From: Ensifer sp. IC3342
Lineage (GTDB): Bacteria > Pseudomonadota > Alphaproteobacteria > Rhizobiales > Rhizobiaceae
Reading direction: 5' to 3'
Length of the DNA stretch: 64,000 nucleotides
Assembly: GCF_020193655.1 (NCBI RefSeq)
Contig: NZ_JADYVE010000002.1
Coordinates: 248,001-312,000 of the forward strand
Made by a program: the position numbers and the translations under genes. Of this stretch, positions 1 to 64,000 are shown piece after piece. Position 1 is the stretch's first letter; the number at the start of each line of letters is the position of its first letter. Below the pieces are notes generated by a model. That model did no database searches. It was not told the origin of the DNA and worked only from the letters and a program-made list of their open reading frames with translations.

Positions 1-296
1 CATTGAACGGTCAGGCGCGGGTGGGCGAGCGGATCGCCTTTGCCGGGCTCGCCGGTCAGAAGCGACGCGCGCCGGTCGGCGAGCAGCGCCTGCGTGTGGG
101 TTGCCAGCCGCGAGACGAGAACGACCGGAGCGCCATCGATGTCGATACCGATCAGCACACGGCTGACGAAAGGAAAGCCGCCGCTTTCGGGCTCGATCGC
201 AGCGAGCGAGCCGCTTTTCGCCGAGCGAAGCAATGTCCGGGCGAGCTTGCGGGCCTCATCGTCGGTTTCGCGCAGAACGTTAGGTTTTTCGCTCAT
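1..296 (-). CDS. HugZ/pyridoxamine 5'-phosphate oxidase-like protein, partial (N-terminal part)
   Basis: The first about 98 residues of a minus-strand gene that runs off the left edge. Reading from ATG at 296 the protein begins MSEKPNVLRETDDEARKL and continues into a split-barrel type segment (SLAAIEPESGGFPFVSRVLI), typical of HugZ-like members of the pyridoxamine 5'-phosphate oxidase superfamily, which bind heme or flavin. An in-frame ATG two codons upstream (302) is an alternative start. It lies downstream of choV, separated by a good terminator, so it is probably not part of the choline operon. The C-terminal half is outside the window, so heme-ligand residues cannot be checked. Confidence 0.7.
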   Translation of the reverse strand, partial: MSEKPNVLRETDDEARKLARTLLRSAKSGSLAAIEPESGGFPFVSRVLIGIDIDGAPVVLVSRLATHTQALLADRRASLLTGEPGKGDPLAHPRLTVQ

Positions 297-330
297 GACC
301 ATCTTCCTTTCGCCGCTCGTCACCCGAACA

Positions 331-360
331 ATCAAAAGCCCGAAGCGGTTTGCTCCGGGC
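331..360 (-). terminator. Rho-independent terminator after choV
   Basis: On the minus strand a 9-bp stem (GCCCGGAGC / GCTTCGGGC, one G-U pair) with a 5-nt loop is followed by TTTTGATT. It sits about 25 bp past the choV stop codon and before the next gene, so it most likely ends the choXWV transcript. Confidence 0.8.
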
Positions 361-386
361 CTTTATTCGCCGTTCGGCGTGTTGCG

Positions 387-1436
387 TCAACTTTTGTTGC
401 GATGACGTGTCAAGCCTTCGACAATGTTTTGAGCGTCGATCGTGCCGACCACCGAGCCGTTGTCGACGACGCCGATGCTGCCCGGCTGGCGGGACATCGC
501 GTCCAGGATATCGACGAGGGGGGTCGTCGGTTTCGCCGTCGCCGTCACGCCGGCAATTGTCGCGCCCCGTTCGACGCCGGTCCGCATCACGTCCTTGGCC
601 ATCAGCATGGTGATCGGGTTCATGTGCTGGACGAAGTCGGCGACATACTGGTTCGCCGGGTTCTTCACGATCTCCTGCGGTGTGCCGCACTGGATGATGC
701 GTCCGCCCTCCATGATGGCGATGCGGTTGCCGATGCGGAAGGCTTCGTCGAGATCGTGGCTCACGAAGATGATCGTCTTCTTCAGCCGCCGTTGGAATTC
801 GAGCAATTCGTCCTGCAAGCGGGTGCGGATCAACGGATCGAGCGCCGAGAACGGCTCGTCCATCAGGAGGATTGGTGCACCGGTCGCGAAGGCGCGGGCA
901 AGTCCGACGCGCTGCTGCATGCCGCCCGAAAGCTCGTTGACTTTCCTGTCCGCCCATTTCGTCAGGTTGACCAGCTCGAGCTGCTCGCCGACGCGTTTCT
1001 TGCGTTCCGCCTCAGGCATGCCCGCGAGTTCGAGGCCGAAGCCGACATTGTCGGCGACGGTGCGCCAGGGAAGAAGCGCGAACTGCTGGAATACCATGGA
1101 GACCGTGTGCATGCGGAAGTCGCGCAGAGACTTCGCAGTGCAGCGATAGGGATTCAGCGATCCGTTTGCGGTCTTGATCTCGACTTCGCCGCGCACCACG
1201 GGCGCAAGGCCGTTCACGGCCCTGAGCAGTGTCGACTTGCCGGAACCGGAGAGGCCCATCAGGACCAGGATTTCGCCCTCGTTGATCGTCAGCGAAGCCC
1301 CTGCGACGCCGAGCACGAGACCCGTGGCCGCGCCGATCTCGTCGCGGCTTTTTCCCTGGTCGACCATCTGCAGCGCGGCCTGCGGGCTCTTGCCGAAAAT
1401 GATGTCGACATTCTTGAAAACGACGGCGTCGGTCAT
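387..1436 (-). CDS. choV: Choline ABC transporter, ATP-binding subunit ChoV
   Basis: 349-residue ATPase that powers choline uptake from the cytoplasmic face of the inner membrane. Visible motifs: Walker A GLSGSGKST, Q-loop region VFQQFALLPW, ABC signature LSGGMQQRVGLARA, Walker B ILLMDEPFSALD and the switch-histidine region FVSHDLDEA. A C-terminal CBS-like segment (about residues 270-345) is typical of the OpuA/ProV quaternary-amine subfamily. ATG at 1436 overlaps the choW stop by 4 nt (ATGA), implying coupled translation. The neighbouring permease and a ChoX-type binding protein make choline the likely substrate. In Sinorhizobium meliloti ChoXWV is a high-affinity choline system feeding betaine synthesis. 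Confidence 0.93.
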   Translation of the reverse strand: MTDAVVFKNVDIIFGKSPQAALQMVDQGKSRDEIGAATGLVLGVAGASLTINEGEILVLMGLSGSGKSTLLRAVNGLAPVVRGEVEIKTANGSLNPYRCTAKSLRDFRMHTVSMVFQQFALLPWRTVADNVGFGLELAGMPEAERKKRVGEQLELVNLTKWADRKVNELSGGMQQRVGLARAFATGAPILLMDEPFSALDPLIRTRLQDELLEFQRRLKKTIIFVSHDLDEAFRIGNRIAIMEGGRIIQCGTPQEIVKNPANQYVADFVQHMNPITMLMAKDVMRTGVERGATIAGVTATAKPTTPLVDILDAMSRQPGSIGVVDNGSVVGTIDAQNIVEGLTRHRNKS

Positions 1437-2278
1437 GCGCCTTCTCCTTCGTCGGACGAGCGGAACAGACGGTCGAGAACGATGGCGAGAATGACGATGC
1501 AGAGGCCGGATTCGAAACCCCTCGCGATGTTCACCGTGTTCAGCGCCCTGAGGACCGGTACGCCGAGACCGTCGGCGCCCACCAGGGCGGCGATGACGAC
1601 CATGGAGAGCGACAGCATGATCGTCTGGGTAAGTCCGGCCATGATCTGCGGCATTGCGAAAGGCAGTTCCACCTTGCGCAGCACCTGCCATGGCGTGGCG
1701 CCAAAGGACTCGGCTGCCTCGACCAGCGACGGCGGGGTGGAGATGATGCCAAGTCGGGTCAATCGGATCGGCGCGGGGATCGCGAAGATGACTGTGGCGA
1801 TCAGGCCCGGCACCATACCGAGGCCGAAGAGGATCAGCGCCGGAATGAGATAGACGAAGGTGGGAATGGTCTGCATAAGATCGAGAATTGGACGCATGAT
1901 CGAGTAGACCCAGGCACGTCGCGCCGCGGCAATGCCCAACGGAACCCCGACAGCCATGCTGACGAAGCTGGCCGCGAGCACCAGCGCCAGTGTTTCGGTC
2001 GTTTCTTGCCAATAGCCCTGGTTGATGATCAGCAGCAGCCCAAGACCGGTGAAGAGCGCAATTCCGATCGAGCGTCGCAGCCACCAAGCAAGCGCAGTGA
2101 CGATAGCAACAACGATGAGCGGGTGCGGTGTCTGGAGGATGAAGAGCAGGACGGCCACGACCGCCGACAGGAAATTTGCGAGCTGATCGAAGAACAGTTC
2201 GAAATTGGTTGTCAGCCAGTCGACGAACGCTTTGGCCCAGCCTCCGATGGGAATGCGGTATTCAGTCAGAAATTCCAC
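1433..2278 (-). CDS. choW: Choline ABC transporter, permease subunit ChoW
   Basis: 281-residue inner-membrane permease of the ProW/OpuAB family. Hydrophobic segments are seen around residues 35-60, 65-85, 95-120, 140-165 and 205-235. The EAA-type loop that contacts the ATPase is visible near VEAAESFGATPWQVLRKVELP. It lies between choX (upstream, 186 bp gap containing a hairpin) and choV (4-nt overlap). It forms the membrane channel of the choline importer; the substrate assignment rests on the neighbouring ChoX-like binding protein. Confidence 0.93.
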   Translation of the reverse strand: MEFLTEYRIPIGGWAKAFVDWLTTNFELFFDQLANFLSAVVAVLLFILQTPHPLIVVAIVTALAWWLRRSIGIALFTGLGLLLIINQGYWQETTETLALVLAASFVSMAVGVPLGIAAARRAWVYSIMRPILDLMQTIPTFVYLIPALILFGLGMVPGLIATVIFAIPAPIRLTRLGIISTPPSLVEAAESFGATPWQVLRKVELPFAMPQIMAGLTQTIMLSLSMVVIAALVGADGLGVPVLRALNTVNIARGFESGLCIVILAIVLDRLFRSSDEGEGA

Positions 2279-2329
2279 GAGCTTGGATCCCTCTTGTCAG
2301 GGTCAAAAACCGGATCGCGCTAAGCGGTG

Positions 2330-2355
2330 AAAAAAGGCGGGGTGGTACCCCCGCC
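2330..2355 (-). terminator. Intra-operon hairpin with T-run between choX and choW
   Basis: Minus strand: 7-bp GC stem GGCGGGG / CCCCGCC with a 6-nt loop, followed at once by six T's. It looks like an intrinsic terminator placed after choX and before choW. It would let the binding protein be made in excess over the membrane subunits by partial termination, or serve as a 3' stabiliser. Confidence 0.65.
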
Positions 2356-2357
2356 CG

Positions 2358-2455
2358 CTGCATGTTTCCTCAAACCGGACCGATTGAAGGATAAAACGTG
2401 CAGCACTTCAAAGTGCCGCAGCGACCTTTATGCGTGCTGCAGGACACGCGAGCCC
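2358..2455. repeat. Intergenic mosaic repeat, family A (copy 1)
   Basis: About 100 bp in the choX-choW gap, beginning CTGCATGTTTCCTCAAA and containing GCAGCACTTCAAAGTGCCGC. The same arrangement recurs near 42254, 45340 (inverted) and 63063. It is similar in style to rhizobial intergenic mosaic elements, but the match to a named family is not verified. Confidence 0.55.
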
Positions 2456-2464
2456 CCTGGTCGA

Positions 2465-3421
2465 TTAGAGACCGAGCGCGGCCTTGACCGAAGCCAGTCC
2501 GTCGCCGCCGTCCCTCGTGGTCACACCAGCAAGCCAGGGGTCGAGTGCCGTCGGATTGGCCTTGAGCCATGCCGCCGCAGCTGCCTCCGGCTCTTCGCCG
2601 TCGTTCAGGATCTTGCCCATGATCTCGTTCTCCATCTGGAGCGAGAATTTCAGGTTCTTCAGCAGGGCACCGACGTTCGGGCATTCGGTTGTGTAGCCGG
2701 CACGCACATTGGTCAGCACCGTGGCGCCGCCGAAATTCGGACCGAAGATGTCATCGCCGCCCGACAGATAGGTGAGCTTGAAATTGGCGTTCATCGGATG
2801 CGGTTCCCACCCGAGGAAGACGATCGGCTCGCCGTCCTTCTCGGCGCGGGCGACCTGCGCCAGCATGCCTTGCTCGGAGGACTCGACCACCTCGAAACCC
2901 TTGAGATCGAAGGTCCCCTTGTCGACCATATCGATGATCAGACGGTTGCCGTCATTGCCCGGCTCGATCCCGTAGATCTTGCCGTCCAACTCATCCTTGT
3001 GCGCGGCGATATCCTTGAAATCCTTGATTCCGAGTTCCGCGCCTTTGGCGTTGGTCGCGAGCGTGTACTTGGCACCTTCGAGGTTCTCGCGCACGGTTTC
3101 GACGGACTTGTCTTCGCGATAGGGCGCGATGTCGGCTTCCATCGTCGGCATCCAGTTGCCGAGGAAGACGTCGATGTCCTTGTTCTTCAGGGAGGTATAG
3201 GTGACGGGAACCGACAGGACCTTCACGTCCGTCTGATAGCCGAGGCCCTTGAGAATCGTCGTTGCCGTTGCCGTCGTTGCCGTAATGTCCGTCCAGCCGA
3301 CATCGGAGAAACGGACGGTGCCACAGCTTTCCGGTTCGGCCGCGACGGCAGTTCCGGCGGTCAGGGCTGCCATGCAAACGGCACCAGCCAGCATGAGTTT
3401 GAGAGAGCGTATCCTTATCAT
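2465..3421 (-). CDS. choX: Choline ABC transporter, periplasmic substrate-binding protein ChoX
   Basis: 318 residues starting at ATG 3421 (MIRIRSLKLMLAGAVCMAAL), with a signal peptide cut near AVAAEPE. Mature protein is an OpuAC/ProX-type binding protein that captures choline in the periplasm. Aromatic-box residues expected for S. meliloti ChoX are visible: Trp and Asp in VGWTD, Trp in NWMPTME, Tyr in KYTLATN, Asn in GNDGNR and Trp in GWEPHPM. A longer open frame extends upstream but lacks a signal peptide at its N-terminus, so the internal ATG is chosen. It is first gene of choXWV. The upstream divergent region holds an inverted repeat that may be an operator. Confidence 0.93.
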   Translation of the reverse strand: MIRIRSLKLMLAGAVCMAALTAGTAVAAEPESCGTVRFSDVGWTDITATTATATTILKGLGYQTDVKVLSVPVTYTSLKNKDIDVFLGNWMPTMEADIAPYREDKSVETVRENLEGAKYTLATNAKGAELGIKDFKDIAAHKDELDGKIYGIEPGNDGNRLIIDMVDKGTFDLKGFEVVESSEQGMLAQVARAEKDGEPIVFLGWEPHPMNANFKLTYLSGGDDIFGPNFGGATVLTNVRAGYTTECPNVGALLKNLKFSLQMENEIMGKILNDGEEPEAAAAAWLKANPTALDPWLAGVTTRDGGDGLASVKAALGL

Positions 3422-3511
3422 CGTTGTCGTTCCCCTGCCTCTGTTTATTGTTTTAGCCAAACACCAATGGAGCGTGAATTCAAGCGCCTTGATGTCGAAG
3501 GAAGTGTATTG

Positions 3512-3527
3512 CGTCAATACATTGACG
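3512..3527. promoter_or_regulatory. Perfect inverted repeat in the choX-tdk divergent region
   Basis: CGTCAAT-AC-ATTGACG is a perfect 7+2+7 palindrome. It overlaps a second one, TATTG-CGT-CAATA, just to its left (3508-3520), and lies about 90 bp upstream of choX. ATTG/CAAT half-sites resemble those of TetR-type regulators such as BetI, but this is inference. The remainder of the 362-bp gap 3422-3783 shows no convincing gene. Confidence 0.4.
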
Positions 3528-3783
3528 GGATGCACAATGCGACGCCTGATGTCGCAATATCCAAGAAACGGAAGCCTTTTTGCGCCACATGCTTGCGCCG
3601 ACGCGCAAGGGTTGTCGTCATGCTTCGACCAGCGACGTGGCTTCAAGGAATCGTGCGGATGCGAAAATCTGTGGGTCACGCTGACCCGCTCTGGCCTTCG
3701 TCCGCAAGCCCCGTCATGAAGCAGACTACCGCATGTGTCCGAAAAGACGTTCGGCGCTGTAGGAAGTGCGGAGACGGGGGAAT

Positions 3784-4371
3784 ATGGCCAAACTCTATTT
3801 CAGCTATGCGACGATGAACGCCGGCAAGAGCACCCTGTTGCTGCAGGCCTCCTATAACTACCAGGAGCGGGGCATGCGCGTCGTTATGCTGATCGCTGCC
3901 TTCGACGACCGCGCCGGAACCGGCCGAATCTCGTCGCGCATCGGGCTGGCTTCGGACGCGATTCCGTTCAGCGGCGACGATGATCTCTACGCCCTTGTCG
4001 AACGCCTGAACGCAGACGGGTCGGGCGAGATCGCCTGTGTCTTCGTGGACGAGGCGCAATTCCTCGCCGAAGAGCAGGTCTGGCAACTGGCGCGGGTTGC
4101 CGACCGCGTCGGCATTCCAGTGATGGCCTATGGCCTCAGAACCGACTTCCAGGGCAAGCTTTTTCCCGGTTCCATGGCGCTGCTAGCGATCGCTGACGAG
4201 TTGCGCGAAGTCAGGACGATCTGCCATTGCGGGCGCAAGGCGACGATGGTCGTGCGCCTCGACGGCGCCGGTAACCTTGTGCGCGAGGGCGCGCAGGTGG
4301 ATGTCGGCGGCAACGAGAAATACGTTTCCTATTGCCGCCGTCACTGGGAAGACCGGATGCGCGGCGGCTGA
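3784..4371 (+). CDS. tdk: Thymidine kinase
   Basis: 195-residue type II thymidine kinase, which phosphorylates thymidine to TMP for salvage. Motifs: P-loop YATMNAGKST (about residues 9-18), catalytic Glu region VFVDEAQFL, lasso/substrate loop YGLRTDFQGKLFPGS and a C-terminal zinc-binding cluster made of CHCGRKA and YCRRH (three Cys plus one His). ATG 3784 follows a purine-rich AGACGGGGG ribosome-binding site. An upstream in-frame start is possible but adds residues that do not match the family. Single-gene transcription unit, divergent from choX. Confidence 0.93.
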   Translation: MAKLYFSYATMNAGKSTLLLQASYNYQERGMRVVMLIAAFDDRAGTGRISSRIGLASDAIPFSGDDDLYALVERLNADGSGEIACVFVDEAQFLAEEQVWQLARVADRVGIPVMAYGLRTDFQGKLFPGSMALLAIADELREVRTICHCGRKATMVVRLDGAGNLVREGAQVDVGGNEKYVSYCRRHWEDRMRGG

Positions 4372-4494
4372 AAGAAGCCTGCAGAAGTTGCTGATATGAT
4401 CGCTTATCTCAAAGACATTTCGGCTGCACATGGACGGTCGCCGCGATTGCTCGCCTCCGTTCGACGACCCGCGTGAAAAAGCCTGTGTGCTATA

Positions 4495-4523
4495 CTTGTC
4501 CTAACCGACCAAACATCCTTTAT
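4495..4523 (+). promoter_or_regulatory. Predicted sigma70-type promoter of the five-gene cluster
   Basis: CTTGTC, 17-nt spacer, CTTTAT: close to the rhizobial housekeeping pattern CTTGAC-N17-CTATAT. It would start transcription near 4530, giving a leader of about 80 nt before the first cluster gene. The rest of the 237-bp gap holds nothing else clear. Confidence 0.4.
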
Positions 4524-4608
4524 ATAACTGCAATCGAAGGCTGAATAAATTCGGCACGCCGATGCGGGTGACTGTTCCCATCAAGGGGCCGGATTAAAGG
4601 GGGAAGGC

Positions 4609-5697
4609 ATGGCGACTCTTCAGAATTTTGACGCGGAAATCGAAAAGACGAAGAATGTCGTCCAGGAGATGCGCGGCAAGCTTGAGCAATCTGGCGTTGT
4701 TCTAGACCAGTTCGCCAAGGCCGACACCAAACTCGGCGACGTCAATTTCGACATCGAGAACGCCCGCATCCAGGACGTGATAAAGCAGCAGAAGGTGATG
4801 GAAGCCAACATCGCCGATCTTATCATCGGGCTTGAGGATGCGACCAACGTCTTCGGCGCCGAATTCGAAAGCATGAAGAGCTATACCGGCTATGAGAAGT
4901 TCATCGGTATGTTTTCCAAGCAGAAGATGCAGCGCTTGCGGACCGATCGCGTGCGCAACATGTCGCTTGCCGGCAACCTGCAGGAGCTTCTCGCCAAGTC
5001 CGACACCATCGTCGGCATCCTCAAGGACCAGAGGGCGATCCTCGACCAGCGCTACAAGACCTCCGAGCAGAGCCTGATCAAGGTGATCGACCGCCGCAAG
5101 GGGACGATGGCGGCGCTTGAGCAGACGCAGAAGCGCATCGAGGAGCTAAATCCCCTGTTGCTCGACATCGAGAACAGGATCGCGGCGTCGACCGACCAGA
5201 AGACGAGAACGGAACTGGAGGGCGAGCGCTCGACGCTTGCGACGGAATATAACGAGAAGCAGGCGAAGGAGCAGGAGTTGCTCGCAGAGAGCCAGACGCT
5301 CGAGCGCTACACGTCGATGTTCCAGACCTTCGTCGATTCGCTCAACAATCAGATCGCCGCGCAGAATACGCTGATCAACAAGCTGACGATCGACACCGAA
5401 CAGCGCATCGTGCTCTACAAGTCGCTGGAGGATTCGCTGAAGACGGCGGCGCAGCAGGATGTCGCCCACAAGATCAACACGCTCGGTAGCCAGGTCGACA
5501 CCGCGGCCGAGGAGACCATGGCCGGCATCGGCGCGGCCGCACAGCGTCACATCGGCGACCTGCTCGAAATGCATGAAAAGAACATGCTCGCGACGCAGGA
5601 TATCCAGCGGCGCAAGAAGCTTGCCGACGACGCCTTCGCCCGTCGCTTCCAAACGGTGATGGACAAGCATAATGCGGCAAACTACGTGAAGCAGTGA
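4609..5697 (+). CDS. Predicted coiled-coil protein, first gene of AAA+/DUF2333 cluster
   Basis: 362-residue protein without signal peptide or membrane segment. Almost entirely helical in composition, with long Glu/Lys/Gln/Leu-rich stretches (for example residues 120-260) that look like extended coiled coil. The helix-rich build recalls TelA-type toxic-anion-resistance proteins, but I do not see a decisive signature. ATG 4609 has a strong AAAGGGGGAAGG site. It is followed by four same-strand genes with an AAA+ ATPase and a DUF2333 membrane protein. By position it could be a scaffold or substrate of the ATPase; this is inference. Confidence 0.75.
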   Translation: MATLQNFDAEIEKTKNVVQEMRGKLEQSGVVLDQFAKADTKLGDVNFDIENARIQDVIKQQKVMEANIADLIIGLEDATNVFGAEFESMKSYTGYEKFIGMFSKQKMQRLRTDRVRNMSLAGNLQELLAKSDTIVGILKDQRAILDQRYKTSEQSLIKVIDRRKGTMAALEQTQKRIEELNPLLLDIENRIAASTDQKTRTELEGERSTLATEYNEKQAKEQELLAESQTLERYTSMFQTFVDSLNNQIAAQNTLINKLTIDTEQRIVLYKSLEDSLKTAAQQDVAHKINTLGSQVDTAAEETMAGIGAAAQRHIGDLLEMHEKNMLATQDIQRRKKLADDAFARRFQTVMDKHNAANYVKQ

Positions 5698-5758
5698 TCG
5701 GCAAGGCGGCAATGACCAGATCTCCGACCGCCTTTCGGCGCCTGCCGAGGGACTAGGC

Positions 5759-5829
5759 ATGAATACCGCCGCATCTGCAGCCGTACGGCAATATTTCAGT
5801 TCCATCCGGTCCGCACTGGCGGGGCTGTG
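5759..5829 (+). other. Likely original N-terminus of the second cluster gene, out of frame by a TG duplication
   Basis: ATG 5759 follows a GAGGGACTAGGC site and encodes MNTAASAAVRQYFSSIRSAL, a natural-looking amphipathic start. It then shifts out of frame at 5826-5829, where TG is doubled (CTGTGTTTCTC). Removing one TG joins this segment to the downstream frame, giving one gene 5759-6903 of about 380 codons. As read, the 5' frame continues only to a stop near 5906. Confidence 0.6.
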
Positions 5830-6903
5830 TTTCTCGGCGACCGCAACTCTCCGCTCTACAAGGACACCGTGGTCGGGGAGATCATCGTTCCCTATCTCGC
5901 CCGCCTGAAGGCCTCGATCGCCTGCTGGGAAAACCGCATCGGCTTCGTCGAGCGGTTCCGGATTTCGCGCGCCGAGAGCGGCTTCCCGGTGTTCCAGAAC
6001 GTTCTCGAATTGGAAAACGACCGGCAGAGTGCGGAAAAGCGTCTGGCGAGCATTCCTCCTGCCGATGCGCTCCGCGAGGAAATGGCCGACTTCATCCTCA
6101 GGCAGAAGGCCTTTCCCGAGGCGTTACAAGCCCGCATGGCGGAAAGGCTCTATCTCGAGCAGATCGGCAAGGGCGACATCTTCTCGCCCTTCATCCTGCC
6201 GGAGACGATTCGGGTCGCCGTCAACCCGAAGACGATGCGGCCCTATTACGTTGTCTCCTGGGGCGCCTTCGATGGCACCCAGACCCTACCCATGGTCTAC
6301 ATGGCGACGATCGAGGATTCATCGGAAAACATCGTCGAAATGCTGGTGACCCGTGACGGCAAGCTCAATCCTGACGTCGAGATTCCGCTGCCGGTCGGAG
6401 GTCTGCTCAATCCTGAACTTGCGAGCCGCTTCGATGATTTCGCCTCGAAGAACAGCGCCTATTCGCTGACGCCGGTGACGATCGCCACCAATCTCGACAA
6501 GGATTTCCCGGAGCTCCATCCGAAACAGCTTCGGCGCATCGTGCTCGGCCCTTTCTATTCGGCCGGGATCACCGAGAACAATGCCAGGATCAACGATATC
6601 CTCTCGAAGGTGCGGAAGGCCGAAAATGCCTGGCTTTTGACCTGGACGGTGCAGGAAGTCTTCTCCAAGGCCGAACGTCCTGCGGAGCGCGGCTTCTGGT
6701 CCTCGACGCCGGCGCAGGAGGAATTCCACATAGACACCGACAACCTGGAGGCTGCCCGGATGGGCGTCAGCTCCTACGAGAAGCACGCGCTCGTGCCGCA
6801 CGACGCCTATCAGGCGCTTTACGCCGAGGGCGAGGCGGGTGAGGTCTTCGGGGACTACAGAGTGCACGTGATTTCCGGCAACCAGGTGGTGAGCGAGGTT
6901 TGA
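5827..6903 (+). CDS. Hypothetical protein of the AAA+/DUF2333 cluster (5' end frameshifted)
   Basis: 358 residues if translation starts at GTG 5827, but the true start is probably ATG 5759 in another frame (see the separate entry). I do not recognise a named domain. The chain is soluble, with no membrane segment. It has a helical N-terminal third (LENDRQSAEKRLASIPPADA) and a mixed alpha/beta remainder (MRPYYVVSWGAF, HPKQLRRIVLGPF). The stop TGA at 6903 lies 3 bp before the next start, so it is tightly coupled to the ATPase gene. Either the sequence has an error, the strain carries a mutant allele with internal restart, or frameshifting occurs. Confidence 0.7.
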   Translation: MFLGDRNSPLYKDTVVGEIIVPYLARLKASIACWENRIGFVERFRISRAESGFPVFQNVLELENDRQSAEKRLASIPPADALREEMADFILRQKAFPEALQARMAERLYLEQIGKGDIFSPFILPETIRVAVNPKTMRPYYVVSWGAFDGTQTLPMVYMATIEDSSENIVEMLVTRDGKLNPDVEIPLPVGGLLNPELASRFDDFASKNSAYSLTPVTIATNLDKDFPELHPKQLRRIVLGPFYSAGITENNARINDILSKVRKAENAWLLTWTVQEVFSKAERPAERGFWSSTPAQEEFHIDTDNLEAARMGVSSYEKHALVPHDAYQALYAEGEAGEVFGDYRVHVISGNQVVSEV

Positions 6904-6905
6904 CG

Positions 6906-8822
6906 ATGACGCTGAATATCGGCCTGACGACGCTGCACGAGGACGAGATCGCCAAGCATCAGGCGACAGCCCAGAGCCTGGTCACCAAGCTGGTCATCCT
7001 CGAACAGGATGACGTATCCGGCGGGACGCCGCTCGCAGGGACCGGCCGTCGTTTTGTCTCGACGGTTTCGACCGCCGGCCAGCGGCGCACCCGCGAGGTA
7101 GAGCTTCGGCGCACGATCCAGTCCGTGCGCGGCGCCGATCCGCTCTTGTCGCCGGCCCAGCATGCCGTCCTTTACCGGACGCGCCGCGGCATTCAGGTCG
7201 CGCTTGCCGTCGCCGATGTGTTCGCGCGGCAGACGAACCTCGAGCAGTTGCAGGCGCGCAACGCCGCGGCGCCGCTCGGCGGCGAGGAGGCGGGGCAATT
7301 CAAGGCGCTGCTTTCGGCGGCCGCCTATGTCGCCGCCTTTACGCTCGCGGCCTATTTGGGTGCGACCCTGCAGAGCGAAGGCGAACCAGTCGACGATGCG
7401 GCAGAGCCGAACTTTCTTTTTGATACGCCCCAGGATGCGTTGAAGAGCATGGTCGCGGCGCTCGACCGCAGCATTGGCGGTGCGCCGGACGATCTTTCCT
7501 TGACGGCGCGGACGCGCGCCTTTTCACGCGTCGCGATCGAAGGCCTGATCGCCCGCAAGGCGCGGTTTACAGGCCTTCAGGGCTTCGAAAACGTCCATAT
7601 CCGGCTCGACCAGGACGACTTCACCCTGAACGGGTTCGACATTGCGCCGGGGCAGAAGCGCAAGCCGCTGGTGATGACCTTCAAAAAACCCGAGGAAATC
7701 ATCGGCAACCACATTGCGAAGTACCAGGCGCTGAAGCTTGCCAAGATGCTGATGGCCTATGACTTCGACCGGCAGATGAACCCCTTCGTCGAACTCGGCG
7801 GCTTTCTCTTCACCTTCATCGGCGACGGCATGCCAGGGACCGGCAAGACCATTCTCATCCAGATGCTGGCCGGGATGCTCCATGATTACTGCGGCGTCGC
7901 CGGCTACGCCTTCCATTACGAGAATTTCGGCGTCGACCAGATTTCCTCCTACCAGGGAAAGTCCGGTCAGAACTGCAAGGAATTCGTCAACAACGTCATC
8001 AATCCTCGGGCGATCGGCTTCGGCACGATCGACGATGTCGATCAGGTGGCGGCGAGGCGTTCCGACGACCGCGCTTCGGCCGGCCAGCACGAGGTGACGG
8101 CGGTGCTGATGGAGAGCTTTGCCGGTGCTTCTACCGTGGTGCGCGGCAATTGCACCTTCGGCATGTTCTCGAACTACCCGGAGAACGTCGACGACGCGTT
8201 GCGTCAGCGTGCTGGGGCGCGCTGGCTCGTCGACGGACCGCAGACGAAAGGCGACTATATCGACATCTTCGCGCTGCTTGTCGGCAAGAACCACAAGATC
8301 CCGCTGGGTGAGCACGATCTCTATGCCGGCCAGGAGATCAAGCGCGCGGTCTCGCAGTCCTATGCGGCCCATTCACGGCCGCAGGAGGAGGGGCTTGCTG
8401 CCGTTTGGGAGCGTTACGAGAAGGAAAAGGGCAAGATTTCCACGCTCGCCGACGTCGGCGCCTATCTGCATATGATCAAGGAAGCCGAGCCGCGCTTTAC
8501 CGGCCGGGCGATCAGGAATATCACCGACGCGATCAAAATGCGGGCGATGGACGTCGAGCTTCCCGACGACTGGTTCAAGGACGCCGGCGCCTTCATGCAC
8601 AAGTCCTACGACGAGAAGAAGGCGATGATCGAAGAGTTGCGCGGCCCGATCACGATCGAGATGGTGCTGCAGGAAATCAACCGCTACGCCGACAGCGAGT
8701 TCCGCTACACCGACAAGTCGGACGATGCCGCCGTTCACGACATCATCAGGCGTGAGCGCCAGCGCGAACGGGCAATCCGCGAAATCGAGGCGATGAAGAG
8801 GGAGGGCAGGTGGCAGGCATGA
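6906..8822 (+). CDS. AAA+ ATPase of the uncharacterised cluster
   Basis: 638 residues. N-terminal region (1-230) is of unknown fold and includes a hydrophobic stretch near SAAAYVAAFTLAAYLG. The AAA+ core begins about residue 295: Walker A GDGMPGTGKT; a Walker B-like strand ending in Asp-Asp-Val-Asp (FGTIDDVDQVAARRSDD) in place of the usual Asp-Glu; a sensor 1-like Asn in GMFSNYPENVDDALRQR; and a candidate arginine finger in LRQRAGARW. ATG 6906 is preferred over TTG 6900 because GAGG sits 7 nt upstream. Probably an energy-driven remodelling enzyme acting with the flanking coiled-coil and membrane proteins; substrate unknown. Confidence 0.8.
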   Translation: MTLNIGLTTLHEDEIAKHQATAQSLVTKLVILEQDDVSGGTPLAGTGRRFVSTVSTAGQRRTREVELRRTIQSVRGADPLLSPAQHAVLYRTRRGIQVALAVADVFARQTNLEQLQARNAAAPLGGEEAGQFKALLSAAAYVAAFTLAAYLGATLQSEGEPVDDAAEPNFLFDTPQDALKSMVAALDRSIGGAPDDLSLTARTRAFSRVAIEGLIARKARFTGLQGFENVHIRLDQDDFTLNGFDIAPGQKRKPLVMTFKKPEEIIGNHIAKYQALKLAKMLMAYDFDRQMNPFVELGGFLFTFIGDGMPGTGKTILIQMLAGMLHDYCGVAGYAFHYENFGVDQISSYQGKSGQNCKEFVNNVINPRAIGFGTIDDVDQVAARRSDDRASAGQHEVTAVLMESFAGASTVVRGNCTFGMFSNYPENVDDALRQRAGARWLVDGPQTKGDYIDIFALLVGKNHKIPLGEHDLYAGQEIKRAVSQSYAAHSRPQEEGLAAVWERYEKEKGKISTLADVGAYLHMIKEAEPRFTGRAIRNITDAIKMRAMDVELPDDWFKDAGAFMHKSYDEKKAMIEELRGPITIEMVLQEINRYADSEFRYTDKSDDAAVHDIIRRERQRERAIREIEAMKREGRWQA

Positions 8823-8875
8823 GCGAAGTGGATCCCGAGCGCTCAAGTGCCACGGCGAGGAGCACCCCAGCATGA
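8819..8875 (+). CDS. Possible 18-codon linker ORF between cluster genes 3 and 4
   Basis: MSEVDPERSSATARSTPA, 18 residues. Its ATG overlaps the ATPase stop (ATGA at 8819-8822) and its TGA overlaps the next ATG (ATGA at 8872-8875). A strong GAGGGAGGGCAGG site precedes it. It may act only as a translational relay, or may be a remnant of a longer N-terminus of the next gene after a frameshift. Low confidence that a stable peptide is made. Confidence 0.25.
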   Translation: MSEVDPERSSATARSTPA

Positions 8876-10161
8876 AACGCCTCCTCGAAGCCGAGCTGAT
8901 CTACGGTCGGCTGCTCGACATAATCGAGCCGCATCTCGTAGCTCGTTACAACAAGGCGCTGGAGGGCTTGGGCTTAAAACCGACGGCGCTCGATCATTTC
9001 AGCATCGACATGACCGGTTTCTCGCCGGAAATCGCCGAGGAACTTGCGGATCGCGATTATCTCGACCCGAACCGCGTCAATCGGCGTTTCATCATCCTGA
9101 CGCCGGCTCAGGCGGACCTTCCCGTTGTCCATACGAGTTTTTCCAACACCGCGGCGCTGATGCATGAATTCTTCAATGCCAACAGCCGCGCGATCAACGC
9201 GGTGACCATCAAGGATGCGCTCTACGGCGAGATCGAGGACTCGGTCTCGGTGGTAGAGGACATCGACGATCTCCTTTCGATCAACGAGGTTCGCTTCCGG
9301 GTACTTTCCGCGGAAGACATGCTCGGCAAGGCGACCGAGCTCAGGGAACTGGTGGACCGGCTGAAGAAGATACCGACTGCCTGGGCCGATGACGCCATGC
9401 TGAACCGGATGGTGGAGCTGGCAAAAGCGACCGGCGACATCCGGCAGAACGCGTTGGTGCCAAACGAGCTCGTTTTCCGCCACGAGGCCTTCTGGGCCAA
9501 TCACTTCGGCGGCGTCTATGTTTTCCTAGACCAAAAGACGACGACGGTGATCTGCGATCCCTCGGTGCCCGGTTTCAGGCGGTCGCGGCCATGGCAGGTG
9601 AGCTACATTGCCATCAACGATCATGCGCGTATCTACGAGTTTCTCGCCCGGACCAACCGGCTGCAACTGCCTCAGGCATCCTGGGTGCAGGAATCCGGGC
9701 TGTTCCAACACCGGGCAGACATGATCATTCGCGGGCTGATCAACGATGCCGATCCGACAGCCGATCTCATGAATGCTGACCGGATCTGGCTGCAGACCTG
9801 GATCCACCGCAACGCGGCGCTTGTGTCGCGCGACGGAACCTACCCCTTACTTCAGGAAATGGCCCGGACGATTGCGGCAACGGGCACGATCACCATGGCG
9901 GAGGTCCCGCCGGAACATCGCTTCCTGGTCGTACGCGCGGCACCGATGCATCCCGATCAATGGCTGGTGAACCGCCTGATCTCTGAACTCATCCCCCGCG
10001 ACTTCGTTTCTCGCTTCGTGTTCGACAAGCAGGGATTCTATGGCGCTTACGAGCACTACGGCGAAAAGTTCCGGGAATATGTTGTCGCGACATTGACCAG
10101 TACGTATCTCAAGGACAAGGCCGCTTTCCGCCACAAGCTTTACGGTCTCAAAGAGGAATAG
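8872..10161 (+). CDS. Hypothetical protein of the AAA+/DUF2333 cluster
   Basis: 429-residue soluble protein without a signal peptide or transmembrane helix. I do not recognise a domain. The N-terminal 100 residues are helical; the centre holds acidic patches (GEIEDSVSVVEDIDDLLSIN) and the C-terminal half mixed alpha/beta segments, including a repeated pattern of hydrophobic strands near VYVFLDQKTTTVICD. GAGGAG lies 9 nt before ATG 8872. Lies between the AAA+ ATPase and the DUF2333 membrane protein, 3 bp from the latter, so all are probably co-translated and may form one complex. Confidence 0.75.
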   Translation: MKRLLEAELIYGRLLDIIEPHLVARYNKALEGLGLKPTALDHFSIDMTGFSPEIAEELADRDYLDPNRVNRRFIILTPAQADLPVVHTSFSNTAALMHEFFNANSRAINAVTIKDALYGEIEDSVSVVEDIDDLLSINEVRFRVLSAEDMLGKATELRELVDRLKKIPTAWADDAMLNRMVELAKATGDIRQNALVPNELVFRHEAFWANHFGGVYVFLDQKTTTVICDPSVPGFRRSRPWQVSYIAINDHARIYEFLARTNRLQLPQASWVQESGLFQHRADMIIRGLINDADPTADLMNADRIWLQTWIHRNAALVSRDGTYPLLQEMARTIAATGTITMAEVPPEHRFLVVRAAPMHPDQWLVNRLISELIPRDFVSRFVFDKQGFYGAYEHYGEKFREYVVATLTSTYLKDKAAFRHKLYGLKEE

Positions 10162-10164
10162 GAC

Positions 10165-11391
10165 ATGTTCGATCCGATCGTTGCGTTTTTTCAGCGTGGT
10201 TTCACGGCGATCGGCCGTGGCATCGGGCTGGCGGTGGCCTGGCTCCTCTGGCCCTTCGTCGCACTCGGCAACTGGTATCGGGCAAGAAGCTGGATCATCA
10301 AGGGCCCGATCGGCCTCGTCCTGCTCGGCCTTATCCTATTCTACGGCTACTTCATCTGGCAGACGCAGGCCTGGACCAATTTCAATCCCGATTATGTCGA
10401 TCGCTACAAGGTTGCCGAGCGCAAAGTTCCGGCAGGGTCGCCGGTAAGCGGTCCTGGGACAACGACGCCGGGACAGCCAAATGTGGGGGCTACCGGCGAC
10501 CGGGCCGCTGCGGGCGGTTCATCGGGCGAAGCCGACACGACCGAGGCACTCGCCATGGCTCAGCTGCCGGCGGGAACGGTGTGCCAGACCTCGGCGATCG
10601 TCGACGTCGCGGCCGATCTCATCGACTTCAACGTCAACCAGAATGCCTGGATATCCTCGATGCTGCTCTACAAGCTCGGCCTTTTCGGGCTCGATTGGGA
10701 CGACACGCCCTGGCTCGACAACAAGGCGTCGTTCCAGCGCGGCATCAACCAGGCGATACGCCGCACCTCGGTCGAACTCGTCGATTCGCTCGGACGCGTC
10801 CGCGGCACGTCGGGTATCAACAACGATCTGCAAAGCGCGCGCGGCAACATCCAGTTCGACGAGGAGACCTGGTATTTCGGCGTCAATCCGTTCGGACCAA
10901 AAACGCCGACCCCGAGCTTCTATCGGGCGGCGATGCGCGATTTCAGGAAGTTCAATGTTTCGCTCGGCAAGTGCGAGGCGATTTTCGACGGTCGGTCCGA
11001 CAACATGGTCGAGTTCCTCGACCGCATCGCCAACGATCTCGGCAATACCTCGGCGATCATCCGCGAACGCTCCGAATTCCACAATGGCGGCTGGTTCGAC
11101 ACGCGCGCGGACGACCGCTTCTGGTTCGCCTTCGGCCAGCTCTATGGCTACTACGGCATTCTGTCCGCCGCCGGTGCCGACTTCGAGAACGTCGTCGCCC
11201 AGCGCGGCCTGACGCCGATCTGGACGGAGACGATCAGGCAGTTGCGCGCCGCCTTGAACATCCAGCCGCTCATCATCTCGAACGGCCGCGAGGATGGCTG
11301 GATCATGCCGACACATCTGGCGACGATGGGCTTCTACATCCTTCGTGTGCGCTCCAACCTGGTGGAAATGCGCGATATCCTTGCCCGATGA
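10165..11391 (+). CDS. DUF2333 family membrane-anchored protein
   Basis: 408 residues. Two hydrophobic segments near the N-terminus (about 18-36 and 47-66) place it in the inner membrane. They are followed by a Pro/Gly/Thr-rich linker (95-130) and a larger soluble domain, probably periplasmic. The conserved body (ALGLDWDDTPWLDNKA type region, then helices to the C-terminus) matches what is expected of DUF2333, a family with no assigned function. ATG 10165 has AGGAATAGGAC upstream. Last gene of the cluster: a membrane anchor for the cytosolic AAA+ ATPase machinery is a reasonable inference. Confidence 0.75.
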   Translation: MFDPIVAFFQRGFTAIGRGIGLAVAWLLWPFVALGNWYRARSWIIKGPIGLVLLGLILFYGYFIWQTQAWTNFNPDYVDRYKVAERKVPAGSPVSGPGTTTPGQPNVGATGDRAAAGGSSGEADTTEALAMAQLPAGTVCQTSAIVDVAADLIDFNVNQNAWISSMLLYKLGLFGLDWDDTPWLDNKASFQRGINQAIRRTSVELVDSLGRVRGTSGINNDLQSARGNIQFDEETWYFGVNPFGPKTPTPSFYRAAMRDFRKFNVSLGKCEAIFDGRSDNMVEFLDRIANDLGNTSAIIRERSEFHNGGWFDTRADDRFWFAFGQLYGYYGILSAAGADFENVVAQRGLTPIWTETIRQLRAALNIQPLIISNGREDGWIMPTHLATMGFYILRVRSNLVEMRDILAR

Positions 11392-11426
11392 TGCGCGGCG
11401 TGCAAGCGTAAGCACAAAGAAACAAA

Positions 11427-11464
11427 GCACGCCCATTTTCGCGGAGGAGGCGGATTGGGCGTGC
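11427..11464 (+). promoter_or_regulatory. Nine-base-pair hairpin just upstream of fhs
   Basis: GCACGCCCA (11427-11435) pairs perfectly with TGGGCGTGC (11456-11464) around a 20-nt loop that itself holds a GGAGGAGG run. The fhs ribosome-binding site lies 10 nt further on. It has no T-run, so it does not look like a terminator for the preceding gene; a role in fhs translation is possible. Confidence 0.35.
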
Positions 11465-11484
11465 CGGCAAAAGGGGGAGCAGCC

Positions 11485-13164
11485 ATGCCGGAGGTCAAAT
11501 CCGATATCGAGATCGCGCGCGCCGCGAAGAAGAAGCCGATCCAGGAGATCGGCGAAAAGCTCGGCATCCCGCCACAGCACCTGCTGCCCTACGGCCACGA
11601 CAAGGCCAAGGTCAGCGCTGAATTCATCGCCGCGCAGCAGAACAACGGAAACGGCCGGCTCATTCTGGTGACGGCGATCAATCCCACGCCAGCCGGCGAA
11701 GGCAAGACGACGACCACCGTCGGGCTCGGCGATGGCCTCAACCGCATCGGCAAGAAGACGATCGTCTGTATCCGGGAAGCGTCGCTCGGTCCCTGCTTCG
11801 GCAGCAAGGGCGGTGCGGCCGGCGGCGGTTACGCCCAGGTCGTGCCGATGGAGGACATCAATCTTCACTTCACCGGCGATTTCCATGCCATCACGGCGGC
11901 ACACAACCTTCTCGCGGCACTGATCGACAATCACGTCTATTGGGGCAACGAGCAGGCGATCGACATTCGCCGTATTGCCTGGCGTCGGGTAATGGACATG
12001 AACGACCGGGCGCTGCGCCAGATCGTCGGTTCGCTCGGCGGCGTCGCCAACGGCTACCCGCGCGAGACCGGCTTCGACATCACCGTCGCCTCGGAAGTTA
12101 TGGCGATCCTTTGCCTCGCCATGGACATCAAGGATCTCGAAAAGCGGCTCGGCAACATCATCATCGGCTACCGGCGCGACAAGAGCCCGGTCTACGCCCG
12201 TGACATCAAGGCGGACGGAGCGATGGCGGTGCTGCTCAAGGACGCGATGCAGCCGAACCTGGTGCAGACGCTCGAGAACAACCCGGCCTTCGTCCATGGC
12301 GGCCCCTTTGCCAATATCGCCCATGGCTGCAATTCAGTGGTCGCCACGGCAACGGCCCTGAAGCTTGCCGACTACGTCGTTACCGAGGCCGGCTTCGGTG
12401 CCGATCTCGGCGCCGAAAAGTTCTTCGACATCAAGTGCCGCAAGGCCGGCCTGAAGCCGGACGCCGCCGTCGTCGTCGCCACTGTGCGCGCGGTCAAGAT
12501 GAATGGCGGCGTGAAGAAGGAGGACCTCGGCCGGGAGAATATCGAAGCGCTCAAGAAAGGGTGCGCCAATCTCGGGCGGCACGTGCAGAACGTCAAGAAA
12601 TTCGGCGTTCCCGTACTCGTTGCGATCAACCACTTCACCTCCGACACCGAGGCCGAGATCCAGGCGATCAAGGACTATGTCAGGACGCTCGGTTCCGAAG
12701 CCGTTCTTTGCAAGCACTGGGCCGAGGGCTCGGCAGGGATCGAGGAACTTGCGCACAAGGTCGTGGACCTCGCCAATGCGGGGCACTCGCAGTTCTCGCC
12801 GCTTTATCCGGACGACATGCCGATCTTCCAGAAGATCGAGACGATCGCCAAGGACATCTATCACGCGAGCGAGGTCATTGCCGACAAGCTGGTGCGTGAA
12901 CAGCTCCGGACCTGGGAAGACCAGGGTTACGGTCACCTTCCGATCTGCATGGCGAAGACCCAATATTCCTTCTCGACGGACCCGAACCTGCGCGGGGCGC
13001 CGAGCGGCCACACGGTGCCAATCCGTGAGGTGCGGCTTGCGGCCGGCGCTGGCTTCATCGTCGTCATTACCGGCGAGATCATGACGATGCCCGGCCTGCC
13101 GAGGGCGCCGTCCTCGGAGAGGATACGGCTCAATGAGGAGGGGCTGATCGAGGGGCTGTTCTGA
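11485..13164 (+). CDS. fhs: Formate--tetrahydrofolate ligase
   Basis: 559 residues, the usual length. ATP-dependent ligation of formate to tetrahydrofolate gives 10-formyl-THF for purine and formyl-Met-tRNA synthesis and one-carbon assimilation. Visible: N-terminal [13 protein letters not shown]-loop [18 protein letters not shown] (about residues 70-87), [25 protein letters not shown] region, and C-terminal [18 protein letters not shown] 11485 is chosen because it follows AAGGGGGAGCAGCC and matches the known [10 protein letters not shown] start; an upstream TTG would lie inside the hairpin. Convergent with the DUF1993 gene downstream. Confidence 0.95.
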
Positions 13165-13213
13165 GGCTGTGCGGTCATGGCGAAGCCGCCCATGACGGCA
13201 CCGCCTCTGCCTT

Positions 13214-13723
13214 TCAGCCAAGACCGCCGATATAGTCGGCCTTGCCGATCGAGACGCCCTTGTGGCGGAGGATGTCGTGGGCGGTGGTGACGTGAAAGTA
13301 GAAGTTCGGCAGCACGAACTTCAAGAGGTAGTCCTCACCGCTGAAGGTGATCTTGAGGGTGGGGAAGCTCAGCGTCACTTCGCGGTTCTCGCTGCCTTCG
13401 AGATCGGCGGGTTCGACCGTTTCGAGGAATGCGACGGTCTTGGCGATCCGTTCGTGCAGTTCCGCGAAGCTTCGTTCCTCGTCCGGGAAGCGCGGCGCCT
13501 CGATCGTCGTCAACCGCCCGATGGCATTCTTGCTGGTGTCGCTCGCCCGCTGGACCTGTCCGGCGAGCGGCAGCATATCCGGCGCCAGTCGTGCCTCAAA
13601 GAGCTCGGCGAGCGGCATGCCCTTCTCCGAAGCGAAGGCTTCGGCCTTGTCGAGCAGGCCAGCGAGGGCGGAGAAGCCGCGGATGAAAGCGGGCACGGAA
13701 AGCGTGTACATGGTTAGCGGCAT
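13214..13723 (-). CDS. DUF1993 family protein
   Basis: 169 residues from ATG 13723 (MPLTMYTLSVPAFIRGF), with GAGGAAC 8 nt upstream; the longer upstream frame lacks a good site. The helical bundle with conserved His near the C-terminus (FHVTTAHDILRHKGV) and the LPNFYFH motif fit DUF1993, a DinB-like fold often seen in fungi and proteobacteria. No function is assigned to the family. Monocistronic, convergent with fhs. Confidence 0.8.
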   Translation of the reverse strand: MPLTMYTLSVPAFIRGFSALAGLLDKAEAFASEKGMPLAELFEARLAPDMLPLAGQVQRASDTSKNAIGRLTTIEAPRFPDEERSFAELHERIAKTVAFLETVEPADLEGSENREVTLSFPTLKITFSGEDYLLKFVLPNFYFHVTTAHDILRHKGVSIGKADYIGGLG

Positions 13724-13992
13724 GGAATGTTCCTCGGTCAGGTCGATGGCGGGGGAATGATGCGGCAGTTCTGCAGTCCGCGCCATAGATTGTTCTCGCC
13801 CACGGCGATTTCAATCGGGTTGCCGTTATCTTGCGCGCCATGAGCTGGAAATGTCGCGTGACGGTGCAGCATGCATTCCGAGGCGCGCAGTTATCGGCGT
13901 AACAGCTTGATTCACTGCGCGACTTCGCCCTTAGTTTGCTGATAGCTTGCCGTAGCCGAGACTCCTTTGTTGGCGAGCAATACGAGAGCATC

Positions 13993-14466
13993 ATGACGCC
14001 TTTGGAACTGCAGGCTTACCTTCACACGCACATTCCGCTGTCGGCGGCCATGCAGGTCGAAGTGATGAAGGCCGAGTGGGAGAACGTGCTGCTTCGCGCA
14101 CCGCTCGCACCGAATATCAACCACCGCGAAACGGTTTTCGGTGGCAGCGCCTCCGCGCTGTCGATCCTTGCCGCGTGGTCGCTCCTCCATCTCCGGCTCC
14201 GTCTTAGCGGCGTCGCCACGCGCCTTGTCATCCAGAGCAACCGCATGGATTACCTGCGGCCGATTGCCGGTTCCTTTTCGGCGCGCTCAAGTGTCGAGGA
14301 CGCCGATCAATGGCCCGCTTTCATGCGCCTCCTGGAACGGCGGGGCAGGGCGCGCCTTGTGGTGAGGGCCGATCTGCTTGCGGAAGAAGAGGTGGCCGGT
14401 TTCTTTTCCGGCGAGTTCGTCGCGCTTGGATACGAAAGGGCGGCAATAGGCACAGGCGGCACGTGA
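13993..14466 (+). CDS. YiiD C-terminal-type hotdog thioesterase
   Basis: 157 residues from ATG 13993, covering the whole YiiD_C (putative thioesterase) domain. Signature segments: APNINHRETVFGGSASALSILAAW, where the helix following the GGS resembles the hotdog active-site helix, and VIQSNRMDYLRPI. Members probably hydrolyse acyl-CoA or acyl-ACP, but the substrate is unknown. The Shine-Dalgarno is weak, and the frame is open for 19 more codons upstream, so the start is not certain. It is convergent with the extensin-like gene, only 7 bp away. The 269 bp upstream (13724-13992) show nothing recognisable. Confidence 0.75.
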   Translation: MTPLELQAYLHTHIPLSAAMQVEVMKAEWENVLLRAPLAPNINHRETVFGGSASALSILAAWSLLHLRLRLSGVATRLVIQSNRMDYLRPIAGSFSARSSVEDADQWPAFMRLLERRGRARLVVRADLLAEEEVAGFFSGEFVALGYERAAIGTGGT

Positions 14467-14473
14467 CGACGGC

Positions 14474-15313
14474 CTATCGGCAGTAGCGATAGCCGTTCTT
14501 GCGTTCGATGATGTCGAAATGCAGGTGCGCCTCATGGGCGGGGTCGCTGCCCGGATCGAGGACAGTTGTGAAATAGAGGCAGCCCGATGCCGTGACCGCG
14601 CGCTGAAACGCGCCGGTCAGCGTACCGTCCTCGTCGCGTGGCTGAATGGCGATCGTCCTGCCGTCGTTGAGCGTGAACGAGGCGATGTCGACCGCGTTGC
14701 CGTGGGCATGTTCCGAAATCTTGCCGGTTGTCCCGTTGTTGCGCCGGCGGCAGACATAAGTCGAGGCCTGGTTCAGCGCCGCGATCCGTGTATCTGGTCC
14801 GAAGGCCGTGGCGGCTGCGGGGATCGCCGATTCCTTGGTCCAGCGGGCAAGCGCGAGTGCCGTTGCGCAACGCATCGTCCCCTCCGGTTTCAACGCAACA
14901 CCCGGCAATATTGCCGTCACGCGGATCGGCTTGTCGATGCCGCAGCCCTTGCCGTCGTCGATGCGCTTGCTGTCAGTGAATGTGCCGCCGAGCGCCTTGA
15001 GGTCGGCAAGACAGGTTGCGTGCTCTTCTGCAGGCTCCTCTTTCACCGGCAGGAACACTTCCTCAATGCTGTCGTCCTTGGTTGTGTCCCCGGGAATGCC
15101 CTCTTTCTGTCCTCCGCCCGGCTGAGCACCCGTCTTGCCATCGGTGGGAACATCGGCGCTCTTGGGCGGCATGGCAGGCTTCGGTTCCGGCGTTGGCGTT
15201 GCTTGCTCGCCGCCGATTTCGGGTTTCGGGACCGGCACCGGACCCTTCTTGGGAAGGCTTGCGCCTGAGAGAATCAAGACGGACAACAGGATCATTCCTA
15301 CGGTGTGGCGCAT
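14474..15313 (-). CDS. Extensin-like C-terminal domain protein, secreted
   Basis: 279 residues from ATG 15313, with GGAAGGA upstream (a start five codons earlier is less well placed). An N-terminal hydrophobic segment (MRHTVGMILLSVLILSG) is a likely signal peptide. It is followed by a Pro/Lys/Gly-rich linker (20-85) and a C-terminal extensin-like (ExtC) domain from about 105. That domain carries the motif ISEHAHGNAVDIASF, resembling a D-Ala-D-Ala carboxypeptidase/MepA-like metal site, and AHEAHLHFDI near the end. The five or so Cys residues probably form disulfides. This points to a periplasmic cell-wall-acting protein; function is inferred. Confidence 0.8.
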   Translation of the reverse strand: MRHTVGMILLSVLILSGASLPKKGPVPVPKPEIGGEQATPTPEPKPAMPPKSADVPTDGKTGAQPGGGQKEGIPGDTTKDDSIEEVFLPVKEEPAEEHATCLADLKALGGTFTDSKRIDDGKGCGIDKPIRVTAILPGVALKPEGTMRCATALALARWTKESAIPAAATAFGPDTRIAALNQASTYVCRRRNNGTTGKISEHAHGNAVDIASFTLNDGRTIAIQPRDEDGTLTGAFQRAVTASGCLYFTTVLDPGSDPAHEAHLHFDIIERKNGYRYCR

Positions 15314-15445
15314 GCAGGTCCTTCCCATCCGTTGCGGCCGAAGCCAAAACGCATGAGAGAAGATCCTGTTTCAAAATGTGCTCAAACTGAGGACAAGGGC
15401 GGCTGCGAGCGTGAATCCGGCCGAGACGATACCCCTAGATTTATA

Positions 15446-15474
15446 TTGACAATTACACTCATGTTTTTTATGTG
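15446..15474 (+). promoter_or_regulatory. shmR promoter with IRO-type iron-regulatory box
   Basis: TTGACA, 17-nt spacer, TATGTG form a good promoter. The -35 element overlaps TGA-N9-TCA (15447-15461), the pattern of the IRO box bound by RirA, the main iron repressor of rhizobia. Binding would block the -35 region and repress shmR when iron is plentiful. Confidence 0.65.
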
Positions 15475-15587
15475 GCGTAAATGAGGCGACGCGCTGACAC
15501 GTCGCACGCATCCAAACACTCGCCCAGCCAGCCCCTTGAGTTTGCCGCTCAACAGCAAGCCCGGCCAACATCTCAAAGGACTGGTCT

Positions 15588-17693
15588 ATGCTCAACCGGC
15601 ATCATCGCCTGGCTCTTCTCGCATGCACGGCGACACTCGCTCTATCGGCTGCCTCCAACGCATTCGTTCAAGACGCTGCGGCCGCCCAGACAGAAACCGA
15701 GAAAGCCGAAGCCGCGAAAGGCGAAACCTATCTCTCGACGATCGTGGTGAAGGGCGGACGTGACGCCGATCCCTATGCCAAGCCTGGCCCTTCGAGCACG
15801 GTGACCACGGACGAGATCGAATTGCAAGCGGGCCAGGAGACCGACGATCTGCTCCGCAGCGTGCCCGGAACGTCAACGGCCAACAACCCTCAGAACCCCG
15901 GTGTCGCGGTGAATATTCGCGGCTTTGAAGGATCCGGCCGGGTCAACATGATGATCGACGGCGTGCGCCAGAATTTCCGGTTTACCGGCCACGAGGCTCA
16001 AGGCTTCGCCTACTTCGATCCTGCCTTTCTTGCCGGGATCGACGTCACACGAGGCGCCGTTACGGGTATCGGCGGCGGCGCGCTGGCCGGTTCGGTCAAC
16101 TTCCGGACCTATGACATCGAAGATCTGATCTCGGACGGCAAGAATTATGGCGGCCATGCTGCGGTCACCTACGGAACGAACGGCAGTGGCTGGTCGGAAT
16201 CGCTGCTGGGCGCCTATCGTTTCAACGACGTCTTCTCCGTCCTCGGTGGTATCAGCAAGAGCGATCCAGGCAATTACGACAACGGCAACGGCATCGAAGT
16301 TCCGTTTACCGAAGAAGATCTGCTCTCGGGCCTTCTGAAGGCCGAAATCACGCCGGACGAGGACCATTCGTTCAAGTTCAGCGCGATGTCCTACGACAAC
16401 GATTTCTTCGCGAACTCCTATTTCCAGAACGTGAAGAATCAGACGCTCGGCGCCAACTACGCCTACACACCCGACAACGAGCTCATCGATTTCCACGCCA
16501 ACGCCTACTACAACCGGGTGAAGATGCAATATGACGGCAATATCACCGGCGGCGGTTCAGCAAAGGGACGAGAAATCACCGACACCGGCACGGGCTTCGA
16601 TATCTCGAACACGTCACTGTTCGACCTCGGCGAGGTGGCCGTCCGAGCCAACTACGGTGTGGAATATTTCCAGGACGACTACGATGTCATCAACAGCGCG
16701 GCGCAGCCTTCGGGTGGCGTTAACGGTGATGGCAAGAACTCGACAACCGGCATCTTCAGCACGAACACGTTCACTTACGGAATAGCCGAGTTGACGGCGG
16801 GATTGCGCTACGACCGCTACACGATCGACGGAAGTGGCGTTGTTTCCGCCTTCAATCCGCTCGGAATGCCGGCTGGTCCTTACAGTGTCAACGATTCGGA
16901 CGGACGCCTCAATCCCAGCGTGACAGTTGCGCTTAACCCCACGGACTGGCTGCAGCCCTACGTGACCTATGCGGAAACCTCGCGGGCGCCGACGGTGAAT
17001 GAAACGTTCGCCGGCGGCTCGCACCCCGGTGGATTCCAGATGTTCTTCCCCAACCCGTTCCTCGAGTTGGAAATATCCAAGGGCTGGGAAATAGGCTCCA
17101 ACATTAGGCTGGATGATTTCATCGTTGCGGGAGACAGCTTCCGCCTGAAGGCGAACTATTTCTACGACAGGGTCGATAACTACATTACCGCGGCCATGAA
17201 TGGTATGGGTCAGGTCTTCTTCATCAACAATGAGGGTGAGTCCACGGTTCAGGGTTTTGAGTTGCAGGCCGCCTATGATGCGGGCTATGCTTTCGGAAAC
17301 CTTGCCTATACATACACCGACAGCGATCTCCCCGAGCAGATCAATGGCTTCGGCGTACAGAGCTTCCTTCCAGACCACATCGTAAGCGCAACGCTGGGGG
17401 CGCGCTTCCTTGAGGATCAGCGCCTGACGGTAGGCACGCGTATCTATGCCGTTTCCACAGCCTTCATCGGCGATTTCAACGCGACGATGCGCGGTTCCGA
17501 CCGGCACGTTCCGGGCTATGGGGTCGTAGATCTCTTTGCGAACTACCAGTTCGAAAACGGCTTCGAACTGACGGGAACCGTGACCAACCTGTTCGACAAG
17601 GCCTACACGCCGGCATCGAGTACCATCGCCGGCAGCACGGTCGATACGGGTCGCGGCCGGACGTTCCTCGTCACCGCGAAGGCCAAATTCTGA
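15588..17693 (+). CDS. shmR: TonB-dependent heme/hemoglobin receptor ShmR
   Basis: 701-residue outer-membrane receptor that imports heme using TonB energy. It starts with a signal peptide (MLNRHHRLALLACTATLALS), then a TonB box-like ETYLSTIVV (about 47-55), a plug domain (about 65-175; NIRGFEGSGRVNMMIDGVRQ) and a beta-barrel ending in Phe (AKAKF). A FRAP-like SRAP and an NPxLE segment (NPFLELEISKGWEIG) are typical of heme receptors. ATG 15588 has AAAGGA upstream. It lies next to trpE(G), as shmR does in S. meliloti. The IRO box indicates iron repression. A terminator follows. Confidence 0.88.
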   Translation: MLNRHHRLALLACTATLALSAASNAFVQDAAAAQTETEKAEAAKGETYLSTIVVKGGRDADPYAKPGPSSTVTTDEIELQAGQETDDLLRSVPGTSTANNPQNPGVAVNIRGFEGSGRVNMMIDGVRQNFRFTGHEAQGFAYFDPAFLAGIDVTRGAVTGIGGGALAGSVNFRTYDIEDLISDGKNYGGHAAVTYGTNGSGWSESLLGAYRFNDVFSVLGGISKSDPGNYDNGNGIEVPFTEEDLLSGLLKAEITPDEDHSFKFSAMSYDNDFFANSYFQNVKNQTLGANYAYTPDNELIDFHANAYYNRVKMQYDGNITGGGSAKGREITDTGTGFDISNTSLFDLGEVAVRANYGVEYFQDDYDVINSAAQPSGGVNGDGKNSTTGIFSTNTFTYGIAELTAGLRYDRYTIDGSGVVSAFNPLGMPAGPYSVNDSDGRLNPSVTVALNPTDWLQPYVTYAETSRAPTVNETFAGGSHPGGFQMFFPNPFLELEISKGWEIGSNIRLDDFIVAGDSFRLKANYFYDRVDNYITAAMNGMGQVFFINNEGESTVQGFELQAAYDAGYAFGNLAYTYTDSDLPEQINGFGVQSFLPDHIVSATLGARFLEDQRLTVGTRIYAVSTAFIGDFNATMRGSDRHVPGYGVVDLFANYQFENGFELTGTVTNLFDKAYTPASSTIAGSTVDTGRGRTFLVTAKAKF

Positions 17694-17717
17694 TTACGTC
17701 ATCCGGTCTCCAACCGG

Positions 17718-17743
17718 GGCGGTCCGAAAGGGCCGCCTCTTTT
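17718..17743 (+). terminator. Terminator after shmR
   Basis: GGCGGTCC, GAAA tetraloop, GGGCCGCC (one G-U pair), then TCTTTT. It lies 25 bp past the shmR stop. Confidence 0.85.
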
Positions 17744-17777
17744 CGTTTGGAGGCGATATCCGCCGCGCTTTTCCCGC

Positions 17778-17806
17778 TTGCGCGCATCCCCAAGCCGCGC
17801 TAACAC
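17778..17806 (+). promoter_or_regulatory. trpL-trpE(G) promoter
   Basis: TTGCGC, 17-nt spacer, TAACAC. The -10 ends 8 nt before the trpL ATG and no Shine-Dalgarno is present. Transcription should therefore begin at or next to the ATG, giving a leaderless leader mRNA as described for S. meliloti. Confidence 0.55.
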
Positions 17807-17814
17807 TTTCGCCC

Positions 17815-17859
17815 ATGATAGACGCACGCAACATTTCGATCTGGTGGTGGGCTCGCTGA
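17815..17859 (+). CDS. trpL: trp operon leader peptide
   Basis: 14 residues, MIDARNISIWWWAR, with three consecutive Trp codons. Ribosome stalling there at low charged tRNA-Trp controls the downstream hairpins and hence trpE(G). In S. meliloti the 14-residue leader (peTrpL) has the same NISIWWWAR tail, and both the peptide and the released attenuator RNA act in trans. Here residues 2-5 differ. Confidence 0.85.
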   Translation: MIDARNISIWWWAR

Positions 17860-17894
17860 GGCGGCCTTGACCAGTCATGCGTGATTGAGACATG

Positions 17895-17925
17895 AAGCCG
17901 CCCGGAGATTTCGAGGCGGCTTTTT
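17895..17925 (+). terminator. trp attenuator terminator
   Basis: AAGCCGCC (17895-17902), 12-nt loop, GGCGGCTT (17915-17922), with a run of T from 17921. It lies between trpL and trpE(G). Confidence 0.85.
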
Positions 17926-17972
17926 CGTATTCAGGCCGCGTGGAAGGACCGGGCTTTTACGGAGCGAGGCGA

Positions 17973-20162
17973 ATGGCAACGGTAATTCTGGAAGACGGCG
18001 CGGAGAGCTACACCACCGAAGGCGGCATAGTCGTCACGCGCAGGCGGCGCGATGCGTCCTACACGGACGCGATCTCGTCCTGTGTCGATAAGCTCGACGA
18101 GCGCCGCGGCGCGGTCTTCTCCTCCAACTACGAATATCCCGGCCGCTATACACGCTGGGACACCGCCGTCGTCGACCCTCCGCTCGCGATTTCTTCCTTC
18201 GGTCGCTCGCTCTGGATCGAAGCCTATAATGGGCGCGGCGAGGTACTGCTGGCGTTCATCGGCGAGCACCTGAAATCCGTTGCGGGTATTACGCTCGGCG
18301 CCTCGACGGCCCGGCGCCTCGATCTGACCATCAACGAGCCGGACCGCGTCTTCATCGAGGAGGAGCGCTCGAAGATGCCGACGGTCTTCACGGTCCTGCG
18401 TGCCGTGACGAACCTCTTCCATTCGGCCGAAGATTCCAATCTCGGCTTCTATGGCGCCTTCGGCTACGACCTTGCCTTCCAGTTCGACGCGATCGACCTC
18501 AAATTGCAGCGGCCCGACGACCAGCGCGACATGGTCCTCTTCCTGCCGGACGAGATCCTCGTCGTCGACCACTATGCGGCGAAGGCCTGGGTCGACCGCT
18601 ATGACTTTGCGAAGGGCGGCCTTTCGACCGAGGGCAAGGCGGCGGACATCGCGCCGGAGCCGTTCCGTACGGTCGACAGCATTCCGCCCCACGGCGATCA
18701 TCGCCCCGGCGAATACGCAGAACTCGTGGTCAAGGCCAAGGAAAGCTTCCGTCGCGGCGACCTCTTCGAGGTCGTGCCGGGACAGAAATTCTACGAACGC
18801 TGCGAGAGCCGCCCCTCGGAGATTTCCAACCGGCTGAAGGCGATCAACCCGTCGCCTTACTCCTTCTTTATCAATCTCGGAAACCAGGAATATCTCGTCG
18901 GTGCCTCGCCGGAGATGTTCGTCCGGGTCTCCGGCCGCCGCATCGAGACCTGCCCGATTTCCGGCACGATCAAGCGGGGCGACGACCCGATCGCCGACAG
19001 CGAGCAAATCCTGAAGCTCCTGAATTCGAAGAAGGACGAATCCGAACTCACCATGTGCTCGGACGTCGACCGCAACGACAAGAGCCGCGTCTGCGTGCCC
19101 GGCTCGGTGAAGGTCATCGGCCGTCGCCAGATCGAGATGTATTCGCGGCTGATCCATACGGTCGACCACATCGAAGGGCGGTTGCGCGATGACATGGACG
19201 CCTTCGATGGCTTCCTCAGCCACGCCTGGGCGGTGACCGTGACCGGCGCGCCGAAGCTCTGGGCCATGCGCTTCATCGAGAACCACGAGAAGAGCCCGCG
19301 CGCGTGGTATGGTGGCGCTATCGGCATGGTCGGCTTCAATGGCGACATGAACACCGGCCTGACCTTGCGCACCATCCGCATCAAGGACGGGGTCGCCGAG
19401 GTGAGAGCGGGCGCGACCCTGCTCTATGATTCCAATCCGGAAGAAGAAGAAGCCGAAACCGAACTGAAGGCATCCGCCATGATTGCAGCCATTCGTGACG
19501 CCAAAGCCGCCAACAGCGCCAAGGCAGGGCGCGACGTTGCGCCGGTCGGCGCGGGCGTCAATATCCTGCTCGTCGACCACGAGGACAGCTTCGTCCACAC
19601 GCTGGCGAACTACTTCCGGCAGACGGGCGCGACCGTTACCACCGTGCGTACGCCGGTTGCTGAGGAGATTTTCGACCGCGTCAAACCGGACCTCGTCGTG
19701 CTTTCGCCCGGTCCCGGCAGCCCGAAAGACTTCGACTGCAAGGCGACGATCAAGAAGGCGAGGGCGCGCGAGCTGCCAATCTTCGGGGTCTGCCTCGGCC
19801 TTCAGGCGCTCGCCGAGGCCTATGGCGGCGACCTCAGGCAGCTGGCGATCCCCGTGCACGGCAAGCCGTCGCGCATCCGCGTGCTGGAACCTGGCATCGT
19901 TTTCTCCGGCCTCGGCAAAGACGTGACCGTCGGACGCTATCATTCGATCTTTGCCGATCCTTCCAGCCTGCCGCACGAGTTCATGATCACGGCAGAGAGT
20001 GAGGACGGCACCATCATGGGCATCGAGCACATGAAAGAGCCGGTGGCGGCGGTGCAGTTCCATCCGGAATCGATCATGACGCTCGGCGGCGATGCCGGCA
20101 TGCGGATGATCGAGAACGTGGTTGCGCATCTCGCCAAGCGGGTGAAGACCAAGGCTGCCTGA
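17973..20162 (+). CDS. trpE(G): Anthranilate synthase, fused TrpE-TrpG
   Basis: 729 residues. The TrpE chorismate-binding part (about 1-520) makes anthranilate from chorismate; it shows [19 protein letters not shown] and [14 protein letters not shown]. The C-terminal glutamine amidotransferase (about 530-729) supplies ammonia: catalytic Cys in [16 protein letters not shown] (about residue 607) and His-Glu in VQFHPES. Start ATG 17973 ([18 protein letters not shown]) lies after the attenuator. An in-frame ATG at 17892 falls inside the terminator hairpin and is rejected. This fused form is typical of rhizobia. Controlled by trpL attenuation. Confidence 0.95.
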
Positions 20163-20243
20163 AGCCTTTGAACGGCGTTGGCGTTGCAGCGCCACGCAGC
20201 CCTTTGACAAGAGGGTCGTTATTGCCCATATGGTCTTTGGAAC

Positions 20244-20275
20244 CCGCCTGCGCGAAAATTCGCGCAGGCGGTTTT
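20244..20275 (+). terminator. Terminator after trpE(G)
   Basis: A 13-bp perfect stem (CCGCCTGCGCGAA / TTCGCGCAGGCGG) with a 2-nt gap, then TTTT. Very stable. Confidence 0.85.
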
Positions 20276-20329
20276 GCGTTTGAATGGGCTTGCATTTGCA
20301 ACTCGTTTGCATCTGCACGAGGAATGAAG

Positions 20330-21241
20330 ATGACCGCATCCGACAATCGAAGCGTCCAGAGGCTGGCCTTTTGGGGCATGCCGCTTTCTCTCGGTGTCAT
20401 GGGGCTGAAGATGCTCGCCTGGTGGGTGACCGGTTCGGTCGCGCTGCTTTCCGACGGGCTGGAATCCATTGTAAACGTGATTGCCGCGGTGATCGCTTAT
20501 GTGGTGATCGGCTATGCCGCGAAACCGGCGGATGCGACCCATCCGTTTGGACATCACAAGGCGGAGTATTTTTCCGCAGTCATCGAAGGCGTGCTGATTG
20601 TCGTGGCGGCGCTTCTGATCATATGGAAAGCCGTGCCGGAGATGATGGCGCCGGAGCTCTTGAGCGCACCGGCGCTCGGCCTTGCGATCAACTTCGCCGC
20701 CGGCGTCATCAATGCGATCTGGGCTTATCTGCTCATCCGCGCCGGTACCCGTCATCGCTCACCGGCGCTGAGCGCCGACGGACACCACATTCTCTCCGAC
20801 GTCGTGACCTCGGCAGGCGTGCTCGTCGGCCTTCTTCTTGCCATTGCCACCGGCTACGCCATCCTCGATCCGCTGCTGGCAGTGATCGTCGCCGGCAACA
20901 TCCTGTTCCAGGGCTGGAAGGTCATCTCGCGTTCGGTCGACGGGCTGATGGACAAGGCCGTGCCAGCGGAGGAGGAAGAGGCGATCAAGCAGGCAATCGC
21001 GGCAAATGCCGGCGGTTCTCTCGGCGTTCACGATCTGAAGACACGGCAGGCCGGTCCGGCGATCTTCGTGGATTTCCACATGGTCGTTCCCGAAGCGATG
21101 CCGGTCGGCGACGCCCATGACATTTGCGACCGGGTCGAGGACGCGATTCGCGTCGTTCATCCGGGCGCGAGAATAGCCATTCATGTCGAGCCGGAAGGCG
21201 AGAAGGCGCACGGGGTGCGCGTGAAGACCAGAGCGGGATGA
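20330..21241 (+). CDS. Cation diffusion facilitator (CDF) metal transporter
   Basis: 303 residues from ATG 20330, chosen because GAGGA lies 6 nt upstream; ATG 20324 is too close to the site. Six membrane segments in the first about 210 residues, then a cytosolic domain with HDLKTRQAG and VDFHMVVPEAM. The second metal motif reads HHILSDVV (His-x3-Asp). The first reads SDGLESIVN, without the usual Asp-x3-Asp spacing. Exports divalent metals such as Zn, Fe or Mn in exchange for protons; the metal cannot be told from sequence. Confidence 0.88.
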   Translation: MTASDNRSVQRLAFWGMPLSLGVMGLKMLAWWVTGSVALLSDGLESIVNVIAAVIAYVVIGYAAKPADATHPFGHHKAEYFSAVIEGVLIVVAALLIIWKAVPEMMAPELLSAPALGLAINFAAGVINAIWAYLLIRAGTRHRSPALSADGHHILSDVVTSAGVLVGLLLAIATGYAILDPLLAVIVAGNILFQGWKVISRSVDGLMDKAVPAEEEEAIKQAIAANAGGSLGVHDLKTRQAGPAIFVDFHMVVPEAMPVGDAHDICDRVEDAIRVVHPGARIAIHVEPEGEKAHGVRVKTRAG

Positions 21242-21293
21242 GGAAAAGCGTATGCGGTTTTCCGCCCGCATCCCGCTCTTACTATTTAGAATC

Positions 21294-21338
21294 GATCACG
21301 GCAGGATTTGGGTCGTACCGACCCAAATCCTCGTGATC
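21294..21338. repeat. Long near-perfect palindrome upstream of queF
   Basis: Arms GATCACG and CGTGATC enclose AGGATTTGGGTCG and its complement, forming a stem of about 20 bp with one small bulge. It ends about 20 bp before the queF start. Lacks a T-run and the preQ1 aptamer signature. It resembles dispersed palindromes of rhizobial genomes. Confidence 0.55.
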
Positions 21339-21356
21339 TAGTGGAGCAGTAAGGAA

Positions 21357-21821
21357 ATGACGAAAACGGACGTATCAGGACTTTCACAACTAGGCGCAAA
21401 GGTCGACCTGCCCCAAAGCCCGGAAGAGGCGGTGCTGGAAAGGGTGCCGAGCGGCCATGCGGGCACGGACTTCGTGGTCCGCTTCACGGCACCGGAATTC
21501 ACCTCGCTTTGTCCGATGACGGGACAGCCGGATTTCGCACATATCGTCATCGACTACGTGCCGGATGGCTGGCTCGTGGAGTCGAAGTCGCTCAAGCTCT
21601 TCCTGCACTCCTTCCGCAACCATGGCGCATTCCACGAGGATTGCACCGTCGACATCGCCAAGCGGCTGGTATCGCTGCTTTCGCCGAAGTGGCTGAGGAT
21701 CGGCGCCTATTGGTATCCGCGCGGCGGCATTCCGATCGACGTCTTCTGGCAGACGGGCAAGCCGCCGGAGGGCGTCTGGCTGCCGGACCAGGGTGTGCCG
21801 ACCTATCGCGGTCGTGGGTGA
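21357..21821 (+). CDS. queF: NADPH-dependent 7-cyano-7-deazaguanine reductase QueF
   Basis: 154-residue unimodular QueF that reduces preQ0 to preQ1 in queuosine biosynthesis. The catalytic Cys is in [16 protein letters not shown] (about residue 52) and the Asp/His pair in [27 protein letters not shown] is the NADPH-binding signature (ESKS-K). AAGGAA lies directly before ATG 21357. Its partners queCDE are not in this window. Confidence 0.95.
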
Positions 21822-21853
21822 CCGGCGCTTTCAGAAAGCGATGGCAGCTTTTC

Positions 21854-22675
21854 ATGAGTAAGCAAAACGCTGTTGTCGAGAGGCTTCTCCCAAGATTGCC
21901 TGAAGGCAGGGAGTGGGTCCCAGTTCGTCACGGCGAATCCGGCGACCGCGTATATCGTCGCAGCGACGGCGCCGCCTATGCGAAAATCGCGACCGGCAAG
22001 GCCGCAACACTGCTCGAGGAAGAGCGTGATCGCGTTGCCTGGCTGGCGGCGTTCCGCATAGGCTCACCAGCCGTTTACGACTGGATCGCCGGACAGGATG
22101 AGGCATGCCTCGTCATCAGTGCCATTCCGGGCGTGCCGGCGAGTGAGCTCGCCACCCCCGAACTTAAGAAGGCATGGCCGTCGATCGTGCGGCAGTTGAA
22201 GGCGCTGCACGAACTGCCTGTGGAATCGTGCCCGTTCGAGCGGCGCCTGGCTTTGATGTTCGACCGCGCCACGGACGTTGTTGCCCGCGACGCCGTCACC
22301 CCGGACTTCCTGGCTCCCGAGGATCAGGACGTTCCATCGAGCGAACTGATTGCGGCTCTGCGGACCGAGTTGCCGAAGCGGTTGGCCGAGGAGCCGCGAG
22401 ATCTCGTGATCTGCCATGGCGATGCCTGCTTGCCGAACTTCATGGTCGATCCGGAAACGCATCGCTGCACGGGCGTGATCGATCTCGGCCGACTCGGAAC
22501 AGCGGACCGCTATGTCGATTTTTCGCTTCTTCTTGCAAATGCCCGGGAGAGCTGGACCGCTCGGGGCGACGCGCAGATGGCGTGGGATAGCCTCTTCGAT
22601 ATTCACGCAATCGCGAACCCAGACGAAGGTCGGCTCGCGTTCTATCTCCGGCTGGATCCGCTGACCTGGGGATGA
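21854..22675 (+). CDS. APH(3'')/APH(3')-like aminoglycoside phosphotransferase
   Basis: 273-residue kinase-fold protein. Brenner-type catalytic loop HGDACLPNFMVD and the metal/DFG-equivalent GVIDLGRLGTADRYVDFSLLL are close to streptomycin 3''-kinase (StrA) and APH(3') enzymes. The length also agrees. It has no plasmid, integron or IS context, so it looks like a chromosomal housekeeping member that may or may not inactivate an antibiotic. ATG 21854 lies 32 bp after queF. Its 3' end overlaps the convergent GNAT gene by 34 nt. Confidence 0.8.
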   Translation: MSKQNAVVERLLPRLPEGREWVPVRHGESGDRVYRRSDGAAYAKIATGKAATLLEEERDRVAWLAAFRIGSPAVYDWIAGQDEACLVISAIPGVPASELATPELKKAWPSIVRQLKALHELPVESCPFERRLALMFDRATDVVARDAVTPDFLAPEDQDVPSSELIAALRTELPKRLAEEPRDLVICHGDACLPNFMVDPETHRCTGVIDLGRLGTADRYVDFSLLLANARESWTARGDAQMAWDSLFDIHAIANPDEGRLAFYLRLDPLTWG

Positions 22676-23151
22676 AATAGTGTTTTGGAAAGGTGAATCT
22701 TCTCAAGGTCGGTCTCGAGTATGGGGTCGAACGCGACCTTCCTCCAAAGCACCCGGTAACCGAGATGCTGATAGAGCTGAAGCGCCCGTTCGTTCGCAGC
22801 CGCTACGTGAATTCGAGCGTCCGTGTATCCACGATCGGCGATCTGCGTTTCAAGTGCGCCTATAAGGGCCGATCCGGCGCCTCGCCCTTCGAGGGCGGGG
22901 GCTACCCAGATGTCGCTGATGGTGTCGTCCGCGTGCTCGCACGCCCCGAGGCCAGCCAGTTCGCCATCGATTTCAGCGACCATAACGCGCGAACCCAGTT
23001 CCTGCAGGAATGGCAGGAATGGATTGCTTAGCTCGATCTTCACGGCGACATGCACCGGCACAAGCGGCTTTATTCCTTTGCGCCACGCAGATAGACCGAT
23101 CTGAGCAAGAGCTTCCAGCTCGTGCGGCATGGCGGCGCGAATTACCAGCAT
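22642..23151 (-). CDS. GNAT family N-acetyltransferase
   Basis: 169 residues. Acetyl-CoA binding motif A is seen in VAPALEGRGAGSALIGALE, with the C-terminal motif B in ANERALQLYQHLGYRVLWRKVAF. Probably transfers acetyl groups to a small molecule; substrate unknown. The gene converges on and overlaps the phosphotransferase by 34 nt. The 248-bp gap to clpP (23152-23399) shows no clear gene. Confidence 0.82.
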   Translation of the reverse strand: MLVIRAAMPHELEALAQIGLSAWRKGIKPLVPVHVAVKIELSNPFLPFLQELGSRVMVAEIDGELAGLGACEHADDTISDIWVAPALEGRGAGSALIGALETQIADRGYTDARIHVAAANERALQLYQHLGYRVLWRKVAFDPILETDLEKIHLSKTLFHPQVSGSSRR

Positions 23152-23399
23152 TCAGATTTCCTTTGTAAAACGGTTAGGGTCGGCTTGGCTGAACGGCAAA
23201 GTCATGTCCCTGCGCCGCTTTCATGACGCACTGATCTTATTGCCCTTTTGCGTGTCGTCCAAACAGCGTTTGCGGCTCCAACATTTACCATGGCGGCAGC
23301 GCCTACTATTCGAACCCGGTCTTCGAGCGCCGGTTTGCATTGTCTTCGCCGTCGAGTCGCATTATCTGACTTAAAGACATTTCATGAGGAGTCCGAAGA

Positions 23400-23987
23400 A
23401 TGCGGAACGACGACGAACAAGAAGAAAAGAAAACCGAATTGCCGCTCGGCAAGGAAACGGAGGCGAACCTTTTCAAGTCGCGTTCGATTTTCATCTACGG
23501 GACGATCACCCAGGAACTGGCGCAGAAGGTTTGCTCGCAGCTCGTGGCGCTCGCTTCCGCCAGTGATGACGATATCCGCATTTTCGTCAATTCTCCCGGC
23601 GGCCACGTCGAGTCCGGCGATAGCATTCACGACATGATCAAGTTCGTGAAGCCGAATGTCTGGACGATCGGCACTGGCTGGGTCGCCTCCGCCGGTGCTC
23701 TGATCTATGTCGGTCCGCCGAAGGAACGGCGCCTTTGCCTGCCGAACACGCGCTTCCTGCTGCACCAACCGTCCGGCGGTACACGCGGCATGGCCTCCGA
23801 TATCGAGATCCAGGCACGCGAAATCCTCAAGATGAACGAGCGCCTGAACAAGATCTTCTCCGAAGCAACCGGTCAGCCGGTCGAGAAGATTGCCAAGGAT
23901 ACCGACCGCGACTACTGGCTCGGAGCGGAAGAAGCGAAGGCCTACGGGCTCGTTTCGCGGATCATCACGTCGATCGCGGAGATTTGA
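23400..23987 (+). CDS. clpP: ATP-dependent Clp protease proteolytic subunit (ClpP-like)
   Basis: 195 residues. Catalytic triad positions are visible: Ser in [13 protein letters not shown], His in LLHQPSGG and Asp in [19 protein letters not shown]. The N-terminus is polar ([17 protein letters not shown]) and lacks the usual propeptide. The nucleophile elbow ASAG differs from the ASMG of canonical ClpP, pointing to one of the extra rhizobial paralogs (S. meliloti has several). GAGGAG precedes ATG 23400. No clpX or clpA nearby; it must use ATPases from elsewhere. Confidence 0.88.
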
Positions 23988-24013
23988 TATCGGCGGACTC
24001 CCGGTCGGGATCG

Positions 24014-24130
24014 GCCCCTCATCCGCCTGCAGGCGCCTTGTTCCCGCATGCGGGAAGAAGTCACGCTCGGTATGCTCCAATCCGAAAATCGCCTCTCCCC
24101 GCCTGCGGGGAGAGGGTTACAGTGAGGGGC
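24014..24130. repeat. RIME1-like paired-hairpin repeat (copy 1)
   Basis: About 117 bp bounded by GCCCCTCAT and GTGAGGGGC. It contains two GC hairpins, one degenerate (TTCCCGCATGCGGGAA) and one strong (CTCCCCGCCTGCGGGGAG). The same architecture occurs at 46635 and, inverted, at 53488. It fits the two-palindrome description of rhizobial RIME1. Confidence 0.65.
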
Positions 24131-24210
24131 ATTCAAGCTAGAAGCAACGCTTGTGCCTCGCGCATCTGCTCCCTTGCCCCGCCACGCCAAGCCGTGTATA
24201 GGCTTTCTCC

Positions 24211-24336
24211 ATGACACAGGCCAAGGCACATAAGATCGCAGCGATCTTCCCCGGACACGATCACGATCGTGCGCCGTCTCGTGCCTTCGCCTCGCTTCTT
24301 CTTCTCGGCCTTATTCGCGGTTGCCGGGTTCGCTGA
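24211..24336 (+). CDS. Putative leu leader peptide upstream of leuA
   Basis: 41 codons from ATG 24211, ending near the middle of a strong hairpin. Codons 29-34 read Leu-Leu-Leu-Leu-Gly-Leu, then IRGCRVR and stop: the composition expected of a leucine attenuator leader. A 10-bp hairpin with a nested CGC/GCG (24319-24352) starts within its last codons. It lies 162 bp before leuA. A classical U-run terminator is not seen, so the mechanism is open. Confidence 0.5.
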   Translation: MTQAKAHKIAAIFPGHDHDRAPSRAFASLLLLGLIRGCRVR

Positions 24337-24352
24337 GGAGCGCCCGGCGGCC
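24319..24352 (+). promoter_or_regulatory. Stable hairpin at the end of the leu leader ORF
   Basis: GGTTGCCGGG pairs with CCCGGCGGCC (two G-U pairs), with inner CGC/GCG. It overlaps the leader stop codon at 24334-24336, so a ribosome stalled at the Leu codons would alter its folding. The remaining part of the 511-bp gap to leuA is otherwise unassigned. Confidence 0.45.
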
Positions 24353-24498
24353 GAAAAGCCTAGCCGGCAGATGCTCCTCGAATCCCAAGAGAGCTGAAAC
24401 AAAAAGGCGCGGCCTTGCGGCGTTAGCGATCGAAATGACTTCGATGATCGGCTATTTGCATGTGGCAAGCCACGCCCAGTGACGAAGAGAAGCTGCAC

Positions 24499-26208
24499 AT
24501 GATTCTGAAATCGCATTCCATCAAGGCCGGCATGCCCGAGGCGGCGGTGAAATATCAGCCTTACCCGCAGATCGCGCTGACGGACCGGACTTGGCCGTCC
24601 AAGACCATCACGCAAGCGCCGATCTGGTGCTCGGTGGACCTGCGCGACGGTAATCAGGCGCTGGTCGATCCGATGGGGCACGACCGCAAGGCGCGCATGT
24701 TCCATCTGTTGGTCGACATGGGCTTCAAGGAAATCGAGATAGGCTTCCCGTCCGCCTCTCAGACGGACTTCGACTTCGCGCGCTGGTGTGTGGAGGAGGG
24801 AAATGTCCCCTCCGACGTGTCATTGCAGGTGCTGGTGCAATGCCGGCCGGAATTGATCACGCGCACGTTCGAGGCGCTCGAGGGCGCGCATAAGCCGATC
24901 GTTCACTTCTACAACTCGACCAGCGAGTTGCAGCGTCGCGTGGTGTTCGGCAAGGACGTCGCCGGCATCAAGCAGATAGCGACCGATGCCGCCAAGATGA
25001 TCACCGACATGGCGGCGAAGGCCGGCGGCGGCTATCGCTTCGAATATTCGCCGGAGAGCTTCACTGGCACCGAGCTCGAAGTAGCGCTGGAGATCTGCAA
25101 CGCCGTCACGGAAATCGTCAGGCCGACGCCAGACAACAAGCTGATCATCAATCTGCCCTCGACCGTCGAGATGGCGACGCCGAACATCTATGCCGACCAG
25201 ATCGAGTGGATGTGCCGCAATCTCGACAACCGCGAGAACCTGATCATCTCGCTGCATCCGCACAACGACCGCGGCACGGGCATCGCCGCCACCGAGCTGG
25301 GCCTGATGGCCGGCGCCGACCGCGTCGAGGGAACGCTCTTCGGCAATGGCGAGCGCACCGGCAACGTCGATGTGGTGACGCTGGCTTTGAATATGTTCAC
25401 GCAAGGCGTGGACCCGAAGCTCGATTGCTCCGACATCGAGCGGATCAAGGAAGTCTACGAATATTCGAACCAGATGGTCATTCCCGAGCGCCATCCTTAC
25501 GTCGGCGAACTCGTTTACACGGCTTTCTCCGGGTCGCACCAGGACGCGATCAACAAAGGCATGAAGGCGATCAAGCAGGCCAACAAGCCGCTCTGGGAAG
25601 TGCCCTACTTGCCGATCGATCCGCGCGACGTCGGCCGCAGCTACGAGGCGATCATCCGCATCAACTCCCAGTCCGGCAAGGGCGGCATCGCCTATATCCT
25701 GCAGGAAGACTACGGCATCAACCTGCCGCGCAACCTGCAGGTCGAGTTCCGCGAGGACATCCAGCGCATCACCGACGAAGAGGGCAAGGAACTGCCGTCG
25801 AGGCGCATCCATGCCCGTTTCCTCGAGCGCTATGTGGAGCAGCCCAACGCGCGGCTGAAATTCGTCGACCACCACACCTATCCGGTCGGCGAGCACAAGG
25901 GCCTGCGTGTCGTTGCCGCGGAAATCACCGACAGCGGAGAGACCAAGCGGATCGAGGGCAAGGGCACGGGCCCGATCGACGGCTTCATCAATGCGCTGTC
26001 GATCTATCTCGGCATCGAGCTTTCAGTGGCCGACTATTCGGAGCACTCGCTGCAGCATGGTTCGAATGCCGCAGCCATTGCCTATGTCGAGATCGAGTAT
26101 CCCGGCGGCACGCTGTTCGGTGTTGGCATTAACACCAATATCGTCGCTGCCTCGCTGGAAGCGATTGTCTCGGCGGCCAACCGTGTACTGGAGATGAAGG
26201 CGGTGTAA
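24499..26208 (+). CDS. leuA: 2-isopropylmalate synthase
   Basis: 569 residues, the long alpha-proteobacterial LeuA form. Condenses acetyl-CoA with 2-oxoisovalerate, the first step of leucine synthesis. The HMGL-like TIM barrel (about 35-320) carries SVDLRDGNQALVDPMG and the metal-binding His pair in SLHPHNDRGTG. The C-terminal LeuA dimer/allosteric domain (about 440-569) binds leucine for feedback inhibition. ATG 24499 (MILKSHSIKAGMPEAAV) follows AGAGAAG. An upstream in-frame ATG (24460) lacks that site. The gene stands alone, with a terminator after it and a putative leader before it. Confidence 0.95.
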   Translation: MILKSHSIKAGMPEAAVKYQPYPQIALTDRTWPSKTITQAPIWCSVDLRDGNQALVDPMGHDRKARMFHLLVDMGFKEIEIGFPSASQTDFDFARWCVEEGNVPSDVSLQVLVQCRPELITRTFEALEGAHKPIVHFYNSTSELQRRVVFGKDVAGIKQIATDAAKMITDMAAKAGGGYRFEYSPESFTGTELEVALEICNAVTEIVRPTPDNKLIINLPSTVEMATPNIYADQIEWMCRNLDNRENLIISLHPHNDRGTGIAATELGLMAGADRVEGTLFGNGERTGNVDVVTLALNMFTQGVDPKLDCSDIERIKEVYEYSNQMVIPERHPYVGELVYTAFSGSHQDAINKGMKAIKQANKPLWEVPYLPIDPRDVGRSYEAIIRINSQSGKGGIAYILQEDYGINLPRNLQVEFREDIQRITDEEGKELPSRRIHARFLERYVEQPNARLKFVDHHTYPVGEHKGLRVVAAEITDSGETKRIEGKGTGPIDGFINALSIYLGIELSVADYSEHSLQHGSNAAAIAYVEIEYPGGTLFGVGINTNIVAASLEAIVSAANRVLEMKAV

Positions 26209-26233
26209 GGACCGCCGACATCAGCCTATGCAG

Positions 26234-26270
26234 AAAAGCCGCGCTGGTTCTTTGGCCCGCGCGGCTTTTT
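26234..26270 (+). terminator. Terminator after leuA
   Basis: An 11-bp stem AAAAGCCGCGC / GCGCGGCTTTT, 14-nt loop, ending in a T-run. It is bidirectional enough to serve the convergent anti-sigma gene too. Confidence 0.85.
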
Positions 26271-26294
26271 CAATTGCAAACCGTCATGCAGCGG

Positions 26295-27122
26295 TCAGAT
26301 GCTTGCCGCCACGGCTTCTGCGAGCTTGCGGAGTCCGGCATCTGCGGACGGGCCGACGAGCACTAGGGATGCATCGCCTTTCTGCCAGGAGACCAGCCCG
26401 AGGTTGTCGCGGATATCCTCGCGGAACTGATCCGTTTGCGGTGTGTCTCCGCCCTTGAGGAAGCAGATCGCGTAGATATCGCCCTCGCGATCGCGGTAGA
26501 TGAGCTGGCCGACGGGCTTGCCGTCAACCACCAACAGCCTTGCACCCTCGAAGGTGAGGCCCTTGCTTGCGAGATCCGGCGTCTTGAAGCCGACGCCGAC
26601 GCTGGAGGCGAGCCAGGTCTCGATCTTCGGCCCGTCCGACGCGGGCGCCTCGACGAGGTGCTCCTTCTGCCGGGAATAAATGCGATGATAGTCGGCGATC
26701 TCATCTATCCACGGGCGTGCGGAGGCGGTGCTTTCTGGCTCGGCGACGTAATGCGCGCTGCCGGCAAGGTAGCCCGCGGCACCGCCGAGAAGCAGTAGCG
26801 TCGTGGCCGCAGCCAGGGCCCGCGGCCAGACGCGAACCGTCCGCGCCGGCAGGTTCGCCGTCGCGACCCGCTCGGATCTCGGATTGATGCCGGATCCCTG
26901 CTTGATCTGGCGCACCAGCGCCAGCGGCACCGGGTCATGGAGAAAGTCCTCGAACGCCTTGTTGCCGAACGCGCTGCCCGCCTTCAGCTTATCGAGCATG
27001 ACCTTGGCGTCCTCGTCACGGGCCAGCAAAGCATCGAGTTCGGCTCTCTCGGCGTCTCCGAGCTCGCCGTCGATATAGGCGGACAACCGAACTTCAAGCG
27101 CTTGACCTGTCGTCTGCTGCAA
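26295..27122 (-). CDS. Anti-sigma factor, membrane-anchored
   Basis: 275 residues if TTG 27122 is the start: AAAGGAGG (within the end of the sigma gene) lies 9 nt upstream and the gap to the sigma stop is 3 nt. The N-terminal 70 residues (LSAYIDGELGDAERAELDALLARD) form the sigma-binding anti-sigma domain. There is no HxxxCxxC zinc motif. One transmembrane helix lies at about 98-118 (ALAAATTLLLLGGAAGYLAG). The C-terminal part is periplasmic and probably senses the signal. Together with the sigma gene it makes a classical ECF/anti-sigma pair; the signal is unknown. Confidence 0.8.
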   Translation of the reverse strand: MQQTTGQALEVRLSAYIDGELGDAERAELDALLARDEDAKVMLDKLKAGSAFGNKAFEDFLHDPVPLALVRQIKQGSGINPRSERVATANLPARTVRVWPRALAAATTLLLLGGAAGYLAGSAHYVAEPESTASARPWIDEIADYHRIYSRQKEHLVEAPASDGPKIETWLASSVGVGFKTPDLASKGLTFEGARLLVVDGKPVGQLIYRDREGDIYAICFLKGGDTPQTDQFREDIRDNLGLVSWQKGDASLVLVGPSADAGLRKLAEAVAASI

Positions 27123-27125
27123 TGA

Positions 27126-27644
27126 TCAGGCCCTCCTTTCTGTATTCTCGGACAGCATGGCGGCGAGCCGCAGGCGGGCAGTGGACAGCCTGCTCATCAC
27201 GGTACCGATTGGGATGCCGAGGATATCCGCGGTCTCGCGGTAGCTGTGGCCTTCGACGTTGATGAGCAGAAAGACGCTGGCAAGACCTTCCGGCATGGAC
27301 AGGATCATCCTCTGCAGTTGGTTGGCATAGACCGCCTTCTCGGCAACAGCCTCCACACGCAACTCGCTTTGGTCAAAAATATCGACGGCTCCGCCGCCGG
27401 CGCGGACCTTGCGCTTGCGGACTTCATCGACCCAGAGATTGCGTGTCATGGCATAGACCCAGCTCTCCAGCCGGCCTTCCCCGTTCCACAGGTGGCTGCG
27501 TGCAATCGCCCGCTCGCAAGCCTCCTGAACCAGGTCATCGGCATCATTGGCGTTGCGCGTCAGCGTCAGCGCAAAGCGGCGCAACTTGGGCAGCAGGCTG
27601 ACCAAATCCCGTCTGAAGTCTTTCGTCTCTGCCGCTGGGCGCAT
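27126..27644 (-). CDS. ECF-family RNA polymerase sigma factor
   Basis: 172 residues from ATG 27644, preceded by GGAAGAG; an upstream in-frame ATG (27677) has a weaker site. Region 2 (FRRDLVSLLPKLRRFALTLTRNANDADDLVQEA) recognises -10 and binds core polymerase; region 4 (LINVEGHSYRETADILGIPIGTVMSRLSTARLRL) is the -35 helix-turn-helix. Only these two sigma domains are present, as in all ECF factors. Partner of the adjacent anti-sigma. A hairpin 102 bp upstream contains a GGAAC-N15-CGTT pattern that may be an autoregulated promoter. Confidence 0.88.
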   Translation of the reverse strand: MRPAAETKDFRRDLVSLLPKLRRFALTLTRNANDADDLVQEACERAIARSHLWNGEGRLESWVYAMTRNLWVDEVRKRKVRAGGGAVDIFDQSELRVEAVAEKAVYANQLQRMILSMPEGLASVFLLINVEGHSYRETADILGIPIGTVMSRLSTARLRLAAMLSENTERRA

Positions 27645-27745
27645 TGCTCTTCCAATGAGACGTACCGGATCGGGCATCTATTCGCGGTGCGAAATGCACT
27701 ACCCAATGATATGAAACATTTGATCCGAAGTCTGCAAGGGAAGAG

Positions 27746-27775
27746 CCGGAACGGAAACAGGTTTTTGCGTTCCGG
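27746..27775. promoter_or_regulatory. Symmetric hairpin with GGAAC/CGTT elements upstream of the ECF sigma gene
   Basis: CCGGAACG (27746-27753) and CGTTCCGG (27768-27775) form a perfect 8-bp stem with extra pairing inside. On the minus strand it reads GGAAC, 15 nt, CGTT, similar to ECF-type promoters, and it lies between the TPR gene and the sigma gene. It could instead be the TPR gene's terminator, although it has no T-run. Confidence 0.35.
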
Positions 27776-27823
27776 CGTCAGTTTGCCTCGACGTGCACGG
27801 GCGGGCCGTCTCCGCCCGATTTG

Positions 27824-28369
27824 TCAGTAATGATGACGGAGGCCGCCGAGGGATTGAAGCAGAGCCCTGTAGGCCCAGGTATTTTCGCCGCCACGATCCC
27901 GAATCTCGACGAGCTGCACCTTGGCCTCGTCGATTCGGCCTTGCTCGACCAGGGCCTGGCCGAGATAGGACCGGGCGAGAATGTAGTTCTCGTCGGCCTT
28001 AAGCGCGCGTTTGTAGTATTGCATGCCGAGTTCCATGCGTCCGGCCTTGCGATTGGCGTAGCCGAGATAGTTCAGCATGCGGGCACTGCGTTGGTCGCTT
28101 ACGGCTTCGAGCACCTTGATCGCATTGTCGTACTGGCCGGCATAGGCAAGCTCGCGTGCGGCTTCGAACAGGACGTCGTCGCTGAGACCGCTCTTCTTCG
28201 CGTTAACGCATTGGCCCTTGCGCGTATCCCAGACCTTGCCGTTCTTGCATTGCGTGCTTGTCTTGGTCTTGCGCGGCGGTTCGCTCGTGTCGCCGACGGC
28301 CATGGCCGACTGGCCGGCGATCGAAGCCATAAATGCAGCAAGGACAAAGAAGGTCATCTTCCGGAACAT
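27824..28369 (-). CDS. Tetratricopeptide-repeat protein, exported
   Basis: 181 residues from ATG 28369 (MFRKMTFFVLAAFMASIAG), with a signal peptide ending about AMAVG. Then a Cys-bearing segment (TQCKNGKVWDTRKGQCVNAKK) and TPR repeats from about 60 to 160 (AARELAYAGQYDNAIKVLEAV; YYKRALKADENYILARSYLG). TPRs mediate protein-protein contacts, here in the periplasm. A perfect 28-nt palindrome lies 43 bp upstream. Downstream of it is the sigma/anti-sigma pair; the relation is unknown. Confidence 0.8.
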   Translation of the reverse strand: MFRKMTFFVLAAFMASIAGQSAMAVGDTSEPPRKTKTSTQCKNGKVWDTRKGQCVNAKKSGLSDDVLFEAARELAYAGQYDNAIKVLEAVSDQRSARMLNYLGYANRKAGRMELGMQYYKRALKADENYILARSYLGQALVEQGRIDEAKVQLVEIRDRGGENTWAYRALLQSLGGLRHHY

Positions 28370-28411
28370 CGTGCCTGTCTCCCTCGAACGTCGCGCGGTG
28401 CGGCCACCACC

Positions 28412-28439
28412 CCGACCCGACGCACGTGCGTCGGGTCGG
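28412..28439. promoter_or_regulatory. Perfect 28-nt palindrome upstream of the TPR gene
   Basis: CCGACCCGACGCAC followed directly by its exact reverse complement, without a loop or T-run. It lies in the 164-bp gap between the phosphoesterase and TPR genes. Candidate operator or cruciform; nothing else in the gap is clear. Confidence 0.55.
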
Positions 28440-28533
28440 CTGCCGAACCGCAGTATGACGCACAGACATGGCAAATTATTCGCCGCGAGCGGAATTTTCC
28501 TGGAAGGCCGTCGACGTTGCGGGCAAACCGAGC

Positions 28534-29436
28534 CTAGAAAAGGGTGGTTTCGGCGAGTTCGACGCCGGTCGCGTCGGCATTGAGCGCGAAGCGCTCGCGG
28601 CTGAGATGCCAGTTGCCGGGCTCACCCGCGATCGAGAAGAGATTGTAGGCGGCCGCCGGCTTGCTGCCGCCTGGCCCCTGCGACGCCGAGGCAATGCCGA
28701 CCACCGGTACCGGCGCGGTCTGTCCCTTTAGATAGTAAACCGTGTTGAGATGCGTATGGCCGTGCAGCACCAGTTCGGCGCCGCCGGACGAGATGGCCGC
28801 TGCAAACCGGCGAATGCCGATCATGCGCTTGTGCATCGAGGTCGCGCCGCGGATCGGCGGATGGTGGATCAGCACAACTCGGAAGAGGCCAGCCTCGCCC
28901 GCTGCCTGAAGCAGGTTGACGGTTGCGCGCGCCTGCCGCTGCCCGAAGTAACCGCTCGCGGCGAAGGGTGGCGTGGCGACGGCTGTCGAGCAGCCGATGA
29001 GTGCCACGGGGCCGCGCACGCGCACATATGGAAAGCAGTGATGGTCTCGGATCCAGCCGAGCGGACCTTCGTCGCTGCGCATGTAAGGATACCAAGCGCG
29101 TGTCGACTTCTCGTAGGCACCCGGCACATAGGCGTCGTGGTTGCCCGGTACGACAGAGATGTCGCCGGGGTCGCCCGCCTCCCCAAGCCACGCGGTCACA
29201 GCCGCGATCTCCAGGGAAGAGGCGAGATTTACGAGGTCGCCGGTGATCGCCAGATGGTCCGGATTGCGCTTCTCGATGTCGTCCATCAGGCAGGCGAGCG
29301 TGCCGGGAAAGAGATGGCGCGCTCGGTTTCTGTGCCAGTTGACGAAACCGGTGATCCGCTTGGAAGCAAGTTCCCTCAGGGACAGATCTGGCAGAGGTCC
29401 GAGATGAACATCCGAAATATGCGCTAGTTTGAACAT
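28534..29436 (-). CDS. Metallophosphoesterase
   Basis: 300 residues from ATG 29436. Calcineurin-like phosphoesterase fold with the metal-binding motifs in order: HISDVHLG, LAITGDLVN, VVPGNHDAY, LIHHPP, LHGHTHLN. Such enzymes hydrolyse phosphomono- or diesters with two metal ions; the cyclic-nucleotide or other substrate cannot be told. Divergent from the Nudix gene 77 bp away. Confidence 0.85.
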   Translation of the reverse strand: MFKLAHISDVHLGPLPDLSLRELASKRITGFVNWHRNRARHLFPGTLACLMDDIEKRNPDHLAITGDLVNLASSLEIAAVTAWLGEAGDPGDISVVPGNHDAYVPGAYEKSTRAWYPYMRSDEGPLGWIRDHHCFPYVRVRGPVALIGCSTAVATPPFAASGYFGQRQARATVNLLQAAGEAGLFRVVLIHHPPIRGATSMHKRMIGIRRFAAAISSGGAELVLHGHTHLNTVYYLKGQTAPVPVVGIASASQGPGGSKPAAAYNLFSIAGEPGNWHLSRERFALNADATGVELAETTLF

Positions 29437-29513
29437 CACCCCCGTCTAGCGCATATTCCATCAGAGTGGAATCACGATTTCGGGTGAATGCCGCGCGCCC
29501 CAAGGAGACGCGT

Positions 29514-30005
29514 TTGAAGCAGCAGCGACCGGCGGAAATGCGCAACTGGCGAATTCGCTTACTGACGCGGTTCGCGCATGCCTATTTTGCGCTCGCGCGC
29601 GGCATGACGCTTGGCGTGCGTGCCGCCTGCTTCGACGGCGAAGGGCGGATCTTCCTCGTCAGGCATTCCTATCTTCCCGGCTGGCACCTGCCGGGCGGCG
29701 GTCTCGATCGCCATGAGACCGCGGTGGAGGGGCTCGTCCGCGAACTCCGGGAAGAAGGCAATCTGGAACTCACGTCATCTCCGTTGCTGGTGCAGGTCTA
29801 CTACAACCGCGGCACCAGCAAGCGCGATCACGTCATCTTCTTTCGTTGCGACAATGTCCGCCAGCTGCGGCCGAAGGTTCCCGACCTGGAGATAGCCGCC
29901 GCCGGCTTCTTCGCGCTCGACGACCTGCCGAAGGACACGACCGCCGCGACGCGCCGGCGGATTGCCGAACTTGCTGGAACGCAGGTACCCGACACGTTGT
30001 GGTAA
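29514..30005 (+). CDS. Nudix hydrolase
   Basis: 163 residues from TTG 29514, which follows AAGGAG 5 nt upstream; alternatives are GTG 29466 and ATG 29538. The Nudix box reads GGLDRHE-TAVEGLV-RELREEGNL, i.e. G-x5-E-x7-RE-x-x-EE, but with Asn where the last Gly of the signature is usual. N-terminal region (about residues 1-30) is basic and hydrophobic. Probably cleaves a nucleoside diphosphate derivative. Convergent with the hydroquinone reductase gene, 3 bp away. Confidence 0.78.
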   Translation: MKQQRPAEMRNWRIRLLTRFAHAYFALARGMTLGVRAACFDGEGRIFLVRHSYLPGWHLPGGGLDRHETAVEGLVRELREEGNLELTSSPLLVQVYYNRGTSKRDHVIFFRCDNVRQLRPKVPDLEIAAAGFFALDDLPKDTTAATRRRIAELAGTQVPDTLW

Positions 30006-30008
30006 GCG

Positions 30009-31037
30009 TCAGCGGGTGCCGGCCACGCGCCTTGCAGTCTCGCTTGAACGCGCTGCACGATCCAGGCGATCGCGCCCGTGCGGCGTCGTAAGGTCGACCA
30101 TCGGGCCCGCCGGCACGATGCCTGGCGGGTTGATCATCGTGTGGCTGCGGTAATAGTGCTCCTTGATATGGTGCATGTTCACGGTGTCGGCGACGCCCGG
30201 GACCTGGTAGAGGTCGCGCAGGTACCCGTAGAGGTTCGGGTAGTCGGCAATGCGTCGGATGTTGCATTTGAAGTGGCCGACATAGACCGGGTCGAACCGG
30301 ACCAGGGTCGTGAAGAGGCGCCAGTCGGCCTCGGTGGTCCGATCTCCCATAAGATAACGCTGCGAGGAGAGACGGCCTTCCAGCTCGTCCAACATGGCGA
30401 ACAGGGCCTTAACGCTCTCGTCATAGGCCTGCTGGCTGGTGGCGAACCCGGCTTTGTAGACGCCGTTGTTCACGGCGTCATAGACGCGCGCGTTGAGCGC
30501 GTCGATCTCGTCGCGCAGTTCCGCGGGGCAGAAATCCTCGGTCGAGCCGGTAAGATGGTCGAAGGCCGAGTTGAACATGCGGATGATTTCAGCCGATTCA
30601 TTCGAGACGATGGTGTTCCTCGTCTTGTCCCAAAGCACGGGCACCGTTACGCGGCCGGAATAGTTGGGGTCGGCGCGAACGTAAATCTGCCAAAGCGTGT
30701 CCGAACCGAAGAGGTGGTCCACGGTACCGCCGTTCTCGCCCTTGAACTCCCAACCGTTGGACAGCATCAGGGGATCGACCACAGAGACCGAAATCATGTC
30801 CTCAAGCTTCTTGAGCTTGCGGAAAATCAGCGTGCGATGCGCCCAGGGGCATGCAAGCGAGACATAAAGATGGTAGCGGTCCGGCTCGGCCGCAAAGCCG
30901 CCTTCGCCGGAGGGGCCGGGGGAACCGTCGGCGGTGATCCAGTTGCGAAACTGCGCCTCGCTGCGCTTGAAATGGCCCTTCGTCGTCTTGGTATCGTACC
31001 AGACGTCCTGCCAGACTCCGTTGACCAGCCTGCCCAT
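30009..31037 (-). CDS. Glutathionyl-hydroquinone reductase (Xi-class GST)
   Basis: 342 residues. Catalytic Cys in SLACPWAHRTLIF (about residue 63), with the thioredoxin-like N-terminal domain (to about 180) and helical C-terminal domain containing YDESVKALFAMLDELEGRL and the GDRTTEADWRLF motif of this class. Reduces glutathionyl-hydroquinones with glutathione, as do YqjG and PcpF. Start ATG 31037 has AAGGAG 7 nt upstream. It is divergent from a GNAT gene. Confidence 0.9.
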   Translation of the reverse strand: MGRLVNGVWQDVWYDTKTTKGHFKRSEAQFRNWITADGSPGPSGEGGFAAEPDRYHLYVSLACPWAHRTLIFRKLKKLEDMISVSVVDPLMLSNGWEFKGENGGTVDHLFGSDTLWQIYVRADPNYSGRVTVPVLWDKTRNTIVSNESAEIIRMFNSAFDHLTGSTEDFCPAELRDEIDALNARVYDAVNNGVYKAGFATSQQAYDESVKALFAMLDELEGRLSSQRYLMGDRTTEADWRLFTTLVRFDPVYVGHFKCNIRRIADYPNLYGYLRDLYQVPGVADTVNMHHIKEHYYRSHTMINPPGIVPAGPMVDLTTPHGRDRLDRAARSSETARRVAGTR

Positions 31038-31296
31038 GCATGAGCTCCTTCGCGTTTTCTCTTACGTCCATAGATAACGCAGCAGCGGAGCCGTGATAGG
31101 TGTCAAATTCTGAACACTGCGTTTTGGGCTTTGACAGGCGGCAATTTTCTGCTATCGCGATCAGACAATTTTTTCGTGTTCGGAACGATCGTAACCATGA
31201 TCCTGTCGGGAAGCCTGCGACGACGCTGATGCTGCCAACGCCCTTTCGGGGCGCGCCATCTCTATTGTCCGTCCGCATGCTTGGTTCTCGATATCC

Positions 31297-31857
31297 ATGA
31301 AAAAGCACGACATCGTCTATCTGACTGAAGACGCGTCACACGACGCAGCCATCGAAACGATCAACGAAGAAGCCTTCGGACCCGGGCGGTTCGTACGCGC
31401 CGCCGCCCGCATTCGCGAGCAGGGTCCTCATGACCGTTCGCTGTCCTTCATCTGCGCCGATGATGGCGAGACGATCGCCTCCGTGCGTATGACGCCGGTC
31501 ATGGCCGGGCCGGTGAGGGGGCACCTGCTTGGCCCTCTGGCCGTGCGGCCCTCCCACAAGAACCGGGGCATTGGCCGCGAGCTCGTGCGCATTGCCGTCG
31601 AGGCTGCGCGGCGGAAGGGCTCCGAGGCGGTCATCCTCGTCGGCGATCCGCCCTATTATCAGCCACTCGGCTTCGAGAAAGTGCACTGTGGTGCCCTCGA
31701 ATTTCCAGGGCCTGTCGACCCGGCAAGGGTTCTGGTGGTGCCGATGGCGGCGGATGTCCACGCTCGGCTCAGCGGCGTGATCTGCTGGCGGGACGACAGT
31801 GTTGCGCCCGTGGCCGAACTCGCCGCAGAGACGCGAGCCGAGGGCGCGGCCGCCTGA
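31297..31857 (+). CDS. GNAT family N-acetyltransferase (YhbS-type)
   Basis: 186 residues. Motif A for acetyl-CoA: LGPLAVRPSHKNRGIGRELVRIAVEAA; then LVGDPPYYQPLGFEKV, typical of the YhbS-like subgroup. Substrate unknown. Upstream gap 31038-31296 has a possible promoter (TTTGAC-N16-CTATCG near 31130-31157). Convergent with the next GNAT gene, 28 bp apart. Confidence 0.82.
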   Translation: MKKHDIVYLTEDASHDAAIETINEEAFGPGRFVRAAARIREQGPHDRSLSFICADDGETIASVRMTPVMAGPVRGHLLGPLAVRPSHKNRGIGRELVRIAVEAARRKGSEAVILVGDPPYYQPLGFEKVHCGALEFPGPVDPARVLVVPMAADVHARLSGVICWRDDSVAPVAELAAETRAEGAAA

Positions 31858-31885
31858 TTGGCATCGTTCCTTTATTGGTGCGCAG

Positions 31886-32359
31886 TCAGATCGCCTTGAG
31901 CGTGAAAACGTCGAGCCGGTGTTTTCCGACATCCTGTTCATGCAGCGACCAGCCAAGCCTCCGGTAGAAAGGCCTTTTTGCCGGGACGGCGCAGAGGTAG
32001 GTGGTGTCTGAGCCTGCTGCGAAAGCGGCACGTGCGGCATGGCCGACAATGGTGCCGCCGATGCCTTGCCGCCGGAACGGTGGGTCCACCCAGACGGCGG
32101 CGACCCAAGGCGTGAAGTGCGGCCGCTCCTCCATGTCGGAAGCGATGACCGAGGCCGTGCCCATGAAGGTCGGACCGCGGTGCGCGACGAAGGCAACGGG
32201 TACCGCTCCGCGTCCGAGATTCTCTCGGACCAGATCGGTAATATGCTCCAACGGCACTCTCTTCGGCTTCCACCAGACTCGCCAGACCCGATCGGCGACG
32301 TCCGCTGCAAAGTGCGGGACGGCACGCAGATCCGCGACCGTTATCTCGCCGCCGGTCAC
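31886..32359 (-). CDS. GNAT family N-acetyltransferase
   Basis: 157 residues from GTG 32359, which overlaps the stop of the upstream membrane protein gene (GTGA), so it is translated as the last gene of the moxR operon. Acetyl-CoA motif VWVDPPFRRQGIGGTIVGHAARAAF and FYRRLGWSL near the C-terminus. The role in an envelope operon is unknown. Confidence 0.78.
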   Translation of the reverse strand: MTGGEITVADLRAVPHFAADVADRVWRVWWKPKRVPLEHITDLVRENLGRGAVPVAFVAHRGPTFMGTASVIASDMEERPHFTPWVAAVWVDPPFRRQGIGGTIVGHAARAAFAAGSDTTYLCAVPAKRPFYRRLGWSLHEQDVGKHRLDVFTLKAI

Positions 32360-34425
32360 CGACCCTCGCGATACCAGGTGGAAGAGATCAGGAAGAGCAG
32401 GGCGGCGAGTCCGAAGAGACCGCCGAACAGGGACAGAGAGTTGATGCCCTTCAGCACCGTCTCGTCCGTCATGCGCAGCGAGAGGCGCTCGTCGTCGGCC
32501 ACCCGGACTGCGCCACGCACCGGCAGGATCGAAGGAAGATCCACCGGGCCATCGGCATCCGCCAGCCGGCGCACGAGCCCCTTGGTTTTTTCCGCCCAGG
32601 GACGGAGCTTTTCCTCCGTGGAGATTGCCGCCTTGAATTCCGGCGCATCGACATTGCCGACATGGACGAGCGTCGTGAGCTCGTCATTGGCCACCTCGAA
32701 GAGGCCGGTCTCCGTCGTTTTGACTTCGGCCTTGTAGAGGCCCGGTTCGCGCTCGGTCAGAGTGATCTCGTCGGTCCTGCCCGACGGATAGGTAAGCGTC
32801 GCCTGGCCGGGATCGCCTTCGATCGTCTGCCGGGTAATTTCCAGCGTACGGCCGGAGGCGCGTGCGGTCAGTGCCTCTTCTTCGAGTGCCGGTTCCTGCA
32901 TCAGCCAGTGGGCCGTGCGCCGATAAAGCGAGACATGCGGTCCGCCGCCTTCAAAGCCGCGCGCCCACAGCCAGCCCTGGTCGGACAAAAGCATCGCGAC
33001 ACGCCCCTTGCCGACGCGGTTAAGGACGAGCAACGGCTTTCCGTCGGCCGCTTCCATCACCGTCTGCCCAAGCGGTCGGTCGACGTCGACGGTGCGGAAC
33101 CACCGGCCCCAGCTCGGCGGCTCGCTTGACGCGCCTTCGAGACCGCGCGTGACCGGATGCTTCTTTCCCTCCTCCGAGAGGCGAGGGAAGTAGGCCTTTT
33201 CATTCATGACGCCGGTGGGGGTCGCGGGCAGCACTGCCGAAAGCGGGGTGGCGGCAATCGAGTCGTCGCCGGCGTGTTCCGGGCCGGCGGCGATCAACAA
33301 GGCGCCGCCGTTCTGCACATATTGCGCGATGTTGTCGTAGTAGAGGATCGGCAGCACGCCGCGATGCTGATAGCGGTCGAAGATGATCAGGTCGAACTCG
33401 CTGATCTTGTCGACGAAGAGCTCGCGCGTCGGAAAGGCGATCAGCGAAAGCTCATTGATCGGGGTGCCATCCTGCTTTTCCGGGGGACGCAAAATGGTGA
33501 AATGAACGAGATCGACTGCCGCGTCGGACTTCAGCAGATTACGCCAGGCGCGCTCGCCCGCATGCGGCTCGCCGGAAACGAGGAGCACGCGCAGGTTTTC
33601 GCGAATGCCGTCGAGCACGTGGACGGCGCGGTTGTTGACCTCCGTCACTTCGCCGGCGAGCGGGTTCACCGCGAATTCGAGGATGTTGTTGCCGCCGCGC
33701 GGCACGGTGAAGCTGAACGGCACGTCGGTGCCCGGCTCGGCATGCTCCGTCGCGATCTCATTGCCATTGAGGCGGATCGTCACTTCAGCGCCACTGCCGG
33801 GAGCGGCGCCGTCGTCGACGACGCGGAAGGTCATCTTCTGCTGTTCACCGACGATGCCGAAGCGTGGTGCGCTGACGATTTCGATGCGCCGATCGAATTC
33901 ATTCGGCTTGCCGGTGATCAGGCCATGGACGGGCGCATCGAAGCCGAGCTTCTGATTGACGTCGGGAACGTCGTGGATTTGTCCGTCGGTGATGAAGACG
34001 GCGCCGCCGACCCGCGCCGGCGGCACGTCGGCAAGCGCTGTCGCCAATGCGCCGAAGAGCTTCGTCGAAGGTGCCTCGGTTTCGGCGCTATCCGCGGCCT
34101 CGACGACACGGGTCTCAATCTGCGGAAAACGGGAGAGGCGATCCTTGAGGTCGGCAAGCGCCCTGTCGGTCTGTTCGCGGCGGCCGTCATTTTCCTGACT
34201 TTGGCTGCGGTCGACGACGATCGCAACGATTGTCGAAAGCGGCTCGCGTTCCTCCTGGAAAACCGATGGATTGGCGATCGCCAGGCAGAACGCTGCCAGC
34301 GCCGCCGTCCTCAACCAGGCACCGCGAACGCGACGCCACAGGCCGAGCGCCGCGAGCGCGACCGCCGCAAGGATCAACGCCGCGAGATAGGGCCAGGGAA
34401 GAAATGGTGCAAAGTCGAGGGTCAT
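32356..34425 (-). CDS. Large membrane protein with class I GATase-like domain, moxR operon
   Basis: 689 residues from ATG 34425. Two N-terminal membrane helices (about 8-30 and 38-55), a von Willebrand-type segment (STIVAIVVDRSQSQEND; GGAVFITDGQIHDVPD) and a middle region resembling glutamine-amidotransferase-like domains (VLLVSGEPHAGERAWRNLL; YVQNGGALLIAAGPEHAGDD). A C-terminal membrane helix is at about 665-685. Periplasmic bulk is inferred. Position in a MoxR-DUF58 operon matches the R. leguminosarum RL3499-RL3502 type operon needed for envelope integrity. Confidence 0.75.
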   Translation of the reverse strand: MTLDFAPFLPWPYLAALILAAVALAALGLWRRVRGAWLRTAALAAFCLAIANPSVFQEEREPLSTIVAIVVDRSQSQENDGRREQTDRALADLKDRLSRFPQIETRVVEAADSAETEAPSTKLFGALATALADVPPARVGGAVFITDGQIHDVPDVNQKLGFDAPVHGLITGKPNEFDRRIEIVSAPRFGIVGEQQKMTFRVVDDGAAPGSGAEVTIRLNGNEIATEHAEPGTDVPFSFTVPRGGNNILEFAVNPLAGEVTEVNNRAVHVLDGIRENLRVLLVSGEPHAGERAWRNLLKSDAAVDLVHFTILRPPEKQDGTPINELSLIAFPTRELFVDKISEFDLIIFDRYQHRGVLPILYYDNIAQYVQNGGALLIAAGPEHAGDDSIAATPLSAVLPATPTGVMNEKAYFPRLSEEGKKHPVTRGLEGASSEPPSWGRWFRTVDVDRPLGQTVMEAADGKPLLVLNRVGKGRVAMLLSDQGWLWARGFEGGGPHVSLYRRTAHWLMQEPALEEEALTARASGRTLEITRQTIEGDPGQATLTYPSGRTDEITLTEREPGLYKAEVKTTETGLFEVANDELTTLVHVGNVDAPEFKAAISTEEKLRPWAEKTKGLVRRLADADGPVDLPSILPVRGAVRVADDERLSLRMTDETVLKGINSLSLFGGLFGLAALLFLISSTWYREGR

Positions 34426-34435
34426 CAAACAGTCC

Positions 34436-37246
34436 TCACTGACCGAGCCGCTCGAGCAGGGCGGGCACGTGCACCTGGTCGGCCTTGTAGTTGCCGGTCA
34501 GCATATACATCATGATATTGACACCGGAACGGAAAGCGTATTCGCGCTGCATTTCGTCTGGTGGAACCGTCGGCAGGAGCGCGACGCCATTCGTATCCAC
34601 GGCCCAAGCAGCGGCAAAGTCGTTGCCGGTGATCATGATCGGCGTGACGCCGTCTCCGGACCGGGCTGGCCGGTCGCTTGCCTCTTCGCGGTTGTCAAGT
34701 TGCGCCTCGATCCAGAGAGGGCTGCCGGTGTAGCGCCCTGGAAAATTCGTGAGCAGATAGAAGGCTTTGGTCAGCACATGGTCGGCCGGAACGGGCTCCA
34801 GCGGCGGAATGTCGAGGTTGGCCAGAATCGCCTGTAGCCGTTCCGTGTTCGGGCTCGTCCCGTTCGACGAGGCACCGAGCGAGGAGAACTGGTCACGCGT
34901 GTCGAAGAGCACCGTGCCGCCTGCGCGCATATAGGCGTCGATGCGGCTTACAGCCTGCGGGCTCGGCATCGGCGCATTGGCGGAGACCGGCCAATAGATG
35001 ATCGGATAAAGGCTGAGTTCGTCCTTGGAAATGTCGAGCCCGACGGGCGCACCCGGCTCGAGCGTCGTGCGATAGGTCAGGAAATCGGTGAGGCCCGCGA
35101 GACCGCGTTCGGAGAGACGGTCGACGTCGTCTTCCCCGGTGACGACATAGGCGAGATGGGTCGTATCGAGGCGCTCGAGGATACGTTGGTCATCCTGACG
35201 CGCGTCATCTGCAAGCGCCTGCGGAGGCAGGAGGACAAGGGTGCCGCACAGCATGAAGAGGGCCGCGGTGGCACTCCTTGCCATTCGCATCCGTGAAAAG
35301 GCTCCGCCCATGAATAGAACGATGACGGCGTCGGCAAGGAGCAGGAGCAGCGCCAGCGTCAAGAGGGCAGGTTTCAGCGACCAGCTTTCTTCGCCGGTCA
35401 GCCGTTCCGAGCTGTAAGGGCCTGCTGCCACCATGTCGATCTGTTTGAGTTCGGCGTTGCGCGGAAGCAGATTCAACGCCGTGAAGCCGTCTTCGGAGCC
35501 GTAGAGCCCTGGCGGGTTTTCCGGTGTTGCAAGCGGCGCCTTGCCGGGAACGACATGGAGCGGCCGCGCATTGCCGGTTTCGGCAACAAGGACGCCGTCG
35601 GCGTTCAGCAGCCGGTAGGGCGCCAGCGTCTGTGCCTGCGCCTTGCCTTCGCTCGCGACGCCGCCGCTGCGAGCGAGCTGCACGCTGCGGCGGAGCATTT
35701 CGACGAAATGCCCGGAGATCGGAAGGTTTGACCAGGTTGCCTCTGCACTGACATGGAAGAGGATGATGCGTCCCGACCCCTGAGCAGCCGTCGTCACCAG
35801 CGGCGTTCCGTCGGCGAGGTTTGCCCAGGTCCGCTCGGCCAGGTCAGCCGTAGGTTCTGCGAGGACCTGCCGCTTGACGAGAATGTCGGTAGGACGTGGC
35901 ATGCCGGCAAAGGGGCCGTTGGCAGGGTAGTCGGCGAGCGGCTGCGGCTCCGACCATGTCAGCGCCCCGCCAAGCGCCCGCTCACCCTGCCTCAGCGTCA
36001 CGGGGACGAGCGGATCATCGGCCGGTGCCGCCGCAAGCCGCGGCCCGGCAAAGCGAATCAGCGTACCGCCATTGTCGATCCACTTCTTCACGAGCGGGTA
36101 CATCTCTTCCGGTAGGCGGCCGATATCGGCCATGATCAGGACCGAAGGCCGTTGTTCGAGAAGTTCCGGAATGACAACCGCAAGATCGCTCTCGCGCGGC
36201 AAGACGAGATCGGCATAGGGAGCCAACGCCCGGTTGATGTAGTAGAGCGGCGACAGCAGTGGCTGGGAAAGATCGCGGGCCTCGCCGCTCAAGAGAGCGA
36301 CACGACGGCGGCGGAAACCATCGTCGAGCAGGTGGACGCTGCCTGCGGTCGCGGCGCCTTCGATGCCGATGCGGGCGAAATCGTTGCGCAGCTCGAAGGG
36401 CGCGGCGATCGTGCCCTTCGCAATCGCTTCACCGGGCGCGAAGTCGATCGCCCCATCGGCGATGGCACGGCCACGTGCGTCGTAAGCGACGATCGAAAGC
36501 GACCGGCGATCATCGGTTTTCAACCGGCTCGCCGTTACCGACATGCCGGCGTTTTCGTTGCTGCTGTTGGTAAGCGCTATCGCTTGACTGCCGTCAGCCT
36601 CGATCACCCGGAGGTTGGCGGCGCGAATTCCGGCGAGCGCCTCCATCGTCTTGCCGTCCGCTGTTTCGATGCCGTCCGTGACGAAGGCGAGCGTGCCGGG
36701 TGCGGCATCCTTGAAAGCCGTCCGCATCGCCGCGATCGCGGAGCGGCGATCGGCCGGAAGGGGTTCGGGCGATGCGGCAGCCAGACGGTTGCGCGCGGCC
36801 CCGGCCGATCCGGGCGTCGCATCATGCTGCCGATCGCCGGTGAAGACGATCGAGACGGCAAGGTCTCTCGCCTCCGCGTCGTCGATCAGCGCCGAGGCAG
36901 CCTCGATCCGTCGCTCCCAATCGGGCGCGGTCGCCCAGCTGTTGTCGATCAAGAGCGCCAGCGGTCCGGAGGAGGCGAGCGTGTTGCTGCGCGGATTGAA
37001 GACCGGATCGGCGATCGCGAAAATGACGGCGGTGGCCATCAGCATCCTGAGAAGGGTCAGCCACCACGGGCTCTTCGACGGGGTCTCCTCGCGCTTCAGA
37101 ACCGAGGCGAGAATGCGCAGCGGCGGAAAGACCTCGGCCGCCGGTCGCGGCGGCGTCATCCGCAAAAGCCACCAGATCACCGGCAGCGCGACAAGCGCGG
37201 CCAGCATGGCGGGATTGGCGAAGACGAAGGAAAGGCCGCCGATCAT
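34436..37246 (-). CDS. DUF4159/BatA-type large membrane protein
   Basis: 936 residues. N-terminal BatA-like segment (LSFVFANPAMLAALVALPVIWWLLR) with two helices (about 10-30, 62-80), then a VWA-like region (GPLALLIDNSWATAPDWERR; LAFVTDGIETADGKT), a glutamine-amidotransferase-like middle, two more helices (about 630-675), and a C-terminal DUF4159 domain from about 700 (LSLYPIIYWPVSANAP; GGTVLFDTRDQFSS). Its start overlaps the upstream DUF58 stop (ATGA). It probably works with MoxR and the DUF58 protein as an envelope-associated complex. Function is not known in detail. Confidence 0.8.
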   Translation of the reverse strand: MIGGLSFVFANPAMLAALVALPVIWWLLRMTPPRPAAEVFPPLRILASVLKREETPSKSPWWLTLLRMLMATAVIFAIADPVFNPRSNTLASSGPLALLIDNSWATAPDWERRIEAASALIDDAEARDLAVSIVFTGDRQHDATPGSAGAARNRLAAASPEPLPADRRSAIAAMRTAFKDAAPGTLAFVTDGIETADGKTMEALAGIRAANLRVIEADGSQAIALTNSSNENAGMSVTASRLKTDDRRSLSIVAYDARGRAIADGAIDFAPGEAIAKGTIAAPFELRNDFARIGIEGAATAGSVHLLDDGFRRRRVALLSGEARDLSQPLLSPLYYINRALAPYADLVLPRESDLAVVIPELLEQRPSVLIMADIGRLPEEMYPLVKKWIDNGGTLIRFAGPRLAAAPADDPLVPVTLRQGERALGGALTWSEPQPLADYPANGPFAGMPRPTDILVKRQVLAEPTADLAERTWANLADGTPLVTTAAQGSGRIILFHVSAEATWSNLPISGHFVEMLRRSVQLARSGGVASEGKAQAQTLAPYRLLNADGVLVAETGNARPLHVVPGKAPLATPENPPGLYGSEDGFTALNLLPRNAELKQIDMVAAGPYSSERLTGEESWSLKPALLTLALLLLLADAVIVLFMGGAFSRMRMARSATAALFMLCGTLVLLPPQALADDARQDDQRILERLDTTHLAYVVTGEDDVDRLSERGLAGLTDFLTYRTTLEPGAPVGLDISKDELSLYPIIYWPVSANAPMPSPQAVSRIDAYMRAGGTVLFDTRDQFSSLGASSNGTSPNTERLQAILANLDIPPLEPVPADHVLTKAFYLLTNFPGRYTGSPLWIEAQLDNREEASDRPARSGDGVTPIMITGNDFAAAWAVDTNGVALLPTVPPDEMQREYAFRSGVNIMMYMLTGNYKADQVHVPALLERLGQ

Positions 37247-38163
37247 AGCAGACCTCCATGCGTTGCCCGTCCAGGCATTCCGGAAAGATACATGTGCACG
37301 GCAACCAGCGCCTCGGAGGCGGGACGGTCGGTCCTATGCGGGATGAAGGTCCAGCCGAGGTGCCTGAGGCTCGAACCCAGGCTGTCGCGACGGGCGAGAT
37401 AGGCGCGCTGATAATCCTCCTGCAGGATCTCGGCGCGGCCGGCGGTGAGCTTTTCGCCGGTTTCCGGGTCGGTGAATTCGGTTCGCCCGGCATAGGGGAA
37501 GACTTCCTCCGCCGGGTCGGCGATCTCGACCATATGTCCACGGAAGCCGCGGCGTGCGAGCGGGGCAAGACGCTCCATCACCTTGTCGGCAGGGTCGAGA
37601 AAATCGCCGATCAGCACCAGATCGCTGGCGTTGCGGATCATGCTAGTCTCGGGCAGGCCCTCCGAAAGCGAGCTCAGCATGATCGCGGTTGCCAATCGTT
37701 CCGCGGCGTTGCGTGCCGAGACCGGTTCCATGACGCCGGGGCAGCCGATCCGTTCGCCGGAGCGGGCAAGAATTTCGGCAAGCGCCAGCATCAGCACGAG
37801 TGCACGGCTTTCCTTGGACACCGCGCCGAGCGTCGACTTGTACATCATCGAGGGCGATAGGTCTGCCCAAAGCCAGATCGTATGGGCTGCCTCCCATTCG
37901 CGGTCGCGGACATAGGTATGGTCGTCGCGGGCGGAGCGGCGCCAGTCGATGCGCGACAGACTTTCGCCTTCGCTATAGGGGCGGAACTGCCAGAAATTTT
38001 CGCCGATACCACGCTTGCGTCTGCCATGCCAGCCGGAGATCACCGTGTTGGCAATCCTGCGCGCTTCGACGAGGCAGTCCGGAACGAGCATTGCGCGCTG
38101 CTGGGCGCGCGAGAGGACTTCGCCGGAAGGGGTACGCGCGACAATGTGCCCGATGGAGGCCAT
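37243..38163 (-). CDS. DUF58 domain protein
   Basis: 306 residues. DUF58 signature RRKRGIGENFWQFRPYSEGESLSRIDWRRSARDDHTYVRDREWE (about residues 48-91), followed by a VWA-like fold with WADLSPSMMYKS and the C-terminal part. These proteins lie next to MoxR ATPases across bacteria, possibly as co-chaperone partners. Soluble. It overlaps the DUF4159 gene and lies 10 bp after moxR. Confidence 0.88.
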   Translation of the reverse strand: MASIGHIVARTPSGEVLSRAQQRAMLVPDCLVEARRIANTVISGWHGRRKRGIGENFWQFRPYSEGESLSRIDWRRSARDDHTYVRDREWEAAHTIWLWADLSPSMMYKSTLGAVSKESRALVLMLALAEILARSGERIGCPGVMEPVSARNAAERLATAIMLSSLSEGLPETSMIRNASDLVLIGDFLDPADKVMERLAPLARRGFRGHMVEIADPAEEVFPYAGRTEFTDPETGEKLTAGRAEILQEDYQRAYLARRDSLGSSLRHLGWTFIPHRTDRPASEALVAVHMYLSGMPGRATHGGLL

Positions 38164-38173
38164 ACACTAACCC

Positions 38174-39187
38174 TTAACCCTTGGCTCGTTTCACCAGGCC
38201 GGCGATAACGTCGCGCACGGTCATGCCTTCCGCACGGGCGGCGAAGGTGAGCGCCATGCGGTGTTGCAGCACGGGTTCGGCAAGGGCCAGGATATCGTCG
38301 GCAGAAGGCGCCAGGCGACCGTCATAGAGGGCGCGCGCGCGGGCGCACAGCATCAGGGCCTGGCCCGCGCGCGGACCCGGCCCCCAGGCGACGTTCTTGT
38401 CGGTGGTCGAATTGCCGTTGCCCGGGCGGGCAGAGCGCACGAGCGACAGGATGGCATCGACCACCTTCTCTCCGACCGGCATCTGGCGGATCAGACTCTG
38501 GATCTGCAGGAGGCGCTGAGCATCGATCACTGGTCGCGCTTCGGCTTCAGCGACGCCGGTCGTCTCCAGCAGGATTTGCCGTTCGGCAGCAAGTTCGGGG
38601 TAGCCGACATCGACCTGCATCAGGAAACGGTCGAGCTGCGCTTCCGGCAGGGGGTAGGTTCCCTCCTGCTCGAGCGGGTTCTGGGTCGCGAGCACATGGA
38701 ACGGCTGAGGCAGGTCCTTGCGGACGCCAGCAACGGTGATGTGATACTCCTGCATGGCCTGCAACAGCGCCGACTGCGTGCGCGGCGAGGCGCGGTTGAT
38801 CTCGTCCGCCATCAGCAGTTGCGTGAAGATCGGGCCGGGGACGAAACGGAACGACCGATAGCCCGCGGCATCCTGGTCCATCACTTCCGAGCCGAGAATA
38901 TCTGATGGCATAAGGTCGGGCGTGAACTGGATACGGCTGTTGTCGAGCCCGAGAACGGTACCAAGCGTGGCGACGAGCTTGGTCTTGGCAAGGCCCGGTA
39001 CGCCGACGAGCAGCGCATGGCCGCCCGACAGCACCGCGAGCAGCGTCTGCTCGACCACGCTTTCCTGGCCGAAGATTACCTTGCCGACTTCGGCTCGTAT
39101 GAGCGCGATCTCACCCAGTGCGGCTTCCGCGGCCGCGACGATTGCCTTTTCGTCGGCCGCATCGGTCGCGCTTTTCATAACACTCAT
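38174..39187 (-). CDS. MoxR-type AAA+ ATPase
   Basis: 337 residues. Walker A GVPGLAKTK, Walker B LLMADEINRASP, sensor 1 VLATQNPLEQEGTYPLPEAQLDRF and the sensor 2 region near the C-terminus. MoxR proteins act as chaperones for assembly of complexes with VWA proteins. First gene of an operon with DUF58, DUF4159-type and GATase-like membrane proteins and a GNAT. GGGAGAATTGCG precedes ATG 39187. Homologous operon RL3499-RL3502 in R. leguminosarum affects cell shape and envelope stability. Confidence 0.92.
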   Translation of the reverse strand: MSVMKSATDAADEKAIVAAAEAALGEIALIRAEVGKVIFGQESVVEQTLLAVLSGGHALLVGVPGLAKTKLVATLGTVLGLDNSRIQFTPDLMPSDILGSEVMDQDAAGYRSFRFVPGPIFTQLLMADEINRASPRTQSALLQAMQEYHITVAGVRKDLPQPFHVLATQNPLEQEGTYPLPEAQLDRFLMQVDVGYPELAAERQILLETTGVAEAEARPVIDAQRLLQIQSLIRQMPVGEKVVDAILSLVRSARPGNGNSTTDKNVAWGPGPRAGQALMLCARARALYDGRLAPSADDILALAEPVLQHRMALTFAARAEGMTVRDVIAGLVKRAKG

Positions 39188-39450
39188 CGCAATTCTCCCA
39201 GATCGTCGCTGCTGAACCGAATCGCCATTGCCTAATATTCAGTCCCAATTTTTCAATTTAGACCCTGGCGGACGGCTGACAAGCCGCCGTCAACGCACTA
39301 TGTCGTGAGCTTGCAGGACGCTCGCCGTGCGTCCCGCATGCTCGTTGATGCGGACGGAATGCCCAAAACCAGAGGCTGGAGCATCCCTCGCACACTCATC
39401 TGAACGCGTTATGCTTCAGAAGCAAGATCGGGACCAAACGGGACGGAACG

Positions 39451-40074
39451 ATGGCAGAAGCCAAGATTCAGCAAACGGGCGACGCGGCCGGTCTTGCCGC
39501 GCTGATTGCCCGCGCCGCCGGCGAAAGGGGCGGTGAAGCGCGCGGATTGCCGCCGGTCGACCGTTGGAATCCGCCGTTTTGCGGTGATATCGACATGGAA
39601 ATCCGCGGCGATGGAACGTGGTTCTACATGGGAACACCGATCGGTCGCCAGCCACTCGTCCGGCTGTTTTCCACCGTGCTCCGCAAGGACGAGGACGGCA
39701 AGACCTACCTCGTCACCCCAGTGGAAAAGGTCGGCATCCGCATTGCAGACGCTCCGTTCATCGCCGTGGAAATGAGCGTTACGAACGAGGAAGGCGAAAA
39801 TGTTCTGACGTTTCGCACCAATGTCGGCGACGTGGTGGAGGCAGGGCCGGAGCATCCCCTTCGCTTCGTCTTCCATGGCGAAAATCGCGAACTGAAACCC
39901 TACCTTCATGTGCGTGGGCTGCTTGAGGCACTCGTATCGAGGCCCGTCATGTACGACATTGTCGAACTGGGCGAAACTGTCGAGATCGATGGCGTCGACA
40001 TGTTCTGCGTCAAATCGTCCGGCGCGATCTTTCCGATTATGCCGGCGGCCGAGCTGGAAGCCCTGTCGCAATGA
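39451..40074 (+). CDS. DUF1285 family protein
   Basis: 207 residues, soluble. Conserved segments WNPPFCGDIDMEIRGDGTWFYMGTPIGRQPLVRLFSTVL and YLVTPVEKVGIRI fit DUF1285. Its function is unassigned; the fold is thought to resemble proteins involved in nucleotide handling. GGGACGGAACG precedes ATG 39451. It overlaps the next gene by 4 nt (ATGA), so the three-gene run to the CCA-type enzyme looks translationally coupled. Confidence 0.8.
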   Translation: MAEAKIQQTGDAAGLAALIARAAGERGGEARGLPPVDRWNPPFCGDIDMEIRGDGTWFYMGTPIGRQPLVRLFSTVLRKDEDGKTYLVTPVEKVGIRIADAPFIAVEMSVTNEEGENVLTFRTNVGDVVEAGPEHPLRFVFHGENRELKPYLHVRGLLEALVSRPVMYDIVELGETVEIDGVDMFCVKSSGAIFPIMPAAELEALSQ

Positions 40075-40703
40075 CAAATCATCCCTTTTCCGCCGATGAG
40101 TTCCGCCGCAGGGCGCTCGCCCAGACAGGTGGACCGATTGAGACAGCCTGGCGCGATCACGGCGATTTCCTGCTCAATCCGGGCATTGTGCCCTACCTCG
40201 AAACCCTCCATTTGAAGGACGCGGCCGTGCTTGTGCCGGTCGTCGACGACGGCGAAGACGCGAGCGTGATCTTTACGCAGCGGACGGCGACATTGCGCAA
40301 GCATTCGGGTCAGGTCGCCTTTCCGGGCGGGGCCGTCGATCCCGAGGACCAGTCCATCGAGGTTGCGGCGCTTCGCGAGGCACAGGAGGAGATCGGGCTC
40401 GACCCTCGCTTCGTCGAGACGATCGGCCGTCTGCCGCATTATATGGCCATGTCGGGCTTCCGCATTACGCCGGTGCTCGCGGTCGTGCAGCCGGGGTTCG
40501 AACTGGCGCCCAATCCGGAAGAGGTGGAAAGCGTGTTCGAAGTGCCGCTTTCTTTCTTGATGAACCCTGTCAACCACGGACGCGGACGCAGCCATTGGCA
40601 GGGTGCGGAGCGGCAATTCTATCGCATGCCCTACGGCGAGCGGAATATCTGGGGAATTACCGCGGGCATCGTCCGCATGCTCTACGAAAGGCTTTATGCA
40701 TGA
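40071..40703 (+). CDS. CoA pyrophosphatase-type Nudix hydrolase
   Basis: 210 residues. Nudix box GGAVDPEDQSIEVAALREAQEEIGL is preceded by the LRKHSGQVAFPGG extension that marks the NudL/UPF0035 CoA diphosphatase subgroup. It would hydrolyse CoA or its derivatives to 4'-phosphopantetheine and 3',5'-ADP. Both ends overlap neighbours by 4 nt. In rhizobia this gene sits between DUF1285 and the tRNA nucleotidyltransferase, as here. Confidence 0.88.
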   Translation: MTNHPFSADEFRRRALAQTGGPIETAWRDHGDFLLNPGIVPYLETLHLKDAAVLVPVVDDGEDASVIFTQRTATLRKHSGQVAFPGGAVDPEDQSIEVAALREAQEEIGLDPRFVETIGRLPHYMAMSGFRITPVLAVVQPGFELAPNPEEVESVFEVPLSFLMNPVNHGRGRSHWQGAERQFYRMPYGERNIWGITAGIVRMLYERLYA

Positions 40704-41962
40704 CTTCCGTTGCCGCTGAGGCGTGGTTTCAGGCTCCCTCGCTCCGGCGCGTTTTCGACGTACTGAACGTCGACGGCGGCGAGGTGCGCGTTGTCGGCGG
40801 CGCGATCCGCAACAGCCTCATGGGGCTGCCGGCCGGCGATGTCGACATGGCGACCACCTGGCCGCCGGAGGACGTCGCTGAACGGGCGAGGGCCGCGGGT
40901 ATCAAGGTCGTGCCGACCGGTGTCGACCATGGCACGGTCACCCTCGTCATCGACGGGACGCCATACGAAGTGACAACGCTGCGCCGCGACGTGGCAACCG
41001 ATGGCCGCCGCGCCGAAGTGGCCTTCGGGACCGATTGGCAGGCGGACGCGGAGCGCCGCGACTTTACGATCAATGCCCTCTACGCGGACAGCAAAGGCCG
41101 GATAATCGATCATGTCGGCGGCGTTGCCGATATCGAGAGCCGGACGCTGCGTTTCATCGGCAACGCTGCCGACCGCGTGCGGGAGGATTATCTGCGCATC
41201 CTGCGCTTCTTCCGGTTCTTCGCCTATTATGGCGCCGGCCGGCCTGACGCAGATGGGCTCCGGGCCTGCGCACAGGCGCGCGCAAAGCTCTCGACGCTTT
41301 CGGCGGAACGGGTCTGGTCCGAAACCAAGAAACTGCTCGCCGCGGATGATCCCGGCCGCGCGCTCCTGTGGATGCGTCAGGCGGGCGTGCTCACCGAAAT
41401 CCTGCCGGAGACCGAGAAATGGGGTATCGACGCCATTCCCGGCCTGATTGCCGCCGAGAAGGCATTCTCCTGGAAGCCGGACCCGCTGCTCAGGCTGGCG
41501 GCGATCGTTCCTCCGGATGCGGAACGGCTCGAGGCCATGGCAGCGCGATTGCGTCTGTCGAAGGCGGAGGCCGCCTATTTCGCGCGGTTTGCAACTGCGC
41601 CCGCGGTTCCCGCGACGCTCGCGGATGCGGCTCTCGACCGCCAGCTTTACCGTAATGGCGCCGAGGGCATCACGACGCGCCTGCGGCTTTCCCTGGCGTC
41701 CTCGCGCCGCCTGTCCGAAAACGATCCCGCGCTTCTTTCCGAGACGGCCGCGTTTCAGCGGCTCCTGTCGCGTGCGGAGAAGTGGCAGCGCCCCGTCTTT
41801 CCTTTGACCGGAGCTGATGTCCTGAAGGCGGGCATTCCGGCCGGTCCCAAGGTCGGCGAGGTGCTGTCCGAGCTCGAAAATTTCTGGATAGAGCGCAATT
41901 TCACCCCGTCCCGGGCAGCGCTCGCGGCCCGGCTGGAGGCGATGGTGCGCGACACCAAGTGA
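40700..41962 (+). CDS. CCA tRNA nucleotidyltransferase / poly(A) polymerase family protein
   Basis: 420 residues from ATG 40700. Class II nucleotidyltransferase head: GGAIRNSLMGLPAGDVDMATTW (Gly-Gly with catalytic DVD), a second motif TLRRDVATDGRRA, and the RRDFTINALY/RVREDYLRILRFFRFFA motifs that define template for CCA/poly(A) enzymes. Asn replaces the Asp usually found after Arg in GGxxRD. Adds CCA to tRNA 3' ends, or A-tails RNA; the two activities cannot be separated by eye. Overlaps the Nudix gene (ATGA). Confidence 0.9.
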   Translation: MTSVAAEAWFQAPSLRRVFDVLNVDGGEVRVVGGAIRNSLMGLPAGDVDMATTWPPEDVAERARAAGIKVVPTGVDHGTVTLVIDGTPYEVTTLRRDVATDGRRAEVAFGTDWQADAERRDFTINALYADSKGRIIDHVGGVADIESRTLRFIGNAADRVREDYLRILRFFRFFAYYGAGRPDADGLRACAQARAKLSTLSAERVWSETKKLLAADDPGRALLWMRQAGVLTEILPETEKWGIDAIPGLIAAEKAFSWKPDPLLRLAAIVPPDAERLEAMAARLRLSKAEAAYFARFATAPAVPATLADAALDRQLYRNGAEGITTRLRLSLASSRRLSENDPALLSETAAFQRLLSRAEKWQRPVFPLTGADVLKAGIPAGPKVGEVLSELENFWIERNFTPSRAALAARLEAMVRDTK

Positions 41963-42035
41963 CGTCGCTGGAGCGATGCCGCTCCGCGCTCCATCCCGAT
42001 TCGAAGACAGCAAAGAGGGTCTTGCCCCGCTCCGG

Positions 42036-42221
42036 TCAGGCGGCCTTGCTTTCGTCCACGATCCGAACCTTGATGTTGTCGATCATGTTCTCGCGGATAA
42101 TCGTTTCGCCATGGGTCACGCGCATGTGCTCCACAACACGACGGACGATTTCTGCATCATTGTCGGCGCGGGTGTGCCATTCACAACCCGGGACGAGCGA
42201 ACCGCATTCAAACAAGCGCAT
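42036..42221 (-). CDS. DUF1059 family small protein
   Basis: 61 residues from ATG 42221 (MRLFECGSLVPGCEWHTRAD), with a strong GGAAGGAG site. Cys residues near the start (ECGSLVPGC) and His in MRVTHG fit DUF1059, a family of about 60-residue proteins of unknown function that may bind metal. The longer upstream open frame lies in repeat DNA. Confidence 0.78.
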   Translation of the reverse strand: MRLFECGSLVPGCEWHTRADNDAEIVRRVVEHMRVTHGETIIRENMIDNIKVRIVDESKAA

Positions 42222-42253
42222 GGTGCTGCTCCTTCCTCTGCTGCTGGCTCGAC

Positions 42254-42358
42254 TGCATGTATCCTTAAATCGTAGCCGATTTAAGGATGAAAATATGCAG
42301 CAATTCAAAGTGCTACAGCGTTCTTTGCGCGTCTGATTAGACGCGCGGCGCTGTAGGT
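42254..42358. repeat. Intergenic mosaic repeat, family A (copy 2)
   Basis: Contains CCTTAAATCG/CGATTTAAGG hairpin arms, GCAGCAATTCAAAGTGCTAC and a second hairpin GCGCGTCTGATTAGACGCGC. It occupies most of the first half of the 357-bp gap 42222-42578; the remainder, upstream of apt, shows no clear signal. Confidence 0.6.
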
Positions 42359-42578
42359 GCAGTCACGCCCCAATTGCGTGCCCTGCAAGATTCAAGCGCG
42401 ACATTAACACCGGACGCCGACAATTGTTCCACCTGTCCCGCGGAGATTTTGCGGGGCTGAGGTTTGCGGCGGGATAGGCAGCTTTCTGACGGCAACGCGA
42501 AGAAACTTCTATAGAATTGCACGTCATTGATGTTATGGCTTTGCCTTCTTTGAGACTCGCAGAGGCTGTTTTCCCGTC

Positions 42579-43124
42579 ATGACCGCGACCGTTCAATCGG
42601 AACTGATTTCCTCCATCCGGAGCATTCCGGATTATCCGAAGCCAGGCGTCATGTTTCGCGACATCACGACATTGCTCGGCAACCCGAAAGCGTTCCGCCG
42701 GGCGATCGACGAGCTCGTCCACCCCTATGCCGGAACCAAAATCGAGAAAATCGCGGGCATCGAGGCGCGCGGGTTCATTTTGGGCGGCGCGATCGCGCAC
42801 CAGCTGGCGGCCGGCTTCGTGCCGATCCGAAAGAAGGGCAAGCTTCCGCACGATACCGTCCGCATTGCCTATAGCCTCGAATACGGCGTGGACGAGATGG
42901 AAATGCACAGGGATGCAATCCAGCCGGGCGAGAAGGTGATCCTGGTCGATGACCTCATTGCCACCGGCGGAACCGCCGAAGGCGCGGTCAAGCTTCTGAA
43001 GCAGATGGGAGCGGAAATCGTGGCCGCCTGCTTCATCATCGATCTGCCAGAGCTTGGCGGGCGCAAAAAGCTCGAAGCTCTCGGCGTCAACGTCCGCACG
43101 CTGATCGAATTCGCGGGACATTGA
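42579..43124 (+). CDS. apt: Adenine phosphoribosyltransferase
   Basis: 181 residues. PRPP-binding loop [18 protein letters not shown], substrate region [17 protein letters not shown], and the N-terminal signature [18 protein letters not shown]. Makes AMP from adenine and PRPP in purine salvage. No close neighbour on the same strand; convergent with the MaoC-like genes. Confidence 0.95.
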
Positions 43125-43146
43125 AGCGCTTCGCCTCAACTTGACT

Positions 43147-43617
43147 TCAGGTGAATTCTATCACCTTGCTTTCGAACTGGATGACGGTTTCGCCGTGCTG
43201 GTTCTCGCCTTCGCAAAGAATGGTGTTGATACGCCATCCGGGTCTCGACGCGACGGTTCGCGCCTCGAGAAAGGTGACCGCATAGGTTACCGTGTCGCCG
43301 GCATAAACTGGCTTCAGCCACTTGAGTTCGCGAAAGCCGGGTGAGGGGCCGAGTTTCGGCGCGTGCAGCCCCTCGGCCGTCAGGCGCCGGATCTCATCCT
43401 TCCAGAACCGCACGAAACATTGCATCCAGCCGGCGCTCGTGTGCCAACCGGACGCGCAAAGCCCACCGAAAAGCGAGTGCTTGGCCTCTTCCTCGTCCAG
43501 ATGGAATGATTGCGGGTCGAAGTTGCGCGCGAAACGGACGATGTCTTCTGCCGTGAATGTCAGGCTGCCGATTACGGTTTTTCGGCCGGCTGCGTAGATT
43601 TCCGCCAACATCATCAT
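43147..43617 (-). CDS. MaoC-like (hotdog) dehydratase protein, second of a tandem pair
   Basis: 156 residues. MaoC/(R)-hydratase-like hotdog domain: FARNFDPQSFHLDEEEAKHSLFGGLCASGWHTSA, where the Asp and His of the hydratase motif are present. Substrate unknown, perhaps a CoA ester. Its ATG overlaps the stop of the neighbouring paralog (ATGA), so the two are co-translated and probably form a heterodimer. Confidence 0.85.
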   Translation of the reverse strand: MMMLAEIYAAGRKTVIGSLTFTAEDIVRFARNFDPQSFHLDEEEAKHSLFGGLCASGWHTSAGWMQCFVRFWKDEIRRLTAEGLHAPKLGPSPGFRELKWLKPVYAGDTVTYAVTFLEARTVASRPGWRINTILCEGENQHGETVIQFESKVIEFT

Positions 43618-44069
43618 AGCCGCAGCCCCCGGTCACGGAGGCGGAAAAGAACGGAACATTCCGAAACCGCGATTGCTTCCCCCGTCTGGTTGTTGATCTC
43701 GTTGCGGAACTTGACGATGCCGACGCTCGGTTTCGACTTCGACTGCCGGGCTCCGAGCACCAGGCTGAAACCTGTCAGCACATCGCCTGCGAGCACCGGC
43801 TTCTTCCAATCCATGAAGTCGATGCCCGGCGAGCCTTGCGAGGAGGAATTGCCGAGAAAGGCGTCGATCATCATACGCATGCCGATGGCGCTCGTGTGCC
43901 AGCCCGAGGCAGAAAGCCCGCCCAGAATACTGCGCTTGCCGGCCTCTTCGTCCAAATGCATCGGCTGCGGATCGAATTCGCTGGCGAAGGCGATAATGTC
44001 GGGCGCCTGCACGGCGACAGGCTGATAGTCGAAGCGCCGACCTGGCGTGAAGTCCTCGAAATAGAGCAT
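43614..44069 (-). CDS. MaoC-like (hotdog) dehydratase protein, first of a tandem pair
   Basis: 151 residues. Same core as its neighbour: FASEFDPQPMHLDEEAGKRSILGGLSASGWHTSA, followed by a hotdog sheet. Tandem paralogous MaoC genes suggest a heteromeric enoyl-CoA hydratase-like enzyme. It lies upstream in the pair. Gap to ychF contains a partial family A repeat. Confidence 0.85.
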   Translation of the reverse strand: MLYFEDFTPGRRFDYQPVAVQAPDIIAFASEFDPQPMHLDEEAGKRSILGGLSASGWHTSAIGMRMMIDAFLGNSSSQGSPGIDFMDWKKPVLAGDVLTGFSLVLGARQSKSKPSVGIVKFRNEINNQTGEAIAVSECSVLFRLRDRGLRL

Positions 44070-44095
44070 GCCGGCCTCCCTCGCTGCCGGAGATG

Positions 44096-44148
44096 CTACC
44101 GCATGGTTCCCTAAATCGAAGACAATTTAAGGACGGCGCTGTGCCGCA
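44096..44148. repeat. Partial family A repeat between maoC-like genes and ychF
   Basis: GCATGGTTCCCTAAATCG ... ACAATTTAAGGACGGCGCTGTG matches only the first arm pair and last bases of the longer family A copies; the middle is missing. Confidence 0.4.
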
Positions 44149-44159
44149 TAGCCACCGCG

Positions 44160-45263
44160 TCAGGTGTTGAAGCGGAAATGGATGACGTCGCCGTCCTGGA
44201 CGACGTATTCCTTGCCTTCGTCGCGCGCCTTGCCGGCTTCCTTCGCGCCGGTTTCGCCGCCGAGCGAAATATAGTCATCATAAGCGATCGTGTTCGCGCG
44301 AATAAAGCCGCGTTCGAAATCCGTGTGAATGACTCCTGCGGCCCGCGGCGCCTTGGTGCCGCGCGGAATGGTCCATGCGCGTGTTTCCTTCGGGCCGACC
44401 GTGAAATAGGTGATGAGGTCGAGCAGTTTGTAGCCGGCGCGGATCAGCCGATCGAGACCGGCCTCCTCGAGGCCGAGCGCAGCAAGGAATTCCTTGGCCT
44501 CCTCCTCGGGGAGTTGCGCGACCTCCGATTCGATCGCGGCGGAGATCACAACGGTTTCCGCACCTTGGGCCTTTGCCATTTCGGCGACCGCGCGCGTGTG
44601 CTCATTGCCGGTGGCGGCGTCGCTTTCGGCAACGTTGCAGACGTAGAGCACCGGATGGGAGGTGAGGAGATTGAGGCCCTGGAGAATGCGCAATTCGTCC
44701 GCGTCGAGCTTCGACAGCAGCGTGCGTACCGGCTTGCCTTCCTGCAGGAGCTTCAGCGAGGCTTCCATCACCGGAAGCTGCGCCATTGCATCCTTGTCCT
44801 TGCCGACCGCACGCTTGCGCGTCTGTTCCGTGCGCCGCTCCAGGCTTTCGAGATCGGCGAGCATCAGTTCGGTTTCGATCGTCTCGGCATCGGCAACCGG
44901 GTGGATTCGGCCTTCCACATGGGTGATGTCGTCGTCTTCGAAGCAGCGCAGAACATGGACCACGGCGTCGACCTCGCGAATATTGGCGAGGAACTGGTTG
45001 CCGAGGCCTTCGCCCTTGGACGCGCCGCGCACGAGACCGGCGATGTCAACAAAGGAGATGCGCGTCGGGATGATTTCCTTTGACTTCGCGACATCGGCGA
45101 GCTTGCGCATGCGCGGATCCGGAACCGCGACTTCACCGGTGTTCGGCTCGATCGTGCAGAAGGGATAGTTTGCCGCTTGCGCCGCTGCCGTCTTGGTGAG
45201 CGCATTAAAGAGTGTGGACTTGCCGACATTCGGCAGCCCGACGATACCGCATTTGAAGCCCAT
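44160..45263 (-). CDS. ychF: Redox-regulated ATPase YchF
   Basis: 367 residues of the Obg-like TRAFAC P-loop class. Walker A GLPNVGKST, G3 DIAGLVRGASKGEGLGN, and NVAE in the G4 position, which replaces NKxD and gives ATP over GTP preference. Coiled coil in the middle and a C-terminal TGS domain (YFTVGPKETRAWTIP... to DGDVIHFRFNT). Associated with the ribosome and stress responses. Same strand as pth and rplY, which often cluster with it in rhizobia, but here clpS and repeats intervene. Confidence 0.95.
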   Translation of the reverse strand: MGFKCGIVGLPNVGKSTLFNALTKTAAAQAANYPFCTIEPNTGEVAVPDPRMRKLADVAKSKEIIPTRISFVDIAGLVRGASKGEGLGNQFLANIREVDAVVHVLRCFEDDDITHVEGRIHPVADAETIETELMLADLESLERRTEQTRKRAVGKDKDAMAQLPVMEASLKLLQEGKPVRTLLSKLDADELRILQGLNLLTSHPVLYVCNVAESDAATGNEHTRAVAEMAKAQGAETVVISAAIESEVAQLPEEEAKEFLAALGLEEAGLDRLIRAGYKLLDLITYFTVGPKETRAWTIPRGTKAPRAAGVIHTDFERGFIRANTIAYDDYISLGGETGAKEAGKARDEGKEYVVQDGDVIHFRFNT

Positions 45264-45339
45264 GGCTAAAACCTGTCTTTCTCGGATTGCTTGGCGGTGG
45301 CTATGGGGTAAAGGAGAGGAGCGGTCAAGCTCTTCGCGC

Positions 45340-45440
45340 GCTTCTGAAGCGCCGTGCGTGTTGCCAGACGCGCAAAGGACGCTGCAACGTTTTGAATTGC
45401 TGCATGTTTCCTTAGACCGCGAACGATTTTAGGAAACATG
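45340..45440. repeat. Intergenic mosaic repeat, family A (copy 3, inverted)
   Basis: Inverted relative to copies 1, 2 and 4; reads on the minus strand GCATGTTTCCTAAAAT ... AAGGAAACATGCAGCAATTCAAAACG. Arms ATGTTTCCT/AGGAAACAT give a hairpin. It lies between ychF and clpS. Confidence 0.55.
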
Positions 45441-45547
45441 CATTGGCCCTTGTTACCCGGCTTTCCCTTGAATGGGGATGCCCGACGCGCAATATTGTGC
45501 TGCGCGATGGTGATCGCCTCCTCATGTCATCAACGGGTGGATTTCCG

Positions 45548-45859
45548 ATGAGTGACAATGATGTTGCCGCAAAACCCAAGACCAGATCGAAGCCTAAGCT
45601 GCAGCGGCCGAAGCTCTATAAGGTCATTCTGGTCAACGACGACTACACCCCGCGTGAATTCGTGGTCATGGTGCTCAAGGCCGTGTTCCGCATGAGCGAG
45701 GAAACGGGCTACCGCGTGATGATGACCGCACACAAGCTCGGCACCTCGGTCGTCGTCGTCTGCGCCAGGGATATCGCTGAGACCAAAGCCAAGGAGGCGA
45801 CCGATCTCGGCAAGGAAGGGGGTTATCCGCTGCTGTTCACGACCGAGCCGGAGGAGTAG
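45548..45859 (+). CDS. clpS: ATP-dependent Clp protease adaptor ClpS
   Basis: 103 residues from ATG 45548. Adaptor that delivers N-degron substrates to ClpAP. The core motif KVILVNDDYTPREFVVMVLKAVF carries the Asn-Asp pair that binds the N-terminal amino group, and TAHKLGTSVVVVCARDIAETKA the conserved His. The N-terminal tail is Lys/Ala-rich. Upstream in-frame starts exist (45524) but lack a good site. clpA is not next door in this window. Confidence 0.93.
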   Translation: MSDNDVAAKPKTRSKPKLQRPKLYKVILVNDDYTPREFVVMVLKAVFRMSEETGYRVMMTAHKLGTSVVVVCARDIAETKAKEATDLGKEGGYPLLFTTEPEE

Positions 45860-45873
45860 GTCGACAGGTTTCC

Positions 45874-46593
45874 TCAATCCCCTTTCGAGCCGAACATCTT
45901 TCTTAGCATCTCGGCCATCGGACCAGTGGTTGGAAGTTTTTTGGGCTGCGCTGCGTTGCGGGCCTGGTGGATATGGGATTGCGCGGGTTGCTTCTTCGCC
46001 GACCGTGGCTTTTCCTCAGGCGGCTTGCTTCCGGTCGCCAGCGCGATCTTGTTCATGAGCTGCGAATCCTCGCCCTTGACCAGCATGTCCGCGTTGTCGG
46101 CGATGGTGTCGAGAAGCGGCGAAAGCCAGGCCCGATCCGCCTTGGCGAAGTCGCCGAGCACGTGGGCGTGCACCAGGTCCTTCACACCCGGGTGGCCGAT
46201 GCCCAGGCGCAGGCGGCGGTAGTCCTTGCCGCAATGGGCGTCGATCGATTTGATGCCGTTGTGGCCGCCGTGACCGCCGCCGGTCTTGATCCGTGCCTTG
46301 CCGGCAGGAAGATCGAGTTCGTCGTAGATCACGATGATATCCTTCGGCGCGAGCTTGTAGAAGCGCATGGCCTCGCCGACGGCTTCTCCAGACAGGTTCA
46401 TGAAGGTCTGCGGCTTCATCAGGAGCACGCGTTCGCCATCGATCTCGCCTTCGGAGATTTCCGCCTTGAACTTCTTCGACCACGAGGAAAAGCCCGGGCG
46501 ACGCTGGATCGCGTCGACGGCCATGAAGCCGATATTGTGGCGGTTACCGGCATATTTCGAACCCGGATTGCCAAGTCCCGCGATAATCAGCAT
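45874..46593 (-). CDS. pth: Peptidyl-tRNA hydrolase
   Basis: 239 residues from ATG 46593. Catalytic His in [11 protein letters not shown] (about residue 19), Asn in GLGNPG and in [10 protein letters not shown], and Asp in [23 protein letters not shown]. Frees peptides from peptidyl-tRNA. The C-terminal extension (about 190-239, Lys/Pro/Gln-rich) goes beyond the E. coli length. It converges on clpS with 14 bp between. A RIME-like repeat separates it from the upstream gene. Confidence 0.95.
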
Positions 46594-46634
46594 GTCGCCA
46601 AACTCCAGATGCTTCCAGCTCGACCGGGAGGTTC

Positions 46635-46747
46635 GCCCCTCATCCGGCCTGCCGGCCACCTTCTCCCCGCAAGCGGGGCGAAGGGGACTCGCTGCGCCGT
46701 TCTTGTCCCCTCTCCCCGCTTGCGGGGAGAGGGCTAGGGTGAGGGGC
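46635..46747. repeat. RIME1-like paired-hairpin repeat (copy 2)
   Basis: Bounded by GCCCCTCAT and GTGAGGGGC, with hairpins CTTCTCCCCGCAAGCGGGGCGAAG and CCCTCTCCCCGCTTGCGGG-type. It fills most of the 212-bp gap between pth and the binding-protein gene. Confidence 0.7.
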
Positions 46748-46805
46748 AACACCACAGTCCGTTATTTGAACTCAAAATCATCGCGGCCCGGCCAAAGTCA
46801 ACGCC

Positions 46806-47540
46806 TTATTTCGCCGCCTGCACAATACGGTTCGGGCGCAGGCCGTAGCGCTCGAAGATCCGGTCCTGCGTGCCGTTGGCGATCAGGCGGTCGAGTTCGG
46901 CCTGCATGCGGGCAACGGTCTCATCGGGCATGTCCCGGTGGCAGGCGATGCCATATTGCTTGCCTTCCAACACCAACGCCGCCTCGACCGGTTTGCCGTC
47001 GGCCCGCATAGTCTCGAAGGTTTTTTCCGACGTCATGAGCAGATCGATGCGACCGGCGGAGAGCTTCTTCACGGTGGAGTCAAGACTGGCGGCATAGTCG
47101 ATCTTCTCGAAGCCATGCGCCTTCAGATAGGCCGCGGAGAAGTCTTCCTGTTGCGTTCCGACGACGAACTGTTTGGCCTCATCGATCGTTTGCGGCGCGA
47201 TCGCCGCACCCTTGCGTCGCACCAAGGTCAGGTGATCGACGAGCAGCGGTTCGATCCATTTGAAATTCCTGTCTCGCTCTGCATCGTGAACGGTGGTGAA
47301 AACGCAATGGTAGGGCTGGCTTTCGGCAAGCGCAAAGGCGCGCGCCCAAGGCAGGACCTTGATCTCGTAGGCGAGATCGACGGCCTTCATGATCAGGGCG
47401 ACCTGTTCGACCGATGCGCCGTTCGCGCCGCTGGCGGTCGAGAAGTTGTAGGGTGGATATTCCTCGGTGACGAAATGGATCGTCTCGGCGCGAGCGGTGG
47501 CGGAAAGACCGAGCAGGAATGCCAGGATCAGATGCTTCAC
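46806..47540 (-). CDS. Periplasmic amino-acid-type solute-binding protein
   Basis: 244 residues from GTG 47540, with AAGGAG 10 nt upstream. Signal peptide MKHLILAFLLGLSATARA, then a family 3 extracellular solute-binding domain (IHFVTEEYPPYNF; GTQQEDFSAAYLKAHGFEKI). No permease or ATPase gene is near. It is 25 bp downstream of a GGDEF-EAL gene with a periplasmic sensor domain. This favours a sensory role, though import with distant partners is possible. Confidence 0.8.
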   Translation of the reverse strand: MKHLILAFLLGLSATARAETIHFVTEEYPPYNFSTASGANGASVEQVALIMKAVDLAYEIKVLPWARAFALAESQPYHCVFTTVHDAERDRNFKWIEPLLVDHLTLVRRKGAAIAPQTIDEAKQFVVGTQQEDFSAAYLKAHGFEKIDYAASLDSTVKKLSAGRIDLLMTSEKTFETMRADGKPVEAALVLEGKQYGIACHRDMPDETVARMQAELDRLIANGTQDRIFERYGLRPNRIVQAAK

Positions 47541-47565
47541 GCCCTTTTCTCCTTTTCGATCGGCG

Positions 47566-49938
47566 CTATGCCGGATTGGCCGCTTTGGCTTCGGAGTCAT
47601 TCTCCAGGAGAGCCAGCATGCCGTCGATCGGCATGGGCCGGCTGAAGAGATAACCCTGGCCATTATCCACGCCGAGCTTGCGCAGAAGCTGCCACTGCTC
47701 CTTCGTCTCGATCCCTTCGGCGACGACCGTGCATCCCATCTGATGCGAAATGGTGCGGATGCCCTTGATGAGCATGCGGCTCTTGCGCCTGACGTCGGCG
47801 GTGCCGGAACTCAGCGACCGGGTGAAGGACTGGTCGACCTTTACGATATCGACGGGGAAGCGATTGAGGTAGCTCAGGGACGAATAGCCGGTGCCGAAAT
47901 CGTCAAGCGCGATGCGGCAACCGAACTCGTTGAGTTGCTTCAGGACGGCGTGAACCTCGGGATTGTCCAGCATCAGCACCGCCTCGGTGATCTCGATGAC
48001 GATCCTCTGCGGCGAAATGTGGTGCTTGAGCAAGAGCGCAGCCAGCTTGTGAGGTAGCGTCAGCTCGAACTGCAGCGGCGAGAAGTTGACCGCCAGATAG
48101 GTGTCCTGCGTTCCATCCAGTTCGGAGATCGCTGCAAGGTGGCGAATCGCCTTGCCGAGGACACGGTCGCCGATACGGCCGATCGTGCCTGTCTCCTCGG
48201 CAATGCCGATGATCTTGCCGGGCGGCATCAGCCCCTTTTCCGGATGATCGAGGCGCATCAGCGCCTCGAAACCGACAATCTGGCCGTCGCCGAGGCCGAC
48301 GATCGGCTGCAGCCAGGCCTCGAACCAGTCCTCTTTCAGGCCGGTTTCGATGCATTGCTCGATCTCGTGGCGCTCGCGTGCGCTGTCGAGCAGGCTCGCA
48401 TCGAAAATCCGCACGCCGTTCTTGCCGTCGCGCTTGCGCGCATACATCGCCATGTCCGCCTTCAAGAGAAGGTCTGAGGCGCTTGCCGCATGTGTCGGAT
48501 AGACGGAAACGCCGGCACTCGCGCTGACCGACAGTTCGCTGCCGGCAATCGGCATCGGCTCGCGCAATGCCGCGCAGATGCGCTCGGCAATCTCAGTGGC
48601 GAGAGCGGTGACATCCGTTGCAGCGACAAGTATGGCGAACTCGTCGCCGCCGAGCCTCGACATCACATCATCCGGACCGAGCGTCATGCGGATCAGTTCG
48701 ACGGTCTGGCGCAGCACAGCGTCGCCGGCGGCGTGGCCGAAATTGTCGTTGATCCATTTGAAGCGGTCGAGGTCGATGAACAGGCAGGCAAGCTGCATGC
48801 CGCACGCGTCGGCGTTGCGGATCGCGTCGTCGAGCGCGCTTTCGAAGCCCTGACGATTGAGCAACCCGGTCAGGTGATCGGTAATCGCCTGGGCATGGTT
48901 GCGGCTCTCCGCCTGCTTGAGCGCTGTGACATCGGTCATGACGGACAGCGAGAGATTGCCACCATGGTCCATTTCCGATTCCAGGATCAGGACGGTCATG
49001 AACTCGCCGTCGGCCTTGCGGAAGGGCAGCGTTACTTCGCTGATATTGTCGTTGTCGACCGCGGTTGTCTTTGCGCGAAGGCGATAGGCTTCGTGCCACA
49101 GCGGATCGATGAAATCGGTGAAGTTGCGGCCGATGACCTCTTCGCGGGCATAGCCCGTCGCAAGCAACCAGTAATCGCTGACGGCGCTCAGCCTGTTTGC
49201 CGCGTCGAGTGAGAAGAGCATGGCGGGTGTCAGATTGTAGGTCTCGGTTGCGCGGTCATGCGCAATCTTGAGTTCAGTTTCCTCGCGCTCCAGGCGATCC
49301 TGCATCTCGTTGAAGTTCACGGCGAGCGCTCCCATTTCGTCGTCCGAAATCCAGTCGACCCGGTGGCGGGACCCTAGACGCCGTGTTGCTTCGATCGCGG
49401 CCGTCAGCCGCATCAGCGGGCGGATTACCGTGAAGCGATTGCCGACGAGGGCCGCCGCAAAGACGATCGCGACCGCAAAAAGGAGAATGGCGAGAACGGT
49501 CCATTCGTCCTTGCTGAAGCGTGAGAGGATGCCGGGCGTTGGGACGACGACCTCGAGCGTCCCGACTTGCTTGATGCCCTCGACGCTGTCAAAGGCGATC
49601 GCGGTCTTCAGGGAGTGGCTTACGCTCGTGCCGCCAATACTTCCCTTCGGTAATTGAGCGAGCACATTTCCACCCGCATCGCGAATGGCGACGGCCCGAA
49701 TATCGGTGGCGTTCATCAGGGAGCGGGCGATCCGGTCAATGCCTTGCTGGTCGAAATCCCAGATCGGCTTGCCGAGTGCCTCGCCGCTTGCCTCCATCAA
49801 AAGCTCGATATTCTGCAGGCGCTCGCGTGCAACACGTTCGCTGGATATGGTGAGGAAGAGTGCGAGCAACGGGGCGACGAACACAAACATCGCGCCGCCG
49901 ATGATTGCAACAAACCGGTTTTCCACCGAGTGCATCAT
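47566..49938 (-). CDS. Membrane-bound HAMP-PAS-GGDEF-EAL signalling protein
   Basis: 790 residues. Two transmembrane helices (about 10-30 and 150-170) flank a periplasmic sensor; then HAMP (about 175-230), PAS (240-350), GGDEF (370-520) and EAL (535-775). The cyclase motif is intact (SRLGGDEFAILV); so are EAL (GFEALMRL), DDFGTGYSSL and the ADMAMYARK region. It could both make and degrade cyclic di-GMP. GAGGGGGGC precedes ATG 49938. Followed 25 bp later by a periplasmic binding protein gene. Confidence 0.9.
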   Translation of the reverse strand: MMHSVENRFVAIIGGAMFVFVAPLLALFLTISSERVARERLQNIELLMEASGEALGKPIWDFDQQGIDRIARSLMNATDIRAVAIRDAGGNVLAQLPKGSIGGTSVSHSLKTAIAFDSVEGIKQVGTLEVVVPTPGILSRFSKDEWTVLAILLFAVAIVFAAALVGNRFTVIRPLMRLTAAIEATRRLGSRHRVDWISDDEMGALAVNFNEMQDRLEREETELKIAHDRATETYNLTPAMLFSLDAANRLSAVSDYWLLATGYAREEVIGRNFTDFIDPLWHEAYRLRAKTTAVDNDNISEVTLPFRKADGEFMTVLILESEMDHGGNLSLSVMTDVTALKQAESRNHAQAITDHLTGLLNRQGFESALDDAIRNADACGMQLACLFIDLDRFKWINDNFGHAAGDAVLRQTVELIRMTLGPDDVMSRLGGDEFAILVAATDVTALATEIAERICAALREPMPIAGSELSVSASAGVSVYPTHAASASDLLLKADMAMYARKRDGKNGVRIFDASLLDSARERHEIEQCIETGLKEDWFEAWLQPIVGLGDGQIVGFEALMRLDHPEKGLMPPGKIIGIAEETGTIGRIGDRVLGKAIRHLAAISELDGTQDTYLAVNFSPLQFELTLPHKLAALLLKHHISPQRIVIEITEAVLMLDNPEVHAVLKQLNEFGCRIALDDFGTGYSSLSYLNRFPVDIVKVDQSFTRSLSSGTADVRRKSRMLIKGIRTISHQMGCTVVAEGIETKEQWQLLRKLGVDNGQGYLFSRPMPIDGMLALLENDSEAKAANPA

Positions 49939-50160
49939 CGCATGCCCCCCTCGGCAGTTGCTGCCACTTTATTCATTGCTAGTTCTCTTGGACTACCACC
50001 GACGTCTCCCCGCCGGCAGAACATCATCAAAACCTTAAATGTTGCTGAAGTTGCACGCCGAGATTTCATGAGAGCGCCAGCCCAGAAGCTGTGCTTGCAT
50101 TAGCGGATGATGATGCTTGGCAAAAACCAAGTCCTGACGGCCTGAAGCTTGGCCGGAAAT

Positions 50161-50195
50161 GAAAAACCCGCCCCATGTGACATGGAGCGGGTTTG
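50161..50195 (-). terminator. Terminator after rplY
   Basis: On the minus strand AAACCCGCTCCATGT pairs with ACATGGGGCGGGTTT (one G-U), loop of two bases, then TTTTTC. The gap 49939-50237 holds nothing else clear apart from a short CTTGG/CCAAG hairpin near 50120. Confidence 0.85.
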
Positions 50196-50237
50196 TGTTG
50201 TCAGCCGTCAGTGGCTGGCGGATACGCGAAACGCAGA

Positions 50238-50855
50238 TTATTCCTCTGCTTCGCCCTCAGCCTCTTCTGCTGCTTCTTCTTCAGCTTCCATCACGCGGCC
50301 AGCGATCGTGGCGACCGTGAAGTCGCGATCAGTGATAACCGGGGTCGCGCCTGCCGGCAGCTTGATGTCCGAGATGTGGACGGTGTCGCCGATGTTGAGG
50401 CCGGTGAGGTCGACCGTCAGAAATTCTGGAATGTTGTCGGCAGAGACGTTCAGTTCGACGTCGTGGCGAACGATGTTCAGCGCGCCGCCGCGCTTGAGAC
50501 CCGGGGACTTCTCTTCGTTTTCGAAGTGAACCGGGACCTGAACGGAAACCTGGCTGTCCTTCGAAACCCGCAGGAAATCGACATGCATCGTGAAGTCGCG
50601 GACCGGATCCAGCTGGTAGTCCTTCGGCAGGACGCGGATCTTCTCGCCGTTGACGTCGATGATCGCGACGGTGGTCATGAAACCGCCGGCGTGGATCTTC
50701 ATCGTCACGTCCTTGGTGGAGAGCGCGATGGAAAGCGGGGGCTGCTTGTCACCATAGATGACAGCCGGGATAAGACCGTTGCGGCGAAGTTCGCGGGAGG
50801 ACCCCTTACCAACCCGTTCGCGCGTCTCGGCCTTGAGCTCGTAAGTCTGGCTCAT
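50238..50855 (-). CDS. rplY: 50S ribosomal protein L25/general stress protein Ctc
   Basis: 205 residues of the long Ctc form: N-terminal L25 5S rRNA-binding domain ([30 protein letters not shown]) and a C-terminal TL5-like domain to about 180, ending in an acidic Glu/Ala tail. In rhizobia it is often near pth and ychF. AAAGG precedes ATG 50855. Monocistronic with its own terminator. Confidence 0.95.
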
Positions 50856-51021
50856 GGGTAGACCTTTCTGGTTATTTGGAGAGTTCGTCCGTCAATAAGC
50901 GGAAAAACCTGAAGCTGACTGGCAGCTTCATCCGCGTTGCCTCCAAGGGTGTCTGCGCGGACGCGCGGTCCATAGCCGAGTATGGGCGGAAATGCAAGGC
51001 GCGGCGCTAGGCCTTTCTTTT

Positions 51022-51070
51022 GTGCATGTCGTTGTCCCAAAACCGCTGCACACTTTTGGGTGACATGCAT
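51022..51070. repeat. Hairpin repeat, family B
   Basis: GCATGTC ... CCCAAAA / TTTTGGG ... GACATGC: two nested inverted pairs, just before the end of benE. It resembles a common rhizobial intergenic hairpin. A single copy is seen here. Confidence 0.5.
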
Positions 51071-52251
51071 CACGCCTTGCGCTTGGCAAACCGGGCGAGC
51101 GCGAGCATGAGGCCACCGGCGATCAGACCCCAGAAGGCACCGGAGACGCCGCCGAAGCTGACGCCTGATGCGGTTACCAGAAAGGTGATCGCGGCAGCTT
51201 CCCGCGTCTGACTTTCGCTGAAGGCGGCCATGGCGGAGCTTGCAAAGGCGCCGACAAGCGCCAGCCCGGCGACCGCCTCGATGAGCACCGGGGGTGCGAG
51301 ACTGACGAAGGTGGTAACGGCGCCGGCGAGCAAACCGAAGAGGATATAGGCGATGCCGGCATTGATCGCCGACCAATAGCGGCGGGCGCGGTCGGGATGG
51401 GAGTCGACGCCGGCGCACATGGCAGCGGTAATCGCCGCCAGATTGACCGCGTGGCCGCCGAAGGGCGCGCTCATCATCGAAAAGAGACCGGTCGTTGCAA
51501 AGAGCGGGCCGGGATTCGGGTGGTAGTCGTTGACCTTCAGAACGGCGATGCCGGGAATGTTCTGCGACGCCATCGTCACGATGAAGAGCGGCAGGGCGAT
51601 GCTGACCGTGGCGGCAGCGTTGAAGACTGGGAAGACGAAATCGGCTTGGGGGATCAGCGCTGAGGAAAGCCTTGCAAAGATGCCGTCGGGCACGTCGATG
51701 CCGAAGGCGATGACGAGGACGAAGGCGAGGAGGGCGGCCGGCACGGCATAGAGCTTGTTGATGCTGCCGACCAGCGCCCAGGCGAGAACGATCGGCAGGC
51801 CGAGAAGGGGGTTGAAGGCGATTGCCTTGACTGGTGCGAAGCACAGGCCGATGAGCACGCCGGCAAGCATTGCATTCGCCAAAGCCGAGGGGATCGAAGA
51901 AACCATCCTGCCGAGCGGCCTCCAAAGCCCCGCAATGACGATCAGCAGGCCGCAAACGAGAAAGGCGCCGACCGCGGCGTTGAAGCCGCCCTCCACGGCG
52001 GTCGAGCTTGCGAGCAGTGCCGCGCCAGGGGTCGACCACGCGATGCTGATCGGCAGCCGCGTCACAATGCTGATGACGATTGCGCATATCCCCATCGAAA
52101 TCGACAATGCCATCAAGCCGGAGGCGGCCTGCGCGTCGGTTGCGCCCACGCCGGCAAGTCCATTCAGGATGACGGCGAAAGAGCTCGCAAAGCCGACAAA
52201 GGCGATCAGTAGGCCCATGAACAGGCTTTGAAGGGAAAAGTCGCGAAGCAT
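51070..52251 (-). CDS. BenE-family benzoate/H+ symporter-like protein
   Basis: 393 residues from ATG 52251, about 11-12 hydrophobic segments along the whole chain. Features of the BenE transporter family: SIAWSTPGAALLAS in the first third, SQNIPGIAVLKVNDYHPNPG in the middle, and APFGGHAVNLAAITAAMCAG. Substrate need not be benzoate; no aromatic-catabolism genes are in view. A TTG nine nucleotides upstream is an alternative start. Divergent from the GAF-Fis regulator. Confidence 0.85.
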   Translation of the reverse strand: MLRDFSLQSLFMGLLIAFVGFASSFAVILNGLAGVGATDAQAASGLMALSISMGICAIVISIVTRLPISIAWSTPGAALLASSTAVEGGFNAAVGAFLVCGLLIVIAGLWRPLGRMVSSIPSALANAMLAGVLIGLCFAPVKAIAFNPLLGLPIVLAWALVGSINKLYAVPAALLAFVLVIAFGIDVPDGIFARLSSALIPQADFVFPVFNAAATVSIALPLFIVTMASQNIPGIAVLKVNDYHPNPGPLFATTGLFSMMSAPFGGHAVNLAAITAAMCAGVDSHPDRARRYWSAINAGIAYILFGLLAGAVTTFVSLAPPVLIEAVAGLALVGAFASSAMAAFSESQTREAAAITFLVTASGVSFGGVSGAFWGLIAGGLMLALARFAKRKA

Positions 52252-52512
52252 GGCGAACAACCGGATGTTGCGGGGCGGGCGGGAAGTGACTCAGTCGAGT
52301 AGCATATCCACTGGATGTTTCCTTAAAGACACGCGTTGTGGGCTGTGTCGATACCGCTCGGTTGATATATCCATAAAGGCATTCGATGGCGCGACCTTCG
52401 TCTGGCTGGACCAGCCGCGTAATCGATGCCTATAGTGGCAGGCGGTGGGGTATGCGGACCGGGAGATCGGCAGACTTGTCGCCGCCGGAAGACGCTTTTA
52501 GGGAGGGAGCGG

Positions 52513-53469
52513 ATGCCTGCTGTAAGGGATCATTCCGAACACGTCTACAGGATCGCGCACCAATCGTCGGCCGCGGCGAGTTCGCCGGTTGCGGCATCGT
52601 GGCGCCGCTGCATGACGCTGCATGGACTGGCGCCGGAGGAGGTTCGTTCGCCTTGGCGGCTTACGGATAACGAATTCCGGCAGGCGTACGAGCGTTCCGG
52701 CGTGTTGGTTGCGGAGGCGGTCGGAGAACTCGATCGGCTATTCGCAGTCGTAGGCAAGGCCGGCTGCTGCCTTTTGTTGACGGACGACAAGGGCGTCGCG
52801 CTCGAACGCCGCGGGGCGGTCGGAGACGATGCCGAATTTCGCGATGTCGGCCTGTGGTCCGGAACCGTGTGGAGCGAGGCGAGTGTCGGCACAAATGGCA
52901 TCGGCACGGCCATCGCGGATGAGCGCGCTGTCGTCATCCAGCGCGACCAGCATTTCCTGAGCCGCAATATCGGGCTGAGTTGCGCGACGGCGCCGATCCG
53001 GGACGAGGCGGGCCATCTTGCGGGGGCAATCGACATTTCCACCTGCCGCGACGACGCGTCCGAGGCTACGGTGTCGATCCTTTCCCAAGCCGTGCGCGAC
53101 GCCGCCTCCCGCATCGAGGCCAATCTTTTCCGTCGAGCTTTTGCCGGGGCGCGCATCGTGCTCGTACCAGTGGACAGGGCAGGGCCGGCCTTGCTTGCAG
53201 TTGATCGCGACGACCTTGTCCTCGGTGCGACCCGCGCCGCGCGGCAACGGCTCGGCCTCGACGACGGGCGGATCGCAGCGGGCGTTCCCGCTTCCGACCT
53301 GCTCCAGGAAGAGCCGCCCGGTGACGGAGGGGAACTGCCGGAGGCCGAGCGGGCGGCGCTGCGCCGCGTGCTATCGCGAGCGAAAGGCAACGTCTCGATG
53401 GCAGCGGACCTTCTCGGAATCAGCCGCGCCACGCTTTACCGCAAGATGAAGCGGCTTTCGCTGAACTGA
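52513..53469 (+). CDS. GAF-Fis transcription regulator (AcoR-like) lacking the AAA+ domain
   Basis: 318 residues from ATG 52513 (GGGAGGGAGCGG upstream). N-terminal/GAF part (about 50-210; VGTNGIGTAIADERAVVIQRDQHF) as in AcoR-type activators, then a short linker and a Fis-type HTH (RRVLSRAKGNVSMAADLLGISRATLYRKMKRL) at the C-terminus. The sigma54-interacting AAA+ domain normally between them is absent, so it cannot be a classical bacterial enhancer-binding protein. Adjacent to aldehyde dehydrogenase and DUF779, which it probably controls. Confidence 0.85.
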   Translation: MPAVRDHSEHVYRIAHQSSAAASSPVAASWRRCMTLHGLAPEEVRSPWRLTDNEFRQAYERSGVLVAEAVGELDRLFAVVGKAGCCLLLTDDKGVALERRGAVGDDAEFRDVGLWSGTVWSEASVGTNGIGTAIADERAVVIQRDQHFLSRNIGLSCATAPIRDEAGHLAGAIDISTCRDDASEATVSILSQAVRDAASRIEANLFRRAFAGARIVLVPVDRAGPALLAVDRDDLVLGATRAARQRLGLDDGRIAAGVPASDLLQEEPPGDGGELPEAERAALRRVLSRAKGNVSMAADLLGISRATLYRKMKRLSLN

Positions 53470-53487
53470 GCCACGCCTGCAGGAAAA

Positions 53488-53595
53488 GCCTCTCACCCTA
53501 GCCCTCTCCCCGCAAGCGGGGCGAGGGGCGCGCGCGGTGCCACGTGCCCTTTCTCCCCGCCTGCGGGGGAAGGTCGCGGTAGCGGGATGAGGGGC
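53488..53595. repeat. RIME1-like paired-hairpin repeat (copy 3, inverted)
   Basis: Reads inverted relative to the copies at 24014 and 46635: CTCACCCTAGCCCTCTCCCC start, ending in GATGAGGGGC. Contains CCCCGCAAGCGGGG and CCCCGCCTGCGGGG hairpins. It occupies the first third of the 313-bp gap before the aldehyde dehydrogenase gene. Confidence 0.7.
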
Positions 53596-53629
53596 GGACA
53601 AGCTTAAAAAATCGTTCAGTTCCGATCGA

Positions 53630-53644
53630 TGCTGCGTTGCAGCA
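53630..53644. promoter_or_regulatory. Palindromic operator candidate upstream of the aldehyde dehydrogenase
   Basis: TGCTGC-GTT-GCAGCA, perfect 6+3+6, about 140 bp before the start. Possible binding site of the adjacent GAF-Fis regulator. A TGGCAC-N7-TGC sequence near 53680 resembles a sigma54 promoter, but with one base too many between GG and GC. Confidence 0.35.
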
Positions 53645-53782
53645 CGCCGCGCTGCGCTGGCCTGTCGCAATTCTGAAACAGTTGGCACCGCCAAGTGCGG
53701 CGGCTCTCTATCGCAGTTCGATATTCGGCCTCACCTTCCTTCCACAGCAATCGGAGTGCTGTCTTTTCCAAGGGAGGAAGTC

Positions 53783-55291
53783 ATGCTGCATCAGAAGATC
53801 GTCGAGAACCCGTACAAGCAGAAATATGGAAACTTCATTGGCGGCGAATGGCGGGAGCCGGTCGCGGGCCGTTATTTCGACAACACGACGCCTGTCACCG
53901 GCGGTACACTTTGCCAAGTCGCCCGTTCCGACGCCGCCGATATCGAAGCCGCGCTCGATGCTGCGCATGCGGCTCGAGAAAAGTGGGGGCGGACATCGAC
54001 GACGGAGCGCTCCAACATTCTTATGAAGATCGCCGACCGCATGGAAGCCAATCTGGAGCTTCTGGCGCGAGCGGAAACCTTCGACAACGGCAAGCCGATC
54101 CGCGAGACCATGGCTGCCGACATTCCGCTGGCGATCGATCATTTCCGCTATTTCGCAGCTTGCATCCGCGCGCAGGAAGGCTCGATCGGCGAGATCGACC
54201 ACGACACGGTTGCCTATCACTTCCATGAGCCTCTCGGCGTCGTCGGCCAGATCATCCCCTGGAACTTTCCGATCCTGATGGCCGCGTGGAAGTTGGCCCC
54301 GGCACTGGCCGCCGGAAACTGCGTCGTGCTGAAGCCGGCCGAGCAGACGCCGGCCTCCATTCTCGTCTGGGCGGAGCTCGTTGCCGACCTCCTGCCGCCG
54401 GGCGTGCTCAACATCGTCAACGGCTTCGGCCTTGAAGCCGGCAAGCCGCTCGCCACCAGTCCGCGCATCGCCAAGATCGCCTTTACCGGCGAGACGACGA
54501 CCGGGCGGCTGATCATGCAATATGCCAGCCAGAATCTCATACCGGTGACGCTCGAACTCGGCGGCAAGTCGCCGAATATTTTCTTCGCCGATGTGCTTAG
54601 CGAGGACGACGACTATTTCGACAAGGCACTGGAGGGCTTTGCGATGTTCGCCCTCAATCAGGGCGAGGTCTGCACCTGCCCGAGCCGGGCGCTGGTCCAG
54701 GAAAGCATCTATGACCGCTTCATGGAGCGGGCGCTGAAGCGGGTCGAGGCGATCCGCCAGGGCAACCCGCTCGACCAGGCAACGATGATCGGCGCGCAGG
54801 CGTCGAGCGAGCAGCTCGAAAAGATCCTCTCCTATATCGATATCGGCAAGCAGGAAGGGGCCGAGGTGCTGACCGGCGGTGGGCGCAACGTGCTCGAAGG
54901 CGAACTTTCCGAGGGCTACTACGTCAAGCCGACCGTGTTCCGCGGTCACAACAAGATGCGCATCTTCCAGGAGGAGATTTTCGGGCCGGTGGTATCGGTG
55001 ACGACCTTCAAGACCGACGCCGAGGCGCTGGAGATCGCCAACGACACGCTCTATGGCCTGGGTGCCGGTGTGTGGAGCCGGGATGCCAATCGCTGCTACC
55101 ACTTCGGCCGTGCCATCCAGGCCGGCCGTGTCTGGACCAATTGCTATCACGCCTATCCGGCGCATGCCGCTTTCGGTGGCTACAAGCAGTCCGGCATCGG
55201 CCGCGAGACGCACAGGATGATGCTCGACCATTACCAGCAAACCAAGAACATGCTGGTGAGTTACAGCCCGAAGGCGCTCGGCTTCTTCTGA
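53783..55291 (+). CDS. Aldehyde dehydrogenase (ExaC/acetaldehyde dehydrogenase type)
   Basis: 502 residues from ATG 53783, with AAGGGAGGAAG upstream. NAD(P)-dependent oxidation of aldehydes to acids. Motifs: [24 protein letters not shown], catalytic Glu in [12 protein letters not shown] and catalytic Cys in [11 protein letters not shown]. It clusters with a DUF779 gene and a GAF-Fis regulator, as do ExaC-type acetaldehyde dehydrogenases. The likely substrate is acetaldehyde or another short aldehyde. Confidence 0.92.
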
Positions 55292-55388
55292 TCCTCATTG
55301 TTCGATCCCGGCGGCGATCGCCGGTGATCCTCCCGGCGGGCTCCCGATATTTCATCGGGGGCCTGCCGGCCCTGCGGGAAGGGAGGAA

Positions 55389-55766
55389 ATGATGACGGAA
55401 CCAAATGGCGAGCCGCGGGTGCTTGCGACCGATGCGGCGATCGAACTCATCCGCGAAATCCGGCGCGATCATCCGGATATTCTATTTCATCAATCGGGCG
55501 GCTGCTGCGACGGCTCGTCGCCGATGTGCTATCCGGCTGGCGACTATATCGTCGGCGACAACGACGTGAAGCTCGGCGAGATCGACGGCGTGCCGGTCTA
55601 TATCAGCGCCAGCCAATATGAAGTCTGGAAGCACACGCAACTGATCATCGATGTCGTGCCTGGCAGGGGCGGGATGTTCTCGCTCGATAACGGTCGGGAG
55701 AAGCGTTTTCTCACCCGGTCGCGCGTCTTCGGTGGCGGCGAGGGTTGCACCATCGTGCGTGGATAG
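55389..55766 (+). CDS. DUF779 family protein
   Basis: 125 residues. Conserved Cys-rich segment HQSGGCCDGSSPMCYPAGDYIVGDNDVKLG and C-terminal GEGCTI. Members are found beside aldehyde dehydrogenase genes, so an accessory or metal-related role with the enzyme is inferred. Start ATG 55389 has GGGAGGAA directly upstream. Confidence 0.85.
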   Translation: MMTEPNGEPRVLATDAAIELIREIRRDHPDILFHQSGGCCDGSSPMCYPAGDYIVGDNDVKLGEIDGVPVYISASQYEVWKHTQLIIDVVPGRGGMFSLDNGREKRFLTRSRVFGGGEGCTIVRG

Positions 55767-55788
55767 CACTGCGTACGCGCCGCCCAAC

Positions 55789-56490
55789 TCATTTCCGCTT
55801 TACGTACGCGCCGCCACCGTTCGATTTACACTCCAGTGACGGAATATCTTCCATAAATGGAAGGAGCGCCTTGAATCCGTAATTTCGGGGATGGAAACCT
55901 TGGATGCGTTTGTTGAGTACGTTGCGGACCGCGCTGAGGTGGGCCCAGCCACCCTCTCTCGATGTCTCGTCTATTGCAGCGAGGATTTCCTGCAAAGGCG
56001 GCTTCGGTTTGCTGGAACTGGAATCGGCTTTTGCATCCTCCTTAAGAAGAAGGTCGCAATAAAAGAAGTCATTGCAAGAATTCACATAGGCCTCGGACGC
56101 CTTCTTTTCTCCAAAGCCGTAAACGGACAAGCCGTCCTCCCGGATTCGGCTTGCAAGAGATGTGAAGTCGCTGTCGCTGGACGCAATGCAGAAGCCATCG
56201 ACGCGCCCGCGATGCAGGATATCCATCGCATCGACCGCCAGCTTCAAATCGGAGGCGTTCTTGCTCCTCGCAGCCGGCGCGACGTGGACCGGCGACACTG
56301 CATGTTTATGTACGAGCGGCTGCCAGGCTGTCATCGCAGGACAGCCAAAATTGCCGTAAACGCGCTTGATGATAATTGTGCCGATAGCCGATGCTTCGCG
56401 AATGATAAGCGGTACAAAGTCTGGGCGAATATTATCGGCGTCTATCAATATCGCCAGGCGATCACGCTGCCCCTGAGAGCCAATTCCCAT
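55789..56490 (-). CDS. NYN domain/LOTUS (OST-HTH) RNA-processing-like protein
   Basis: 233 residues. An N-terminal NYN (LabA/PIN-like) nuclease domain with acidic residues at LAILIDADNIRPD, DLKLAVDAMDIL and SSDSDFTSLASRIRE (about residues 10-145), then a C-terminal OST-HTH/LOTUS region (about 165-233; GFHPRNYGFKALLPFMEDIPSLE). Such proteins are suggested RNA-binding nucleases. No tRNA or toxin gene is adjacent. It is preceded by a good promoter (56532-56560). Confidence 0.85.
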   Translation of the reverse strand: MGIGSQGQRDRLAILIDADNIRPDFVPLIIREASAIGTIIIKRVYGNFGCPAMTAWQPLVHKHAVSPVHVAPAARSKNASDLKLAVDAMDILHRGRVDGFCIASSDSDFTSLASRIREDGLSVYGFGEKKASEAYVNSCNDFFYCDLLLKEDAKADSSSSKPKPPLQEILAAIDETSREGGWAHLSAVRNVLNKRIQGFHPRNYGFKALLPFMEDIPSLECKSNGGGAYVKRK

Positions 56491-56531
56491 TTTTACATAC
56501 GCCTATACTAAATTTCTGAAATGAGATCGGA

Positions 56532-56560
56532 CTATGCGGCGCACGCGTCAGGATTGTCAA
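56532..56560 (-). promoter_or_regulatory. Promoter of the NYN-LOTUS gene
   Basis: On the minus strand TTGACA, 17-nt spacer, GCATAG, within 70 bp of the start codon. The other gap bases show nothing notable. Confidence 0.5.
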
Positions 56561-56597
56561 TCTGCGCGGACTTTAGGCGTGGTTGTGGATGCGGGCG

Positions 56598-57503
56598 TTA
56601 TTTCTGCGCCCTTCCGATCCTCGTTGCCAAATCGAGGAACCCCCGCAATTTAGGTTGTGTCTGAGCCTTGGCAGGAAAATAGATGAAGAGCCCGGGCGAG
56701 GTCGGAAGATACGCCTGGAGTACGTGTTCGAGACGCCGCGCTGCGACGGCCTCGCGGACCGACGGCTCGGGCAGATAGGCCAGCCCCATTCCGGCTTGCG
56801 CCAATTCGGTGAGCAGTAGGAAATCGTTAACGGTTAGCCCGCCCGGAGCGTCGACGGAGAAATCGCGCCCGTCCCGTTCGAACTCCCAGCGATAGATCGT
56901 GCCCGAAGTGGGATAACGGTAGCGGATCGCCTCGTGCCGCGTCAGTTCCTCCGGCGTTGCTGGGCGTCCGCGTTTGGCGAAATAGGAAGGAGCGCCGACC
57001 ACGGCCCAGACAATGTCGGGGGTGAGCCTGACGGCGACCATATCCTTTTCGACGGCCTCGCCGATGCGGATGCCGGCATCAAAGCCGCGTTCGGTGATAT
57101 CGATCGCCGCGTCATCGATGGAGATTTCCACCGTCACGTCCGGATAGGCCTGCCGAAAGCGCGGCAGCAACGGCGTCAGGACAAGCGGGATCGCCATGCG
57201 CGGGACGGTCAGGCGAAGGTTGCCGATCGGCCGGTCACGAAAACCGCCAAGCAGGTCATAGGCCTCGGCGATCTCGGATGCCGCCGGGCGCACGCGCAGC
57301 AGGAATGCGTTGCCGGCCTCCGTCAGAGCCACGCGGCGCGTGGTGCGAACGAAGAGCTGAACGCCAAGCCGACTCTCGAGCGCCTTGATCGTTTGGCTGA
57401 CGGCATTCGGCGTAACGCCGAGCGTGGCTGCGGCGGCGGTGAAGCTGTGATGCTCCGCCACGGCCAGAAATTCCCTCAAACCGCTGAAGGAGTCGGCTAC
57501 CAC
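56598..57503 (-). CDS. LysR-family transcriptional regulator
   Basis: 301 residues from GTG 57503. N-terminal winged HTH (FLAVAEHHSFTAAAATLGVTPNAVSQTIKALESRLG, about 10-45) and a periplasmic-binding-like effector domain (90-290). Divergent from an aldo-keto reductase gene, with the 106-bp gap containing an inverted repeat. It probably controls that gene and itself; the effector is unknown. Confidence 0.88.
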   Translation of the reverse strand: MVADSFSGLREFLAVAEHHSFTAAAATLGVTPNAVSQTIKALESRLGVQLFVRTTRRVALTEAGNAFLLRVRPAASEIAEAYDLLGGFRDRPIGNLRLTVPRMAIPLVLTPLLPRFRQAYPDVTVEISIDDAAIDITERGFDAGIRIGEAVEKDMVAVRLTPDIVWAVVGAPSYFAKRGRPATPEELTRHEAIRYRYPTSGTIYRWEFERDGRDFSVDAPGGLTVNDFLLLTELAQAGMGLAYLPEPSVREAVAARRLEHVLQAYLPTSPGLFIYFPAKAQTQPKLRGFLDLATRIGRAQK

Positions 57504-57515
57504 TGTCGCGCTATT

Positions 57516-57532
57516 ATGAAGTTATTCTTCAT
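57516..57532. promoter_or_regulatory. Inverted repeat in the LysR-aldo/keto reductase divergent region
   Basis: ATGAAG-TTATT-CTTCAT, perfect 6+5+6. Placed within 15-30 bp of the LysR start, a typical position for the regulator's own binding site. Confidence 0.5.
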
Positions 57533-57609
57533 GACCTTTATAGCGATATCCTGTTTTTCGCAATAATACGTTTTGGCATGATCGTCGCCGAACCAGAACG
57601 GAGGAAAAC

Positions 57610-58644
57610 ATGCAGTACACAACACTTGGCAATACCGGTCTCGTGGTTTCGCGTCTCGCTTTCGGCGCCATGACTTTCACGGCAGGCGATCGCAGCATCG
57701 GCGCGGTCTACAAGACGGATGCCGAGGCGGCGGCCGCCCTTGTCGGGAAAGCGCTGGATGCCGGCATCAATTTTTTCGATACGGCCGACGCATACGCATC
57801 CGGTCAGTCGGAGCGCATTCTGGGCGAGGCGCTCAGATCGCACCGCGATGAGGTGGTGATCGCCACCAAGGTCGGCTTTCGCACCGGCACGCCGCTGACG
57901 CAGGCCGGCCTCTCCCGTCGCCACATTCTCTGGTCCGTGGATCAGAGCCTGAAGCGGCTCGGCACGGACTGGATCGACGTCTACCTCGTCCACAAGGAGG
58001 ACCCCTACACGCCGCTCGAAGAGACATTGTCGGCGCTCGACGAGGTCGTCCGCTCTGGCAAGGCGCGCTACATCGGTTTTTCGAACTGGTCCGCCTGGAA
58101 GGTCGCGGCGGCACTCGAAATCCAGAAGGCCGCGGGCTTCGCGCGCTTCACGCACGGGCAGATGCATTATTCCCTGCTCGGCCGGGACGTCGAACGCGAC
58201 GTGATTCCGATGATGCAGCGCTACGGCCTGGGCATGACGGTGTGGAGCCCGCTCGCCTCGGGCTTCCTGTCCGGCAAGTACACCCGCGATAATCTCGGGG
58301 ATCCTGACAATCGCTATTCCGGCTTCGACATTCTGCCCTTCGATAAGGAGCACGGCTTCCGGCTCGTCGAGCGCATGCGCACGATCGCCGACGCGCACGG
58401 GGCAAGCGTCGCGCAGGTGGCGATATCCTGGCTGCTGGCGAAGGATGCAGTGACCAGCGTGCTGCTCGGCGCCTCCAAGATGCATCAGCTGGAGGACAAC
58501 ATCGGCGCCGCCGAGCTTGCGTTGACGGGAGGCGAGATCGCGGCACTCGATGCAGAGACCGTGCCGGCGCCGGTCTATCCGAACTGGTTCATCAACAATC
58601 TCGCCGACCAGCCGCTGGCGCAAGTCCTGGGTAAGGGTCGGTGA
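57610..58644 (+). CDS. Aldo/keto reductase
   Basis: 344 residues. AKR catalytic tetrad visible: Asp and Tyr in FDTADAYASGQSE, Lys in ATKVGF and His in YLVHKEDP. NADPH-binding segment near the C-terminus (VLLGASKMHQLEDNIGA). Reduces carbonyl compounds; the substrate is not predictable. GGAGGAAAAC precedes ATG 57610. Divergent from LysR. Confidence 0.9.
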   Translation: MQYTTLGNTGLVVSRLAFGAMTFTAGDRSIGAVYKTDAEAAAALVGKALDAGINFFDTADAYASGQSERILGEALRSHRDEVVIATKVGFRTGTPLTQAGLSRRHILWSVDQSLKRLGTDWIDVYLVHKEDPYTPLEETLSALDEVVRSGKARYIGFSNWSAWKVAAALEIQKAAGFARFTHGQMHYSLLGRDVERDVIPMMQRYGLGMTVWSPLASGFLSGKYTRDNLGDPDNRYSGFDILPFDKEHGFRLVERMRTIADAHGASVAQVAISWLLAKDAVTSVLLGASKMHQLEDNIGAAELALTGGEIAALDAETVPAPVYPNWFINNLADQPLAQVLGKGR

Positions 58645-58654
58645 GTGGAAAGAA

Positions 58655-58692
58655 CGCACGCGCCTACGGCGTGCGCGTCTTGTTAGACACGC
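58655..58692. terminator. Double hairpin between the convergent aldo/keto reductase and prs genes
   Basis: CGCACGC/GCGTGCG followed by GCGCGTCT-TGTT-AGACACGC (imperfect). The second part resembles the 3' end of family A repeats. There is no clear T-run, so a terminator role for either gene is tentative. Confidence 0.4.
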
Positions 58693-58719
58693 GACACTGT
58701 AATCTCGTATCGAACGATC

Positions 58720-59652
<933 letters not shown>

Positions 59653-59926
59653 TGACGGTCCGCCTTGAGCTGGCGCGGCCTCCGTCCGGGTGCAGTCCGG
59701 GGCGGTTTTCTCCGCGCAAATTCCGTGAGCCATTCCGATCGCGGGCAATCTTTACGGATGGCCGCTGTTCAGAGCTGATCGGCCGCTTTTTAGCGTCCCT
59801 GAACCTGAATGCAAGGGGGAATGCTGCGGCGCAAAGGCCATTACCCTAAAAACTTTGTGTCAGCCGGCAAGATCACGATGATTTTGTGTCGCGGGATACG
59901 GGGCGGAAAACCGCGCACGCTTTTCC

Positions 59927-60838
59927 TCATCCGGCCGTCGACCGACGCCAATCGAGGTACGCCTTGATCGTTTTGGTGGCGATTGCCTGCATTGTTTCCG
60001 GCGGCACCGCGCTCCAAGGCTCGGCGGCCGTGCTCGCGACGGTGTCCTGTCCCTGGATGCGGTGCAGGCGGTTGCCGCCGCCATCGAGAATGTCCCAGAC
60101 ATAAACGACCGTCGTCTTGCCGCCGTCGTTGAGCGCCGAAAAATAGCCCTTGAGGATATGTTCGCTCGTGTTGTCCGCAGAGCCCTTGATCGCCAAGCCC
60201 TGCGCGCGCGCGTCGGCGCCGAGCTGTTTCGAAAGCGGGGTCACCGCCTCGACCGGTGCTCCGATGATCGGCAGGAAGCGAATGCCACCTGAACCGTTTG
60301 CGGCGGCTGGCAGGGCGGCGTGATTTACTTCTTGTGGCTGCGCGGCCGCTGCTGGTTCCGTCGCAGATTGCTGCCGGGCCGGCTCCTGTTGAGGGGCGGG
60401 GCTTTCTATGCGCGTGATCTGGACCTTCCTCACCTCAACCTGCGCGGTCTCGTCTTGTCCGGTCTCGTCTCGCGCAGTCTCGCCTTGTACGGTCTGGGCC
60501 TGCCTTGTCTGGATCGGCGCCTCACCGTTGGCAATGCGGTTTGCTTGGGCGTCGAGCGTGCCGGCAGGGTCCGTATAGGTGGCATCGCCCGTGGCATATT
60601 GCGTCGGCGGGCTGGAGATGTTCGGCTGCGCAGAGAAGGCGGGGCTTGGCGGCACGCTTTGCACCGGAACGATGGCCGTTTGCGTCGACATGGTGTCGAG
60701 ATCGGACTGAGTCACCGGCGGGGAACGGAAGGTCCCGGCGCCAACGTCCACCTGCGGTATCAGCACATCCGTGCTGTTGCAGCCTGTAAGTGCTGTTGCA
60801 AGACCAAGGCTTGCGATAGGCATGATCAGCTTTCGCAT
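59927..60838 (-). CDS. Lipoprotein of unknown function
   Basis: 303 residues from ATG 60838 with GGGAACG upstream. Type II signal with lipobox LATALTGC, so the mature protein is anchored by a lipidated Cys. A Gln/Glu/Ala-rich low-complexity middle (residues 110-170) contains imperfect short repeats. The C-terminal part resembles a folded domain (GYFSALNDGGKTTVVYVWDILDGGGNRLHRIQGQ). I do not recognise it beyond that. Confidence 0.75.
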   Translation of the reverse strand: MRKLIMPIASLGLATALTGCNSTDVLIPQVDVGAGTFRSPPVTQSDLDTMSTQTAIVPVQSVPPSPAFSAQPNISSPPTQYATGDATYTDPAGTLDAQANRIANGEAPIQTRQAQTVQGETARDETGQDETAQVEVRKVQITRIESPAPQQEPARQQSATEPAAAAQPQEVNHAALPAAANGSGGIRFLPIIGAPVEAVTPLSKQLGADARAQGLAIKGSADNTSEHILKGYFSALNDGGKTTVVYVWDILDGGGNRLHRIQGQDTVASTAAEPWSAVPPETMQAIATKTIKAYLDWRRSTAG

Positions 60839-60978
60839 CGTTCCCACCGTCCGTCTCGACTCTAACAGTCGGAGCGGGAGAGTGCTTCGCACGTCCTAAT
60901 CCCGTTCCGATTTCGCGACAGCTTCTACGAAGCTGCCTCCGTTCGTCCGTCTCGGTCGGAAATCATAGGCGGATTTCC

Positions 60979-62130
60979 TTACGCAGAAATGAAGTCCAGC
61001 CCGTAACGTGAGAGCGCGCGCGGCTTGTCCGGTGTCGTGAGATAGGTCTGGCCGAGTGTCATGGCGGTTCCGCTGTCGGAATCCATGATGATCATGTGCA
61101 CGAAAAGCGACATGTCCGGCTCGATCTCCTCGGGGTTGCCGACATGGAACATCTGATGCTCCATCCAGGAGGGCGAGAAGCGCGCGCCAAGAGAATAGCC
61201 GCAGGCGTTCAGCCGGTGGCGGGCGAGGCCGCGCTCGTCCATGATCCTGGCGTGGACGTCGAACACGGTGCCGAAGGTGTTGCCGGGACGGAGCACCATT
61301 TCGATCGCCTGGATCGTCTCGCGGCAGGCGCTGTAGAGCTCGCGATGGCGGTTGGTCGGCTCTCCGATCACGACGGTGCGCATCATCGCCGCATGGTAAT
61401 GGGCGCTGACGCCTGCCCATTCAAGGGTCAACTGGTCGTTGGCGTCGAGCGTGCGCCGGCCCGACTTGTAGCGGCAGAGCAGGGCGTCGGCGCCCGAGCC
61501 GATGATGAATTCGTTGGCCGGATAGTCGCCGCCGCCAGCAAAGACCGCGCCCTGCATGGCCGCGAGAATGGCGGCCTCGCTGCCACCCGGGCGGATCAGT
61601 GGCAGAGCCGCTTCGAGCGCGTCGTCGGCAAGGCTGGCGGCCTTTTCGATATGGGCGATTTCGGTGGGGCTCTTGATCAGACGAAGGCGGCTCACAAGCA
61701 ACGAGGCGTCGATCAATTCGCCGAAGTTGGCAAGTTGATGGTCGACGAGCCGTGCCGTCCTGCCGGTCATGCCGTGCGTGTCGTATTCGACGCCGATGCG
61801 GCAGCCGAGCAGATCGAGTTCGTTCAGGAGATTCTTGAGGTCTACCGCCGGATCGGAATTGACCCGGTCCACCCAGATTTCAATGCGCTCGATATTGGAA
61901 GTGTGACGTGCCTGGCGCAGGTCGGCCGAGCGCGTCAAGAGCACCATCGAGCCGTCTCTCTTGACGACCAGCGTCTGGAAGAAGCAGTAGCCGAACGTAT
62001 CGTACCCGGTCAGCCAGTACATGCTCTCCTGGGCAAAGAGCAGCAAAGCGTCGAGCTTCTCTTCCTGCATTCTGGCTGTCAGCCGCGCAAGGCGGGCTGC
62101 ATATTCCTCTGCCGCAAACTGAAGCGCCAT
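60979..62130 (-). CDS. M24/creatinase-fold (Xaa-Pro peptidase-like) protein with altered metal site
   Basis: 383 residues. N-terminal creatinase-N domain (YWLTGYDTFGYCFFQTLVV) and C-terminal pita-bread fold. The metal ligands of aminopeptidase P are not found where expected: the first Asp region reads LTLEWAGVSAHYHAAMMRT, the His region LNACGYSLGARFSP and the Glu region MSLFVHMIIMD. It may therefore be metal-independent, like creatinase or ectoine hydrolase relatives. It starts 1 bp after pgeF stops, so it is the last gene of that operon. Confidence 0.78.
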   Translation of the reverse strand: MALQFAAEEYAARLARLTARMQEEKLDALLLFAQESMYWLTGYDTFGYCFFQTLVVKRDGSMVLLTRSADLRQARHTSNIERIEIWVDRVNSDPAVDLKNLLNELDLLGCRIGVEYDTHGMTGRTARLVDHQLANFGELIDASLLVSRLRLIKSPTEIAHIEKAASLADDALEAALPLIRPGGSEAAILAAMQGAVFAGGGDYPANEFIIGSGADALLCRYKSGRRTLDANDQLTLEWAGVSAHYHAAMMRTVVIGEPTNRHRELYSACRETIQAIEMVLRPGNTFGTVFDVHARIMDERGLARHRLNACGYSLGARFSPSWMEHQMFHVGNPEEIEPDMSLFVHMIIMDSDSGTAMTLGQTYLTTPDKPRALSRYGLDFISA

Positions 62131-62131
62131 T

Positions 62132-62926
62132 TCAAATCTCCCGTATGCAGATCGCCGACATCTGCCGGCCGTAGTCTGGCTCCTGTCTGTGTGTCGTGCG
62201 GCGGTAGGAAAAGAAACGGTCCTCGTCCGCGTAGGTGCAGATGTCGAGGTTTTCCGCCGTCACTCCGGCTTCCGCCAGTCGCCGGATCGTCAACCCCGGC
62301 AGGTCGAACATGGCATGGCCGTTTCGCCCGGAGGGGCTGAAGAAAGATGTATAGTCCTCGTCGGCGGCAAGGAACCGTTCGACGAATTCGGCTCCGACCT
62401 CGTAGTGTGTCCGGCTGATAGACGGGCCAAGGCAGGCGATGATCCGGTCACGGCGCGCGCCGAGCGAGATCATCGCCGCGATGGTGCTTTCAAGAATCCC
62501 GCCGAGTGTGCCTTTCCAGCCGGCATGGGCCGCACCGATCACGCCGGCTTGCGGATCGGCGAAGAGCACAGGCCCGCAATCGGCTGAAAGAACGCCGAGC
62601 ACGATGCCGGGGGTCGCGGTCACGAGCGCGTCGGCATCGGGGCGCGCGCCATCATAACTGCCGTCAACGACGATAGCGTCCGGCGAGTGGATCTGGTGAA
62701 CAGTTGCAAGGCGTCGCGGCTCGGCATCGAACCAGCGCGCCACGCGCGCCCGGTTTTCGCCGACACGTTCGCGGTCGTCATTCGAGCCGAGGCCCACATT
62801 CAGGCCGCGATAGATGCCTTCGGAAACGCCGCCCTTGCGGGTGAAATAGCCGTGTGCGATCGCCGGTCCCGCTTGGGCGCTGAAGAGCGGACTCTGAACC
62901 GGGGAAAGCGAGGCATCGTTCTGCAT
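62132..62926 (-). CDS. pgeF: Polyphenol oxidase/purine nucleoside phosphorylase family protein (YfiH/LACC1)
   Basis: 264 residues from ATG 62926. Key residues: His in TVHQIHSPDAIVV, Cys in LSADCGPVLFAD and His in GAAHAGWKGTLG, which form the metal site of this family. YfiH/PgeF corrects amino-acid incorporation in peptidoglycan in E. coli; LACC1 relatives act on purine nucleosides. The downstream gene is a degenerate M24 protein. A MidA-like gene lies upstream. Confidence 0.88.
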   Translation of the reverse strand: MQNDASLSPVQSPLFSAQAGPAIAHGYFTRKGGVSEGIYRGLNVGLGSNDDRERVGENRARVARWFDAEPRRLATVHQIHSPDAIVVDGSYDGARPDADALVTATPGIVLGVLSADCGPVLFADPQAGVIGAAHAGWKGTLGGILESTIAAMISLGARRDRIIACLGPSISRTHYEVGAEFVERFLAADEDYTSFFSPSGRNGHAMFDLPGLTIRRLAEAGVTAENLDICTYADEDRFFSYRRTTHRQEPDYGRQMSAICIREI

Positions 62927-63062
62927 CGGTGTTCTCGCCCTTGCTATCTTTAAGGTTTCATTGGAATTGAGGGCGCGTCGTGGCCCGGTGATTTGCGGCT
63001 GATTTGCGGCGCGATGTTGACCCGGCATGCCGGGACTGTCAATCGCCGAACCGTCGCGGACC

Positions 63063-63170
63063 CCGTGCATGCTTCCTCAAACCGGAATCGACTCGAGGAT
63101 AAAACATGCGGCAATTCAAAGTGCTACGGCGGCCGTCGCGCGTTTTGAAAAGACGCATGGCGCTGCAGAC
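63063..63170. repeat. Intergenic mosaic repeat, family A (copy 4)
   Basis: GTGCATGCTTCCTCAAACCGG ... GGATAAAACATGCGGCAATTCAAAGTGCTAC, then GCGCGTTTTGAAAAGACGC. It occupies the 253-bp gap between pgeF and the methyltransferase gene. Confidence 0.6.
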
Positions 63171-63179
63171 GGGTGATCG

Positions 63180-64000
63180 TCACTGCGCCTTTTTCTGGAA
63201 CGGCGCCAGCGTGACTTCGGGACTGCTGACCGCCAGCACCTTGAACAGTTCGCCCATCTTTCCGGCTCCCGAGCCCGCGAGTCGTTCGACGGCCGAGCGA
63301 ATGCCTTCCTGCGTCAGCGTGTCCTTGCCGCGGCCAAGTGCCGCCGCCCGCTCGAGCAGGCCGAGGCCGACGAGGAAATCGCCCTGATGGGCAAGTCCGT
63401 TGACCTGCAACCCCTCCGCCTTCGCGCGACGGGCAAGCTGCTCGAAATCGACATGGCTCGTGAGATCCGCCTGGCCGGGGCTGGCAAGCGGAGGATCATA
63501 GCGATGCTCGCGGACCGCTTGCAGCGTGTCTCCGTAGCCGGTCGCCAGATGCCCGTAGTCGATGATGATCGCCGTGCCTCCGCCGGCGCGAAGACGCTCG
63601 CACAGTGCGGCCATGACCGCGTCGCGCGCGGGGGCGATCTCGAAAATCGTACCTTCGCCGACCGATTGTGTCGGCGACGGCAGAAGCGACGGATCGATGC
63701 CCGCGACGCCGGCCGCGAAGATCAATTCGTCATCGGCATCGAGACCAATCATGCGTTCACGGAACCCCTGCGCGGTGCGAACGAATTGTCGGATGGGAAT
63801 AGCGTCGAAAAGCTCGTTTGCCGCAAGCAGGAGAAAGCCTGCCGGCAAGGTTTCGAAGCTCTCGTGCCAATGAATCTTGCCCTCGTGTCCCGCGAGCGTT
63901 TCGGCCTGCACCTTCTGCAGCCGCTCGCTCGTCTCCACGAGATGCACGCTGGCCGACCGATAGAGATCAGGCGCCAGACGAGCGATGACGCGCAGCATAT
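63180..64000 (-). CDS. MidA/NDUFAF7-like SAM-dependent methyltransferase, partial
   Basis: C-terminal 272 or so residues of a COG1565 (DUF185) class I methyltransferase; the SAM-binding N-terminus is beyond the right edge. Visible: VHLVETSERLQKVQAETL, LLAANELFDAIPIRQFVR (AEFFDALP-like motif), IIIDYGHLATGYGDTLQAVREH, and C-terminal MGELFKVLAVSSP. In mitochondria the homolog methylates complex I subunit NDUFS2. Typically followed by pgeF, as here. Confidence 0.88.
   Translation of the reverse strand, partial: MLRVIARLAPDLYRSASVHLVETSERLQKVQAETLAGHEGKIHWHESFETLPAGFLLLAANELFDAIPIRQFVRTAQGFRERMIGLDADDELIFAAGVAGIDPSLLPSPTQSVGEGTIFEIAPARDAVMAALCERLRAGGGTAIIIDYGHLATGYGDTLQAVREHRYDPPLASPGQADLTSHVDFEQLARRAKAEGLQVNGLAHQGDFLVGLGLLERAAALGRGKDTLTQEGIRSAVERLAGSGAGKMGELFKVLAVSSPEVTLAPFQKKAQ

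Follow-up and report, generated by a model that had tools for sequence, protein, structure and literature searches.

A linked AAA ATPase gene module with an exchangeable membrane partner in Ensifer sp. IC3342 and other bacteria

The window analyzed here is a stretch of 64,000 nucleotides (nt) from Ensifer sp. IC3342, and it carries the five genes designated g1 to g5 (Table 1). As had been predicted, they are tightly spaced open reading frames (ORFs) on the plus strand from 4609 to 11391, with small gaps or overlap: g2 and g3 overlap by 4 nt, g3 and g4 are 49 nt apart, and 3 nt lie between g4 and g5. A predicted promoter upstream of g1 was not found; the sole plus-strand promoter-like match between positions 4300 and 11500 lies inside g1 (4628 to 4656), and the number of matches is no higher than in shuffles (two in total; shuffle mean, 1.6). 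The genes tdk and fhs and a choline transporter gene are recurrent flanks of the cluster that are often absent.

Table 1. Features of the g1 to g5 cluster (window coordinates)
Feature	Coordinates	Strand	Basis
g1, coiled-coil protein, 362 aa	4609..5697	+	ORF
g1 residues 272-293, putative docking segment for the ATPase set	5422..5487	+	Sequence; putative function
g2, soluble protein without family match	5827..6903	+	ORF
g3, classical AAA ATPase, 640 aa	6900..8822	+	PF00004, E 4e-10
Walker A of g3, residues 308-317	7821..7850	+	Alignment
Walker B of g3, residues 374-381, Asp-Asp replacing Asp-Glu	8019..8042	+	Alignment
g4, DUF6638 protein, 429 aa	8872..10161	+	PF20343
g5, cluster-type DUF2333 protein, N-terminal membrane segment(s)	10165..11391	+	PF10095, hydropathy

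All five genes are intact, in the same order and on the same strand, in 95 of 100 loci, and g1 is present in 99 of 100. Since tdk and fhs occur in 62 and 65 of the same 100 stretches, the five genes are retained together beyond chance; the gene linkage on which the original prediction depended was thus found, and no assigned pathway was found that would contradict it. Among 398 genomes, g3 and g4 occupy an identical set of 26, and g1 occurs in the same 26, in four Rhizobiaceae that have g1 and g5 only and lack g3, and in one doubtful genome. A search of 43 genomes located g2 in five of five controls and in none of the 38 g3-less genomes; in no genome searched did g2 or g4 turn up unaccompanied by g3. 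Pairwise-distance correlations are highest for g2-g4 (0.983), g2-g3 (0.977), and g3-g4 (0.968), followed by g1 with g2, g3, and g4 (0.90 to 0.95); the values against the four core genes are 0.81 to 0.92 for g5 and 0.81 to 0.88 for tdk or fhs. Two Vibrio plasmids, whose g3 is 41% identical, and one Rhizobium leguminosarum plasmid carry a g1-g4 block without g5. That the five genes are mere neighbors without a joint function could appeal to tdk and fhs, which also stay adjacent in many Rhizobiaceae. However, the identical genome sets of g3 and g4, the occurrence of g2 only with g3 in the 43 genomes searched, and a gene order shared by distant families and by Vibrio plasmids, whose flanking genes differ, have already refuted this idea for g1 to g4, and its overall probability is negligible. 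We conclude that g1-g2-g3-g4 is a real unit, inherited together.

The g3 protein scores 40.7 bits against the Pfam AAA family (cut-off, 21.2), and the predicted combination of an intact Walker A with an Asp-Asp Walker B was borne out. Walker A (GDG.PGTGKT) is intact in 113 of 113 relatives; Walker B lacks the usual Glu, with Asp-Asp in 112 of 113 (the remaining ORF has no pattern match) and also in a Vibrio copy (L334). The unusual Walker B is thus characteristic of the g3 family as a whole. As in the classical AAA ATPases FtsH, Msp1, AFG2, and the proteasomal ATPases, g3 has the PF00004 domain, Walker A, and conserved arginines after sensor 1, but it differs from them in its Walker B, an N-terminal region of its own (about 300 residues), and three dedicated partner genes. 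No protease domain was found in g3, nor an MIT domain at its N terminus; a Pfam scan to E 1 gave AAA and AAA_3 only, and a strongly diverged domain could escape such a scan. With Asp-Asp in Walker B, g3 might hydrolyze ATP weakly or not at all, and the conservation of this motif would suit a switch that, by binding nucleotide, locks the complex and leaves the assembly a static scaffold. Nevertheless, Walker A and the candidate arginine-finger stretch (kept in 113 of 113, with A replaced by S in one) are equally strict and fit working ATPases better, and Asp may still serve catalysis, so that we regard a switch without hydrolysis as improbable.

The genes on either side of g3 had been described as encoding two unrecognized soluble proteins. 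This stands for g2, whose window protein matches no Pfam family at E 0.1, but not for g4, which belongs to DUF6638 (251.2 bits; cut-off, 27; E 2e-74). Compared with three close relatives, the window has a small out-of-frame deletion that displaces the start of g2; it is either genuine or an error of assembly. In relatives, g2 starts about 23 residues further upstream. AlphaFold2 models of g2 and g4 have mean pLDDT values of 84 and 82, and Foldseek searches of the PDB returned no match at E ≤ 0.001, although the alignments behind the models (68 and 70 sequences) were of limited diversity, so that a fold may have been missed. Viral models likewise gave no match to g2 at E ≤ 0.001; the top rows were levivirus proteins with very low TM-scores.

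The predicted DUF2333 identity of g5 was confirmed (61.4 bits; cut-off, 22), whereas only one of its two presumed membrane helices is a clear hydrophobic segment (residues 47 to 65), the other being borderline (16 to 34). Cluster-type g5 shares the DUF2333 family with stand-alone proteins but is set apart from them by a cysteine pair and often by a second hydrophobic segment. Cys140 and Cys270 are invariant in the alignment, and the pair is present in 97 of 97 cluster relatives and in 61 of 61 g3-less g1+g5 pairs, compared with 1 of 22 stand-alone proteins; two hydrophobic segments occur in 63 of the 97 cluster relatives (one in the other 34) and in none of the 22. DUF2333 is the membrane partner in nearly all Hyphomicrobiales loci seen. 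It is also widespread without the module (98 of 398 genomes), and a DUF1523 gene lies downstream of g4 in 13 loci that lack DUF2333 (all 12 of L184 to L195, plus L042; identity checked with Pfam for two of the 13). In 5 of 114 loci, g1 and g2 are separated by a Band_7/SPFH membrane protein gene (Pfam check for three of the five), and the plasmid copies from Vibrio and R. leguminosarum have no recognized membrane partner nearby. Because DUF2333 is widespread alone, DUF1523 occurs in 13 loci, and the plasmid copies lack DUF2333, the membrane partner of the four-gene unit is exchangeable and g5 is not a fixed member. The proposed five-gene system is accordingly retained as a linked unit, but one of g1 to g4 plus an exchangeable membrane partner.

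g1 is the slowest-changing core protein, with a median pairwise identity of 0.80 compared with 0.61 to 0.70 for g2, g3, and g4 (110 loci). A diverged g1 is retained in all 62 g3-less Rhizobiaceae examined, normally adjoining g5; in one genus it is present in 60 of 60 genomes and g3 in none. DUF2333 adjoins g1 in 62 of the 63 g3-less loci with DUF2333 in the stretch (64 loci in total, which correspond to 62 genomes after L256 and L242 were dropped as duplicates of L198 and L201). In all 62 distinct g3-less genomes, g1 lacks a stretch of 22 to 27 residues that is kept in all 30 coaligned g3-bearing rows. An earlier profile-based count had the whole g1 tail from residue 276 absent in 58 of 62; realignment narrowed the loss to these 22 to 27 residues in 62 of 62, with window residues 281 to 290 absent throughout, and the five g3-less rows displayed in one alignment lack residues 272 to 293. 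The 60-residue span around the lost stretch is constant across the 30 g3-bearing aligned rows. Since the stretch is lost where g3, g2, and g4 are absent, we infer from sequence that residues ~272 to 293 may be a docking segment for this ATPase set. The gap lies at the same place in every case, so the 62 genomes do not represent 62 independent losses, and the loss may be a single ancestral event.

Two other kinds of function have to be weighed against this distribution. Several soluble partners go strictly with the ATPase, and the plasmid copies have no recognized membrane partner, as might be expected of an AAA chaperone that loads a particular enzyme with cofactors or activates it, with g2 and g4 as fitting partners, g1 as a scaffold, and no role in membrane shape. 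However, no enzyme gene travels with the four genes (tdk and fhs, at 62 and 65 of 100, are often-absent flanks), g2 and g4 match no known partner domain in Pfam beyond DUF6638, and g1 and g5 survive alone; we therefore consider a chaperone unlikely. A conflict, defense, or replicon-keeping module on plasmids and chromosomes would account for the patchy spread (21 of 121 genomes of the order), the copies on large plasmids, the toxin-antitoxin genes that separate g3 from g4 in example loci, and a weak PADLOC hit of g3 to TRIP13 (E 1.4e-5). Such a role is nonetheless highly improbable, given that PADLOC matches none of the other four proteins (g1, g2, g4, and g5), that 50,697 phage records contain no match to g4 or the Vibrio g3, that the cluster in many Rhizobiaceae shares a constant chromosomal setting near the choline transporter gene and fhs, and that diverged g1 is kept with g5 throughout the 60-genome genus.

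We know of no counterparts of g2 and g4 in PspA or ESCRT-III systems. As described in two papers, PspA/Vipp1 and ESCRT-III systems are likewise operons with an AAA ATPase, coiled-coil proteins, and membrane proteins (PMC11237479, PMC10936438). They have Band-7 partners, and a Band_7 gene also occurs inside this cluster in the 5 loci noted above, but g1 has no detectable PspA kinship and the module no preferential cooccurrence with PspA. The hhalign probability for g1 against a crude alignment of PspA ORFs was 4.7, similar to a TelA-PspA control (9.1), and PspA_IM30 was neither among the four families that window g1 matched at E ≤ 1 nor among the best 25 of 72 families matched by 31 g1 members; Pfam hits that g1 members gave to kinetochore and comparable coiled-coil families were dismissed as coiled-coil noise. 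Replacement of PspA by the module, an idea prompted by the absence of PspA from the window's own genome, was not supported: PspA is present in 16 of 41 genomes with g3 and in 15 of 39 without (the 41 come from 43 known g3-bearing genomes, G000 having been searched separately and G114 omitted). A PspA gene near the cluster at 1 of 114 loci (L042; one phmmer query) was treated as chance. TelA coiled-coil proteins (PF05816) have a helical pattern superficially like that of g1. A profile comparison that covered just three TelA sequences detected no kinship (hhalign probability, 7.2 over 45 columns; L182 was left out of the alignment, its ORF being in the wrong frame), and window g1 has no Pfam TelA match at E ≤ 1. 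A membrane-remodeling machine that is ESCRT-III/Vps4-like in its working, not in its descent, is a tentative and rather doubtful reading; here g3 would dismantle a submembrane g1 scaffold via residues 272 to 293, guided by two new-fold proteins, and interchangeable transmembrane partners would set the site.

The reading that we prefer, with a probability of about one half, is an ATP-driven machine that would work on a g1 scaffold and be linked to the membrane through an exchangeable partner. Linkage, cooccurrence, and parallel divergence suggest that g1, g2, g3, and g4 form one machine and a physical complex. Its g3 component is predicted to be an ATP-driven ring; g2 and g4, seen only alongside g3 in the genomes searched, would be its dedicated adaptors or cofactors. 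The long coiled coil of g1 would be the scaffold or substrate on which g3 acts, engaged via residues ~272 to 293. In Hyphomicrobiales, the special DUF2333 form represented by g5 may couple g1 to the inner membrane, and its large domain is probably periplasmic, judging from the N-terminal membrane segment and the invariant cysteine pair. The position of g5 is taken in other lineages by a DUF1523 protein. The likely purpose would be to build up or take apart, at the expense of ATP, a g1 structure lying under the membrane, as a form of envelope maintenance; this purpose is the weakest step of the explanation. To call the cluster a membrane-anchored, ATP-driven machine, as the original prediction did, is a reasonable inference. 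Observations that speak against the preferred reading are the plasmid copies with no recognized membrane partner nearby, the equal frequency of PspA with and without g3, and the rarity of Band_7 and PspA neighbors (5 and 1 of 114 loci).

In Sinorhizobium meliloti, the g3 ATPase would presumably be SMc02733, counting genes down from choX, a mapping to which we gave no weight. SMc02726 of the same species is shmR. A table in one paper lists a ChvI-bound fragment inside SMc02733 (PMC3687685). Literature searches under DUF6638, COG5345, PF10095, PF20343, and PF07509 found no paper and no assigned pathway; a Pseudomonas T6SS paper names a DUF2333 protein and calls it uncharacterized (PMC5256989).

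The cluster represents a strictly linked ATPase module, with no described function in the literature searched, in nitrogen-fixing symbionts, other Alphaproteobacteria, and some Vibrio plasmids, and it includes two proteins, g2 and g4, for which the PDB search returned no structural match. It also offers a natural comparison: where a genome has no ATPase, a specific stretch of g1, the presumed partner, is missing as well. The predicted docking site at g1 residues 272 to 293 is concrete and testable. DUF6638, DUF1523, and DUF2333 would thereby gain a common context.

The cluster lies between the thymidine kinase gene (tdk) and fhs in the window, within a 7.4-Mb genome, and consists of five plus-strand genes. 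Additional matches from NCBIfam, PHROGs, and PADLOC fell on the AAA domain of g3, and these three collections returned nothing reliable for g1, g2, g4, or g5. Compared with three close relatives, the window carries a small out-of-frame deletion near the start of g2 (5690-5900), owing to which about 23 N-terminal residues of g2 are out of frame; this difference may be genuine or may stem from an assembly error. Ensifer and Sinorhizobium provide the closest named loci among the matches listed, the best 80 of at least 575 related places. A 701-aa open reading frame (ORF) (15588-17693) is the positional counterpart of the TonB-dependent receptor gene that follows fhs in an S. meliloti record.

Genes of the cluster in the window
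Gene	Coordinates	Strand	Product	Recognized by Pfam
g1	4609-5697	+	Coiled coil	
g2	5827-6903	+		
g3	6900-8822	+	AAA ATPase	Yes
g4	8872-10161	+	DUF6638	Yes
g5	10165-11391	+	DUF2333	Yes

Among 100 loci (20 from one scan and the best 80 of at least 575 related places from another), g1, g2, and g4 were each detected in 99, g3 in 100, and g5 in 97, and the flanking genes tdk and fhs were detected in 62 and 65 stretches, respectively. In 95 of the 100, all five genes are intact ORFs, collinear and on one strand (exceptions L027, L039, L041, L042, and L044). Within the order, g3 occurs in 21 of 121 genomes (14 of 85 genera), across 11 families. When 398 genomes of the phylum were searched, g3 and DUF6638 occupied an identical set of 26 genomes from four families, and DUF2333 was more widespread (98 genomes). 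g1 was found in 31, namely, the 26 with g3, four Rhizobiaceae (G023, G216, G360, and G371), and G315, whose match (E value of 8e-4) was taken as spurious; the g1 query alignment already contained three of these four g3-less Rhizobiaceae, all except G371. In a 43-genome search, g2 was present in 5/5 positive controls and in 0/38 g3-less genomes. Because the genomes are related, a simple probability for these co-occurrences is meaningless.

The membrane partner is exchangeable. Twelve loci (L184 to L195), representing 11 of the 13 g3-bearing genomes of another family of the same class and one genome sharing only the phylum, all retain g1-g2-g3-g4 in order, with no DUF2333 in the fetched stretch. 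Downstream of g4, all 12 carry a DUF1523 gene, as does L042, from the window's own order (confirmed by Pfam in the two checked, L186 and L042); in 11 of these 13 loci, a protein of 88 to 120 aa with hydrophobic stretches is encoded between g4 and DUF1523, and none was seen in L193 or L042. Ten plasmid records carry g3, and four were looked at: two Vibrio plasmids (~0.9 Mb) and R. leguminosarum pRlX5 hold g1-g2-g3-g4 together with no DUF2333 in the stretch, and the S. meliloti record has all five genes. In the V. vulnificus plasmid (L334), a 279-aa protein lacking a Pfam match (8371-9210) precedes the four genes and mfd (15124-18585) follows them, likewise in L335. Since DUF2333 is missing or replaced in these loci and on three of the four plasmid records, the core of the cluster is the four soluble proteins g1 to g4. 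The original observation of five clustered genes was largely right, with DUF2333 as a replaceable member.

Insertions recur at the g3-g4 junction, where 53/98 loci have a gap of >350 bp, compared with 5/98 at g1-g2, 5/97 at g2-g3, and 3/97 at g4-g5. Inserts in the examples tested encode ParE toxins, a ribbon-helix-helix protein, a PIN/Phd pair, a helix-turn-helix protein, and a DUF559 protein, and in an S. meliloti copy the junction contains an IS element along with a gene encoding an endonuclease; loci with such inserts include L060, L065, L073, L083, L104, and L337. Between g2 and g3, Fic/DOC family genes are found in L025 (6803-7633) and L111 (7221-8000), and ORFs of ~250 aa with no Pfam match at an E value of 0.01 are found in L090 (7217-7999) and L114 (7261-8007).

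Among proteins of solved structure, those closest to g3 in sequence, over the AAA domain, are FtsH-type, AFG2, and proteasomal ATPases. All 113 relatives examined have a standard Walker A, and 112/113 have Asp-Asp in Walker B; the stretch DDALRQRAGAR, containing candidate arginine fingers, is found in 112, with an A-to-S variant in the remaining one. In the Vibrio copy, both Walker A and Asp-Asp are retained, but DDALRQRAGAR was not found in the form searched. AlphaFold2 models of g2 and g4 (mean pLDDT of 84 and 82, respectively) had no PDB match at an E value of ≤0.001, and profile searches against PDB sequences found nothing for g4 and, for g2, a single match at chance level.

Pairwise distances correlate most closely within the ATPase set (g2-g4, 0.983; g2-g3, 0.977; g3-g4, 0.968), followed by g1 with these three (0.90 to 0.95) and g5 with g1 to g4 (0.81 to 0.92). 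Values for tdk or fhs were 0.81 to 0.88 with g1 to g4 and 0.78 to 0.79 with g5, a rough comparison, as the flanking genes are without the most distant pairs. The slowest-changing core protein is g1 (median identity of 0.80 versus 0.61 to 0.70, in 110 loci holding all four).

A diverged g1 is present in 60/60 genomes of the genus of G216, and g3 is found in 0/60, in a search that had no positive genome, although the same query matches 26 of the 398 phylum genomes; G023, G216, and G360 were also g3 negative in the latter search. The g3-less set comprised 64 loci from 62 distinct genomes, including G360 and G371 (another genus); DUF2333 was in the stretch in 63/64 and was the same-strand neighbor of g1 in 62. 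The g1 span 271-330 (window numbering) has 33 to 38 residues in g3-less proteins versus 60 in all 30 g3-bearing rows aligned. Residues 281-290 are missing in 62/62 g3-less genomes, and a ten-sequence alignment has a clean 22-residue gap, 272-293, in 5/5 g3-less rows. The shared gap position suggests one ancestral loss, so the 62 genomes do not represent 62 separate events. Segment 272-293 is kept in the ATPase-bearing Vibrio and R. leguminosarum plasmid copies. Identity between Vibrio and window g1 is 0.73 at 256-270, 0.47 to 0.53 across 271-315, and 0.07 to 0.47 over 1-255; residues 346-360 also reach 0.60, and the segment is therefore well kept yet not unique. We infer that segment 272-293 may serve the ATPase set and that g1 and g5 could keep working without it.

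Two cysteines of g5 (window positions 140 and 270) are fixed in 97/97 cluster-type DUF2333 proteins and occur in 61/61 g3-less g1-g5 pairs, compared with 1/22 stand-alone DUF2333 proteins (L215); the pair tracks g1, not g3. Together with the N-terminal membrane segment, it suggests a putative periplasmic disulfide in g5.

A membrane role is supported because chromosomal clusters contain g5 or DUF1523 and a Band_7/SPFH membrane protein gene lies between g1 and g2 in 5/114 loci (L080, L088, L098, L122, and L123; Pfam-checked in three). One survey associates PspA with AAA ATPases, coiled-coil proteins, and Band-7 proteins and reads this as sub-membrane remodeling (PMC11237479). This parallel is weakened because no kinship between g1 and PspA was detected and PspA presence does not track the cluster (16/41 genomes with g3 versus 15/39 without). 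The membrane-anchored, ATP-driven machine originally predicted needs correction to a four-gene core. The mechanism with the best support is a putative ATP-driven machine that would work on g1 near the membrane.
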